DNA of 49,949 nt from an uncultured Lentisphaerota bacterium (GTDB taxonomy: Bacteria > Verrucomicrobiota > Kiritimatiellia > RFP12 > UBA1067), in NCBI GenBank assembly GCA_900320225.1, contig ONRL01000021.1:1-49949 (forward strand). Reading direction: 5' to 3'. A program made the position numbers and the translations under genes. Below, one piece after another: positions 1-49,949 of this stretch (positions are counted from its first letter, which is position 1; each line of letters starts with the position of its first letter). Under the pieces are notes generated by a model. The model was given only the letters and a program-made list of their open reading frames with translations, made no database searches and was not told the origin of the DNA.

Positions 1-2213
1 GCGTGCGTCTCGGCGAGCGGACGCACCACCGTGCCGGGGCGCACCTTCGCGGCATCGGCGCAGGTGGAGACCTGGCGGTCCCAGGCGGCGTCGCTCCAGC
101 TGGGCGCGTCGGCGAGCGCGCGGCCGCCCGTCTTGCGCAGGGCGGCATCCGTCACGAGGTACGTCTCGGCGGCGGTCAGCGACGCGAGGTCGCGGCGCAG
201 GAAGAGGCACACGCTCGCGCGGTCGGAGGCCTGTCCGAGCGGATCTGTGCACGTGTTGAAGTAGCCGGGCGTGCCCTTGCCGTCGACCATGTCGTCGCGG
301 GAGTGCGTGTAGGCGAAGCGCCAGAGGCCGTCCCAGTCCTGGAGCGCGGAGAACGCGCCGGTCATGATGCCGCCCACGCCGCGGAACATGCAGGGGCCGG
401 AGAAGTTCCACTCCGTGATCGTGAACGGCTTGTCCGCGAGGCGCGTGAACGCGACGCGCGTGGGGGGCAGCTGGAGCGAGAGCACGGGGTTCGCGTTCCC
501 GACCTTCGCCGGGAGAGACCACGACTTCTCGAGGAAGCGGGGATGGTCCACGTAGAAGTGGTCGTCCACGTAGTCGTAGCAGTCCTCGCGCGTGAACTGC
601 ATGGGGGTGTAGTGCGGACCACAGTTCGCGTTCGTGAAGAGCGCGCGCGAACCGAGCTTGCGGAGGAAGGCAATCATACGCGACGCACTGCGGCGCTCAA
701 CGTCCGCCATGAAGTGCGCGAAGGCGGCATTGTTGGTTCCGTAGGACGAGACGTCCTGCGCGGCGGTGGGCGCGTCGGGGCAGAACGCGGGGTCGGCGGC
801 GCGGCGTTCGGCGAGCCACTTCGTCCAGGCGTCGCGAATGATCGGGTCCTCGCGCGCGGCGTAGTTCTTGCGCGTCCAGCCCATCGTGAGCTGGCCCTCG
901 TTGATGAGGGAGATGAGCGGCATCGCGGGCTCGTCGAGGTAGCGGCGGCCGGTGTAGGGGTTGACGTGCAGGAGGAACTTCTCGGAGAACTTCTTCCAGT
1001 CCTCGAACGCGGGGTCCCACAGCGCCACGAGGCACTTGTAGAAGCCCTTCTCGGGGATGAGGCCGGGGCCGCGGTCGGCGAGGCCGATGTCTTTCCACGC
1101 GACGGGACGCGACACGAAGAGGTCGGTCGTCACGTAGAGTCCCTGCCGGATCGCGGCGGCGAGGAAATAGTCGAGTCGGTCGATCATCTCCGCGTTGAAC
1201 TCGATCCCGCCCTTCCAGCCGACCAGGTCGCGTTCGTAGTGGTGCACGCGGATCGTATTGTAGCCGAGGCGCACGAGGCGCGTGACAACCTGGTCGGCCT
1301 GTTCGTGCGTGGGATAGTTGCCGGTGAAGCAGAAGTTGACGCCGTAGAAGCGCTGGGACACGCCGGGGAGCTTCTCGAACTCGAAGTGCCCGCCCACGTT
1401 CTTCAGCCAGCCGTGCTTGCCGGCGGGGGCGTCCTGGAGGCCCATCGCGGAGAAGTCGAGCGCGGAGCCGGCGAGGATGTCCTTCTTGTAGTCGAGCGGC
1501 ACCCAGTCGTCGCCGGGGAGGATGCGCGTGGGCGCGGCGTAGGCGACGCGCAGGGGTTCGGACGCGCCGACGGTTCCGGAGAGGACGCGCGTGGCGCCCT
1601 TCCCGAACGGCACGCGCCCGCAGCCGATGCGGAGTGTGAAGTTGTCGCCCCAGCGGCGGCTGTCCTGCAGAAGTACGGTCGTGGGCTCGTCGAACGCGAA
1701 GTCGAGCGAGCCGCCGCCGGGCAGCGCGAGCGCGACGCGGCGCACCTTGCCGGAGAAGATGCTAGTCTTGCCGGACGTGAAGGACGGCGGGAACACGCCC
1801 TTCTTCGCATCGGCCGTCCAGCCGAGGCCACCGAAGCGGGAGGCGGGGAAGTTCATGCTGAGGAGGACGCCCTCGGGCTTCTGGTCGGCGTCGGAAATGA
1901 ACTCCGCGCGGAATGCCGCACGTCCGTCCGGCGCGGCGACGAGGCGCGTGGTGCCGTGTCCCAGCCGCGCGTCGCGGGAGCCCTTCAGGATCCAGGCGGC
2001 AGTGCCGGACTTCGCATTGGGGAATTTGCTGAGCCGTTCCGCACGCGACAAGGCGGTGCCGTGCCAGCCTTCCGCGTAGACGGTCGGCGAGAGGGCGAGC
2101 CCCGTGTCGCCGAAGGCGACGTGTCCGTCGCGCGTGAGCTTCGCCTCCACGTCCGCGCACGCGCCGCACGCAACCGCGCAGGCGGCAAAAAAGATCAGAT
2201 TCTTCACGTTCAT
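1..2213 (-). CDS. Exported clan GH-A (GH5-like) glycoside hydrolase, C-terminus outside window
   Basis: Reading left from an ATG at 2213, the frame stays open for 737 codons to the window edge, so the C-terminus is missing. The start has a good ribosome site (AGGAAAGGA). The protein opens with a signal peptide (MNVKNLIFFAACAVACGACA). A beta-rich region of roughly 270 residues follows, then a TIM-barrel beginning near RFYGVNFCFTGNYP. Clan GH-A proteins carry an NE acid/base and a later catalytic Glu; here these match SLINEGQ (E439) and ITEWN (E601). It probably hydrolyses a polysaccharide or oligosaccharide outside the cytoplasm. The exact GH family and substrate cannot be told from sequence alone. 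The opposite strand also has a long open frame, but it is Arg/Ala/Glu/His-rich and matches nothing, as expected of a GC-rich shadow. Confidence 0.8.
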   Translation of the reverse strand, partial: MNVKNLIFFAACAVACGACADVEAKLTRDGHVAFGDTGLALSPTVYAEGWHGTALSRAERLSKFPNAKSGTAAWILKGSRDARLGHGTTRLVAAPDGRAAFRAEFISDADQKPEGVLLSMNFPASRFGGLGWTADAKKGVFPPSFTSGKTSIFSGKVRRVALALPGGGSLDFAFDEPTTVLLQDSRRWGDNFTLRIGCGRVPFGKGATRVLSGTVGASEPLRVAYAAPTRILPGDDWVPLDYKKDILAGSALDFSAMGLQDAPAGKHGWLKNVGGHFEFEKLPGVSQRFYGVNFCFTGNYPTHEQADQVVTRLVRLGYNTIRVHHYERDLVGWKGGIEFNAEMIDRLDYFLAAAIRQGLYVTTDLFVSRPVAWKDIGLADRGPGLIPEKGFYKCLVALWDPAFEDWKKFSEKFLLHVNPYTGRRYLDEPAMPLISLINEGQLTMGWTRKNYAAREDPIIRDAWTKWLAERRAADPAFCPDAPTAAQDVSSYGTNNAAFAHFMADVERRSASRMIAFLRKLGSRALFTNANCGPHYTPMQFTREDCYDYVDDHFYVDHPRFLEKSWSLPAKVGNANPVLSLQLPPTRVAFTRLADKPFTITEWNFSGPCMFRGVGGIMTGAFSALQDWDGLWRFAYTHSRDDMVDGKGTPGYFNTCTDPLGQASDRASVCLFLRRDLASLTAAETYLVTDAALRKTGGRALADAPSWSDAAWDRQVSTCADAAKVRPGTVVRPLAETH

Positions 2214-2327
2214 CACATTCCTTTCCTGCCGGACGACACTGCGTCCGGCGGATGAAATTATACACGATTCTCTCGCGCTTGCCAATTCCGTCACGCACAT
2301 GGACGCGCGTTACGCCGGCAACGGGAG

Positions 2328-2403
2328 GGTCGCAACTTGTTGCGACCGTATGGAAAGCCGCCATCTTGGCGGCGCACCGGGAGGGTCGCGCTCCTGCGCG
2401 ACC
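2328..2403. repeat. Cluster of three short palindromic modules
   Basis: 2328-2347 is ggtcgcaacttgttgcgacc (8-bp arms, 4-nt loop). 2357-2373 is gccgccatcttggcggc (7-bp arms). 2384-2403 is ggtcgcgctcctgcgcgacc (8-bp arms). The first and third share outer arms but differ inside, with both arms changed together. A fourth, 26-bp module at 2410-2435 (ggtggga, then gagccctccgggcgagcc) recurs with one mismatch as its reverse complement at 7568-7593. Confidence 0.85.
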
Positions 2404-2440
2404 GCAAGGTGGGACGAGCCCTCCGGGCGAGCCGCCCCCC

Positions 2441-2533
2441 CTACTGTACCTCCACCACCACCTTGAAGAACCGCATCGCAGCCTTCTCCGCCGCCGTCGC
2501 CCCTTCAACCGCCTTCCACTCGCCATCCACATC
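2441..2533 (-). pseudogene. Orphan 3' end of a surface-protein-type gene, copy 1
   Basis: The minus strand reads DVDGEWKVVEGATAAEKA, then AMRFFKVVVEVQ and a TAG stop. Two near-identical copies lie at 4058-4150 and 4529-4632. A conserved frame, stop and hydrophobic C-terminus repeated three times without a gene body suggest copies of the 3' end of one parent gene. The parent is not in the window and its function is unknown. Confidence 0.6.
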
Positions 2534-2574
2534 TCGATGTCCACGACGCGGAAGTCATTTATGGCAATCGAAGG

Positions 2575-3879
2575 CTACGCCAGGACCTCTCGGTTGAGCA
2601 TAAAATCCATTAGACCGACGAAGGAAACGCCGGATTCATCCGTGTAGAACGGCTGAACGCCGTCCACGACCACGAGCTTCCTGAACGAATCGCCAATCTT
2701 GCGAAGCCCTCTCGTTTCCTGTTCAATCTTGTCTGTTCCTGCAAGCCGATAGGCGGACTGGATGTAAACCTTCTCGCGTCCAAGGTTTACGATAAAATCA
2801 ATTTCCAGTTGCTTTGTTTCTCGTTTGCCGCCTTTGCGGGACTCCACTTCAAGCACGCCAACGTCTACGTTCGCACCCCTTGCGACCAGTTCGTTGTATA
2901 GGGCGCACTCCATGAGATGGTCGGGCTCCACCTGACGGAAATTGAGCCGGGCATTGCGCAGCCCGACATCAGCGGGATAATACTTGGACGGGAAGTCAAG
3001 ATAGGTTCTTCCCTTGATGTCGAAACGTTCCGCCTTCCTGAAGAGATAGGCGTCCGTCAACATGCCGATGTAACGGCCAACCGTGCGCGGATCCGGCTTT
3101 TTCCCAAGGACTGTCCCTAGATGGTTCGCGAGCTTCGTCGGATTCGTGAGACTGCCGGATGCGCTCATCAGCACGTCGTTCACGTTGGCAAGGAAATAAT
3201 CATCGTGCAGGTCGTAGCGATCGACGATATCCCTGAAGTAGATGGTCTGGAACAGTCCTTCGAGGTACGCCCTCTTGGCCGCGTCCGTCCGCATGGAGAA
3301 AAGTTCGGGCATCCCGCCGTAGAGGAGGTAGTGCGACCAGGCGTCGACCTTGTCTCCGCCGACGGCTGCATAGTATTCCGAGAAGGTGAGCGGGTTGACC
3401 TGTATCGTCTCACCCCTGCCTCGAAACTGCGTCGCGACGTCGGTCACGAGAAGCCGCGAATTCGAACCTGTCACGTATAGGTCGACATTTTTGCGCTGAC
3501 GGAATTCGTTCAGGATGTCGTAGAACTGCTGTTCGCGTTCGGCCTTCTCCTCGGGTGTCTCGCGACGAATCCCCTTGGGCCGCCGACATTCCTGTATCTC
3601 GTCGATGAACACGTAGACCGTCCCACGTTTTCCGGACGTGCGGTGCATGAGAAAATCGTACAGGGCGTCCGGATCGCGGAGCTTCGCGTCTTTCTTCCTG
3701 TCAAGGGCGATCTCGACGATGTTCTCGCGGTGCACGCCTTCTTTCAGCAGATGCGTTTTGAAGAGGTTGAAGAGCAAATAGCTCTTCCCGCAGCGGCGGA
3801 TGCCCGTCACGATCTTGACGAAACCGTCGCCCTTTGCCTCGATAAGCCTGTTGAGGTAGAAATCTCGCTTGATTTTCAT
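2575..3879 (-). CDS. AAA-type ATPase with DUF4143 C-terminal domain
   Basis: The 434-residue protein has a Walker A motif GIRRCGKS (residues 26-33), a Walker B VFIDEIQ and a sensor-like VTGSNSRLL in the N-terminal ATPase half. The C-terminal half looks like DUF4143, with a PD-(D/E)XK-like core around IDFIVNLGREKVYIQ. Proteins of this group are common and often multicopy in gut bacteria; their role is poorly defined. I chose ATG 3879 because a consensus promoter ends 7 bases upstream, implying a leaderless message; an in-frame ATG at 3888 falls inside that promoter. Base composition is lower in GC than the flanking core genes. A deleted second copy lies just upstream at 4196-4309, so the locus has duplicated recently. 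Confidence 0.88.
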   Translation of the reverse strand: MKIKRDFYLNRLIEAKGDGFVKIVTGIRRCGKSYLLFNLFKTHLLKEGVHRENIVEIALDRKKDAKLRDPDALYDFLMHRTSGKRGTVYVFIDEIQECRRPKGIRRETPEEKAEREQQFYDILNEFRQRKNVDLYVTGSNSRLLVTDVATQFRGRGETIQVNPLTFSEYYAAVGGDKVDAWSHYLLYGGMPELFSMRTDAAKRAYLEGLFQTIYFRDIVDRYDLHDDYFLANVNDVLMSASGSLTNPTKLANHLGTVLGKKPDPRTVGRYIGMLTDAYLFRKAERFDIKGRTYLDFPSKYYPADVGLRNARLNFRQVEPDHLMECALYNELVARGANVDVGVLEVESRKGGKRETKQLEIDFIVNLGREKVYIQSAYRLAGTDKIEQETRGLRKIGDSFRKLVVVDGVQPFYTDESGVSFVGLMDFMLNREVLA

Positions 3880-3886
3880 GGCGCGC

Positions 3887-3915
3887 ATTATACCAGAAGC
3901 CACCCCGCGAATCAA
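3887..3915 (-). promoter_or_regulatory. Promoter of the DUF4143 ATPase gene
   Basis: On the minus strand, TTGATT and TATAAT are separated by exactly 17 bases. The -10 box is a perfect consensus. It lies 7 bases before ATG 3879, so transcription should begin at or next to the start codon. The same sequence is kept before the deleted copy at 4309. Confidence 0.75.
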
Positions 3916-3983
3916 GAGTGCCATTCCATATTTACCCGGATATCCGGCTAAATATGGAATAGCTCTGTGAGCCACAGCGGGAG

Positions 3984-4031
3984 GGTCGCAACTTGTTGCG
4001 ACCGCCGGGAGGGTCGCGCTCCTGCGCGACC
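3984..4031. repeat. Two palindromic modules, second unit
   Basis: 3984-4003 is ggtcgcaacttgttgcgacc and 4012-4031 is ggtcgcgctcctgcgcgacc, identical to those in the first unit. The intervening gccgcca module of the first unit is absent here, so modules can be gained or lost individually. Confidence 0.85.
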
Positions 4032-4057
4032 GCAAGGTGGGGCGAGCCGCCGCCCCC

Positions 4058-4150
4058 CTACTGCACCTCCACCACCACCTTGAAGAACCGCATCGCCGCC
4101 TTCTCCGCCGCCGTCGCCCCTTCAACCACCTTCCACTCGCCGTCCACATC
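4058..4150 (-). pseudogene. Orphan 3' end of a surface-protein-type gene, copy 2
   Basis: It has the same frame and stop as the 2441-2533 fragment, with a DGEWKVVEGATAAEKA-type sequence and final VVVEVQ. Only scattered base changes separate the two copies. Confidence 0.6.
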
Positions 4151-4195
4151 TCGATGTCCACGACGCGGAAGTCATTTATGGCAATCGATGGCTAT

Positions 4196-4309
4196 GCCAG
4201 GACCTCTCGGTTGAGCATAAAATCCATGAGACCGACGAAGGAAACGCCGGATTCATCCGTGTAGAACGGCTGAACGCCTGTTGAGGTAGAAATCTCGCTT
4301 GATTTTCAT
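4196..4309 (-). pseudogene. Deleted remnant of the DUF4143 ATPase gene
   Basis: From ATG 4309 the first codons (MKIKRDFYLNR) match the intact gene. The sequence then jumps to its last 28 or so codons in another frame and ends at a stop at 4253, leaving an 18-residue ORF (MKIKRDFYLNRRSAVLHG). Compared with the intact copy, 1187 bp are missing. The junction falls on a 3-bp shared gcc (2659-2661 and 3846-3848). The leaderless promoter is intact, so a short transcript could still be made. Confidence 0.8.
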
Positions 4310-4412
4310 GGCGCGCATTATACCAGAAGCCACCCAGCGAATCAAGAGTGCCATTCCATTTTTACCCGGATATCCGGCTAAATATGGAATAGCTCTGTGA
4401 GCCGCAGCGGGA

Positions 4413-4527
4413 GGTTCGCAACTTGTTGCGCCCGTATGGAGAGCCGCCATCTTGGCGGCGACCTCGGGGAAGCGGCGCTCTCGCCGCTTCTCTCGGTGGG
4501 GCGAGCCGTCCCCGGCGAGCCGCCCCC
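4413..4527. repeat. Palindromic modules, third partial unit
   Basis: 4413-4432 is a degraded ggtcgcaa-type module. 4443-4459 repeats gccgccatcttggcggc. 4469-4490 is a 22-bp module with 9-bp arms (gaagcggcg and cgccgcttc) and loop ctct. The region 4496-4527 has the gtggggcgagcc-type module. The 22-bp class recurs inside RimO, inside the GH2 gene and after the V-ATPase A gene. Confidence 0.8.
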
Positions 4528-4528
4528 C

Positions 4529-4632
4529 TTACTGCACCTCCACCACCACCTTGAAGAACCGCATCGCCGCCTTCTCCGCCGCCGTCGCCCCTTCAACCAC
4601 CTTCCACTCGCCATCCAGCACCACTGCGCAAA
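4529..4632 (-). pseudogene. Orphan 3' end of a surface-protein-type gene, copy 3
   Basis: The minus strand reads FCAVVLDGEWKVVEG, then the same ATAAEKA and FFKVVVEVQ tail, ending in TAA rather than TAG. It diverges from copies 1 and 2 before the VLDGEWK segment and runs into the 29-bp palindrome at 4633-4661. Confidence 0.55.
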
Positions 4633-4661
4633 AGTGTCAAAACAGGACCTGTTTTGACACT
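4633..4661. repeat. 29-bp perfect palindrome
   Basis: The arms are agtgtcaaaacagg and cctgttttgacact, 14 bp each and perfectly complementary, around a single central a. It is AT-richer than its surroundings. It could be an operator, a recombination site or the end of a small element. No second copy is seen in the window. Confidence 0.8.
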
Positions 4662-4930
4662 ACGACAGAGCCGCAATCTTGGCGGCGCACTGGGAGTGTC
4701 GCGCCCCGTCATGGCCACCTCGTCGCTTCGCCTGGTAGGGCCCGCTCGCCGAGCGGGCCGATCACATCGCGGGCTCGCGTCGGCCGAGCTTTCGCTCCGC
4801 GAACCCGCGCTCGGCCTCTTGCGACCTTGCTTCGCAAGGCTCCTCGCTACGCTCGTCGGGCAACCTGACGCCTTCGGCGCAGGCGAATCCCGCGCGGGAC
4901 GCTTTCGGCCACCGCTCGCCCTTTCCGGTT
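4662..4930. other. Palindrome-rich spacer downstream of the lipoprotein gene
   Basis: No gene is supported here. The stretch is packed with GC-rich inverted repeats: 4739-4759 (ggcccgctcg and cgagcgggcc, 10-bp arms), ccttgc-ttc-gcaagg near 4824-4838, and tcccgcgcggga near 4890. A degenerate gccgcaatcttggcggc module sits near 4670. It could terminate the lipoprotein transcript coming from the right. Confidence 0.55.
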
Positions 4931-6097
4931 TTACCGGTTCACATCCTGGGAGGCCGCGACGCGGAAGCCGCGGTTGATGAAGCGGTCATCGGGGTAGTCG
5001 CAGTACCGATAGCCCGCCGTGCAGTACCCGGAGTTGCGGTTCCAGCTGCCGCCCCGGTCCACGCGAGTCGAGCTGCCGGCCTGATCCTCACACCACTCCC
5101 ACACGTTTCCGTGCATATCGTAAAGCCCAAAGGCGTTCGGCATCTTTCGCCCAACAGAATGCGTCATTTCACCACTATTGGCCTTGTACCACGCCACCTT
5201 ATCGAGCGTACCACTCGTGATCTCGCTGCCGTCTGCAAGCCGACAAAAATCGCCCGTCCCGCCTGCACGGCAAGCATATTCCCATTCCTCTTCTGACGGA
5301 AGGCGAAATGTCAATCCGCTCGCTCTAACTTCCGGCATGGCGTTCAGTTTCTCAAGGAACTTCTTGCAGTCATTCCACGAAACGCACTCAACTGGCCTGC
5401 CTGCACCCTTGAATCTTGACGGATTCTCCCCCATCACCACTAGCCACTGCGGCTGCGTGACTTCATACTTCCCCATCTTGAAGTTCTTGCCAGGAATGGC
5501 AACCATGTTCGCAATAAGGTCCTTGATAATCTCATTTTGAGCATTCGCCTCTCTCTGCTCATTCCTCTTCGTAACAATCGGGTCCTGCAACGCCGCACTG
5601 TCGTTCCAAATGACCAACCCTTTGCTGCTAAACTCAACACCGCCGCCATCAATTGTCCTGCGGCTCCAAAAACCCTCATTTCCTTTCAAGTCTCCCACTC
5701 GGTTCGCCACTGCTTGAGCAAGCTCCTCCTCCGTGTTTCCTCCCCCTGTGAGGCGGCGTACTCCCTTGAGGGAAAACCAAAGGACATAAGCCGCCTTGCC
5801 CGGCCAAGCGGAAGCCCTGCATTCACCCTCCTTTAGCTTGTAGTGCGCGGCAAGATCCGCTGCGTCGTAACGCGACATTCCCGGGAAGAATCCGTAAAAG
5901 TTGACGTTGTTATCCTCCTCGGCGGATTTCTTCGCCAGCGCGAGGATATCCTCAACATGTTTCTGTTCAGCCGCCTGTTCGACACTCGCTGAGGGCTTCG
6001 CGTCTGCCTTGTCGGCATCGCCAGAGCCATCTTTCTTGCCGCATCCAACAGCCACAAGTGCTGCGATCACAGCGGTTCCGATTAGTCTAGCATTCAT
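4931..6097 (-). CDS. SUMF1/formylglycine-enzyme-like lipoprotein
   Basis: The 388-residue protein has a lipoprotein-type signal ending ALVAVGC (Cys 19), a charged linker, a middle region of unknown type and a C-terminal FGE-sulfatase (SUMF1) domain from about residue 200. Family landmarks are FKMGKYEVTQPQW, RLPSEEEWEYACRAGG, NAFGLYDMHGNVWEWCED, RVDRGGSW and INRGFRVA. In active formylglycine-generating enzymes a Cys pair follows the GGS motif. By my alignment only the second (GYC) is present and an Arg replaces the first, so a structural or binding role is more likely than catalysis. The start at 6097 has AGAAAGGA upstream. Confidence 0.85.
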   Translation of the reverse strand: MNARLIGTAVIAALVAVGCGKKDGSGDADKADAKPSASVEQAAEQKHVEDILALAKKSAEEDNNVNFYGFFPGMSRYDAADLAAHYKLKEGECRASAWPGKAAYVLWFSLKGVRRLTGGGNTEEELAQAVANRVGDLKGNEGFWSRRTIDGGGVEFSSKGLVIWNDSAALQDPIVTKRNEQREANAQNEIIKDLIANMVAIPGKNFKMGKYEVTQPQWLVVMGENPSRFKGAGRPVECVSWNDCKKFLEKLNAMPEVRASGLTFRLPSEEEWEYACRAGGTGDFCRLADGSEITSGTLDKVAWYKANSGEMTHSVGRKMPNAFGLYDMHGNVWEWCEDQAGSSTRVDRGGSWNRNSGYCTAGYRYCDYPDDRFINRGFRVAASQDVNR

Positions 6098-6122
6098 CCT
6101 GTTTTTTCCTTTCTTAGTTTTT

Positions 6123-6134
6123 CATTACGTAATG
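6123..6134. promoter_or_regulatory. 12-bp perfect palindrome before the lipoprotein gene
   Basis: cattacgtaatg lies about 25 bases upstream of the lipoprotein start codon and could be a repressor site. The spacer 6098-6243 holds nothing else that I can support. Confidence 0.35.
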
Positions 6135-6243
6135 TAACAAACGGATCACTGGACACCTGAAGTCAGTAGACCCGTTCTTGCCACATTTGGAAATCACCTC
6201 ATGGATTCTGTTCTGCGACTGGTACGTCTTTTCACCCATCTTC

Positions 6244-7092
6244 TCATCTTGCATGCTTGTGCGCGCATGTGCACTTCTCCATAGTCGTACACTTGTCGCA
6301 TACTGTCTTGAGATTGTCCAGATAGCCTGTGAACAAACTCTTACCAACCTTCAATTTTCTCTTTGTAAGTTCATCTCTCTTACTGGGTATTGTCCATGGC
6401 CCAAGTAAAATCGGATATGCCTTATATATTAGCTTGTTGGTTTTTAAGCATTTGACAACGTCGCTGAAATCTATGGAGACTTTCTCCATGTCTGGAACGA
6501 CGTAGTCTTTCTTCAATGTCAGCAGAAGGCGAACTTCTCGTTCGTAACTCCAGCCACACATCTTGGCATATCCGGCAAATCTGCCCCCAAGTAAGTTTAG
6601 CGACTTGCCCTTTCCGTCAGTGACGGTGCAATGTTTCTCTCGATATTGAAAATGCTTTTCTCCTGTGGAAGCATAGATGACATCAAACATTTTCAGCTCC
6701 ACTTTTTCCGGAGGAATCTCGTCTATGACGATTCCGTCTTTGTTTCTCGCATGGCATTTCAGAACACCGAACTTGCCATCTAGAAACTTGCGCACCAAGC
6801 AACCATCAAAGCAAAGTCGCACCGCGTCTCGGCGAGGGATGCCGTATGTGTTCCACATCGCGACACTCTCCGTGCCACTAGCAGAAAAACAAGCTGCAAA
6901 AATGTTATCAGGCATCGTATCTGCTTCTTTCCCGTCATTCATCTTTCCGACCCTAGAAAGAAAAAGCATCCCGTTGGCGAGAATCTTATCCATCACATCA
7001 AGTGTCGTGTAATGAAAATACCAACGATGTCGACGCCCGTTCCTCTCCAACTCAGGAAATAATTCATTGACATTGAACGTTCGATGTTCCAT
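6244..7092 (-). CDS. DUF2971 family protein with Cys-rich tail
   Basis: The 282-residue protein begins with a DUF2971-like signature: WYFHYTTLDVMDKILANG, then LFLSRVGKMNDGKEAD, and later a KMCGWSYEREVRLLL core. The biochemical function of DUF2971 is not established, and members often lie in accessory or defence-type islands. The C-terminus (CDKCTTMEKCTC) has four closely spaced cysteines that could bind a metal. Its GC content is clearly lower than that of the core genes, suggesting transfer. The start at 7092 has AAAGGAAATGA upstream. A hairpin-type inverted repeat and a possible distant promoter lie upstream. Confidence 0.75.
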   Translation of the reverse strand: MEHRTFNVNELFPELERNGRRHRWYFHYTTLDVMDKILANGMLFLSRVGKMNDGKEADTMPDNIFAACFSASGTESVAMWNTYGIPRRDAVRLCFDGCLVRKFLDGKFGVLKCHARNKDGIVIDEIPPEKVELKMFDVIYASTGEKHFQYREKHCTVTDGKGKSLNLLGGRFAGYAKMCGWSYEREVRLLLTLKKDYVVPDMEKVSIDFSDVVKCLKTNKLIYKAYPILLGPWTIPSKRDELTKRKLKVGKSLFTGYLDNLKTVCDKCTTMEKCTCAHKHAR

Positions 7093-7138
7093 ACTTCATT
7101 TCCTTTCAATTACGGATGTTTATACAAAATACCTTTAT

Positions 7139-7159
7139 TCGGTTCGCTTGACGAACCGA
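7139..7159. promoter_or_regulatory. Inverted repeat upstream of the DUF2971 gene
   Basis: tcggttcg and cgaaccga (8-bp arms) flank cttga, 47 bases before the DUF2971 start. It could be an operator or a hairpin in the mRNA leader. A TATAAA-like box lies between it and the gene. Confidence 0.4.
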
Positions 7160-7404
7160 GTTGGAAGCATGATTGAAGATTTTGTGGTAAAGGCGGCGAC
7201 GAGCAATACCTTGTCACGGCAGAATGGAGATCTGCGGCAACACGAGGTACGTCAAAAGCCGAAGAATGGCTATTTACCCCCCGCAAATCTAGCCGTTTTT
7301 GCAGTTATGCCACGGCGCAAAATGACACGGCAACGCGGAAGCGAAAAACCTTCCGTCTCCCCGCTATGCGGAATCTGCCATCCTTGGCGTGTCATTCGGT
7401 TTGT

Positions 7405-7433
7405 ATGATACCACATCCCCCCGCCCAACGCAA
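7405..7433 (-). promoter_or_regulatory. Leftward promoter in duplicated sequence
   Basis: On the minus strand, TTGCGT, 17 bases, then TATCAT. It corresponds base for base to the promoter of the AlbA_2 gene at 9239-9267 and points toward the DUF2971 gene about 310 bases away. Confidence 0.45.
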
Positions 7434-7488
7434 ACGGGAATTTTGGAGAATTGAAGTTTTGCGGGCGGTTTGAGATGTGAATGCGCGG
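7406..7488. repeat. About 80-bp direct repeat, copy 1
   Basis: It matches 9241-9322 over its whole length with few changes and ends in the shared cggtttgagatgtgaatgcg. The two copies flank the AlbA_2/HATPase gene in the same orientation. Each contains a leftward promoter. Confidence 0.8.
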
Positions 7489-7567
7489 TACGTCACATAT
7501 ACGAATAGGTGAAGTTGCGGGTATGAGGCGTGAGATTACGGTGCGGAACGTGGTTTTGTGGAATTGC

Positions 7568-7620
7568 GGCTCGCCCGGAGGGCTCGCCCCACCCGGCTCG
7601 GCGGGACGCCTCGCCCCACC
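7568..7620. repeat. GC-rich repeat modules
   Basis: 7568-7593 is the reverse complement of 2410-2435 with one mismatch. A related ggctcggcgggacgcctcgc segment follows. They sit just after the 3' end of the AlbA_2 gene. Confidence 0.65.
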
Positions 7621-7629
7621 GTTCCTACC

Positions 7630-9231
7630 TCACTTCACGACTTCCCAATGGCCACCCTTTTTAGATCCAATACGACGGATGAGTTTCTTGGCGACCAAGG
7701 TACCTACTGCTATATTAATCGTATCTTTATTGACGCCTAGTTTGGCTGCCAAACCGCGCATCGTAATAGTCCCGTCTTTCGCCAGCTCATGATAAACCCT
7801 GCGAGTTGATGAGTTTAATGAATTCAATAAATTTTTGATTCCAGTATCAACTGATTCGCCTTGTTCGGGTATCGTACGGGTTCTGTACGGGTTTTGCACG
7901 GGTTCTGTACGGGTCGAAACCGAATTATTGCCTCGTTCTGTACGGGTTGTGTCCGGGTTATGGTCGGGTTTTGTACGGGTTGTGTCCGAGTCGGATCGGT
8001 TTGGTTCTGTGGCAATGTTCACGATGGTCTTTTCAGGGTCAAACTCCTCGCGAATGAGCGGAGTGGCAAATCCATGTTGCTCCCAAAGTGCATAGAGATT
8101 GCTCAAGCCCGTGCCGGAGCGTTCGCCGATTCCGATCAGTGAGAAGATGTTGAACACCTGCGCATTTCTCGGATCGCTTCTGCCGCCCTCGATGGCAACT
8201 TCCTTGCTGATGCGCATCGTCCCAGGATTCGATACCTGTATCTCATTGAACCGCTTCTCGACCACAATGCCCTGCCGCCCGTGGTAGTCGGCATGTATGA
8301 GCGCGTTCGCGACGACCTCGCGCACGGCCTCGTGGACGTCCGTCTCGTCAATTCGCCTGTCGTTCTCGTCAAGCGCAAACGGAGTCTTTACGCCGCTCGT
8401 CACCTTGTCGTATATCCGGTAGAAGAAATCGACGATGTTCCCGCTCCAGGTCGGATCGCTGGAGCAAACCCTGTCACCCCAGCGTGCCGAGTCGGACGAC
8501 CGCTCGCGATAGTCGAGAAAATAGTTCGGCAACTCGTGCATGATCGTCACGAAATCGCCAAAGCAGACCAGCCCGGCGATGTTCGGGTGAAGGTTGCCGT
8601 CATCTCCCCTGCCTACCGCGCCGACCTTTTTCAGGAACTCCTCGTCCGACAATTTGTTCCAGGCAAGACGAGGACGGAAACGAGAGAATTCCTCACGGTA
8701 ATGCCGTATCGAGTCTGCATTCAGGTCGGAAACGGTAAGCGATTCCAAAACGGTCGCATCGGCTGTAACGTCGCTCGCGTCGCGTAACATCGCAAGTACC
8801 GCTTCGCGCGAACACTTGTAATCGCCTTCTCCGTTTCGACGATATGCTCCGTTGAACACATCACGTCCAACATATACGGGACGTTCCCTGCGATCCGCCC
8901 TCGGGACTTCTATCACGACGACATCGCGGCCACGGCACTTCACGGAATAGACATGACGATCGAAGAGAATGTTGACGCTGACCTTCTCACGGTTGTTAAC
9001 GCCGTCCCAGAACCGCTTGATCAATGTCGCCGCCTTCGGCACGCCCACAATTGAAAATTTGCGGTCCACCTCCTTCACGCCAAGGAGGATCACGCCGCCG
9101 TCCGTGTTCGCGAACGAACTGTACGACTCCCACAGGGAATCAGGCAGCCCGCCAGATGCGTCTTTGCATTCTGTGTGGACAACCTCTCCCTGCTTTACAA
9201 GCCGTTCAACCTGTCTCGCTGTCAGTTTCAC
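7630..9231 (-). CDS. AlbA_2 (Schlafen-type) / HATPase regulator with C-terminal HTH
   Basis: The 533-residue protein starts at GTG 9231, 7 bases after a TATACT box; a TTG at 9267 is possible but lies in the promoter. An N-terminal AlbA_2 domain (HTECKDASG, FANTDGGVILLGVKE) is followed by a GHKL/HATPase_c_4-type region (VREVVANALIHADYHGR, GIGERSGTGLSNLY), as in RecG-like transcriptional regulators. Residues about 413-457 are an 11-residue repeat (TTRTKPDHNP, TTRTERGN, STRTEPVQNP, RTRTIPEQ) encoded by 11-bp tandem repeats. The last 70 residues look like a winged helix-turn-helix (TMRGLAAKLGVNKDTINIAV). It is a probable DNA- or RNA-binding regulator or defence protein. The exact role is not known. 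Confidence 0.8.
   Translation of the reverse strand: MKLTARQVERLVKQGEVVHTECKDASGGLPDSLWESYSSFANTDGGVILLGVKEVDRKFSIVGVPKAATLIKRFWDGVNNREKVSVNILFDRHVYSVKCRGRDVVVIEVPRADRRERPVYVGRDVFNGAYRRNGEGDYKCSREAVLAMLRDASDVTADATVLESLTVSDLNADSIRHYREEFSRFRPRLAWNKLSDEEFLKKVGAVGRGDDGNLHPNIAGLVCFGDFVTIMHELPNYFLDYRERSSDSARWGDRVCSSDPTWSGNIVDFFYRIYDKVTSGVKTPFALDENDRRIDETDVHEAVREVVANALIHADYHGRQGIVVEKRFNEIQVSNPGTMRISKEVAIEGGRSDPRNAQVFNIFSLIGIGERSGTGLSNLYALWEQHGFATPLIREEFDPEKTIVNIATEPNRSDSDTTRTKPDHNPDTTRTERGNNSVSTRTEPVQNPYRTRTIPEQGESVDTGIKNLLNSLNSSTRRVYHELAKDGTITMRGLAAKLGVNKDTINIAVGTLVAKKLIRRIGSKKGGHWEVVK
7863..7994. repeat. 11-bp tandem repeat, 12 units, inside the AlbA_2 gene
   Basis: Units of the type gtacgggttct run without gaps, some degenerate (7918-7939). 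As 11 is not a multiple of 3, three units make one 11-residue peptide repeat, and all three frames encode similar TRT-containing peptides. Gain or loss of one unit would shift the frame of the C-terminal HTH domain. Confidence 0.85.
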
Positions 9232-9238
9232 GGAAGTG

Positions 9239-9267
9239 AGTATATCCCATCCCCTCGCCCAATGCAA
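9239..9267 (-). promoter_or_regulatory. Promoter of the AlbA_2/HATPase gene
   Basis: On the minus strand, TTGCAT, 17 bases, TATACT, then 7 bases to GTG 9231. The message is probably leaderless. No Shine-Dalgarno sequence precedes the GTG. Confidence 0.65.
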
Positions 9268-9322
9268 GCGGGGATTTGGAGAAATTGAAGTTTTGCGTAC
9301 GGTTTGAGATGTGAATGCGCGG
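9241..9322. repeat. About 80-bp direct repeat, copy 2
   Basis: Second copy of the 7406-7488 sequence. Here it supplies the promoter region of the AlbA_2 gene. Confidence 0.8.
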
Positions 9323-9334
9323 CTGTGCCAAGAC

Positions 9335-9402
9335 GCCGCCTGGAAGGCGGCTTTCCCAGTTAGACGGCTCGCCCCACCCTGCGGCCGCGACGGAGCGCGG
9401 CC
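9335..9402. repeat. Palindromic modules between AlbA_2 and TolC-like genes
   Basis: 9335-9351 is gccgcc-tggaa-ggcggc. 9383-9402 is ggccgcg-acggag-cgcggcc, the same loop as the ggtcgcg-acggag-cgcgacc module at 19488-19507 but with both arms changed at one pair. A ggctcgccccacc segment lies between. The rest of the spacer up to 9570 shows no gene. Confidence 0.75.
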
Positions 9403-9572
9403 CTCCCACTGGTGGTCTCAATGTCTCATGTCACCCCGGCAGGTCTCGGGTCTCTGGTCTCAGGTCCGCGCGCGCACGCCCTCTCCGCCGGCGGCGGTCA
9501 CGTGCGCGGCACAGCCAACGGAACGGCCTTGGGGCGGTAACATTGGGGTGACAATCTCGCGCGCGCGTGTGG

Positions 9573-9578
9573 TATACT
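9573..9578 (+). promoter_or_regulatory. -10 element of the efflux operon
   Basis: TATACT lies 6 bases before ATG 9585, so the transcript should start at or beside the start codon. A GTGACA at 9548-9553 is a weak -35 candidate with a long, 19-base spacer. Confidence 0.5.
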
Positions 9579-9584
9579 TGCGGC

Positions 9585-11249
9585 ATGTTTTCTGCCCGTT
9601 TTCCGCGAGTGGCATCGCTTTCGGCGGCCGCGTGCCTGTGCGCGTGGCTGGCGGGTTGCATGACGCCCGAGAAAGCCGAGCGGGAGACGGACGAGACGGC
9701 CATCGCGCTCGCCACGGAGATGTGGCGGCGGCAGACGGGCTGCACGAACGCGTTCGACATCGCGCGCCCGGCGGACGTCCTCACGCTGCGCATCGCCCTC
9801 GAGGCCGTGCGCCAGGGCGTGACCAACACGGTGTTCCCGCGCATCGAGGGCATCGCCCCCCTGCGCCTCACGAACGGCGTGGCGCGTCTCTCGCTCGCGG
9901 ACGCCCTCCGCATCGGCGCGCGCAACAACCGACGCTACCAGACGCTGAAGGAGACGGTCTACCAGCGGGCGATCGCGCTCGACACCGCGCAGTACGCCTT
10001 CGACACCACCTTCACCGGCTTTCTCCTCGGTACGCTCACGGGCTCCCCCGAAATCAACAAGGACTACGCCCAGGGCGGGGCGGGCGCCGGGCGCAAGTTC
10101 GAGAACGGCGCGTCCCTCGCCGGCAACATGGCCCTCGACGTGACGAAGATGATCCGCGACGACTGGCACAGCTTCGGCTGGACGGGCGACCTCACCGCCA
10201 CCATTCCGCTCTTGCGCGGGAGCGGACGCGACATCGTGCGCGAGCCCCTCACCCAGGCCGAGCGCGACCTCGACTACGCGCTCCTCACCTTCGACCGCTA
10301 CCGCCAGACGTACGCCCTTTCCGTGATCCGCGCGTACTACAGCGTCCTCCGGTACGCGCAGACCCACCGCAACTCGAGCGACAACGCCAAGCGCCTCGAG
10401 CTCAACTGGCGGCGCGCCGAGATGATGTTCAAGGCCGGGCGCATGGACCGCATTCAGTCCGACCAGGCCAAGACCGACCTCCTCACCGCGCGCCAGACCG
10501 TGATCACGACCGAGAAGAGCTACCAGGACGCCCTCGACAACTTCAAGATCACGCTCGGGCTCGCCCCCGAGGCGCCCGTCGCCCTCAAGGACGAGGAGCT
10601 GGAGAGCCTCCAGGCGCAGATGGAGTCCCTCGCGAAGGACCAGCCGGACGCCCTCAGCGACTACCCCTCGCTCGACGACGCCATGAACATCGCCCTCGTG
10701 GAGCGCCGCGACCTCGCCGTCACGCGCGGCGACGTGGTGGACGCCGAGCGCGACGTCTACGTGGCGGCGGACGCCCTGCGCGCTGACATCACGGTTGAGG
10801 GCGGCGGCTCCTACGCCGGGAAGCGCCGCCAGCACAAGACAAACGTCGACGAGACGATCGCCACCACCGCGAAGCTGAGGTTCTCCGCGCCGTGGGACCG
10901 GCGGCGCGAACGCAACGCCTACCGCCGCGCGCTCATCGCGCTCGAACAGTGCCGCCGCGCGCTGCAGGAAAGCGAAGACGCGATCAAGAACGAGGTCCGC
11001 GCCGGCTACCGCGACCTCGTGGCGGCCCGCGCGCTGTACGAGAACAAGGTCGAGGCCTACAAGACCGCCTGCATGCGCGTGGCGGCGAACGACCTCTTCA
11101 TGCAGTCCGGCCGCAGCTCGATGCGCGACATCCTGGAGGCGGAAAGCGCCCTCCTGACCGCCCGCAACGCCCTGTGCAGCGCCGTCATCGACTGGCGCAT
11201 GAGCGACCTCTCGCTCCGCAACGCGATGGGACTCGGGGAAAGATGGTAA
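9585..11249 (+). CDS. TolC-family outer-membrane efflux lipoprotein
   Basis: The 554-residue protein has a lipoprotein signal (CLCAWLAGC) and long amphipathic helical stretches typical of outer-membrane efflux proteins, including a second-half repeat (SLDDAMNIALVERRDLAV; RDILEAESALLTARNAL). It is expected to form the outer-membrane channel of a tripartite export system. It is followed within 20 bases by a HlyD-like adaptor and then a MacB-like ABC transporter, so the four genes form one exporter operon. The GTG 18 bases upstream is in frame but overlaps the -10 box, so ATG 9585 was chosen. The substrate is not evident. Confidence 0.85.
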   Translation: MFSARFPRVASLSAAACLCAWLAGCMTPEKAERETDETAIALATEMWRRQTGCTNAFDIARPADVLTLRIALEAVRQGVTNTVFPRIEGIAPLRLTNGVARLSLADALRIGARNNRRYQTLKETVYQRAIALDTAQYAFDTTFTGFLLGTLTGSPEINKDYAQGGAGAGRKFENGASLAGNMALDVTKMIRDDWHSFGWTGDLTATIPLLRGSGRDIVREPLTQAERDLDYALLTFDRYRQTYALSVIRAYYSVLRYAQTHRNSSDNAKRLELNWRRAEMMFKAGRMDRIQSDQAKTDLLTARQTVITTEKSYQDALDNFKITLGLAPEAPVALKDEELESLQAQMESLAKDQPDALSDYPSLDDAMNIALVERRDLAVTRGDVVDAERDVYVAADALRADITVEGGGSYAGKRRQHKTNVDETIATTAKLRFSAPWDRRRERNAYRRALIALEQCRRALQESEDAIKNEVRAGYRDLVAARALYENKVEAYKTACMRVAANDLFMQSGRSSMRDILEAESALLTARNALCSAVIDWRMSDLSLRNAMGLGERW

Positions 11250-11268
11250 TTTGAAGGCAAGACAAGGA

Positions 11269-12912
11269 ATGAAGAGGAAAACAAAGATCGTTCTCATCGG
11301 ATGCGCGGCGGCCGCCGCCCTCGCCGTCTATTTCCTGCGCCCGAAGGACGACGTGGACCAGACAATCCCCACCTTCACCGTCGCCGAAGGCCCCCTCACG
11401 ATCGGCATCACCTCCTCCGGCTCCATCCAGAGCCGCGACAAGGTCACCCTCCGCAGCGAGCTCGAGGGCAACAACACGATCATCTGGGTCGTCGACGAAG
11501 GCGTCAACGTGAAGGCCGGCGACCTGCTCGTCGAGTTCGACTCGGCCGCGCTCGTCACGAAGCGCAACGACCAGGAAATCACGGTCGCCACCACCGAGGG
11601 CAACCTCATCATCTCCGAGGAGAAGCTCGAGGTCACGAAAGGCGACTGCGACGCGAACCTCCTCGAGCGCGAGGTGGCCCTCACCCTCGCGAAGATGAAG
11701 TCCGAGAAGTACGAGAAAGGCGACTACCCGCAGCAGAAACGCGAGTACGAGGCCAACATCGCCCTCGCGAACGAAGAGGTCAAGCGCGCATCGGAGAAAC
11801 TCGAATGGTCCCAGCGCCTCGCCAAGGAGGGCTTCCTCACGCGCACCGAGCTGCAGGCCGACGAGCTCGCCCTCCGCCGCAAGGAGATCGACCTGGAGAT
11901 GGCGCAGACGAAGATGAACGTGCTCACCAACTACACCGTCATCCAGACGCGCGCCACGAACGAAGGCGACGTGCGCAGGGCCACGCGCGCCCTCGCCCGC
12001 ACGAAGTGGCAGAACAAGTCGATCATCCGGCAGGTCGAAACCGAAATCGTGCAGCGCACGCGCGAGCGCGACCGCGCCACGAACCGCCTCGCCGAACTCG
12101 AGTTCCAGATCTCCAAGTCGAAGATCTACGCCCCCACGAACGGCGTGATCCTCTACGCGAGCACCGTGCAGATCGCCCGGCGCCGCTGGTGGACGCGCCC
12201 CCTCGCCGTCGGCGAGACGGCCGTCCAGCGACAGGAACTCATCTACATTCCCCTCGACACCGGCATGATCGTCGAGCTGATGGTGCCCGAGGCCTCCCTC
12301 AACAAGCTCGAGCTCGGCATGGCCGCGAACGTGAAGGTGGACGCCTTCCCGGACCGCGTCTTCCGCGGCAAGCTTGCCAAGATCGGCATTCTGCCCGACG
12401 GACAGAGCGCCCAGCTCAACCCCGACCTCAAGATGTACAAGTGCGAACTCGAGTGCGACTTCTCCGACGTCGTGATCCGCCCCGGCATGAGCTGCGACGT
12501 GGAGCTCGTGAAGCACAGCTACGACAAGGTGCTCTACTGCCCCATGCAGTGCGTCACGCGCATCGACGGCGTGCCGCACGTCTACGTGCAGAAGGACGGC
12601 CAATGGGCGCCCCGCGCAGTCGAGGTGGGCCTCGACAACAACCGCATGATGCACATCATCTCGGGCGTCTCCGTGGGCGACGTGGTGATGCTCGCCCCGC
12701 CCGTGAAGGAGGAGAAGAACGAACGCCCCAAAATCGACGCCGAAAAGCCGCCGCCCGACGACAAGCCGGGTGGCGACGACAAGCCCTCGGCCGCCCCGGC
12801 AGGGCGGTTGCCCCACAACCGCCGCCCCGTGTCCGCCGCCCCCCGAAATCCGGCAGGGCGGTCGCCCCGCGACCGCCGCACGCCACCGCCAAGGCCGACT
12901 GATGGACAATGA
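11269..12912 (+). CDS. HlyD/MacA-type periplasmic adaptor
   Basis: The 547-residue membrane-fusion protein has a single N-terminal membrane helix (TKIVLIGCAAAAALAVYFL), a biotinyl-lipoyl-like domain (GSIQSRDKVTLRSELEG, NVKAGDLLVEFDSAAL), a long coiled coil with lysine- and glutamate-rich helices (residues about 95-265) and beta-barrel regions (ELGMAANVKVDAFPDRVFRG; RPGMSCDVELV). It should join the inner-membrane ABC transporter to the TolC-like channel. The C-terminal 50 residues are Pro/Arg-rich and encoded by two palindromic modules, so this tail is probably repeat-derived. The TTG at 11251 is an alternative start. Its end overlaps the next gene by 11 bases. Confidence 0.85.
   Translation: MKRKTKIVLIGCAAAAALAVYFLRPKDDVDQTIPTFTVAEGPLTIGITSSGSIQSRDKVTLRSELEGNNTIIWVVDEGVNVKAGDLLVEFDSAALVTKRNDQEITVATTEGNLIISEEKLEVTKGDCDANLLEREVALTLAKMKSEKYEKGDYPQQKREYEANIALANEEVKRASEKLEWSQRLAKEGFLTRTELQADELALRRKEIDLEMAQTKMNVLTNYTVIQTRATNEGDVRRATRALARTKWQNKSIIRQVETEIVQRTRERDRATNRLAELEFQISKSKIYAPTNGVILYASTVQIARRRWWTRPLAVGETAVQRQELIYIPLDTGMIVELMVPEASLNKLELGMAANVKVDAFPDRVFRGKLAKIGILPDGQSAQLNPDLKMYKCELECDFSDVVIRPGMSCDVELVKHSYDKVLYCPMQCVTRIDGVPHVYVQKDGQWAPRAVEVGLDNNRMMHIISGVSVGDVVMLAPPVKEEKNERPKIDAEKPPPDDKPGGDDKPSAAPAGRLPHNRRPVSAAPRNPAGRSPRDRRTPPPRPTDGQ
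12803..12877. repeat. Pair of 21-bp palindromes in the adaptor's C-terminal codons
   Basis: 12803-12823 is ggcggttg-cccca-caaccgcc. 12857-12877 is ggcggtcg-ccccg-cgaccgcc. Both follow the same cggcag lead. They differ at the seventh arm position and its partner, preserving pairing. They encode AGRLPHNRRP and AGRSPRDRRT. Confidence 0.85.
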
Positions 12913-13585
12913 GGTCGTCAAGCTCCGCGACGTCAAGCGTCACTATTCCGTGGGCGGCGAGACCGTGCGCGCGCTCGACGGCGTGTCCTTCACGATCCGC
13001 CGCGGCGAGTACTGGGCGATCATGGGCCCCTCCGGCAGCGGCAAGAGCACCCTTCTCAACATCCTCGGCTGCCTCGACCGCCCCACGTCCGGCGAATACT
13101 GGCTCAACGGCGTGAACGTGGCGCAGATGGAGGACGACGAACTCTCCGACCACCGCCTGAAGAACCTCGGCTTCGTGTTCCAGAGCTTCCACCTCATCCC
13201 CCAGCTCACCGTGCTGGAGAACATCGAGATGCCCATGTTCTACCTCGGCGTGCCGCAGGCGGAACGCACGCGCCGCGCGAAGACGCTCGCCGAGCGCGTG
13301 GAGATGGACCATCGCCTCCAGCACCTCCCTTCCGAACTCTCGGGGGGCCAGCGCCAGCGCGTGGCCGTGGCGCGCGCGCTCGCGAACGACCCCGCCGTGC
13401 TGCTCGCCGACGAGCCCACCGGCAACCTCGACTCGAAGACCTCCGTGCAGATCATGCAGCTTTTCCAGGAACTCTACGAGCAGGGCAAGACCGTGATCGT
13501 GGTCACCCACGAACCCGACATCGACGCCTACGCCCACTCGCACATCGTCGTCAAGGACGGCCGGATCCTCACATGTACCGTTTAA
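12902..13585 (+). CDS. MacB/LolD-type ABC transporter ATP-binding protein
   Basis: The 227-residue ATPase has Walker A GPSGSGKST, a Q-loop (FVFQSFHLIP), signature LSGGQRQRVAVARAL, Walker B VLLADEPTGNLDS and the switch His in VTHEPD. These match the MacB/LolD/FtsE branch. ATG 12902 lies inside the last codons of the adaptor gene (11-bp overlap), and its stop overlaps the permease start by 13 bases, so the three are translationally coupled. It powers the FtsX-like permease encoded next. Confidence 0.93.
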   Translation: MDNEVVKLRDVKRHYSVGGETVRALDGVSFTIRRGEYWAIMGPSGSGKSTLLNILGCLDRPTSGEYWLNGVNVAQMEDDELSDHRLKNLGFVFQSFHLIPQLTVLENIEMPMFYLGVPQAERTRRAKTLAERVEMDHRLQHLPSELSGGQRQRVAVARALANDPAVLLADEPTGNLDSKTSVQIMQLFQELYEQGKTVIVVTHEPDIDAYAHSHIVVKDGRILTCTV

Positions 13586-14853
13586 AGCAATCGCTCAGTT
13601 TCTATTGGCCGTTCATCCGGCTCGGCGCCACCGACGTGTGGCGCCACAAGACGCGTTCGTTCCTCACCATGCTCGGCATGGTGTTCGGCGTGGGCAGCGT
13701 GATCGCCATGCTGGCCGTGGGCGAGGGCGCCAGCCACCAGGCGCTCGAATCCATCAAGCGCCTCGGCAGCCAGAACATCATGGTCTCCTCCGTGAAGCCG
13801 ACGTCCGAGGATGGTCCCACGGCCCAGCAGAGCGCACGCCTCGCCGTGTACGGACTGCTCTACGACGACGAGACCCGCATCCGCGAGACGGTGCCCGGCG
13901 TGGAGAAGACAGTCCCCGCGCGCATGGTGCGGCGCAACGCGCGCTACAACGAACGCCAGCTCGAGCTGCGCGTCGTGGAGACCGTCCCCAGCTGGTTCGA
14001 GGTCGTGCCGCGCCCCATCCTCGCCGGACGCATCCTGAACGAGGGCGACATGTCCTCGCGTGCCAACGTGTGCGTGCTCACCGAGTTCGGCGTGCGCAAG
14101 CTGCTCGCCGCCGAAGAGGTGCTCGGCCAGCACGTGCGCCTCGGCAGCGGCGTGTTCGAGGTGGTCGGCATCGTCAAGAACGAGTCGGGCGGGTCCGTGC
14201 GCGCGCCGGACTCCGAGGCGGACGCCTACATTCCCATGCCCACGGGCTCGAACCTCTTCGGCGTGGCGAACAGCCGGCCCATCTCGGGCGGCATCGAGAG
14301 CGAACGCGTCGAGTTGTCGCAGATTATCGTAAAGATGACGGGCACGGACGTGGTGGAAGCCGGCGCGAAGGCCGTCGAGGCCGTGCTGAAGCGCTTCCAC
14401 AAGAAAGCCGACTTCAAGATCGACGTCCCGCTCTCCCTTCTCCGCGAGGCGGAGAAGACGAAACGCACGTACAACATCGTGCTCGGCGCGATCGCGGGCA
14501 TCTCGTTGCTCGTGGGCGGCATCGGCATCATGAACATCATGCTCGCCTCCGTGACGGAGCGCACGAAGGAAATCGGCATCCGCCGCGCCGTCGGCGCGCG
14601 CAAGAGCCGCATCGTGGTACAGTTCCTGATCAACACCTGCGTGCTCTCGATCGGCGGCGGACTCGCGGGGCTTGTCGTGGGGGTGGCGATTCCGATCGCC
14701 ATCACGTTCTTCACGGCCATGCCCACGGTGATCCAGCCGTACTCGATGCTCCTCGCCTTCGGCATCTCCGTGGGCGTGGGAATCGTCTTCGGCCTCTACC
14801 CCGCGCTCCGCGCCGCCTCCCTCGACCCCATCGAGGCCCTTCGCCACGAATGA
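13573..14853 (+). CDS. MacB/FtsX-type ABC transporter permease
   Basis: The 426-residue inner-membrane protein has one N-terminal membrane helix (SFLTMLGMVFGVGSVIAML), a large periplasmic core domain (about residues 60-280) and three C-terminal helices typical of FtsX permeases (IAGISLLVGGIGIMNIML; GGGLAGLVVGVAIPIAITF; LLAFGISVGVGIVFGLYP). The motif ERTKEIGIRRAVGARK and the ending ALRAASLDPIEALRHE are family hallmarks. With the three genes before it, it forms a MacAB-TolC-like exporter for a peptide, lipid or drug. It converges on the NagA-like gene with 17 bases between. Confidence 0.92.
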   Translation: MYRLKQSLSFYWPFIRLGATDVWRHKTRSFLTMLGMVFGVGSVIAMLAVGEGASHQALESIKRLGSQNIMVSSVKPTSEDGPTAQQSARLAVYGLLYDDETRIRETVPGVEKTVPARMVRRNARYNERQLELRVVETVPSWFEVVPRPILAGRILNEGDMSSRANVCVLTEFGVRKLLAAEEVLGQHVRLGSGVFEVVGIVKNESGGSVRAPDSEADAYIPMPTGSNLFGVANSRPISGGIESERVELSQIIVKMTGTDVVEAGAKAVEAVLKRFHKKADFKIDVPLSLLREAEKTKRTYNIVLGAIAGISLLVGGIGIMNIMLASVTERTKEIGIRRAVGARKSRIVVQFLINTCVLSIGGGLAGLVVGVAIPIAITFFTAMPTVIQPYSMLLAFGISVGVGIVFGLYPALRAASLDPIEALRHE

Positions 14854-14870
14854 CGGGGAGCGCCGGGCGG

Positions 14871-15782
14871 TCAAGCCAAAAGCGCGAGGGGATTGTCGCG
14901 GCCGATGGCGAGGCAGTCGGCGAGCGAAAGTCCAATGCGCAACTGGAGAAGCTCCATCATCTTCGCCATGGGCGTGGTCGCGCCCACGAGGCAGTTCCGC
15001 GCCGGGTTCCAGAGGAGGCCGTTCGGCTCGAGCACGGCGTCCGCGCCCGTCACGCGATAGCGCCCCGGCGGCATGCCGGCCGGATACTGCGCGTCCGAGA
15101 CGGCGATCAGGCGCGCACGCGGCACCGCGCGCGTGAATACCTTGAGCATCGTGTCCGGCAGGTGGTGCCCGTCGGGGATGAACATCACCGACGCGCGGTC
15201 CTCCGCGAGCGCCGTGAAGATGACGTTGTCGTGGCGGGGGATCATGTTCGGGATACCGTTGCCGAGGTGCGTGAACGCGCGCGCCCCGGCTGCGATGCAC
15301 GGCTCGATCTCCGCCGGCGTGGCCGCCATCTGGTGGCCGAGCGACACCACGACGCCCTGTCCCGACACCGCGCGCACGAACTCCGGCATTCCCGGAATCT
15401 CGGCCGCGACCGTGACGAGACGCACGAGCCCTTCCGCCGCGTCCTGGTAGCGCGCGAACTTCTCAAGGGACGGCGCCGTCACCCACTCGATCGGATGCGA
15501 GCCCACCGCGCCCAGCTCGGACGAAATGAACGGCCCCTCAAGGTGCAGGCCGAGGATGCGTCGCTCGCACTCCGCGTCCGCCTTCCGCGCCGCGACGATC
15601 GTGCGGATGTTCGGCAGCACCACTTCGGGATCGCCTGTCACGAACGTGGGACAGAACCCAGCTGTGCCGTCCGCCGCGAGACGCCGCACGACCTCCTTCA
15701 CGGCGTCGACGGTGAGGCCGGGCGAATTGAAGTCCACGCCCGCGTAGCCGTTGATCTGCAAGTCAATCCAGACTGGTTCCAT
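14871..15782 (-). CDS. NagA-like N-acetylglucosamine-6-phosphate deacetylase
   Basis: The 303-residue amidohydrolase starts straight at DLQINGYAGVDF and has GLHLEGPFI (metal-ligand Glu), a GH pair (VVSLGHQ), AFTHLGNGI, DGHH and a catalytic-type VSDA. These match NagA. It is shorter than usual NagA (about 380 residues) because the small beta-sandwich domain is largely missing at both ends. It would remove acetyl from an amino-sugar phosphate in the cytoplasm. It is the last gene of an operon that starts with a UDP-sugar pyrophosphorylase, and ATG 15782 is 1 base after the rimO stop. Confidence 0.82.
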   Translation of the reverse strand: MEPVWIDLQINGYAGVDFNSPGLTVDAVKEVVRRLAADGTAGFCPTFVTGDPEVVLPNIRTIVAARKADAECERRILGLHLEGPFISSELGAVGSHPIEWVTAPSLEKFARYQDAAEGLVRLVTVAAEIPGMPEFVRAVSGQGVVVSLGHQMAATPAEIEPCIAAGARAFTHLGNGIPNMIPRHDNVIFTALAEDRASVMFIPDGHHLPDTMLKVFTRAVPRARLIAVSDAQYPAGMPPGRYRVTGADAVLEPNGLLWNPARNCLVGATTPMAKMMELLQLRIGLSLADCLAIGRDNPLALLA

Positions 15783-15783
15783 C

Positions 15784-17166
15784 TCATGCCTCCTCGAAAT
15801 CGAATCCGCGCACCTTGGCGATCGTCACGTCGATGAACGTGCCGACCTCGGCCGCACGGCGCAGGTGCACCACGCCGTCCACGTCCGGCGCCTGCGAGGC
15901 GAGACGCGCCACGCCCGGCGCCACCACGAGCGCGCGGAAGGTCCGGCCCACGTACTTGCGCGCCTTCGCGGACCAGATGCGTTTCTGGAGCGCCATCACT
16001 TCGCCCGCGCGGCGTTCCGCCACGGCGAGGGAAGGACGGCGCGGCAACTTCGCCGCGGGCGTCCCCTCCTCGGGCGAGAACGCGAATACGCCAAGGTGGT
16101 CGAACGACATGCGCTTCACGTCCGCGAGCATCCGCGTGAATGCCGCCGGCGTCTCGCCGGGGAAGCCCGTCATCACGGTCGTGCGCAATGTCACGCCCGG
16201 CACCGCCGCGCGCAGACGCTCCGCCGCCTCCCGCGTGGCCTTCACGGCCGACCCGCGCGCCATCGCCTGGAGAATCTTCGGATCCGTGTGCTGGAGCGGC
16301 ACGTCGATGTACTTCACGGCGTGCGGGGAGGTGTTCATCCAGTCGAGGAACGCGTCCGTGATCTCGCTCGGGTAGGAATAGAGCACGCGCACCCAGAAGT
16401 CGCCGGGAATCTTGTCAAGTGCCCGGAGGAGCGTCACGAGGTTCGTGCCGTCGCGGAAATCGACGCCGTACAGCATCGGGTCCTGCGCGATCACGTTCAA
16501 CTCCTTCACGCCCGTCTTGACAAGCGCGCGCGCCTCGGCAAGGACGCTCTTGAGCGGACGCGACCGGAACTTCCCGCGGATCGCGGGAATCGCGCAGTAC
16601 GCACAGCGGTGCGCGCACCCTTCCGCCACCTTGAGATACGCAAACGCCGCGCCCGTGAGACGCAGCGCGGGGATGGGCGGGTCGAAAACCTTCTTCGGCA
16701 GGCCGGGGGGAACAGTAGCGCTTTTTGAAGCGGCAAGAGTGCCGCTTCCCCGAGGTGAGCCTTCTCGGTCGCGCAGGAGCGCGACCCTCCCGTTGCAGTT
16801 TCGGGGAAGCGACACTCTTGTCGTTTCCTCAACCACTTGCGTAATGTGGTCGAGCGCGTCGACGCCGAGAACGGCGTCGAGGTCGGGAAACGCCTTCAGC
16901 ACCTCCGCGCGGTAGCGCTGCACGAAGCACCCCGCCGCGACCACCGCCTTGCAGCGCCCTGCCCGCTTCAGCTCGCACGCGCGCGCGATCTCGGCGGCGG
17001 CCTCCTCGCGCGCCGACTCGATGAACGCGCACGTGTTCACGAGGATCACGTCCGCGTTGTCGGGATCCGGCGCGAGCGTGTGGCCCGCCTTCAGGAGATG
17101 TCCGCTCATCACCTGCAGGTCCACCGCGTTCTTCGCGCAGCCGAGCGAGACGAGACCGATGGTCAT
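15784..17166 (-). CDS. rimO: Ribosomal protein S12 methylthiotransferase RimO with in-frame repeat insert
   Basis: The 460-residue MiaB/RimO-type enzyme would methylthiolate an aspartate of ribosomal protein S12. The N-terminal UPF0004 domain has cluster cysteines C10 (SLGCAKN), C46 (NTCAF) and C80 (AGCF). The radical SAM motif is C184-x3-C188-x2-C191 (CAHRCAYC). A C-terminal TRAM-like region follows, ending VRGFDFEEA. Residues about 114-147 (RVALLRDREGSPRGSGTLAA region) are encoded by three palindromic modules between the two domains and have no counterpart in the family. The start overlaps the GH2 stop as ATGA. Confidence 0.9.
   Translation of the reverse strand: MTIGLVSLGCAKNAVDLQVMSGHLLKAGHTLAPDPDNADVILVNTCAFIESAREEAAAEIARACELKRAGRCKAVVAAGCFVQRYRAEVLKAFPDLDAVLGVDALDHITQVVEETTRVSLPRNCNGRVALLRDREGSPRGSGTLAASKSATVPPGLPKKVFDPPIPALRLTGAAFAYLKVAEGCAHRCAYCAIPAIRGKFRSRPLKSVLAEARALVKTGVKELNVIAQDPMLYGVDFRDGTNLVTLLRALDKIPGDFWVRVLYSYPSEITDAFLDWMNTSPHAVKYIDVPLQHTDPKILQAMARGSAVKATREAAERLRAAVPGVTLRTTVMTGFPGETPAAFTRMLADVKRMSFDHLGVFAFSPEEGTPAAKLPRRPSLAVAERRAGEVMALQKRIWSAKARKYVGRTFRALVVAPGVARLASQAPDVDGVVHLRRAAEVGTFIDVTIAKVRGFDFEEA
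16727..16827. repeat. Three palindromic modules inside rimO
   Basis: 16727-16748 has arms gaagcggca and tgccgcttc with loop agag. 16767-16786 is ggtcgcgcaggagcgcgacc. 16806-16827 has arms gaagcgaca and tgtcgtttc (one G-T pair) with loop ctct. The insert keeps the rimO frame. Confidence 0.9.
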
Positions 17167-20100
17167 TGGGCCCCCTTCTTCGCGGACGTGAACGTGACGG
17201 ACCACTGTTCGCGCTGGATCGGGAAAATGTACTCCGCCTCGGGCTTCGGCCCGCAGCTCGCGCCGCCGAGGCCGAGCTGGCGGAGGTCGAGGTTGAGGCA
17301 CGTCTCCGCGCGCGGCGGTTTCACGTTCCAGATGCGCTGCTGCTTGTCGCGGTGGCGCGCGAACTCGAGGTCCTCCCACGTGTGATGAAGCGCCTGCACG
17401 AAGAGCGGCACGCTGCCGCGCACGCGCACGCCCGCGCCGGTTGCATCCGTGAGCGCCGCCCACCGCACGTCGCTCTTGTAGCCGTTGTCCTGCGGACGCA
17501 CGTAATCCACGTACTGCTCCGTCACCGTGGACGCCCATTTCCCGACGAACGAGCCCGTGCAGCGGTCGACGTAGTTCTCCCACGGTCCCCTTCCGTACCA
17601 CGCGAAGTTCTCAAGCCCCGGCTCGAGCATGAGCGAGAGGCCGAGGCGCGGCAGGGCTGACGGCATGCGCCCGTAGGGCGTCACATCGTTCTTGATGGTG
17701 AACGACCCGTCGCCCGCGAAGACGTAGTCCGCCACGTGCGTGAAGCCGGCGGACTTCGCGCCCTGCACCTCCACGACGGCGCGCACGCCTCCCGGAATCG
17801 CCGTGAGCGAACGCGTGTGGTAGCGGAGCTGCGTGAGGCCGCTCTGGTAGATGTTGCCGTAGCCGAGCTTCATCGGCGCGTCGGCGCGCCCGCGCAGCCA
17901 GATGTCGTTGTCCGTGAGCGCGCGCATGACGGTGAGGCGCGGACCGCGCACCACGCCGTCGCGGTCCTGGAGGATCACGCGCCCGTCCATCTCCAGGAAC
18001 GAGAGCGTGCCCGTGGCGCGGCTGAACACGGCCTTCGTGGTGCCGACCTGGACTTTGATGGAACCGTCTTGAAGCGGCGAGAGCGCCGCTTCCCCGAGTT
18101 TGTTCTGAAGCGGCGAGAGCGCCGCTTCCCCGAGGGGGGCCTTCTCGGTCGCGCAGGAGCGCGACCCTCCCAGCGCGATCTGGTCGCGTGCGACGGCGTG
18201 GCCCTTCTCCGCCCACAACGTATCCTTCTTCAGGCGGAAGGCGACGTTGAGGAAATATTCCACGCCCGGCTTTAGTGCGCCGTAGTTCGGCCACGGAAGC
18301 AGCGCGCGCGCGCCCGGCTCGACCGGCGGCACCTCGAACGTGCCCTTCGCCGCCACTTCGCCGTCGGCGAGCAGCTCCCACATGCCGTCGAAAGCGTCCG
18401 CGCGCGTGAAGGAGAAGCGGTTCCACAGCTCGAGGCCGTCGCCCTTCCGCGACACGACGAGGTTGCGGTGGACGTGTCCGACCTCCACGAGCTTCGGCGT
18501 CACGTGGCGTTCGGCGTCGATCACGCCGTTCGCGCAGAAGTTGCCGTCGTTCGGCTCGTCGAAGTCGCCGCCGTAGGCGAGGTAGCGCTGGCGCTTCCCG
18601 TCGGGGCCGAGGCGGTCGGTCTCCTTCCACACCGCCTGGTCCACCCAGTCCCAGATGCAGCCGCCCACGAGGGAATCGCTCGCGTAGAACGCGTCCCAGT
18701 ATTCCTTGAAGTTGCCGAGCGCGTTGCCCATGCAGTGCGCGTACTCGAAGAAGAACTGCGTCTTCTTGAAGAGGCCGCGTCCCTTCGTGTAGGCGATCGT
18801 CGGGTAGCCGGGGCCGTCCCAGGTGAAGCGCTCGCAGTCCTGGCGGTAGACCATCGGCAGGGTGGGGTCGAGCGGGCGGCATGCCTCGTTGACGATGTCG
18901 AACGTGGGGCCCTGCCCGGCCTCGTTACCCCAGCTCCACGAGAACACGCAGGCGTTGTTGCGCCAGTTGATCACCATGTCGCGGCAGCGGTCCACGTGCG
19001 CCTGCGTCCAGCTCGGCGGCGAGGCGAGGCACTTCACGCCGTAGCCCATGCCGTGGCTTTCCACGTTCGCCTCGGCCTGCACGTAGAGCCCGTAGCGGTC
19101 GCAGAGGTGGTAGAAGTAGGGGTCGTTCGGGTAGTGCGAGGTGCGCACGGTGTCGATGTTGAAGCGCTTCATCAGCAGCACGTCGCGGAGCATCTCCTCG
19201 CGCGACACGCTGCGTCCGTTCACGGGCGAGGCGTCGTGGCGGTTCACGCCCTTGAACTTCACGGCGCGGCCGTTGATCCACACCGCGCCGGACGGGCGCA
19301 CCTCCACCTTCTTGAGGCCGAGCTTGCAGGTGCGGATGTCGTCGCCCGCCGTGACGACGAGCGTGTAGAGGTAGGGATCCTCCGCGCTCCAGAGGCGCGC
19401 GTTGGGGACGTCCAGGTGCAGGCGGCCGTTACGCGCGGCGAACGTGCCCACGGGCGCGTAGGTGGCGTCGTAGAGGGTGGCGGAGGCGGTCGCGACGGAG
19501 CGCGACCCTCCCGTTGGGGACGTTTCGGTCGCGCGGGAGCGCGACCCTCCCAGTTCAACGTCGAGGTCGATGGTGGCGTCGCGGTAGTTGTTGACGAGGT
19601 CCACGGTGGCGTGGAAATCGCGTATCTCCGTCTTCGGCGTCGCGAAGAGCATCACGTTGCGGTAGATGCCGGAGTAGCGGAAGAAGTCCTGGTCCTCGAG
19701 GTACGCGCCGTCGCTCCAGCGGTAGACCTCCACGGCGAGCAGGTTGTCGCCGGGACGGAGGTACTTCGTGACGTTGAACTCGTGGGCCGTGCAGCTGTCC
19801 TCGCTGTAGCCCACCTTCTCGCCGTTCACCCACACGTAGTAGGCGCTGTACACGCCCTCGAAGCGCAGGTACACGGTGCGGTCCTTCCACGCGTCCGGCA
19901 CGGTGAACGTGGTGCGGTAGGACGAAACGGGGTTGTAGTCGCGGTCCGTGTAGGGCGGATTGTCGGGGTGGGGATAGGGGATGTTCGAGTAAATCGGTAT
20001 GCCGTAGCCCTTCAGCTCCACGCAGCTCGGCACGTCGATGTCGTACCAGCCGGAGTCGTCGAAGCCGGGCTTGTAGAAATCCTTCGGACGCTGCGACGGG

Positions 20101-20756
20101 GCGCCGCACCAGTTGTAGCGCCACGTGCCTTTGAGCGATTTCACCCACGGCGTCTGCGGCAGCTCGGCCGTGAAGGCGTCCTCCACGCGCGCGAGCGGGA
20201 ACGAGTAGGCGCGCGCGGGCTCCACGTTCACGTAGTTGACGAGCTCGTTCTCCCACTCGGGGGCCTTCTCCTTCGCGCGCTGGGCGCGCACCTTCGCGAG
20301 CGTGGCGTCGCGCACGTCCGCCCACTGCGGACCGTGCGTCTCGCGCAGGTCGGTCCATTCGAGGCGTCCCGCCTCCGTCGGCACGGACTTGAGGCGCGTC
20401 TCCACGAAGTGGCGCAGGGCGGCCTCGGTGCCGGCCACGTCGGAGCCGTGGAAGTACATCACGCCGTTGCGCAGACCGTACTTCCAGGCGCCCTTCGCGT
20501 CCCAGGGCTGCGTGGACACGTAGAAGTCGCCGGCGAACGCGGGCGCGTAGCCGAGCACCTGCACCTCCACGCCCGTCACGCGCTTCACCTCGGCGGCGAG
20601 CGTGCGCATGAGCGCGTAGGTGGCCTTCGTCTCGTCCTTGCTCGCGTGGATGCGGAACGGACGCGGGTCGTTGCGCTCGATGCTGAACGTCTCGGCGGCA
20701 AGCGGCCCTGCCGCCGAGACAGCCACGAGCAGGCAGCAGAGGTTCAGCGCCTTCAC
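17163..20756 (-). CDS. Exported GH2 beta-galactosidase-like enzyme with two in-frame repeat inserts
   Basis: The 1197-residue protein starts at GTG 20756, overlapping the dCMP deaminase stop as GTGA. It has a signal peptide (LNLCCLLVAVSAAGPLAAE), an extra N-terminal alpha/beta region of about 120 residues resembling the non-catalytic domain of GH20/GH67 enzymes, then a GH2 sugar-binding sandwich (SYRTTFTVPDAWKDRTVYL), an immunoglobulin-like domain, a TIM barrel and a beta-galactosidase small-chain region. The acid/base is E612 in WGNEAGQG and the nucleophile E671 in FFEYAHCMGN. Residues 404-423 and 864-896 (GGSRSRATE, GGSRSCATE and GEAALSPLQ types) are encoded by palindromic modules. It probably cleaves beta-galactosides or related glycans in the periplasm or outside the cell. 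Confidence 0.9.
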   Translation of the reverse strand: MKALNLCCLLVAVSAAGPLAAETFSIERNDPRPFRIHASKDETKATYALMRTLAAEVKRVTGVEVQVLGYAPAFAGDFYVSTQPWDAKGAWKYGLRNGVMYFHGSDVAGTEAALRHFVETRLKSVPTEAGRLEWTDLRETHGPQWADVRDATLAKVRAQRAKEKAPEWENELVNYVNVEPARAYSFPLARVEDAFTAELPQTPWVKSLKGTWRYNWCGAPSQRPKDFYKPGFDDSGWYDIDVPSCVELKGYGIPIYSNIPYPHPDNPPYTDRDYNPVSSYRTTFTVPDAWKDRTVYLRFEGVYSAYYVWVNGEKVGYSEDSCTAHEFNVTKYLRPGDNLLAVEVYRWSDGAYLEDQDFFRYSGIYRNVMLFATPKTEIRDFHATVDLVNNYRDATIDLDVELGGSRSRATETSPTGGSRSVATASATLYDATYAPVGTFAARNGRLHLDVPNARLWSAEDPYLYTLVVTAGDDIRTCKLGLKKVEVRPSGAVWINGRAVKFKGVNRHDASPVNGRSVSREEMLRDVLLMKRFNIDTVRTSHYPNDPYFYHLCDRYGLYVQAEANVESHGMGYGVKCLASPPSWTQAHVDRCRDMVINWRNNACVFSWSWGNEAGQGPTFDIVNEACRPLDPTLPMVYRQDCERFTWDGPGYPTIAYTKGRGLFKKTQFFFEYAHCMGNALGNFKEYWDAFYASDSLVGGCIWDWVDQAVWKETDRLGPDGKRQRYLAYGGDFDEPNDGNFCANGVIDAERHVTPKLVEVGHVHRNLVVSRKGDGLELWNRFSFTRADAFDGMWELLADGEVAAKGTFEVPPVEPGARALLPWPNYGALKPGVEYFLNVAFRLKKDTLWAEKGHAVARDQIALGGSRSCATEKAPLGEAALSPLQNKLGEAALSPLQDGSIKVQVGTTKAVFSRATGTLSFLEMDGRVILQDRDGVVRGPRLTVMRALTDNDIWLRGRADAPMKLGYGNIYQSGLTQLRYHTRSLTAIPGGVRAVVEVQGAKSAGFTHVADYVFAGDGSFTIKNDVTPYGRMPSALPRLGLSLMLEPGLENFAWYGRGPWENYVDRCTGSFVGKWASTVTEQYVDYVRPQDNGYKSDVRWAALTDATGAGVRVRGSVPLFVQALHHTWEDLEFARHRDKQQRIWNVKPPRAETCLNLDLRQLGLGGASCGPKPEAEYIFPIQREQWSVTFTSAKKGAQ
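18071..18166. repeat. Three palindromic modules inside the GH2 gene (C-terminal side)
   Basis: 18071-18092 and 18107-18128 are identical 22-bp modules (gaagcggcg-agag-cgccgcttc), separated by 14 bases. 18147-18166 is ggtcgcgcaggagcgcgacc, the same as at 16767 in rimO, with the same cttctc lead. Confidence 0.9.
19488..19546. repeat. Two palindromic modules inside the GH2 gene (N-terminal side)
   Basis: 19488-19507 is ggtcgcgacggagcgcgacc and 19527-19546 is ggtcgcgcgggagcgcgacc. Both are followed by cctccc. They fall between beta-strands of a GH2 sandwich or linker region. Confidence 0.88.
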
Positions 20757-21241
20757 TGCGCCGGCTCCTTCAGGGCGAAGCTGCGGCACTTCACGCCGGC
20801 CTGGCGGAACATCTCCTTCACCGTGTCGAGGAAGGCGGTGTAGTCGCCGCCGTACACCACCTCGGAGATGCCGGAGTTGATGATCAGCTTCGCGCACGTG
20901 AGACAGGGCGAAAGCGTGATGTAGATCGTTCCGCCGCTCACGTTCACGCCGTAGCGCGCGGCCTGGCAGATCGCGTTCTGCTCGGCGTGCACGCAGAGGC
21001 ACTCGTCGAGGCCCTTCCCGCTCGGCGTCTTGCCCGCGCAGCGCGGGCAGCCGCCGTCGAAGCAGTTCTTCACGCCGCGCGGCGTGCCGTTGTAGCCGGT
21101 GGAGAGGAGGTGGTTCTCCTTCGTGATCACCGCCGCCACCTTCCGGCGCGAGCAGTTCGACCGCTTGGCGACCACCTGGGCGATCTCCATGAAGTACTCG
21201 TCCCAGCTGGGACGCGTGTCGTTCTTCGACTTCCGCTTCAT
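20753..21241 (-). CDS. dCMP/cytidine deaminase family protein
   Basis: The 162-residue zinc deaminase has HAEQNAI (zinc His and catalytic Glu) and PCLTC (zinc cysteines), plus a Cys-rich insert CFDGGCPRC typical of ComEB/dCMP deaminases. It would convert dCMP to dUMP for dTTP synthesis in the cytoplasm. ATG 21241 follows the upstream stop by one base, and its own stop overlaps the next start, so it sits inside a tight operon with unrelated sugar genes. Confidence 0.9.
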   Translation of the reverse strand: MKRKSKNDTRPSWDEYFMEIAQVVAKRSNCSRRKVAAVITKENHLLSTGYNGTPRGVKNCFDGGCPRCAGKTPSGKGLDECLCVHAEQNAICQAARYGVNVSGGTIYITLSPCLTCAKLIINSGISEVVYGGDYTAFLDTVKEMFRQAGVKCRSFALKEPAQ

Positions 21242-21242
21242 G

Positions 21243-22589
21243 TCAGCATCCCTGGAGGAGCAGGCCGGTCGAGGCGAGGTCGCGCGCGTCGAGCGCGTAG
21301 ACGGGGTCGATCTCGACGGGCACGTTGTCGGCCACGGTCACGCCCGCCGCCGCGAGCTGGCGGCGCCACTTCGCCTGCAGGTCGGCCTGGCAGGTGGCGG
21401 GGGAGTCCTTGCCCTCCGCGTTCTTGACGGGCGAGAACTCGTCGCGCCGGTCGAACGCGAAGCACGAGGCGCCCTTCGCGTCCGCAAGCGCGTCGAAGAT
21501 GAACTTCTCGAACTTGTAGCCGTTCGGCTCCGTCGGCTTCACGGTCTTGCCGGAGGCGTCCACGTACGGGATCTTCTTGTGCGCGAGGTGGAGCGGCATC
21601 GCCTTCGCGGCCTCCTTCTCGAGGAAGGCGCGGTCGAACACGTGGATCGCGGGGGAGCCGTACTTGAAGTAGAGCTCGCCGTCCGCGCGGCGGCGGTTGT
21701 TCATCTCGTCCGTCATCTCCGTGTACTCGATCATGTCGAAGTGGCCGTCGCGCTTCACGACCATGCCGAGGCCCTCGTAGGGGTCGCGCTTGGCGGTGAG
21801 CTTGAGGGAGTACTCGCTCTTCTCGAGCGTGTGGAGGCCGATGAACGCGGGGTCGGCCACGTCCACGAGCGGGTTGTCCACCTGGAAGTAGAAGAGCGTC
21901 TTCACGCCGCGTTCGCGCATGTTCTTGAAGCAGCCGTTCGCCTTCAGGGCGGCGATCATGCCGCCGTGGCCGTCCGGGCTCATGAAGATGTGGCCGGGGC
22001 CGTCGAGGATGATCTTGCCGTCGGGCGTCATGCCGGGCCACATGCCCTGCTTGAAGAAGATCACGTCGACCGGGTCGAGCCCGAAGTAGTCGTTCTCCTC
22101 GAAGTGCGCCACGGTGGCGGCGTAGTTCGCGGCGCTCGTCATCACGTAGAACGGGATCGGCGTCTTGTAGCGGAGGGTGAGCGCGAGGATCTTGCGCGCG
22201 TGGAAGTAGAAGAGCGACGCGCCCGTGATCGGGCCGATCGAGTAGGCGCCCTTCGGGCCGTCGAAGCCGAGGCGCGAGCCCTGCCCGCCCGCGACGAGCA
22301 GCACGCCCACGTGCCCGGCGGCGAGTTCCTTCTCGCCGGCGTCGACGGCGCGCTTCAGCGCCGCGCCCTTCAGCTCGTGCACCTTCGGGGCGGTGGGCTT
22401 GCCCTTCTTCGCGGCGGGCGCGCCGCCGCCGGCGACCATCGCCCGGCACCGCGCCAGTTCCTTGAAGTCGATCGTCTCGACCTGCGCGAGGAGCGCCTTG
22501 CGCTCCGCCGCGGAGAGTTTCTTCCAGAACTGCAGGACGTGTCCCTGCCCGTTCTTCTCCAATGCCGTCTTGGCCTGTTCGTATGTCAT
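21243..22589 (-). CDS. Eukaryotic-type UDP-sugar pyrophosphorylase
   Basis: The 448-residue UDPGP-family nucleotidyltransferase has LLVAGGQGSRLGFDGPKG, the nucleotide-binding loop, and GHIFMSPDGHGGM, where the family has an (N/S)PDGNGG-like loop. It would make UDP-N-acetylglucosamine or UDP-glucose from UTP and sugar-1-phosphate. The UAP1-like layout and the NagA-like gene in the same operon slightly favour an amino sugar, but the substrate cannot be fixed from sequence. The start at 22589 has GGAAGG upstream, and TATACT boxes lie at 22620-22630. It is the first gene of a five-gene operon. Confidence 0.88.
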   Translation of the reverse strand: MTYEQAKTALEKNGQGHVLQFWKKLSAAERKALLAQVETIDFKELARCRAMVAGGGAPAAKKGKPTAPKVHELKGAALKRAVDAGEKELAAGHVGVLLVAGGQGSRLGFDGPKGAYSIGPITGASLFYFHARKILALTLRYKTPIPFYVMTSAANYAATVAHFEENDYFGLDPVDVIFFKQGMWPGMTPDGKIILDGPGHIFMSPDGHGGMIAALKANGCFKNMRERGVKTLFYFQVDNPLVDVADPAFIGLHTLEKSEYSLKLTAKRDPYEGLGMVVKRDGHFDMIEYTEMTDEMNNRRRADGELYFKYGSPAIHVFDRAFLEKEAAKAMPLHLAHKKIPYVDASGKTVKPTEPNGYKFEKFIFDALADAKGASCFAFDRRDEFSPVKNAEGKDSPATCQADLQAKWRRQLAAAGVTVADNVPVEIDPVYALDARDLASTGLLLQGC

Positions 22590-22619
22590 CTTGACCTTCC
22601 GTGGTTCAGTTGAAATTGC

Positions 22620-22630
22620 AGTATAGTATA
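22620..22630 (-). promoter_or_regulatory. -10 elements before the UDP-sugar pyrophosphorylase operon
   Basis: On the minus strand, two overlapping TATACT hexamers lie about 31-41 bases before the start codon. No convincing -35 is seen. The leader has a GGAAGG ribosome site. Confidence 0.45.
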
Positions 22631-22666
22631 CCAAAAAACGCGTGACTGAACGGCGTATTCTGGCTA

Positions 22667-23986
22667 TCAGCCAACGCCGAGCGACCAGCCGGGGCGGACG
22701 GGGGCGGTGAGGTAGGCGTTCGCGGCGGGGGTGTTCGTGATCCGCGTACCGTCCCAGAGCAACTTGCCCTTGCCCGCACGGGCCGCGACGTTGCCGAGGA
22801 GCAGCGTCTCGGCGAGCGGCACGGAGAAGCCGAAGCCCGTATTCGCCTCGCGGCGCTCCACGATGGCGTTGTAGAACTCGTGTACGTGTTCCGTGGACTT
22901 GTACCCCGGGAACTTCTTCATCTCCTTGCCGAGATGCTTCGGGAAGAAGCGGATCATCGAGTGGTGGCTGAACCAGATCACGCCCTTCGTGCCCTCGAAG
23001 ATCGTGCCCATCGGCGCGAACGGCGCCTTCTCCAAGTGGAACTCGCGCTCGTACTTCGCGATCACCGGCGGCAGGTTGAGGTATTCGCGCTTCGCGGGAT
23101 GGCCGTTCCGGCCGATGTGCGCCTTGTCGAACGGGATGCCGTCGCGGAGACCGTCGTACCAGTGCAAGGTGACAGGCGGCAGGTCGCCGCGCGCCGGGAA
23201 CCGATACTCGAGCGTGTCGCGCCACGCCCATGCGCCGGGGCAGGCGAACTGCACCTCCTGCGTCTCCACGGAGAGCGGATGCACGCTCCCGAGGTCGAGC
23301 GCCCAGAACGCGGCGTCCATGATGTGCGTGGCCATGTTGCCGATCGACCCGTTCCCGTAGTCGATCCAGCTGTGCCAGTCGTGCGGGTGCAGGCCGTTGT
23401 GGTCCTCGGTGGGGCCGTAGTAGTCGCATACGGGGCTGCCGCCGCACCAGAGGTCCCAGTCCATGCCCGCCGGCGGTTTCGCGGCCGGCGGACGGTATCG
23501 CATCGCGTTCACGCGGTCGTCGTAGCACCACACCTCGCGGATTTCGCCGATGAGGCCGCGCTTGATCGACTCCACGCACACCTGCATCGCCTTGGTGGAG
23601 TGTCCGAAATTGCCCACCTGCGTGACGATGCCGGACGCCTTCGCGGCCGCGCCCATCGCGCGCGCCTCCTCGAGCGTGTGCGCCATCGGCTTCTCCACGA
23701 ACACGTGGATGCCGCGCCGCGCCGCGAGGACGGTCGCGAGCGCGTGGTGGTGGTTGGGCGTGGCGATGAAGACGGCGTCGAGCGAATCGCCCATCTTGTC
23801 GAACAGCTCGCGGTAGTCGGCGAACGCCTCGAGGATCGAATGGACGCGCGCGCCGCAGCCGATCACCGCCACGCGCATCTGCGCGCCCTTTGCGATCTGA
23901 CGCGCGCGGGACTGCCCGAACGCCACGCCGCCGATGCCAAAGAGCGGAATCGCCGCCGCAGATTTGATAAAACTTCTCCTGTTCAT
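22667..23986 (-). CDS. Tat-exported Gfo/Idh/MocA oxidoreductase with shortened Rossmann fold
   Basis: The 439-residue protein has a twin-arginine signal (MNRRSFIKSAAA), a Rossmann start (MRVAVIGCGARV), IATPNHHHA, the hallmark FVEKPMA and a C-terminal Gfo/Idh/MocA domain (GGSPVCDYYGPTEDHNG, HPHDWHSWIDYGNGSIGNMATH). Such exported members act on sugars or sugar acids with tightly bound NAD(P). Only about a dozen residues separate GCGARV from DYRELFDKMG, where the family normally has about 45, so the second beta-strand and its cofactor-binding acidic residue appear missing. The start at 23986 has AGAAAGGA upstream. Confidence 0.85.
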   Translation of the reverse strand: MNRRSFIKSAAAIPLFGIGGVAFGQSRARQIAKGAQMRVAVIGCGARVHSILEAFADYRELFDKMGDSLDAVFIATPNHHHALATVLAARRGIHVFVEKPMAHTLEEARAMGAAAKASGIVTQVGNFGHSTKAMQVCVESIKRGLIGEIREVWCYDDRVNAMRYRPPAAKPPAGMDWDLWCGGSPVCDYYGPTEDHNGLHPHDWHSWIDYGNGSIGNMATHIMDAAFWALDLGSVHPLSVETQEVQFACPGAWAWRDTLEYRFPARGDLPPVTLHWYDGLRDGIPFDKAHIGRNGHPAKREYLNLPPVIAKYEREFHLEKAPFAPMGTIFEGTKGVIWFSHHSMIRFFPKHLGKEMKKFPGYKSTEHVHEFYNAIVERREANTGFGFSVPLAETLLLGNVAARAGKGKLLWDGTRITNTPAANAYLTAPVRPGWSLGVG

Positions 23987-24030
23987 CGATTATCCTTTCT
24001 GTTCAAATTACTTGAGTTGGGGAGTGATTG

Positions 24031-24144
24031 TTTTAGCCACAAAGAACACAAAGATCACAAAGGCAAAGATTTCTTGTGATGAGACAACTGTTATCTTTAG
24101 ATTTTGATTTTTGTGTTTCTTTGTGTCTCTTTGTGGCTAAAAAA
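24031..24144. terminator. Long imperfect inverted repeat downstream of glgB
   Basis: The left arm 24031-24062 (ttttagccacaaagaacaca, then aagatcacaaag) is complementary to the right arm 24111-24144 over about 30 bp with a few mismatches; the loop is about 48 bases. It lies between the glgB stop and the start of the oxidoreductase gene on the same strand and may terminate glgB transcripts. Such cacaaag-rich repeats also occur as dispersed elements in many genomes. Confidence 0.5.
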
Positions 24145-24151
24145 TCGGGGT

Positions 24152-26203
24152 CTAATTTTTCCGGGCGGCGAGGACGATCGCCGTGCGGGCGGGCAGGTAG
24201 AGGCGGATGTGGTCCACGCGCTCGTTGCCGACGACGGACGGCTCGCTGAAGAACGTCTGGCGCGCCGCGATGCGGCCCTGCCCGCCGAAGCGGACCTCGT
24301 CCGTGTCGAGCACGCGCCGGTAGCTGCCGGGCGGCACGAGGACGGGATAGTCGGAATACGACTGCGACGCACTGAAGTTAAACACGAACACGAGTCCGCC
24401 GCGCCAGAACGCGAGCGTCTGGTCGGCGTCGTTCGCGGCGAGCAGGATAGGCGACGTGCCGCGCAGCGCGCGGTACTTCGTGACCACGCGGATCATCTCC
24501 GCGTCGAAGTCGCCGAGTCCCTTGAAGCGCAGCGCCGGATCGTCGCGCAGCGACCACTGGCGCCGCGCGTGGCTATAGTCCCAGCCGTTCTCGGCGCGCG
24601 GGAAGTCGATCCACTCGGGGTGGCCGAACTCGTTGCCCATGAAGTTGAGGTACGCGCCGCCAGAGCAGGCAAACGTGGCGAGGCGCGCCATCTTGTGGAG
24701 CGCCACGCCGCGGTCCGTCTCCAGGCCGTGCTGGTCCACGCCCATGCCCCAGTAGATCGCCTTGTCGACGAGCTGGAAGAAGAACGTCTTGCCGCCCACG
24801 AGCGCCTGGTCGTGCGATTCCACGTAGCTCACCACCTGCTCGTCGGCGCGCTTGTCGGTGAGCGCGTGGAAGAGGCCGTGCATGTTCCAGTCCTCGTCGC
24901 GCACCTTTTCGGCGAGGTGGAACCAGTAGTCCGGCTCGCCCATCGCCATGCGGTAGTCGAAGCCCATGCCGCAGTCCTTGAGCGGCGCGGCGCAGCCGGG
25001 CATGCCGCTCACGTCCTCGGCCACGGTGATCGCGCGCGGATGCGCCTCGTGGATGACGCGGTTCGCGAGGGCGAGATAGCACCAGGCGTCGTCGTCCACG
25101 TTGCCGTCGAAGTACTGCGCGTAGCCCGTGAAGGCCGTGCCGAGGCCGTGGTCGCGGTAGAGCATGGACGTGACGCCGTCGAAGCGGTAGCCGTCAAAGT
25201 GGAACGCGTCCAGCCAGTAGCGGCAGTTGGAGAGGAGGAAGTGCAGCACCTCGGTCTTGCCGTAGTCGAAGCAGCGCGAGTCCCATGCCGTGTGCCAGCC
25301 GCGCGGGCCGTCGTGGAAGTACTGGTACGGCGTGCCGTCGAAGAGCGAGAGGCCGTCGCGCTCGTTGCGGACGGCGTGGGAGTGTACGAGGTCCATGATC
25401 ACGAGCATCCCCATGCCGTGCGCCGTGTCGACGAGGCTCTTGAGGTCCTCGGGCGTGCCGAAGCGGGAGCTCGGCGCGAAGAAGCTGGAGACGTGGTAGC
25501 CGAAGCTGCCGTAGTACGGATGCTCCATCACGGCCATCAGCTGCACCACGTTGTAGCCGGCCGCCTTGATGCGGGGGAGAATGTTGTCGCGGAACTCCGC
25601 GTACGTGCCGACCTTCCCCTCCTCCTGAGCCATGCCCACGTGGGCTTCGTAGATGAGGGGGGGATGGGGAACGGGGAATGGGGAACGGGGAACGGGGGAA
25701 CGGGGGTTTTTCCAGACGTAGGGGTTCTTCGGCTCCCAGACCTGGGCGCTGAAGAGGTTAGTCTGCGGGTCTTGCACCACGCGCCGCGCGTAGGCGGGAA
25801 TGCGTTCACCGCGTCCGCCGTCCCAGTGCACCTCCAGGTGGTAGAACTGCCCGTGGCGGATTGCGCGCAGCGGGAACGTGCGTTCCCACACGTCGGTGCC
25901 GGGAATGCGCGCGAGCTTGAAGCGCGGGAGAATGTCCCACTTCGAGAAATCGCCCACGAGCCACATGTCCGTCGCGTGCGGCGCCCATTCGCGGAACACC
26001 CATCCCGTCGCCGTGCGGTGGAGGCCGAAGTACTCGTGCGCGCTCGCCCAGTCGGCGAGGCGCCCCTTCCCGCCGGTCAGCTCACGCGCCTTGGCGCGCG
26101 CATGCGCGGCGCGCCCGCGCACCGCGTCCGCGTAGGGGGCGAGGTACGGGTCGTCCAGAAGTCGCGGACATTCTCCCGGTCCGTTCTTGCGACAAGCTTT
26201 CAT
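24152..26203 (-). CDS. glgB: 1,4-alpha-glucan branching enzyme
   Basis: The 683-residue GH13 enzyme would make alpha-1,6 branches in glycogen. An N-terminal CBM48-like domain (TATGWVFREWAPHATDMWLVG) precedes the barrel. Catalytic residues fit D342 (YRFDGV), E396 (VAEDVSG) and D465 (VESHDQ). The closest layout is the eukaryotic-type branching enzyme (PPLIYEAHVGMAQEEGKVGT; GNEFGHPEWIDFPR). ATG 26203 lies 7 bases after TACAAT, so the mRNA is probably leaderless. Residues about 165-183, rich in Pro, Arg and Ser, are encoded by a G-rich simple repeat. Confidence 0.93.
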   Translation of the reverse strand: MKACRKNGPGECPRLLDDPYLAPYADAVRGRAAHARAKARELTGGKGRLADWASAHEYFGLHRTATGWVFREWAPHATDMWLVGDFSKWDILPRFKLARIPGTDVWERTFPLRAIRHGQFYHLEVHWDGGRGERIPAYARRVVQDPQTNLFSAQVWEPKNPYVWKNPRSPVPRSPFPVPHPPLIYEAHVGMAQEEGKVGTYAEFRDNILPRIKAAGYNVVQLMAVMEHPYYGSFGYHVSSFFAPSSRFGTPEDLKSLVDTAHGMGMLVIMDLVHSHAVRNERDGLSLFDGTPYQYFHDGPRGWHTAWDSRCFDYGKTEVLHFLLSNCRYWLDAFHFDGYRFDGVTSMLYRDHGLGTAFTGYAQYFDGNVDDDAWCYLALANRVIHEAHPRAITVAEDVSGMPGCAAPLKDCGMGFDYRMAMGEPDYWFHLAEKVRDEDWNMHGLFHALTDKRADEQVVSYVESHDQALVGGKTFFFQLVDKAIYWGMGVDQHGLETDRGVALHKMARLATFACSGGAYLNFMGNEFGHPEWIDFPRAENGWDYSHARRQWSLRDDPALRFKGLGDFDAEMIRVVTKYRALRGTSPILLAANDADQTLAFWRGGLVFVFNFSASQSYSDYPVLVPPGSYRRVLDTDEVRFGGQGRIAARQTFFSEPSVVGNERVDHIRLYLPARTAIVLAARKN
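25656..25711. repeat. G-rich simple repeat inside glgB
   Basis: The plus strand repeats ggggaacg and ggggaatg units. On the minus strand it encodes PRSPVPRSPFPVPHPP just before the conserved LIYEAHVGM of GlgB, that is, at the linker between CBM48 and the barrel. Confidence 0.8.
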
Positions 26204-26210
26204 GTGCCGT

Positions 26211-26216
26211 ATTGTA
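26211..26216 (-). promoter_or_regulatory. -10 element of glgB
   Basis: TACAAT on the minus strand, 7 bases before ATG 26203. It follows the same spacing as the leaderless starts at 3879 and 9231. Confidence 0.5.
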
Positions 26217-26242
26217 CCATGTCCGCACGCTCCGCGCAACCG

Positions 26243-27793
26243 TTAGTGCACGGGAAAAACATAGCGTTTGAACGGCTCCACGACTTCCACGTTGGAACCA
26301 AAGCGATCAACAAGGCCCTTGCGGCGCGCGGCAAGCGCGTCTGCGTCGCCGTGGATGAGAAAGATGCGCGATGCGCGGTTGTTGGCCAGCCAGACGTCGT
26401 TCTCCGCGGCGTCGCCGTGTCCGGAGAAACAGGAATACGACTTGACGTCGCACCGCACGGGAATCTGCTGTCCGCCGACCGAGATTTCCTTCGCGCCCGA
26501 ACGCAGGCTGTGGCCCGGCGCGCCGGGTGACTGGTATCCCACGAGGCAGACCCGCACGGCGGGATTCGTCGCGAGGTCGGGGAGCAGCCCCACGGACGCC
26601 CCGGCGTCCATCATCCCGGACGTGGTCAGCAGGATGGCGCCGCCCTTCACGTGCTTGGACGGCGTGAAGCGCGGCTTGGTGCGCTTGAAGAGCGGCAACG
26701 CGGCGCGGATGTCCACATCGTTCCACTCCGGGTGATCGAAGTAGGCCTGCATGACGTTGCGCGCCGTGGAGGAGAGCATGTACACCGGCGCGTCGGCGGG
26801 GATGTCGCCCTTCGCCATGCCCTGCGAAATTTCGTAGAACACGCGCTGCGTGCGGTCGAGCGCAAACGCCGGCACCCACGCAAGGCCACCGCCGCGCACC
26901 GTGTCGCCCACGTCCTTGCGGAAACGCGCGTACTCCGCTTCTACCGCCTCGCGTCCGCCACCGGAGGCGTCGCCGTAGGTCGATTCGATGAACACGGCGT
27001 CCGCCGCACGGGCGGGTTCGATCGTGCGCACGAGGCGCGAACGGTACGTGCCGAGATCGCCGGAGAAGACAAGCGTGTTCGTACCCTCGGCGATGTAGAT
27101 CGCCGAAGCGCCCGGAATGTGCTTCACGGGACGGAACGTGACGGCAAACGGACCGATCTTCGTCGGCACGTCGAACGGCGCGGTCTTGAACCGCGCGACC
27201 AGCGTCTCCACTTCCGTTTCAAGGCACTCGCGGCAGGCGGAGAGCGTCGTCGTCACGTGCGCGTCCAGTTCCGCTCGCGTGCCAGTGAACGAGCGGCGGT
27301 TGTGCGCGGATATCTTCCCCGCCCATTCGCAGTCCGCATGCCAGTGGACCTTCCGCGTGCGCCCGCCCTTCGCCTTCGCCGACCACACCCAGTTGCGCCG
27401 CACGGACTCGTCGTAGACGAGCTGCGAGGGCCACACGAGCGCGAGGAGGTCGCGCGTCGGTTCCGTCGACCAGAATGCGCCCTTGAATCCCGACTGGGCG
27501 ATCTCCGGCACGCGTCCCGCGTGATCCTGGTGCGCATGCGTGAGGAGGATGCAGTCGATCGACGCGGGATCGAAGCGGAAGCCCGTCTCTGCCGGCGCGT
27601 TCGTGGACGTGTGGTCGTCCCCGTAGGCGGTGCCGCAGTCCACGAGCATGCGGAAGCCTCCGCTCTCCACGAGCGCGCAGCTGCCGCCGACCTGTCCCGC
27701 GCCGCCGTAGAACGTGACGGCGATCTCGCCAAACGCGGCGAGCCCAGCGCAAAGCAGGAAAGAGAATAGAAACGATTTAACGCGAACGCGCAT
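26243..27793 (-). CDS. Exported metallo-beta-lactamase / beta-CASP protein
   Basis: The 516-residue protein begins with a Sec signal peptide (VKSFLFSFLLCAGLAAFGE), followed directly by a metallo-beta-lactamase fold: GGAGQVGGSCALVESGG, motif THAHQDHAG, His in KHIPGASA and Asp in FSGDLGTY. A beta-CASP module follows with FIESTYGD, WVPAFALDRTQRVFY and the C-terminal CFSGHGD. Beta-CASP enzymes of this group are mostly cytoplasmic RNases or DNases, so export is unusual. The start at 27793 overlaps the pseudouridine synthase gene by 17 bases. The substrate is unknown. Confidence 0.82.
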   Translation of the reverse strand: MRVRVKSFLFSFLLCAGLAAFGEIAVTFYGGAGQVGGSCALVESGGFRMLVDCGTAYGDDHTSTNAPAETGFRFDPASIDCILLTHAHQDHAGRVPEIAQSGFKGAFWSTEPTRDLLALVWPSQLVYDESVRRNWVWSAKAKGGRTRKVHWHADCEWAGKISAHNRRSFTGTRAELDAHVTTTLSACRECLETEVETLVARFKTAPFDVPTKIGPFAVTFRPVKHIPGASAIYIAEGTNTLVFSGDLGTYRSRLVRTIEPARAADAVFIESTYGDASGGGREAVEAEYARFRKDVGDTVRGGGLAWVPAFALDRTQRVFYEISQGMAKGDIPADAPVYMLSSTARNVMQAYFDHPEWNDVDIRAALPLFKRTKPRFTPSKHVKGGAILLTTSGMMDAGASVGLLPDLATNPAVRVCLVGYQSPGAPGHSLRSGAKEISVGGQQIPVRCDVKSYSCFSGHGDAAENDVWLANNRASRIFLIHGDADALAARRKGLVDRFGSNVEVVEPFKRYVFPVH

Positions 27794-28469
27794 AGACGAT
27801 GTCCTCCGGTGGCGCGGCCGTGAACGTAAGCGGCCGATGGGTGACGGGATGGTTGAAGGAAAGCTGGACGGCGTGGAGCAGGTGGCGGGTGGGCGGCGGC
27901 GCGAGGCGGCGGTCCTTCGCGGCGTCGCCGTAGAGGGCGTCGCCCACCACGGGATGTCCGAGGTGCGCGGCGTGCACGCGGATCTGGTGCGTGCGCCCGG
28001 TCTCGATCGTGAACTCGACGAGCGCGAGCGCGCCCTTGCGCTGGAGCGTGGTCCAGTGGGTGACGGCGCGCTTGCCGTCGCGCTCGACCACCGCCATGCG
28101 CTTCGGGTCCCACGGCTTGCGCCCGATGAGCGTCTCAAGCGTGCCGACGCGCGGCTCGGGCGCGCCGTGCAGGACGGCGAGGTAGGTCTTGCGCACGGAG
28201 ACGTGGTCCTCGAAATCGCGCCGGAGCGCGCGCATCGCGCGCTCGGTCTTCGCGAACACCATCACGCCGCTCGTCTCCTGGTCGAGACGGTGCACCACGC
28301 CCGAACGCTCCACGCTGCCCACGCCGCGCATCTGCGGACAGTGCGCGAGCAAAGCGTCCACGAGCGTGCCGTCGGGGTGGCCGGGCGCGGGATGCACGAT
28401 CATCCCCGCCGGTTTGTCGACGACGAGGATGTCGTCGTCCTCAAAGAGAATGTCGATTGCGCCTGTCAT
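27777..28469 (-). CDS. RluA-family pseudouridine synthase without S4 domain
   Basis: The 230-residue RNA-modifying enzyme starts with ILFEDDDILVVDKPAG and carries the catalytic-Asp motif HRLDQETSGVMVFAK and the late GRTHQIRVH motif. No S4 RNA-binding domain precedes the catalytic domain, so it is shorter than RluD/RluC. It isomerises uridine in rRNA or tRNA; the exact site is not predictable. Its start overlaps the ispF stop as ATGA. Confidence 0.9.
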   Translation of the reverse strand: MTGAIDILFEDDDILVVDKPAGMIVHPAPGHPDGTLVDALLAHCPQMRGVGSVERSGVVHRLDQETSGVMVFAKTERAMRALRRDFEDHVSVRKTYLAVLHGAPEPRVGTLETLIGRKPWDPKRMAVVERDGKRAVTHWTTLQRKGALALVEFTIETGRTHQIRVHAAHLGHPVVGDALYGDAAKDRRLAPPPTRHLLHAVQLSFNHPVTHRPLTFTAAPPEDIVYARSR

Positions 28470-28936
28470 GGGAGGAGCAGCGTCACGCAGTGGACGGCGA
28501 TGCCCTTCCCTTCACCGACGGCGTCCATGCCTTCGTTCGTCTTTGCCTTCACGGAGACGGACGACACGGAAACGCCCAGTTCCTCGGCGAGGCGGGCGCG
28601 GATGGCGTCGATGTGGGGACGCAGCTTCGGGCGCTCGCAGATGACCGTGGCGTCCACGTTCCCCACCTCGTAGCCCGCCGCGCGCACGTCCGCGACGGCT
28701 GTGCGGAGGAACAACGTGGAGTCGGCGTTCGCCCAGCGCGGGTCGGAGTCGGGGAAGTGCGAGCCGATGTCGCCCAGCGCCGCCGCGCCGTAGAGCGCGT
28801 CGACGAGGGCGTGGATGAGGACGTCTGCGTCCGAGTGGCCGCGGAGGCCGGGCGCATCGGGGATGGTGACGCCGCCCAGCCTGAGCGGACGCCCCGCGTC
28901 GAACACGTGCGAATCGTATCCGAACCCGATGCGCAT
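28466..28936 (-). CDS. ispF: 2-C-methyl-D-erythritol 2,4-cyclodiphosphate synthase
   Basis: The 156-residue protein matches IspF end to end: IGFGYDSHVF (zinc Asp and His), LRGHSDADVLIHALVDAL, GDIGSHFPDSDP and the final KAKTNEGMDAVGEGKGIA. It makes the cyclic diphosphate in the MEP isoprenoid pathway, the route that begins with Dxs (44062-45702). It follows the infC stop by 5 bases. Confidence 0.95.
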   Translation of the reverse strand: MRIGFGYDSHVFDAGRPLRLGGVTIPDAPGLRGHSDADVLIHALVDALYGAAALGDIGSHFPDSDPRWANADSTLFLRTAVADVRAAGYEVGNVDATVICERPKLRPHIDAIRARLAEELGVSVSSVSVKAKTNEGMDAVGEGKGIAVHCVTLLLP

Positions 28937-28941
28937 GGCCG

Positions 28942-29565
<624 letters not shown>

Positions 29566-29589
29566 AAGTCACCTCACCTTTTTTGTTTG

Positions 29590-31311
29590 TTACTGTTTGT
29601 TCTTCAAGTCTTCATCGACCTTTGCGATGAAGTCCTCAAGCTTCATGGCCCCCAGGTCGCCCGCGCCGCGCTGGCGCACGGAGACGACGCCCGCGGCCTC
29701 GTCGCGTCCGCCCGCCACGAGGAGGTACGGCACCTTCGCCACCGTGCCGTTGCGGATCTTCGCGCCGAGCTTGTCGGCGGAGGCGTCGATCTCCACGCGG
29801 AGGCCGCGCGCGGCGAGCGCGTCGCGGATCTTCTGCGCGTAGGGGACCTGCTTGTCCGTGATGGGGAGAATGCGCACCTGCTCCGGCGAGAGCCACAGCG
29901 GGAACGAACCCGCGTAGTGCTCGATCAGGATGCCGATGAAGCGCTCGAGCGAGCCGAGCACCGCGCGGTGGAGCATCACGGGGTGGTGCTTCTGGCTGTC
30001 GGGGCCGATGTACTCGGCGTTCAGGCGCTCGGCGCTGGGGAGCTGGTAGTCGAGCTGGATCGTGCCGCACTGCCACGGGCGCCCGAGGGCGTCGATGAGC
30101 GTGAACTCGAGCTTCGGGCCGTAGAACGCGCCTTCGCCGGGCTGGATCTCGTAGTCCATGCCGGACGCCTTGCACGCGGCGGCGAGGGCCGCCTCGGCGT
30201 GCTGCCAGGTGGCCTCGTCGCCCACGTGGTCCTCGGGCATCGTGGAGAGCTTCACGAGCAGGTTCTTGTCGAAGCCGAAGTCCTTGTACACGTCCTTCAG
30301 CAGACGGCAGAACTTCGCGACCTCCTCCTCGATCTGCTCCTCGGTGCAGATGATGTGCGCGTCGTCCTGCACGAACCCGCGCACGCGCATGATGCCGTGC
30401 AGCGTGCCGCTCGGCTCGTTGCGCGCGCAGTGGCCGAACTCGGCGAGGCGCAGCGGCAGGTCCTTGTAGGAGCGCATGCGGCTCTTGAAGATCTCGAGCG
30501 CGCCGGGGCAGTTCATGGGCTTCACCGCGAAGACGCGCTTCTCGCTCTCCGTGACGAACATGTTCGCCTTGTAGTGGTCCCAGTGACCGCTCCGCTCCCA
30601 GAGGCTGCGCGGCATGATGGCGGGGGTGTTGACCTCCTGGTAGCCGTCCTTGATCAGCTTCGCGCGCATGTAGTCCTGCAGCGCCACGTAGATCGTCCAG
30701 CCCTTCGGGTGCCAGAAGATCTGGCCGGGGTCCTCGGGATCGAGGTGGAAGAGGTCGAGCTCCACGCCGAGACGGCGGTGGTCGCGCTTCTTCGCCTCCT
30801 CGAGGCGGGCGACGTACGCGTCGAGCTCCGCCTGGTCCTTGCCGACGATGCCGTAGACGCGCTGGAGCATCTTGTTGTTCTCGTCGCCGCGGTAGTAGCT
30901 GCCCGCCACCTTCATGAGCTTGACGGCGCCGATCTGCGCGGAGTGCTCCACGTGCGGGCCGCGGCACATCTCGAAGTAGTCGCCAACCTCGTAGGTGCTG
31001 ATCGTCTCGCCTTCGGGGATGTCCGCGAGGCGCTCGAGCTTGTACTTCTGGCCGGCGAGGCGCGCCGCCACGTCGGGACGCGACATCTCCGCGCGCACGA
31101 ACGGCTCGTCGAGCGCGATGAGGCGCGCGATCTCCTTTTCAAGGGCGGGGAAGTCCTCGGGGGCGAGCCGGTGCTCGAGGTCGAAGTCGTAGTAGAAGCC
31201 GTCGTCCGTCGCGGGGCCGATGTCCGTCTGGGTGCCGGGAAAGAGATTGCAGACCGCACGCGCGGTCAAGTGCGCGGCGGAATGACGCCGCATTTCATCT
31301 GTTATTTCCAT
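29590..31311 (-). CDS. thrS: Threonyl-tRNA synthetase lacking the TGS domain
   Basis: The 573-residue enzyme charges tRNA-Thr. It begins directly with the editing domain (HSAAH; the later CRGPHV), then the class II catalytic core with motif 2 (FGHCARNEPSGTLHGIMRVR) and motif 3 (HRAVLGSLERFIGILIEH), and an anticodon-binding domain. The usual N-terminal TGS domain of about 60 residues is absent, as in some other bacterial ThrRS. A promoter-like pair lies at 31345-31373. Confidence 0.95.
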   Translation of the reverse strand: MEITDEMRRHSAAHLTARAVCNLFPGTQTDIGPATDDGFYYDFDLEHRLAPEDFPALEKEIARLIALDEPFVRAEMSRPDVAARLAGQKYKLERLADIPEGETISTYEVGDYFEMCRGPHVEHSAQIGAVKLMKVAGSYYRGDENNKMLQRVYGIVGKDQAELDAYVARLEEAKKRDHRRLGVELDLFHLDPEDPGQIFWHPKGWTIYVALQDYMRAKLIKDGYQEVNTPAIMPRSLWERSGHWDHYKANMFVTESEKRVFAVKPMNCPGALEIFKSRMRSYKDLPLRLAEFGHCARNEPSGTLHGIMRVRGFVQDDAHIICTEEQIEEEVAKFCRLLKDVYKDFGFDKNLLVKLSTMPEDHVGDEATWQHAEAALAAACKASGMDYEIQPGEGAFYGPKLEFTLIDALGRPWQCGTIQLDYQLPSAERLNAEYIGPDSQKHHPVMLHRAVLGSLERFIGILIEHYAGSFPLWLSPEQVRILPITDKQVPYAQKIRDALAARGLRVEIDASADKLGAKIRNGTVAKVPYLLVAGGRDEAAGVVSVRQRGAGDLGAMKLEDFIAKVDEDLKNKQ

Positions 31312-31344
31312 TTATTTGTCCGTTTTTCTCCTTGGAACGAGAGT

Positions 31345-31373
31345 ATGATACCGCATTTTCGCTGCGAAAACAA
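31345..31373 (-). promoter_or_regulatory. Possible thrS promoter
   Basis: On the minus strand, TTGTTT, 17 bases, TATCAT. The implied leader is short, about 27 bases, and has AAGGAG, though 16 bases from the ATG. Confidence 0.45.
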
Positions 31374-31421
31374 GCAGAAACGGCGAAAATTTTGTGTTGA
31401 CGCGCAATTTCTCGGGTGTCC

Positions 31422-31451
31422 TTGCAATCGGTGCGCGGTGTGTGCTATAAT
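31422..31451 (+). promoter_or_regulatory. Promoter of the DUF2264 gene
   Basis: TTGCAA, 18 bases, TATAAT. The start codon is 27 bases further on, with a weak aaagaaagcgag ribosome site. Confidence 0.55.
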
Positions 31452-31478
31452 TCCGGCGTCAAAGAAAGCGAGACGAAC

Positions 31479-32699
31479 ATGAAACCATCAACCATCTGCC
31501 TTGCCACGGCGCTCGCGCTGTCGATCGGCGCGAGGGGGAACACGGGTTCCGAAGACCGCGCATTCTGGGTCGACTCCATGCTGCGCATCGTCGCACCGGT
31601 GGTCACGAACCTCGAGGCCGGCACGTTGCGCGCCAACCTCCCCCGCCGCGAAGGCAACCTCACGATCCCCTTTTCAGAGCTGGAGGCCTTCGGCCGCGTC
31701 ATGACCGGCTTCGCGCCCTGGTTCGAACTGCCCGACGACGACACGCCCGAGGGCAAGCTCCGCGCCGCGTGGCGGCCGCGTCTCCTCAAGGCGATCCGGA
31801 ACGCCGTGGACCCCGCCTCGCCCGACTTCCTCGTGTTCGCCGCCAAGGATCCCGTGCGCGGACGGCAACCGCTCGTGGATGCGGCGTTCTTCGCGCAGGG
31901 CCTTCTGCGCGCGCGCAAAGGCGTCTGGGAGAAGCTCGACGAAACCACGCGGCGCCTGACGGTCGACGCGCTTGTCTCCTCCCGCGTCACCAAGCCCGGC
32001 AACAACAACTGGCTGCTGTTCGCCGGCGAGATCGAGGCCTTCCTGCTGGAGGTCACCGGACAGTGCGACATGGACCGGCTCCGGCAGGGCGTGGACAAGT
32101 TCGCGCACGACTGGTATGTCGGCGAGGGCTATTATTCCGACGGCGCGCACATGGCCTTCGACGGCTACAACTCCTTCGTGATCCACCCCATGTTCTACGA
32201 AATCGCCTCCGTCATGGCAAAACATCAGATCAAGGACGGCGCGAGCTATCTCGCGCTGGAGAAAAAACGCCTCCGCCGCTTCGCCGACATCCAAGAGCGC
32301 ATGATCTCGCCGGAAGGGACCTTTCCCATGCTCGGCCGGTCCATCTGCTACCGTTTCGGGACGCTCCAGGGCCTCGCCCTCGCGGCGACGCTCGGTCCGG
32401 AGTTCCATCCCGCGTCCGACGGCGCCATACGCGCCGCGATGACGGCGGTCCTGCGCCGCCAGACCGTGCCGCGCAACTTCCGCCCCGACGGCTGGCTGAC
32501 GGTCGGCTTCAACGGCGAGCAACACGGTCTCGCCGAGCGGTACATCGGTTACGGGAGCGTCTACCTCTGCACGGCGTTTTTCCTCCCGCTCACGCTCCCG
32601 CCCGACGCACCTTTCTGGACGGCACCGGCCGAACCCTGGACCTGCAAGGCGGGATGGGACGGCGCGCCCGTGCCCATCGACCACCGGTTCGTGAAATAG
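31479..32699 (+). CDS. Exported DUF2264 family protein
   Basis: The 406-residue protein has a signal peptide (TICLATALALSIGARG) and a DUF2264-like all-helical toroid: AFGRVMTGFAPWFEL, PGNNNWLLFAGEIEAFLL, YSDGAHMAFDGYNSFVIHPM and LGRSICYRFGTLQGLALAA. DUF2264 proteins look like glycan-active (alpha/alpha)-barrel enzymes and often lie in polysaccharide loci; the reaction is not established. It stands alone, divergent from thrS and 5 bases before the promoter of the thi operon. Confidence 0.8.
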   Translation: MKPSTICLATALALSIGARGNTGSEDRAFWVDSMLRIVAPVVTNLEAGTLRANLPRREGNLTIPFSELEAFGRVMTGFAPWFELPDDDTPEGKLRAAWRPRLLKAIRNAVDPASPDFLVFAAKDPVRGRQPLVDAAFFAQGLLRARKGVWEKLDETTRRLTVDALVSSRVTKPGNNNWLLFAGEIEAFLLEVTGQCDMDRLRQGVDKFAHDWYVGEGYYSDGAHMAFDGYNSFVIHPMFYEIASVMAKHQIKDGASYLALEKKRLRRFADIQERMISPEGTFPMLGRSICYRFGTLQGLALAATLGPEFHPASDGAIRAAMTAVLRRQTVPRNFRPDGWLTVGFNGEQHGLAERYIGYGSVYLCTAFFLPLTLPPDAPFWTAPAEPWTCKAGWDGAPVPIDHRFVK

Positions 32700-32704
32700 C
32701 CCTA

Positions 32705-32733
32705 TTGACGCGGGGGAAAGAGTCGGGTATACT
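32705..32733 (+). promoter_or_regulatory. Promoter of the thi operon
   Basis: TTGACG, exactly 17 bases, TATACT. Transcription should begin near 32740, giving a leader of about 105 bases before thiS. Confidence 0.75.
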
Positions 32734-32739
32734 ATCCGG

Positions 32740-32845
32740 CGTCCAAGACTGAAAAGCCATGCGATGGGGGGCACCACCTCGGGTGCCGCTTACGCTGGCT
32801 TTTTCTTTTTTCCGGGGGCGACTCCGGCGGAGAGGAGAAACGAAG
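32740..32845 (+). promoter_or_regulatory. Structured leader of the thi operon, possible riboswitch or attenuator
   Basis: An 8-bp stem pairs aaaagcca (32752-32759) with tggctttt (32796-32803), enclosing a 6-bp hairpin ggcacc-acctcg-ggtgcc (32770-32787) and followed by a T-rich run. That is the form of an intrinsic terminator placed before thiS. The conserved boxes of the TPP riboswitch were not found. The ribosome site is agaggag just before ATG 32846. Confidence 0.5.
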
Positions 32846-33040
32846 ATGTTGAAAATCAACGGCGAGGAAAAGGAAGCCGCAGGCCAGACGGTCGCGGACT
32901 ACCTGGCGTCGTCCGGCTTCAACCTCGCGCGCGTCGTGGTGGAGCTGAACGAGGCGATCGTGCCGAAAGGACGCTACGCCGAGACAACGCTGCGCGACGG
33001 CGACCAGGTGGAGATCGTCTGCTTCATGGGAGGCGGCTAA
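32846..33040 (+). CDS. thiS: Sulfur carrier protein ThiS
   Basis: The 64-residue ubiquitin-like protein ends in GG-type residues (CFMGGG), which are activated as a thiocarboxylate to give sulfur to the thiazole of thiamine. VADYLASSGFNLARVVVELNEAIVPKGRYAET spans the family core (residues about 15-46). It is the first gene of thiS-thiF-thiG-thiH. ATG 32846 was chosen over an upstream in-frame start because a ribosome site precedes it. Confidence 0.93.
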   Translation: MLKINGEEKEAAGQTVADYLASSGFNLARVVVELNEAIVPKGRYAETTLRDGDQVEIVCFMGGG

Positions 33041-33041
33041 G

Positions 33042-33677
33042 ATGGCACTTGACCGCGAAACGTTCCATGCCGCACTCGTCGCCCGACACGGCGCCGCGCG
33101 CCAGGCGAAATTCGACGCCGCGCGCGTGGCGGTGTGCGGACTCGGCGGGCTCGGCTCCAACGTGTCCATCGCCCTCGCGCGCGCGGGCGTGGGGCACCTC
33201 CATCTCATCGACTTCGACCGCGTGGAGCCCTCCAACCTCAACCGACAGCAGTACGCGGCCACGCAGGTGGGCCTCCCCAAGGCGGAGGCGCTGTGCGCGA
33301 ACCTCGCCGCGATCAACCCCTTCTGCGACGTCGTCGCCGAGACGGTGCGCGTGACGTCCGAGAACCTCGCCGCCCTTCTCGCGGACGACGACGTCGTCTG
33401 CGAGGCGTTCGACCGCGCCGAGGCGAAGGCGATGCTCGTCTCGGGCGTGCTGGAGGCCTTCCCGGAGAAGCCGGTCGTCGCCGCGTCCGGCATGGCCGGC
33501 CTCGCCTCCGCGAACGCCATCACGACCCGCCGCGTCGCGAAACGCCTCTACCTCTGCGGCGACGGCGCAACGGACGTCGACGACAACCTCGGCCTCTACG
33601 GCGCGCGCGTGCTCGTGTGCGCGGCGCACCAGGCCACCATGATCCTGCGCCTCATCGACGGCGCGGACGAACCTTGA
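33042..33677 (+). CDS. thiF: ThiF-type adenylyltransferase for ThiS
   Basis: The 211-residue E1-like enzyme has the nucleotide-binding [21 protein letters not shown] and [15 protein letters not shown] motifs and an acceptor region [14 protein letters not shown]. It adenylates the ThiS C-terminus. It is of the short type found in thiSFGH operons and lacks the zinc-binding CxxC pairs of E. coli ThiF. It follows thiS by one base. Confidence 0.9.
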
Positions 33678-33687
33678 AAGGAATGCC

Positions 33688-34461
33688 ATGACAGACGAAA
33701 CAGACACCTTCACGCTCGGCGGGAAGACCTTCACCTCCCGCTTCATCCTCGGCTCGGGCAAGTATTCGCTCGCCCTCGTCCAGGCCGCGATTGAGCACGC
33801 GGGCGCGCAGATCATCACCCTCTCCGTGCGCCGCGCGAACACGCAGGAGAAGGAGAACATCCTCGACTACATCCCCGAGGGCGTCACGCTCCTCCCGAAC
33901 ACCTCGGGCGCGCGCGACGCGAAGGAGGCCGTGCGCATCGCCCGCATCGCCCGCGAGCTCGGCTGCGGCGACTTCGTGAAGATCGAGATCATGCGTGACA
34001 CGAAATACCTCCTCCCCGACAACCAGGAGACGATCAAGGCCACCGAACAGCTCGCCGCCGAGGGCTTCACCGTACTACCCTACATGTACCCCGACCTCAA
34101 CGTGGCCCGCGACCTCGTCTCGGCCGGCGCCGCCGCCGTCATGCCGCTCGGCGCGCCCATCGGGTCGAACAAGGGCCTCGCCACCGCGGACTTCATCCAG
34201 ATCCTCATCGACGAGATCGAGCTGCCGATCATCGTGGACGCCGGCATCGGCGCGCCGAGCCAGGCCTGTCGCGCGATGGAGATGGGCTGCACCGCCGTGA
34301 TGGCGAACACCGCGCTGGCCACCTCCGGCGACGTGCCGCGCATGGCCCGCGCGTTCCGTCTCGCCATCGAGGCCGGACGCGCCGCCTACCAGGCCGGGCT
34401 CGGACGCGTCCTCACGCGCGGCGCCGCCGCCTCCGACCCGCTCACCGGTTTCCTTCGTTAA
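33688..34461 (+). CDS. thiG: Thiazole synthase ThiG
   Basis: The 257-residue TIM-barrel enzyme has [69 protein letters not shown] and [19 protein letters not shown], all ThiG hallmarks. It condenses deoxyxylulose 5-phosphate, dehydroglycine and ThiS thiocarboxylate into the thiazole ring; Dxs in this window makes the first substrate. Confidence 0.96.
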
Positions 34462-34471
34462 GGCACCGAAC

Positions 34472-35737
34472 ATGGACGAACCGAAGCGCAGCGACCTGAT
34501 CTTCGACGCGGACGGGCTCTCCCCCGCCGCCCTCACGCGCAAGCACCAGCTTGAGCGCGATCCGTCGTGCCGCACCGACCCGATGGCGTACCTGCCCGGC
34601 ATGGAGGTGATCGACTCCGACCTCAAGGACCGCGTGCGCGCGGCGATGGCGGCGTACGATCCATCCCGCTACACGGCGGCCGACGCGCGCCGCGCCCTTG
34701 AGCGCGAACGCTGCTCCGTGGAGGACTTTCAGGCGCTCCTCTCCCCCGCCGCCGCGCCCTTCCTCGAGCGCATGGCCGAGCGCGCCCGCGCAGAGACCGT
34801 GCGCCACTTCGGCAACACGGTGTACATCTTCACGCCCCTCTACATCGCGAACCACTGCGAGAACTACTGCGTGTACTGCGGCTTCAACTGCTACAACCCC
34901 ATCCGCCGCATGAAGCTCGACAAGGGGCAGATCGAGCGCGAAATGGAGATCATCGCGAAGTCCGGCATGGAGGAGATCCTCCTCCTCACGGGCGAGAGTC
35001 GCAGCGTGAGCGGCGTCGAGTACATCGGCGACGCCTGCGAGCTCGCGCGGAAGTACTTCCGCCTCGTGGGACTCGAGGTGTACCCGATGAATACCGACGA
35101 GTACCGCTACCTGCGCGGACGCGGCGCGGACTACGTGACCGTGTTCCAGGAGACGTACGACGTGGAGCAGTACGAGAAGCTCCACCTCCAGGGGCACAAA
35201 CGCGTCTGGCCGTACCGCTTCGATGCGCAGGAGCGCGCCCTCCGCGGCGGCATGCGCGGCGTCGCGTTCTCGGCCCTGCTCGGGCTCTCCGACTTTCGCA
35301 AGGACGCCCTCGCCACTGCGCTCCATGCCTGCTGGCTCCAGCGGAAATACCCCGGCGCGGAAATCAGCCTCTCGTGCCCGCGCCTCCGTCCGATCACGAA
35401 CCACGCGGACGTCCGTCCCGGCGAGATCGGCGAGCACGAGCTCTGCCAGGTGCTGTGTGCGTACCGTCTCTTCCTCCCCTTCGCGGGCATCACCGTGTCC
35501 TCGCGCGAAAGCGCCTCCTTCCGCAACGGCATCGCGAAGATTGCCGCGACGAAGGTCTCCGCGGGCGTCTCCACGGGGATCGGCGACCACGCCTCCAAGT
35601 ACGGCGAAGAAGGCAACTCCGAGAAGGAAGGCGACGAGCAGTTCGAGATCAGCGACGCGCGCAGCCTCGCGAAAATGTACGCCGACCTCACGGGGGAAGG
35701 CCTTCAGCCCGTCTTGAACGACTACGTGTACGTGTGA
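34472..35737 (+). CDS. thiH: 2-iminoacetate synthase ThiH
   Basis: The 421-residue radical SAM enzyme cleaves tyrosine to dehydroglycine for ThiG. The cluster motif is C129-x3-C133-x2-C136 (CENYCVYCGF), and the family motifs LLTGESRSV, YVTVFQETYD, RLRPI and SAGVSTGIGDHA follow. It ends the thi operon; thiC, thiD and thiE are not in the window. Confidence 0.95.
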   Translation: MDEPKRSDLIFDADGLSPAALTRKHQLERDPSCRTDPMAYLPGMEVIDSDLKDRVRAAMAAYDPSRYTAADARRALERERCSVEDFQALLSPAAAPFLERMAERARAETVRHFGNTVYIFTPLYIANHCENYCVYCGFNCYNPIRRMKLDKGQIEREMEIIAKSGMEEILLLTGESRSVSGVEYIGDACELARKYFRLVGLEVYPMNTDEYRYLRGRGADYVTVFQETYDVEQYEKLHLQGHKRVWPYRFDAQERALRGGMRGVAFSALLGLSDFRKDALATALHACWLQRKYPGAEISLSCPRLRPITNHADVRPGEIGEHELCQVLCAYRLFLPFAGITVSSRESASFRNGIAKIAATKVSAGVSTGIGDHASKYGEEGNSEKEGDEQFEISDARSLAKMYADLTGEGLQPVLNDYVYV

Positions 35738-35744
35738 CGAACCT

Positions 35745-35773
35745 TTGACTTTCGGACCGAAAACGGGTATAAT
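35745..35773 (+). promoter_or_regulatory. Promoter of the V-ATPase genes
   Basis: TTGACT, exactly 17 bases, TATAAT: the best consensus promoter in the window. A strong ribosome site (ggagg) precedes ATG 35799. Confidence 0.8.
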
Positions 35774-35798
35774 ACAGACCAATTTTTTTGGAGGAACT

Positions 35799-36377
35799 AT
35801 GGCCGAAGAACTACAGCAGCTCCTGGAGAAAATCCAGCGCGACGGCGTCGACAAGGCGAACGCCGAAGCCGCCGCGATCGTCGCGAAGGCGAAAGCCGAG
35901 GCGGACGCGATCGTGAAAAAGGCGCAAGAGGACGCCGCCGCCGCCGAAGCGAAAGGCAAGGCGGACGCCGAGGCGTACGCCGCGCGCGCCAAGGAGACGA
36001 TCAGCCAGGCCGCGCGCGACACCGTGCTGAAGGTGAAGCAGGACGTCATGGAGTTGCTCAAGAAGCTGCTCTTGCAGAACGTCACCGCCGCATTGGCCAC
36101 CGAGGCCGTCCCGCTCGCGGCCGCCGCCGTCAAGGAACTCGTGACCGGTTCCGCCACGGCTGAAATCGCCGCGGCCCCGAAGCTCGTGGACGCCCTCCGC
36201 GCCCAACTCGCCCAGCAGGCACAGAGCGGCGTGAAGGTGGTGGCAGACGAAACGACCGGCACCGGCTTCACTGTGAGACTCGACAACGGCCGCGTGGAAC
36301 ACGATTTCACCGACGCCGCCATCTCCGAGGCGCTCGCGCAGCGCCTGCGCGCCGACCTCGCCGCGCTCCTCAAGTAA
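35799..36377 (+). CDS. atpE: V-type ATP synthase subunit E
   Basis: The 192-residue protein has a long Ala/Lys/Glu coiled coil (residues about 15-80, ANAEAAAIVAKAKAEADAI type) and a C-terminal globular part. This is the layout of the V/A-ATPase peripheral-stalk subunit E. Its place directly before DUF2764 and subunit A supports the call. Confidence 0.85.
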   Translation: MAEELQQLLEKIQRDGVDKANAEAAAIVAKAKAEADAIVKKAQEDAAAAEAKGKADAEAYAARAKETISQAARDTVLKVKQDVMELLKKLLLQNVTAALATEAVPLAAAAVKELVTGSATAEIAAAPKLVDALRAQLAQQAQSGVKVVADETTGTGFTVRLDNGRVEHDFTDAAISEALAQRLRADLAALLK

Positions 36378-36381
36378 GGCC

Positions 36382-36921
36382 ATGGCTGCCGACTACCTCA
36401 TCGCCTCGCTCCCGGCCCTCGCGCTGGACGGCCCCGCGCCCCTCACGCTGGAGCGTTTCCTCGCCGCCTGCCGCGAGCAGCTCGGCGAGAAGACGACGGC
36501 GGGCATCCAGGCCGCCCTCGCGTGCGCGCCCTCCAACCACCCCGTGGCCGAACGCTGGCGTGACCTCGAGACGCAGCTCCGCAACGCCTCCGCCGCCGAA
36601 CGCGCGCGCCTCGCCGGACAGGATCCCGCCAAGTGGCGTCGTCCGGCCGAAGGCTGCGCCCTCTATTGGACGAACCGCATCACGTCCGCGTTCCAGGAGA
36701 AGGATCCCGCGAAGCGCGAGCGTCTGCTCGACCAGGTGCACTGGGACGCCGCCGGCGAGCTCACGCCCGCCGCCTCTCCGCTTTCGGCCGCCGCCGCGTT
36801 CACCTACGCGATTCGGCTCGCCATCTCCATCCGCCGCTCCGCCCTCGCGGCGGAAGCCGGCAAAGAAGTTTTCAACAGACTGACGGCGATGACCGTGCCG
36901 CAGTTGGACCCGAAGGGATAA
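36382..36921 (+). CDS. DUF2764 protein, V-ATPase-associated
   Basis: The 179-residue protein starts YLIASLPALALDGPAPLTLERF, fitting DUF2764, a family found between subunits E and A in V-type ATPase operons of Bacteroidota, spirochaetes and relatives, where it probably takes the place of the central-stalk subunit C. It is helical and Ala-rich with no membrane segment. It is 4 bases after atpE and 4 bases before atpA. Confidence 0.75.
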   Translation: MAADYLIASLPALALDGPAPLTLERFLAACREQLGEKTTAGIQAALACAPSNHPVAERWRDLETQLRNASAAERARLAGQDPAKWRRPAEGCALYWTNRITSAFQEKDPAKRERLLDQVHWDAAGELTPAASPLSAAAAFTYAIRLAISIRRSALAAEAGKEVFNRLTAMTVPQLDPKG

Positions 36922-36925
36922 GCAC

Positions 36926-38695
36926 ATGCAAGCAACAGGAAAAATCGTCGCCGTCAACGGCAACATGATCACCGTCGCGTTCGATGGCGCCGTAGCCCAG
37001 AACGAAGTGGGGTACGCCGTGTTGGGCGAAAAGAGGCTCATGGCGGAAATCGTGCGCGTGCGCGGTACGCGTTGCGACATGCAGGTGTTCGAGTCGACGA
37101 CCGAGCTCATGGTCGACGACCGCGTGGAGTTCACCGGCGACCTGCTCGCCGCCGAACTCGGTCCCGGCATCCTCACCCAGGTGTACGACGGCCTGCAGAA
37201 CCCGCTGCCGGAACTCGCGCGCGAAGTCGCGGACCGCGAAACCAACGAGGAAGACAAGAAGAACAAGAGCTTCTTCCTCCAGCGCGGCATGTACCTGCCC
37301 GGACTTCCCCGCGAGAGGAAATGGGACTGGCATCCCACCGCCGCGCCCGGCGCGCGCCTGACGGCGGGCGAGGAGCTTGGCTGGGTCACCGAGGGCATCT
37401 TCCACCACAAGATCATGCTGCCCTTCGCCTTCGCGGGCGTCTGGACCGTCAAGGACCTCGCCCCCGCCGGCGACTACACCGTCGTGGACGACATCGCGAC
37501 GGTCCAAGGTCCCGACGGACGCGAAAAGAAAGTCCAGATGATGCAGCGCTGGCCGGTGAAAGTCCCGCTCACATGCTACGTGGAACGCCTCGCGCCCGAA
37601 AAACCGCTCGTCACGTCCGTGCGCACGATCGACACCTTCTTCCCGGTGGCCGTGGGCGGCACCTACTGCATTCCCGGACCCTTCGGCGCGGGCAAGACCG
37701 TGCTGCAGCAGACCACCGCGCGCTACGCGAAGGTGGACATCGTGGTCTCCGCCGCGTGCGGCGAACGCGCCGGCGAGGTGGTGGAGATGCTGAAGGAGTT
37801 CCCCGAGCTCGACGACCCGCGCACGGGCAAGAAGCTCATGGACCGTACCGTGATCATCTGCAACACGTCCTCGATGCCCGTCGCCTCGCGCGAAGCCTCC
37901 GTGTACACCGCGGTGACGCTCGCCGAGTACTACCGCCAGATGGGCCTCAACGTGCTTGTGCTGGCGGACTCCACGAGCCGCTGGGCGCAGGCCATGCGCG
38001 AACTTTCCGGACGCCTGGAGGAAATCCCCGGCGAGGAGGCCTTCCCGGCGTATCTCGAATCGCGCATCGCCGCGTTCTACGAGCGCGCGGGACGCGTCAA
38101 ATTAAAGGACGGGTCCGTCGGCTCCGTCACGATCGGCGGCACCGTGTCGCCAGCGGGCGGCAACTTCGACGAGCCCGTCACGCAGGCCACGCTCAAGGTG
38201 GTCGGCGGCTTCCACGGCCTCAGCCGCGCGCGTTCCGACGCCCGCCGCTATCCGGCCATCGACCCGCTCGACAGCTGGAGCCACTATCCGTCCATCATCG
38301 ACCACGACCGCGTGGAGAAGGCGCGCGCCCTTCTCCGCAAGGGCAACGAGGTGGGGCAGATGATGAAGGTCGTGGGCGAAGAAGGCACGAGCCTCGCGGA
38401 CTTCACGATCTACCTGAAGAGCGAGTTCCTCGACACGGTCTACCTCCAGCAGAACGCCTTCTCCGACGTGGACGCCTCCACGCCCGAGGAGCGCCAGAAG
38501 GTGATGTTCGACGTCGTCGAGAAGGTGCTCTTCACGGAGTACAAATTCGAGAAGAACGACGACATGCGCAAGTTCTTCATGTCCCTGCAGCAGGCGTTCA
38601 TCGACTGGAACAACATCAAGAGCGACGCGCCGGAGTTCACCACCGCGCGCGACGCACTTCTCGCCAAGATCGCCGCCGCCGCGAAAGTGAAATGA
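36926..38695 (+). CDS. atpA: V-type ATP synthase catalytic subunit A
   Basis: The 589-residue catalytic subunit has Walker A GPFGAGKT (251-258), the catalytic GER (E280), the long non-homologous region with LPGLPRERKWDWHP, and TSRWAQAMRELSGRLEEIPG EEAFP (around residues 350-375). It hydrolyses or makes ATP coupled to H+ or Na+ flow. Subunits B, D, I and K normally follow, but here two palindromic modules and a gene on the other strand come next. The stop codon TGA overlaps the first module. Confidence 0.96.
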   Translation: MQATGKIVAVNGNMITVAFDGAVAQNEVGYAVLGEKRLMAEIVRVRGTRCDMQVFESTTELMVDDRVEFTGDLLAAELGPGILTQVYDGLQNPLPELAREVADRETNEEDKKNKSFFLQRGMYLPGLPRERKWDWHPTAAPGARLTAGEELGWVTEGIFHHKIMLPFAFAGVWTVKDLAPAGDYTVVDDIATVQGPDGREKKVQMMQRWPVKVPLTCYVERLAPEKPLVTSVRTIDTFFPVAVGGTYCIPGPFGAGKTVLQQTTARYAKVDIVVSAACGERAGEVVEMLKEFPELDDPRTGKKLMDRTVIICNTSSMPVASREASVYTAVTLAEYYRQMGLNVLVLADSTSRWAQAMRELSGRLEEIPGEEAFPAYLESRIAAFYERAGRVKLKDGSVGSVTIGGTVSPAGGNFDEPVTQATLKVVGGFHGLSRARSDARRYPAIDPLDSWSHYPSIIDHDRVEKARALLRKGNEVGQMMKVVGEEGTSLADFTIYLKSEFLDTVYLQQNAFSDVDASTPEERQKVMFDVVEKVLFTEYKFEKNDDMRKFFMSLQQAFIDWNNIKSDAPEFTTARDALLAKIAAAAKVK

Positions 38696-38748
38696 AGCGG
38701 CGGGAGCGCCGCTTCCCCGAGTTGATGAAGCGACTCGCTTGTCGCTTC
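38694..38748. repeat. Two palindromic modules filling the atpA/amidohydrolase junction
   Basis: 38694-38715 has arms gaagcggcg and cgccgcttc with loop ggag. 38727-38748 has arms gaagcgac and gtcgcttc. They reach from the atpA stop codon to 2 bases before the stop of the convergent gene, so they occupy the whole intergenic space and may act as terminators in both directions. Confidence 0.88.
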
Positions 38749-38750
38749 CT

Positions 38751-39572
38751 CTAGAGGCCCAGCAGGCGGCGCGCGTTTTCGCCGAAGATGAGGCGCTGGT
38801 CGGCGGGGTCGGGACGGAGTGCCTTCACCCACGCCATGAGCTTTGCCTGGTCGCGCCAGAAGTAGTCCGTGCCGAACACCATGCGCTCGGCCGGCCACTC
38901 CCGGATGATGCGGTGCGCCTCGGGGTCGTCGTCGCAGAAGCACATCACCGCCGTGTCGATCCAGCAGTTCTCGAACGGAAGGAGCTGGTCAACGGCATGC
39001 GGCGGGCTGCCGCAGTATCCCCCCACGTGCGCTGCCACGAACTTGAGGCCCGGCACGGCGGTGAAGAGCGCGGCCAGCTGGTCGGGGCTCGGCACCGCCG
39101 TGCTGTCCGTGAAGCCTGGATCGAAACCCGTATGGGAGATGACGAACAGCCCCGCGTCGCGCACGGCCGTGAAGAACGGCACGTGGTCGAGCAGGCGGAA
39201 CCCCTGGTACTGCGGGTGGAGCTTGATGCCGGGAATGCCGTTCTCCCTGAGGAGACGGAGATGCGCGGCGAAATCGGGATCGTCGGGGTGGACAGACCCG
39301 AGCTGAAAGAGATGTTGCGCGGCGACCTCACCTTCCGCGCCATCACGGACGGCGAGCGCACGGCGAAAGATGGCGTTGAACTGGTCGGGCTTCGTGGCCA
39401 CGGGACAGTTCACGCAGAGGTCCACGCCGGCGCGTTCCATGTCCCGCAGTTCCGTCTCCACCGTGCCGTCGCCGACGGGCACGGTCAGGCCGTTGAGCCG
39501 TTCAAGCATGGACGCCACGGCGCGCGGCGCGAGCGACGACGGGAAATTGTGCGTGTGGAAGTCGATGATCAC
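38751..39572 (-). CDS. Amidohydrolase-2 family metal-dependent hydrolase
   Basis: The 273-residue TIM-barrel hydrolase has the N-terminal metal motif DFHTHNFP, then GIPGIKLHPQYQGF, FVISHTGFDPGF, FVAAHVGG and the late RMVFGTDYFW (metal Asp). These match PF04909-type amidohydrolases. The substrate is unknown. It is the last gene of the long leftward chain and overlaps the pyrF stop by 4 bases. Confidence 0.85.
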   Translation of the reverse strand: MIIDFHTHNFPSSLAPRAVASMLERLNGLTVPVGDGTVETELRDMERAGVDLCVNCPVATKPDQFNAIFRRALAVRDGAEGEVAAQHLFQLGSVHPDDPDFAAHLRLLRENGIPGIKLHPQYQGFRLLDHVPFFTAVRDAGLFVISHTGFDPGFTDSTAVPSPDQLAALFTAVPGLKFVAAHVGGYCGSPPHAVDQLLPFENCWIDTAVMCFCDDDPEAHRIIREWPAERMVFGTDYFWRDQAKLMAWVKALRPDPADQRLIFGENARRLLGL

Positions 39573-40270
39573 CGGACGGCGTCCATTTCCGCGCGAATGG
39601 CCCGCGCGGCGCCGGCCGGGTCCTCGGCCGCGAGGATCGGGCGGCCCACGACGAGGTGGGTGGATCCGTCGCGTACCGCATCGGAAGGCGTGGCCACGCG
39701 CTTCTGGTCGCCCACGGCGGCGCCGGCCGGGCGCACGCCCGGCGTGATGAACAGCGTGCCGGCGGGGAGGAGGCGCGAAAGCGTGCCGACCTCCTTCGGG
39801 CTGCAGACGAGGCCGTGCGCGCCGTTCGCCGTCGCGAACTGCGCCATCGCGAGCACTTGGTCGGCGGGCGTGCGCCCGACGATGCCGACGTCGGCGAGGT
39901 CGGACTGGTCAAGGGAGGTGAGCACGGTCACGGCGAGGATCTTCGGACCTGCCGCGCCAAACGTGGCGGCGGCATCTGCTGCCGCGCGAATCATCGCCTT
40001 TCCGCCCACGGAGTGGATCGTCATGAGGTCCACGCCAAGCTTGCCGCCGCTCAACACGGCGCGTTCGACCGTACGCGGGATGTCATGGAACTTCAGGTCA
40101 AGAAACACCTTCTTGCCGAAGTCCTTGACGGCCTTCACCACGTCGGGCCCTTCCGCCGTGAAGAGCTCCAGCCCGATTTTGTAGAAATCGATTGAATCGC
40201 CGAGAAGCTTGACCTTCGCCTCGGCCTCCGCGCGCGTCTGCACGTCGAGCGCCACGATCAACTCTGCCAT
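39569..40270 (-). CDS. pyrF: Orotidine 5'-phosphate decarboxylase
   Basis: The 233-residue barrel enzyme makes UMP in pyrimidine synthesis. LIVALDVQTRAEA, the catalytic VFLDLKFHDIP, MTIHSVGG, LFITPGVRPAG and HLVVGRPI are family signatures. It lies 3 bases after dapF. Confidence 0.96.
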   Translation of the reverse strand: MAELIVALDVQTRAEAEAKVKLLGDSIDFYKIGLELFTAEGPDVVKAVKDFGKKVFLDLKFHDIPRTVERAVLSGGKLGVDLMTIHSVGGKAMIRAAADAAATFGAAGPKILAVTVLTSLDQSDLADVGIVGRTPADQVLAMAQFATANGAHGLVCSPKEVGTLSRLLPAGTLFITPGVRPAGAAVGDQKRVATPSDAVRDGSTHLVVGRPILAAEDPAGAARAIRAEMDAVR

Positions 40271-40273
40271 CTT

Positions 40274-41119
40274 TCACTCCATTTCGTTTCCGGTGTCGAA
40301 ACTGTCGAGGTCCACGAAACCCTCGAAGACCTTCTTGACGGGGCCCGTGAGGGTGAACCCCGTCGACTTCGCGTGCCGCCAGTCGCCGTCCACGGTCAGC
40401 GTGTACCCCTGCGAGGTGCGCACGTGCACGGGCAGGGACATCTTCTTCGTCTCCACGGCGACGACGGCCGTCGCGACCGCGCCCGTGCCGCATGCGCCGC
40501 TTTCGGCTTCCACGCCGCGCTCGTAGGTGCGGATGAGCGCCTTGTGCGCGGGGATGAACTGGACGAAGTCGACGTTCGTGCCGTTCGGCGCGAAGGCGTC
40601 CGAGAGGCGCAGCGCGCGGCCAAGGCCCTCCACGTCAACGGCGGCGATGTTCTCGCAGGGGACGATGAAGTGCGGCACGCCCGCCTCCACGTAGTCGCCG
40701 GCCACGAACTGGTCGCCCACCTTCACCTGCAACCCGTAGCGGCGGTTCTTCGGTTCGGGCATCCACACTTTCACGGCCCCGTTGGCCGACACCTCGGCGT
40801 CGACGAGTCCCGCACGCGTCTCGAACGTCATCGCGGGGGCCCGCACCGCGCCGATTTCGCGCGCGAACGCCGCCACGCAACGCGCGCCGTTTCCGCAGAG
40901 GTCCGCCTCCGTTCCGTCCGGATTGAAGAACACCATGCGGAAATCGGCCACGGACGATTTCTGGAGGAGGATCACGCCCTCGCAGGCGATGCCCGTACGA
41001 GGCGCGGCAAGCATCGCGAGCAGGATGTGGTCGTGCACGGGAAAGGTTTCCGTGCGGTCGTCGATCAGCACGAAGTCGTTGCCGGCGCCGTGCATCTTCG
41101 TGAAGGCGATCCTTCTCAT
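40274..41119 (-). CDS. dapF: Diaminopimelate epimerase
   Basis: The 281-residue enzyme converts LL- to meso-diaminopimelate for lysine and peptidoglycan, which implies a meso-DAP cell wall. KMHGAGNDFVLID, the catalytic cysteines in ADLCGNGARC and SGACGTGA, and the two-fold repeat fold support the call. ATG 41119 overlaps the protease stop (TGATG). Confidence 0.96.
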   Translation of the reverse strand: MRRIAFTKMHGAGNDFVLIDDRTETFPVHDHILLAMLAAPRTGIACEGVILLQKSSVADFRMVFFNPDGTEADLCGNGARCVAAFAREIGAVRAPAMTFETRAGLVDAEVSANGAVKVWMPEPKNRRYGLQVKVGDQFVAGDYVEAGVPHFIVPCENIAAVDVEGLGRALRLSDAFAPNGTNVDFVQFIPAHKALIRTYERGVEAESGACGTGAVATAVVAVETKKMSLPVHVRTSQGYTLTVDGDWRHAKSTGFTLTGPVKKVFEGFVDLDSFDTGNEME

Positions 41120-43359
41120 CAGTAGTCCCCTCCCAGCGCGCGAAGCCACGGGGGGAGGTTGCGCGGGCGCACGGGGACGTCCGGCGCCTCGGCGCCGCCG
41201 GTGAGGCGCACGATGTCGGCAAGAATGTTCAGCGACTCCTTGAGGACGAAGTCGTCCTTCTTCTCGTCCTTCTTCTTGCCGTCCTCCGAGGCGGAATCAC
41301 CGTCCTCGTCGCCGTCCAGTTCGTCAAGTTCGTCCGCGGCGGCGAAGACGTCGCGGTCCTCGCGCATCATCTTGCGGCGGGCCGTGCGCTCAAGCGACAC
41401 GGTACGGCGTTCGGACGACTCGCGGCAAAGCTTCACCACCTCCATGCGGCGGGCGTATTCGGGGGAATACTTCAGGCGCTCGGCCGAGAGCGACTTGAGC
41501 TGCGAAACGTAGTTGGGCATGTCCCAGATGGCGTCGTACTGGAGCGGCTCGATCATCGTCCAGGGCAGGGCGTTGGGCAGGTTGTTCTCGCCGATGTCCG
41601 TACGCTCGTCGAGGGACGAAGGCAGGCAGACGTCGCTTTCCACGCCCTTCTCCTGCGTGGAGGATCCGTTGATGCGGTAGAAACGGGCGGTCGTGACCTT
41701 GACGGAGCCGTTCGGCGTCTCGGGGTTGCCGCCGAGTTCCATGACCGTCTGGACCGTGCCCTTCCCGTGCGAGCGGTGGTCGCCGACGATGATCGCGCGT
41801 CCGGTGTCCTGCAAGGCGCCCGCGACGATTTCAGAGGCGGAGGCCGAGAAGCGGTCGATCAGCACGACGAGCGGCTTGCGCCACGCGAACGTCGGGATGT
41901 CGGGGAAGGTGTAGAGCGGGTAGACGTTTGCCTTCTCGCGGATCTGCACGACGGGGCAGGGACCAGGGTTCGGCCGCACGAAGAGGGCCGTGAGAAGCAC
42001 GGCCTCCTTCAGCGACCCGCCGCCGTTCCCGCGCAAGTCGAGCACAAGGCCCTCCGCACCCTGCGTATTGAACTTCGACACCCACTTCGCCACGTCGAGC
42101 GAGCAGGAACGGTACAGGGGATCGTTCGGCTTCTTATCCATCGTACCGTAGAATCCCGGCAACTTCACGTAGCCGAACGTGTACTCCGCGCCGTTGAGCG
42201 TCACGCGCTCCACGCGGCCCGTGGCGGCCTGGTCCTCAAGCTTGATCTCATCGCGGATAAGCGCCACGCGGCGGCGCGAACCGCCGTTCTTGTCCGTCAC
42301 CTCCAGCACCACGCGCGTGTCCTTCGGCCCGCGGATTTTCTTGATGGTCTTGCGCATCGGCTTCCAGGTGATGTCCTCCACGGGATCCGTGCCCTGTCCC
42401 ACGCCGACGATCTTGTGCCCCACCTTGATGCTGCCCTCGCGGGCGAGGGGGCCGCCCTTCATGACCTCCTTGATTTCGAGCGCGCCGTCGTCCATCGACT
42501 GCGAGAGCACGGCGCCCACGCCGAAGAGCGAGAGGTTCATCTCCATGTCGAAGTCCTCCTTGCGCATCGGCGACATGTACGCCGAATGCGGATCGTAGGC
42601 CATCATGGCGGCCCCGAGGTAGCGCTGCAGCACGCTCTCCTCGTCGGACTCCGTGAGGATCATCTGCAGGTAGTGGCGGTACTTCTCCAGCAGCACCTGT
42701 TTCGGAGGCTTCTCGGGCTCGGCGGCCTCGGCGACGTCGTTGGTGGAGGCGCCGTCCCCCTCCGCGGGCTTCTTCCCCTTTTTCTTCTTCTTGCCGTTCG
42801 CCTCGTCCTCGGCGTCGAGCTCGCGGCCGAGCATGAGGGCGAGCATCTCGTTCTTGATGCGCTTGCGCCACAGTTCCTCGGCCTCGGCCGTTGTCTTCGG
42901 CCACGGCGCCTTGTCGCGCTTGAAGAGGTAGTCTTCCGGCACGGAGAAGTCGAACTCCTGCGTCTCGAGGAGGTTCGTCACGAACGCGACGCGTTCGCCG
43001 AGGCGCTTCACGAACACGCGGTGCACTTCGTAGCCGAACGACACGTCCCCCTCGCGCAGCGCGTCGTCGATGCCCGTCTGCATCGGCTCCCACGCGTCGA
43101 GGTCCGACTGCAGGAACACGCTGTGGCTGTAGTCGCACTGCGTGACGAGGTTCGACCACGCCTTGCGCGACATCTCGTCGTCGAACGGATGCGACAGGAT
43201 GTGCTTCCGGTTGAGGATCCCCACGACCTTGCGCGCGATCCGTCCGTAGTGCGGCAGCGGCCGCACGTCGACCGACTCGAGCGTGGGCGCCGTCTCCGCG
43301 CACGCGACGCCGCAGAACGCCGCCGCGGCCAACAGGATTTTCATGCTCTTCGTTTTCAT
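41119..43359 (-). CDS. Tail-specific S41 family protease (Prc/CtpA type)
   Basis: The 746-residue protein has a signal peptide (MKILLAAAAFCGVACAE), a Prc-type N-terminal helical domain (YSHSVFLQSDLDAW), a PDZ domain (SLFGVGAVLSQSMDDGALEI, GHKIVGVGQG) and the S41 catalytic core: GLVLDLRGNGGGSL, Ser in DRFSASASEIVAGALQD and Lys in HGKGTVQ. A charged insert (KKKKKGKKPAEGDGAS) interrupts the N-terminal domain. It is expected to trim or degrade periplasmic proteins by their C-termini. The start at 43359 has GGAGGGAG upstream. Confidence 0.92.
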   Translation of the reverse strand: MKTKSMKILLAAAAFCGVACAETAPTLESVDVRPLPHYGRIARKVVGILNRKHILSHPFDDEMSRKAWSNLVTQCDYSHSVFLQSDLDAWEPMQTGIDDALREGDVSFGYEVHRVFVKRLGERVAFVTNLLETQEFDFSVPEDYLFKRDKAPWPKTTAEAEELWRKRIKNEMLALMLGRELDAEDEANGKKKKKGKKPAEGDGASTNDVAEAAEPEKPPKQVLLEKYRHYLQMILTESDEESVLQRYLGAAMMAYDPHSAYMSPMRKEDFDMEMNLSLFGVGAVLSQSMDDGALEIKEVMKGGPLAREGSIKVGHKIVGVGQGTDPVEDITWKPMRKTIKKIRGPKDTRVVLEVTDKNGGSRRRVALIRDEIKLEDQAATGRVERVTLNGAEYTFGYVKLPGFYGTMDKKPNDPLYRSCSLDVAKWVSKFNTQGAEGLVLDLRGNGGGSLKEAVLLTALFVRPNPGPCPVVQIREKANVYPLYTFPDIPTFAWRKPLVVLIDRFSASASEIVAGALQDTGRAIIVGDHRSHGKGTVQTVMELGGNPETPNGSVKVTTARFYRINGSSTQEKGVESDVCLPSSLDERTDIGENNLPNALPWTMIEPLQYDAIWDMPNYVSQLKSLSAERLKYSPEYARRMEVVKLCRESSERRTVSLERTARRKMMREDRDVFAAADELDELDGDEDGDSASEDGKKKDEKKDDFVLKESLNILADIVRLTGGAEAPDVPVRPRNLPPWLRALGGDY

Positions 43360-43376
43360 GTACTCCCTCCCGCCTT

Positions 43377-44060
43377 TCACAGATCGCGCGTCTCCATCAG
43401 CTGGGCGAGGCGGACGCACTCGCCCGGCGCGTGCAGGCCCGGCTGTTCGAGCAGCCATTTCACGAACGCCTCCGCGTTCGCCACGAGCACCTTGCCCGCC
43501 GGCGTGAAACCGCCCTGGAACGTGCCGGACGCGAAACAGACCACGGGAACCACCTCGCCCGTCCAGCCCGCGCGCGCGAGGACCGCCTTCACGGCCTTCG
43601 CCTCCGCCGTGGCCTGCGCGATCGGCGGATGGTCGGGCACGTGCCCGCCCGCGATCAGCTCGCCGGACTCCAGCCGGACCGGATCGCGCCAGTTCTTCGT
43701 CTCCACGGCGAAGACGCCGGCCGGGCCGATCAGCACGTGGTCGACGTGGTGCGATCCCGCCTCGAAATCGTGGAATACGTGCCAGTCGTCCGACAGCCTC
43801 GCGAGGGTCCCCGCCACCACCTCCTCGCCGCGCGCGCCCTTGAAGAAGGACTCCACGCGCCGCAGGCCGCGCCGCCACCAGAAAGCCACCGCGATCGCCG
43901 ACGCCGCAAACAGCGCGCCGAAGATCTCGGGACGGCGCCCGAGCGCCGTCGCCGCCGCGAACGCGCCCAAAAACACGAGGCAGACGCCCAACGGCCACAG
44001 GGACCTGACCGTGCCCCTCACCTTCGCCCATTCGCCGGGCATGCCGTGTTGAACCGCCAT
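43377..44060 (-). CDS. Membrane-anchored NERD-domain protein
   Basis: The 227-residue protein has two N-terminal membrane segments (LWPLGVCLVFLGAFAAATAL; ALFAASAIAVAFWW), then a NERD domain: KGARGEEVVAGTLARL, FHDFEAGSHHVDHVLIGPAGVFAVETKNW spanning residues about 95-130. The D-E-K arrangement (VDHVLIG...VETKNW) is nuclease-like. Its role is unknown. ATG 44060 is one base after the dxs stop. Confidence 0.8.
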   Translation of the reverse strand: MAVQHGMPGEWAKVRGTVRSLWPLGVCLVFLGAFAAATALGRRPEIFGALFAASAIAVAFWWRRGLRRVESFFKGARGEEVVAGTLARLSDDWHVFHDFEAGSHHVDHVLIGPAGVFAVETKNWRDPVRLESGELIAGGHVPDHPPIAQATAEAKAVKAVLARAGWTGEVVPVVCFASGTFQGGFTPAGKVLVANAEAFVKWLLEQPGLHAPGECVRLAQLMETRDL

Positions 44061-44061
44061 G

Positions 44062-45702
44062 TCAGCCACCTGCCTTTCCAAGCGCAGCCACGACGCCTTG
44101 CGCCACGTCCTGCGCGGTAAACCCGATCGCGCGCTCCAGCTCCTCCGCCGAGCCGTGCCCCACGAACGCGTCGGGCCAGCCGAACCGCGCGTCCGCGCCG
44201 ATCGCCTCGCCGAATCCGCCCGCCACCGAGCCGTTCTCCAGGGAAGCGATGAACATGCCCGCCGCGCGCTGACAGGCGAGGAGCGCCGCGTCGTGCGGCT
44301 TCACGAACCGCGCGTCCACCACGCCCGCCGCGAGGCCCTTGCCGGCGAGGATTTCCGCCGCCGCGCGCGCCTTCGGCACCTGGTCGCCGAGCGCCCACAG
44401 CTGCACGGGGGCCTTCGGCGCGGAAAGCTGTTCCGCCGTTCCCCAGGCGAACGGGCCCTCCGGCCCGTCCGGCGGCGGCGCGCCGCGCGGCCAGCGGATC
44501 GCGACCGGCCCGCCCTGCGCGAACGCCGCCGCGAGCATGCGGCCGAGCGACGCCGCGTCGCGCGGCTGGAGCACGGACATGTTCGGCAGGCACCGCAGCA
44601 TCGGGATGTCGAACATGCCGTGGTGCGTGCGTCCGTCGGCGCCCACGCAGCCGGCCCGGTCGACGGCGAACACGACGGGCAGGTTCAAGATGCACACGTC
44701 GTGCATGATCTGGTCGAACGCGCGCTGGAGGAACGTGGAGTAGATCGCCACGACGGGCCGCATCCCCGCCTTTGCGAGTCCCGCCGCGAACGTGACGGCC
44801 CGCTCCTCGCAGATGCCGACGTCGAAGAAACGGTCCGGAAACGCCTGCGCGAACGGCACGAGCCCCGTGCCGTGCGGCATCGCGGCCGTGACGGCGCAGA
44901 CGCGCGGGTCCTTCCGCCCGAGATCGACGAGCATGCGTCCAAATTCGCCCGACCACGTGCGGCCCGCGTCCGCCACCCCGTTGCCCGCATGCGGCGGCAC
45001 GCCGTGCCAAGCCGTCGGATCGGCCTCGGCGGGGGCGTAGCCGCGTCCCTTCACGGTGCGGACGTGGAGGACGACCGGTCCGTCGCAAAGCCGCGCCTGT
45101 TCCAACGCCTTCTCGACGGCGGAAACGTCATGTCCGTCCACGGGGCCCCGGTACGCGAGCCCGAGCGCGCCGAAGAAGGCGTTCCCGAAAGCGGGCGCGG
45201 GCGCGTTGTCGTTGAGCACGAGGGTCAGTCGCTTGAAGGAACGCAGGGCGCACAGCGACTCCAGCGCCATGCCGTTCGCAAGCGACGCCTCGCCCACGAC
45301 GGCCACGACGTGCGCGTCTCCGCCCTTCAGGTCGCGCGCGGCCGCCATCCCCTGCGCCGCCGCAAGCGCGGCGCCCGCGTGGCCGGACACGAACGCGTCG
45401 CAGGGCGACTCCTCGGGATTGGGGAAGCCGGAGAGCCCGCCCAGTCGCCGAAGCGTGTCGAAGGCGCCGTCGCGTCCCGTGAGGATCTTCCACGCGTATG
45501 CCTGATGGCCGACGTCCCACACGATCCGGTCGCGCGCCGGTTCGAACACGCGCACCAGGCCGATCGCGAGTTCCACCGCGCCAAGAGACGAGGCGAGATG
45601 CCCGCCGTTCGCGCCAACGACGTCGAGAATGCGCGCACGCACGTCGCGCGCGAGCCGCGGCAATTCCCGCACGGGCAGCGCCTTCACCTCCGCCGGCGTC
45701 AT
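44062..45702 (-). CDS. dxs: Short 1-deoxy-D-xylulose-5-phosphate synthase
   Basis: The 546-residue TPP enzyme has the Dxs signatures GGHLASSLG (H35), VWDVGHQAYAWKILTGR, SGHAG, YRGPVDGHD, VGICEERAVTFAAGLA (catalytic Glu) and VDRAGCVGADGRTHHG. It differs from the usual form in two ways. The TPP/Mg motif is GEA (137-139) rather than GDG, and about 70 residues after NDN (164-166) are missing, which explains the short length. It should condense pyruvate and glyceraldehyde 3-phosphate, feeding both isoprenoid and thiazole synthesis. It overlaps the glycosyltransferase stop as ATGA. Confidence 0.88.
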   Translation of the reverse strand: MTPAEVKALPVRELPRLARDVRARILDVVGANGGHLASSLGAVELAIGLVRVFEPARDRIVWDVGHQAYAWKILTGRDGAFDTLRRLGGLSGFPNPEESPCDAFVSGHAGAALAAAQGMAAARDLKGGDAHVVAVVGEASLANGMALESLCALRSFKRLTLVLNDNAPAPAFGNAFFGALGLAYRGPVDGHDVSAVEKALEQARLCDGPVVLHVRTVKGRGYAPAEADPTAWHGVPPHAGNGVADAGRTWSGEFGRMLVDLGRKDPRVCAVTAAMPHGTGLVPFAQAFPDRFFDVGICEERAVTFAAGLAKAGMRPVVAIYSTFLQRAFDQIMHDVCILNLPVVFAVDRAGCVGADGRTHHGMFDIPMLRCLPNMSVLQPRDAASLGRMLAAAFAQGGPVAIRWPRGAPPPDGPEGPFAWGTAEQLSAPKAPVQLWALGDQVPKARAAAEILAGKGLAAGVVDARFVKPHDAALLACQRAAGMFIASLENGSVAGGFGEAIGADARFGWPDAFVGHGSAEELERAIGFTAQDVAQGVVAALGKAGG

Positions 45703-47261
45703 TTTTCCCCTCCCGGCTTGGCGTCCTTGCGCGTCAAGAACAGCAACGTCGTCGCGTTCTGCCCGAAATTCGGCTCGGTCGCCGTCAACGCATAATGCCG
45801 CTTGAGCGTCTTGAAAAAGTTTTTCTGTTCGTCGAACGGGGTCTCCACGCACTTCGGGACGGAAATCGCGAACGCATATCCCGAACACGCCGCGAGACGG
45901 CAGGGCGCGGAATCCAGCAACTCGTCCATGAGCTCGCGGTTGAGGACGTGGACCGCCCGCGCGGCTTCGGTGGACATGTCGGGGAAATAGGAGAACGGCC
46001 CCATCTCCAGGCCGGACGGCACCATGCGGCCCGTCTCGACGGCCAGGTAGAGGTCCTGCGTGAGGATCTCCTTTCCGTCCGGGTCGAGCGCGTTGACGAG
46101 CCGCCCCATTTCGCGGAGCTTCGCGAGTTCGGTCATTTCCTTCTTCTGGCTCCAGAAACGGTCCTGCGCGTAGGTGGCCCACTCCTGGAGAAGCGGCGAG
46201 GTGAACGAGGCGAGGCACGCCGCCAGCACGGCGAACCACGCCGCGCCGCCGCGTCGGCAGTACCACGACGCGATCAGCACCGTGAGCAGGCCCATGAGCG
46301 GAACTTGGTAGTCGTCGTAGGGGAACGGCGCGGAGAGCTGGAGCAGGAAGACGGCCGCGAACGAGATTGCCATCATCCACAGCATCGTCGACTGCTCGGC
46401 CGGCAGGCGCGACTCGTTCGGCGCGGGGCGGCGCGTCATCAGGACGCCGAACAGCACCATGCCGAGCGCCGCATAGCCGCGCGCGAGGCGCGAGACGCTT
46501 CCCAACGCGAAAAACGGGTCGAATCCGCCGCGCGCGGCATGGTAGTTCTGCGCGGCCAGAAGCGCGGCGCGCGACACCGGGTCGAGCGCGAAGAGACCGT
46601 ACGTGAGGAACAACCCCAACGCCCCGCCGAGACCGAACCAGAGAAAACGCCACCGGAACACGCGGAACCGCACGAGCAGCGTGAAGCCCACGACCGGCAG
46701 GATGAGGATCAGCGAGATGCGCGTGCCCGTGGCGAACGCGAGCGACAACCCGCCCGCGAACGCCGCAAACGGCGAACGGTACGAGAGCAGAAGGAACCCC
46801 GCCAGCACGAAGAGTCCGCCGAGCGCATAGGTCTTGGGAATCGTCGTGAAATAGACGTGGTAGACGTTGCAGGCGAGAAGCGCGAACACGACGAGCGACG
46901 CCTTGCCGCGCCGGTCCTCGGGCACGAGGCGGCGGACGAGACCCACGGCGCACGCCGTGGCGAAGAGCCCGAGCAGGAACGTCACCACGCGCCCGCCGAG
47001 CAGGCCGGACAGAAACGACCCCGGCGCCCAGACGCCCACCAGCGCGGAATACACGAACGGAAGCGCGGGACCCTGCGTGAAGAAAAAGTCGCGGTACGGG
47101 AGCTTGCCCGCGCGCACCATCTGCGCGGAATAAAGGTACCAACCCTCGTCCTGATTGAGGCCGCCGTACCAGATCGCGAAGTACGCCACGCACAAGGCCA
47201 CGCCCCCGGCCAGCAACCAGGGGAGACCCGGAATCTTCAACATATCACCTAATCGTCTCAT
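45699..47261 (-). CDS. PMT/GT39-type membrane glycosyltransferase
   Basis: The roughly 520-residue protein has about ten hydrophobic segments and the GT39/ArnT-like early motif WYGGLNQDEGWYLYSAQ, in which the acidic pair after the first membrane helix is typically catalytic, then GKLPYRDFFFTQGP. A soluble C-terminal part of about 150 residues follows. It probably moves a sugar from a lipid carrier to an acceptor in the periplasm. ATG 47261 is used; ATG 47243 has an AGGTGAT just before it and is also possible. It is the first gene of the seven-gene leftward chain. Confidence 0.78.
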   Translation of the reverse strand: MRRLGDMLKIPGLPWLLAGGVALCVAYFAIWYGGLNQDEGWYLYSAQMVRAGKLPYRDFFFTQGPALPFVYSALVGVWAPGSFLSGLLGGRVVTFLLGLFATACAVGLVRRLVPEDRRGKASLVVFALLACNVYHVYFTTIPKTYALGGLFVLAGFLLLSYRSPFAAFAGGLSLAFATGTRISLILILPVVGFTLLVRFRVFRWRFLWFGLGGALGLFLTYGLFALDPVSRAALLAAQNYHAARGGFDPFFALGSVSRLARGYAALGMVLFGVLMTRRPAPNESRLPAEQSTMLWMMAISFAAVFLLQLSAPFPYDDYQVPLMGLLTVLIASWYCRRGGAAWFAVLAACLASFTSPLLQEWATYAQDRFWSQKKEMTELAKLREMGRLVNALDPDGKEILTQDLYLAVETGRMVPSGLEMGPFSYFPDMSTEAARAVHVLNRELMDELLDSAPCRLAACSGYAFAISVPKCVETPFDEQKNFFKTLKRHYALTATEPNFGQNATTLLFLTRKDAKPGGEK

Positions 47262-47279
47262 GGACAAGGCGATAGTTTA

Positions 47280-47300
47280 CCATTTTTCGGGGGAAAATGG
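47280..47300. other. Small inverted repeat in the spacer 47262-47376
   Basis: ccatttt and aaaatgg flank tcggggg. It lies between the surface-protein stop and the glycosyltransferase start on the same strand and could be a weak terminator or part of the promoter region; there is no clear T-run. The rest of the spacer shows nothing. Confidence 0.3.
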
Positions 47301-47376
47301 AATTTGTCTTTGCGCACGAGGGAAGTTAAGGGCAGTACACGAGGCGTAAAAGACCCGACGCAACTTCTTGCATTGT

Positions 47377-49949
47377 TTAGCGAAGAATCAACGCGGTCCC
47401 ATTAGAGTAGGCGAGGGTCACCTTCGTGGGATGGACCGATACGCGCCAGCGTTTCGGCACATTCATGTTCTGGAACGTGCCCGTGATCTCCGCCGCCGTG
47501 GCAAGCGTGTAGACGCAGCCCTCGTTCAGGTTCGCGTCGCCCAGCTTGAGCGAGAGGTTCGAGAGGTCGAGCGTGCCCGTCACCGCGAGGCAGTCGCTCG
47601 TGCCGTCCGCCGCCGTATCGATCACGAGCGTGCCGGAGGTGAGCGTGGTGCCGTTCACCGTGAGCGTGCCGATCGCGTGGCGTCCGCCCGGCTGGATCGT
47701 GCCCGTCACGGCGAGCGTGCCGCCCTTCACCGTGCCGTTGCCGCCGAGCTCGCGCGCCGTCTGCGCCGTCGTGTTCAGCTGGAGCGTCGCGCCCGCGCCC
47801 GCCCACATCTCCGTCGCCGGCAGCGTCGCGTTGTTCGCGAGCGTGAGCGTGCCGCCGTCCACGCCCGTGCCGGCCTTGTACGTGTTCGCGCCCGTGAGCG
47901 TGAGCATCCCCGCGCCCTTCTTCATCAGGTAGAAGTGCGCTTCCGAACCCGCCGCGCAGCTCGCCGCGAGCTGCTCCGGCGTCATCGCGCAGTTGTAGAT
48001 GCGCACGTCGTGGTAGTCCATGTACGGGTCGGGATCTGCAACGGCGGCCGAATGTCCAAGCCAGATGCCGCCCGACTGGTCGATCTTGTCGAACGACCAA
48101 GTTGCGGGCGCGGTCGTCGTCGCCGAGTCGATCAGCTCGCCCGTCGTAGCGTCTCGCATGGACACGGTGATGAGCCACGTGTCGTCAAGCTGCTTCTCGA
48201 ACACGATCGCCATGTGGTACGTCATTCCGTTCACAAGTTCGTAGCCTTGATGGGAATATGCGCCAGACGTGCCGTTGATCGACAGCCAACCCTCCTTGTT
48301 CGCAACACCGGACGCCGTGCCCCGATTGGAAGCAAACCAGAATGTCGTGCTCGATCCGGCGCAGATGAACCGCGCCCAATGCCGCCGCTCAAGCTGCGTC
48401 ACCCACATTTCGATCGTCGCGCCGCGCCCACCGGTCGGCAGCACGTCCGTGCCGAGGTTGATGCTGCTCGTGCCGTTCGCCGTGCCGAGGAGCCGCACCG
48501 CGCCGTTCGTCCAGTTCACCGTGCCGCTCACGGTCGCGTCGGAGTTCCCCACGCAGTCCGAGAGCGAGCCGTCATCGAACCGCCACCGGTGGATCAGCGT
48601 CTCCGAAACTTCCTCCGCGCGCGTCGCCGTCGTGAGCGCACGCGTCAGCGTGAAGTCGCCCTTGCCGTTCGTATCGATCTCGCCACCAAGCGGTGTCACC
48701 ACCGCGCGGTTGACGTTTGCCGGAATGAAATCGCTCCTATAGTTGTTGCCAAACGCCTTGAACGTGCCGCCGTTGAACACGAACGTGTCGTCACCCGCGC
48801 CGCCATACGCGCGCGTGGCCTCGAACGTGCCGCCCGGCGAGAGGATCAGCGTGCCCTTCGACGTATTCTTGCTCGCGATACAGATACCGTTCGCGTTCGT
48901 CACCGTCAGACGTCCGCCGTTCGCGATGGACACCGTGCCCGTGCCCTCCTCGGCCACGAAAAAGAGGAAGGCGCTGCCGCTTGGATGCGCTCTGTGCGTG
49001 AACGTGCCGCCGTGCAGCCAGCCGATACTCGCCCACGCCGCCGGGATAACGCCCCACGCACGGGTATGCCGCCATCGAGATGTCGCCGCCCGTCTGGATG
49101 AACGTGCCGTTGCCCCGCGACCCGACCTGGAAGTTGCCCCCGTCCTTCATGAACATCGAGCCGCCCGACATCACCACGCGCGCCACGCTGCCCGTTTGGC
49201 TACCGATCGTCGCATGGCTATTGAACGTCAGCTTGCCGCCACGTTGCGTCACGCTGACCGGACCCCTCCCGGCCCAGGCAATGTTGCCGTCTCCGATAAC
49301 GGAAGAGCTATTCGCCGTCAGCGAGCCGGAGTCGATCTCCAGCGAGCCGCTCTGCATGTAGAACTCGCTCGTCGTCACCGTCGCGTTGTTGGTGATCACG
49401 AGCCTTCCCGTCTTGCCGCTGTCGCTGCGGCCCACGCAGAGCCGGCTGGGCGCCGCATAGCTGCCGCCGTCGATCGTCACCACCGTGCCCGTCGAGCCGT
49501 TGATGTAGTCCCAGCCGCCGCTCTTCGTCTTCACGCAGTTCTTGAACGTGACGTGCGCGACGCCGCTGTTGGCGTCCGTGCTGCCGACGATGAAGTCGTT
49601 GTGCGAATGGACCGTCGCGTTCGTGAAGAGGATATCCCCTGAACGCAGGTAGAACCGATAGGCCTCGTGCCGCGCGCCGCCCGCGCGCGCAGGCAGGATC
49701 ACGGGGCCTGTCCAGTAGTTCAAGACGCCGGCAGAAGTCGAATTGTTCGTGATGCCGCCCTCGAGGACGATCGGCCACGACGTGCCGGTGTTCTTGAGCG
49801 TGAAGTTGCCCTTACCGTTCACATTCAAGGTATTCTTCACCGTGAACGGTCCGCCGTTCGGGCCGAACAGCCAGTCGCCGTCGGCGGGCCAGGCGATCGT
49901 GTGCCCGTCGCCGCCGATGTTGAGCGTGAACGGCCCGGGATCCATCGCC
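47377..49949 (-). pseudogene. Autotransporter-type beta-strand-repeat / LamG surface protein, frameshifted and partial
   Basis: From the right window edge one frame encodes Gly/Ser/Thr/Asn-rich beta-helix repeats (GKTGRLVITNNATVTTSEFY, GSLEIDSGSLTANSSSVIGD), and a second frame continues the same style from about 49015: VAEEGTGTVSIANGGRLTV, a LamG-like domain (LIHRWRFDDGSLSDCVGN, ATIEMWVTQLERRHWARFIC), then autotransporter-associated repeats (GAGMLTLTGANTYKAGTG, ATLQLNTTAQTARELGGNG) to a stop at 47377. The frames meet at a tandem agccagcc (49016-49023). Removing 4 bases restores GEYRLHGGTFTHR. It is likely a large secreted adhesin or polymer-binding protein. The N-terminus lies outside the window. 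The break could be a true mutation, phase variation or a sequencing error. Confidence 0.75.

Follow-up and report, generated by a model that had tools for sequence, protein, structure and literature searches.

Why does rimO of a rumen bacterium carry three palindromes in frame between two of its domains, and by what route did they arrive there? The window, 49,949 nucleotides of DNA, is contig C181 of G000, a metagenome-assembled genome of 5.2 Mb. Its rimO product scores 402 bits against the RimO equivalog model TIGR01125 (cut-off 356.95), contains the UPF0004 (4–101), Radical_SAM (180–348) and TRAM_2 domains, and has the Thermotoga RimO structure 4jc0 as its best Foldseek match (TMt 0.90). The initial annotation had described palindromic modules that add about 34 residues between the UPF0004 and radical SAM domains and leave all six cluster cysteines in place, and each of these points agrees with our analysis: three palindromes, arranged A-B-A' at 16727–16827, correspond to residues 114–147 (34 aa), the reading frame stays open across them, and Cys 10, 46, 80, 184, 188 and 191 are all present. 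REPs are repeats that do not move autonomously; a HUH transposase, RAYT/TnpA-REP, is proposed in the literature to spread them in the form of single-stranded hairpins. The components of the locus are listed below in these terms.

15784–17166, minus strand: rimO, encoding the ribosomal protein S12 methylthiotransferase (460 aa with the insert)
16727–16753, minus strand: REP A, first copy, hairpin 16727–16748 plus a TCGGG head (minus strand) that is conserved in the G000 copies
16767–16791, minus strand: REP B, hairpin 16767–16786 plus a GGGAG head (CTCCC on the plus strand, 16787–16791), within the spacer of the A dimer
16801–16827, plus strand: REP A', second copy, hairpin 16806–16827, inverted relative to the first A with the heads inward, one stem mismatch

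The whole insert folds into a single long hairpin tipped by B, in RNA (-64.9 kcal/mol, z -7.4) as well as in DNA (z -7.3), and the A dimer thus has the two features of a REPIN, an inverted REP pair and a one-hairpin fold. In the AlphaFold model of RimO, pLDDT falls below 50 only at residues 123–148, in the interdomain linker, and is about 90 elsewhere.

The relatives retrieved through RimO are Kiritimatiellae, mainly from ruminant guts, and among congeners the linker forms an allelic series. No palindrome is present in G005 and G002, whose linkers are short, the rest of the enzyme being otherwise conserved among congeners; G009 carries a bare inverted pair of A, G013 three A copies, G011 four, the added copies coming in 36-nt steps, and G000 the A-B-A arrangement. 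The remaining members of the family have short, unrelated linkers. A pattern that would argue against an insertion, with the relatives all conserving an unrelated linker as long as the insert, was not found. Compared with the empty allele of G005, the gene of G000 has gained a net 96 nt, or 32 aa, and all length differences among the linker alleles are multiples of three. This presence/absence and copy-number variation supports the earlier reading of palindromic DNA elements that entered in frame at a tolerant linker. In a rimO tree built with the linker left out, the empty G005 clusters with the carrier G000 (bootstrap 89), so that one gain by itself is not enough to explain the tree, and an added loss, recombination event or second insertion is required. 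The series also bears on the idea, raised as a check in the initial annotation, that RNA or protein splicing takes the insert out of the mature product. Such excision would not need a frame that is open through the insert and kept in every allele, family scans detected neither an intein nor any further domain within RimO, and nothing in its favour was found, which makes splicing extremely improbable.

The same modules recur elsewhere in the window, including the gene adjoining rimO, where they cluster at two sites.

2384–2403, no strand assigned: REP B, outside predicted genes
4012–4031, no strand assigned: REP B, upstream of an AAA ATPase gene or in its long N-terminal extension
4469–4490, no strand assigned: REP A, outside predicted genes
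17163–20756, minus strand: GH2 beta-galactosidase gene with in-frame REP copies (Pfam matches; comparison with G005 and G001)
18071–18171, minus strand: A-A-B cluster within GH2 (GGSRSCATEKAPLGEAALSPLQNKLGEAALSPLQ), absent in G001, with a different palindrome family at the site in G005
19488–19551, minus strand: B-B cluster within GH2, a single B in G005 and none in G001
38694–38748, no strand assigned: REP A hairpin pair between two convergent genes

The GH2 translation confirms that the B module is read there as GGSRSCATE, as had been noted. At the A-A-B site, G005 (L078, about 4024–4100) instead carries another palindrome, GAAGCGGCGAGACGCCGCTTCTCCCAG, in two copies, which encode GRSGVSPL. 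The A hairpin pair at 38694–38748 occupies a classical REP position and may act as a terminator.

Both modules consist of a hairpin preceded by a 5' head on one side only: A reads TCGGG-GAAGCGGCR-CTCT-YGCCGCTTC and B reads GGGAG-GG[T/A/C]CGCGC-TCCT-GCGCG[A/T/G]CC (its hairpin also written GGWCGCGC-TCCT-GCGCGWCC). Alignments of the G000 copies show the B head conserved at 98–100% over 79 copies and the A head at 80–93% over 15, and position 3/18 of the B stem covaries as T-A, A-T or C-G. In the window, the A-type pattern matches 13 times and the B-type pattern 6 times, versus 0.13 and 0.46 expected from shuffles. Across G000, 92 A-type and 278+260 (about 538) B-type matches were counted, the latter versus 0+1 in the control; these copy numbers are uncertain because MAG assemblies break at repeats. 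A 685 kb sample (13% of the genome, its contigs partly picked for carrying B modules) holds 37 module-carrying predicted genes, which contain 70 of its 109 B copies (64%) and 8 of its 20 A copies, the gene calls being predictions of a codon model trained on G000 itself that assign 79% of bases to coding sequence. A and B share with REPs the high-copy short palindrome and the unpaired conserved head on a single side. The name REP refers here to this anatomy and to the link with a transposase and implies nothing about location, since the repeats are not mainly extragenic.

Intragenic B copies are read in every frame and in either orientation. From the use of different frames, the initial annotation had concluded that the encoded peptide is not selected; the conclusion was too strong, since 26 of 48 de-duplicated gene/orientation/frame cases share one frame (p=0.003), and the B-encoded peptide is therefore probably filtered. 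The same bias could be taken as a sign that the insert serves RimO as a functional domain maintained by selection, such as a linker with a regulatory or RNA-binding role, and the insert does persist, with changing copies, in four species. However, closely related species differ in copy number and module identity, two near relatives lack the insert altogether and it is predicted to be disordered, all of which makes a selected domain very unlikely.

Spacing follows the reading frame as well. Within genes, 20 of 20 spacings between same-orientation neighbours, not all of them independent, are multiples of three, as are 4 of 6 outside genes, and empty-site comparisons in coding sequences likewise gave length differences in multiples of three. 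The multiple-of-three spacing may reflect survival only. A frame-neutral design was considered as an adaptation and rejected, because 45% of random 26-mers in this genome are open in all six frames. Two loci, L201 (2633–4294) and L060 (9491–11305), hold tandem in-frame arrays of four B copies with a 30-nt period, encoding decapeptides like VAQERDPPDA and ADAQERVPPH; the array site of L060 is empty in G013 (L220). In G023, which belongs to another genus, GGGAG repeats follow one another every 97 nt on contig C5 (25–437) and about every 120 nt on C8 (3469–3972), as longer-period arrays of the same REP class.

The long hairpin could instead work at the RNA or DNA level, through transcript attenuation, mRNA stability or a gyrase site, with the coding effect being incidental. 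The predicted fold of the insert suits such a role, and comparable roles have been reported for REPs elsewhere (PMC3733652). As the explanation of the insert it is nevertheless unlikely, given that copies are found in either orientation, that the genes holding them are functionally unrelated and that the copy number in rimO is not conserved. A role of this kind can be compatible with the reading that we prefer, in which REP elements were inserted by their transposases.

Both families are associated with such a transposase gene. A RAYT gene flanked on both sides by its own repeat was found for A in three congeners (G010, G012 and G015; a HUH/Tyr gene between A arrays), and for B on contig C293 of G000, between B arrays, as well as in homologues in G004, G009 and G032. 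The two proteins hit the model NF047646 (REP_Tyr_transpos) with E-values of 1e-17 to 1e-19 and scores of 67.8 bits for the B-RAYT, which is interrupted by its own inserts, and 62.8 for the A-RAYT, both below the curated cut-off of 80. The B-RAYT of G000 has the motifs DHIH, WQ and YVRNNP, and B repeats interrupt it without breaking the frame, both in the N-terminal region and at an inner site that separates the HUH and Tyr motifs. An in-frame insertion at this inner site is present in G000, G003, G004, G011 and G023, and what sits there in G003, G011 and G023 is a repeat particular to each species, GGGAG-headed but differing in its stem; the site is empty in G009 and G032, and in G013 the contig stops within the ORF, immediately after the first inner copy. 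A close A-RAYT was not found in G000, an absence made uncertain by the same breaking of assemblies at repeats, and A may accordingly be immobile there, be moved in trans or have its RAYT in an unassembled gap.

Other candidate genes were set aside. The number of Y1_Tnp genes was rejected as a correlate of module number, Y1_Tnp presence being uninformative because it occurs in 75 of 98 genomes, including some without modules. The RAYT genes of G000 on contigs C277 and C294 were rejected as mobilisers, as their flanks lack A or B arrays and those on C294 carry another palindrome. The surroundings of the latter RAYT-like gene (L075, 10293–11423) seem to hold a third repeat family, with 14-mers AAACAGGTCTGACC in 8 copies in the sample, and the C-terminal peptide LQNRSDLFC of its product is common to a neighbouring ORF. 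The RAYT-like protein on C277 (L074, 2424–3488) has the C-terminal repeat ALPSGQG.

A parallel to the palindromic elements of Rickettsia had been drawn earlier, and it holds for the effect, that is, in-frame palindromes at tolerant sites in unrelated proteins. If it extended to the mechanism, the insert would be selfish coding DNA spread by an unknown route with no dedicated transposase, an outcome with precedent (PMC3733652). The CGTC families that include RPE-4 and RPE-6 have no reported transposase link (PMC3733652, Table 1), whereas A and B both have RAYT genes flanked by the same repeats. Anatomy and transposase association therefore fit REP/RAYT better, and a Rickettsia-type origin is quite unlikely.

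Further parallels lie among REPs proper. In-frame intragenic REPs, often dimers encoding 20–30 residues, have been described (Di Nocera 2013, PMC3733652), and Opitutus terrae, placed in Verrucomicrobia, is the richest in GTAG cases (PMC3733652). The palindromic, often dimeric structure and the in-frame position are shared with A and B, but those elements have GTAG (GTAG/GTGG) or CGTC heads and are mostly intergenic, whereas the heads here are TCGGG and GGGAG. REPINs of P. fluorescens SBW25 are likewise RAYT-linked inverted doublets that form one long hairpin, yet they rarely overlap genes (14 of 1,067 REP 16-mers; Bertels and Rainey 2011, PMC3116915), in contrast to the mostly intragenic B copies. 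In TnpA-REP subclass 2.4, the transposase gene itself harbours REPs, located between HuH and Y (Quentin 2018, PMC6006769); the B-RAYT of G000 and relatives resembles it in being flanked and interrupted in frame at that site and in having WQ, but subclass 2.4 has NH[IFV]H, YIxNNP and a GT[AG]G head where the B system has DHIH, YVRNNP and GGGAG. The principle of in-frame REP insertion is thus already known from intragenic REPs (PMC3733652) and from REPs inside their own transposase (PMC6006769). What stands out here is the largely intragenic location, the GGGAG and TCGGG heads, and the transposase motifs DHIH and YVRNNP. Among the papers searched, none relevant to palindromic repeats of Kiritimatiellae was found.

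By anatomy and transposase association, A and B are REP elements, and the RimO insert is best explained, with a probability of about 0.88, as a REPIN-like head-to-head A dimer that holds a B copy in its spacer and sits in the enzyme's flexible linker. The RAYTs of the two families would mobilise the repeats as single-stranded hairpins, and insertions within genes would survive if they keep the frame and fall in a surface loop or linker. Hence, the RimO insert is probably translated, as a presumably near-neutral extension of the linker.

A REP/RAYT system with mostly intragenic repeats contradicts the word 'extragenic', and 37 carrier genes in a 13% sample indicate the scale on which this occurs. 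The natural allelic series of rimO, GH2 and the transposase itself offer material for testing how bacteria tolerate or use mobile linker insertions. They are also a warning that annotations and structure models of these genomes include repeat-derived peptides. A tentative and rather doubtful extension is that a GGGAG-headed REP/RAYT lineage of Kiritimatiellae spreads chiefly via coding sequence and places linker peptides into hundreds of proteins. If this were true, the TAG-free head and the multiple-of-three spacings would suit the lineage to intragenic life.
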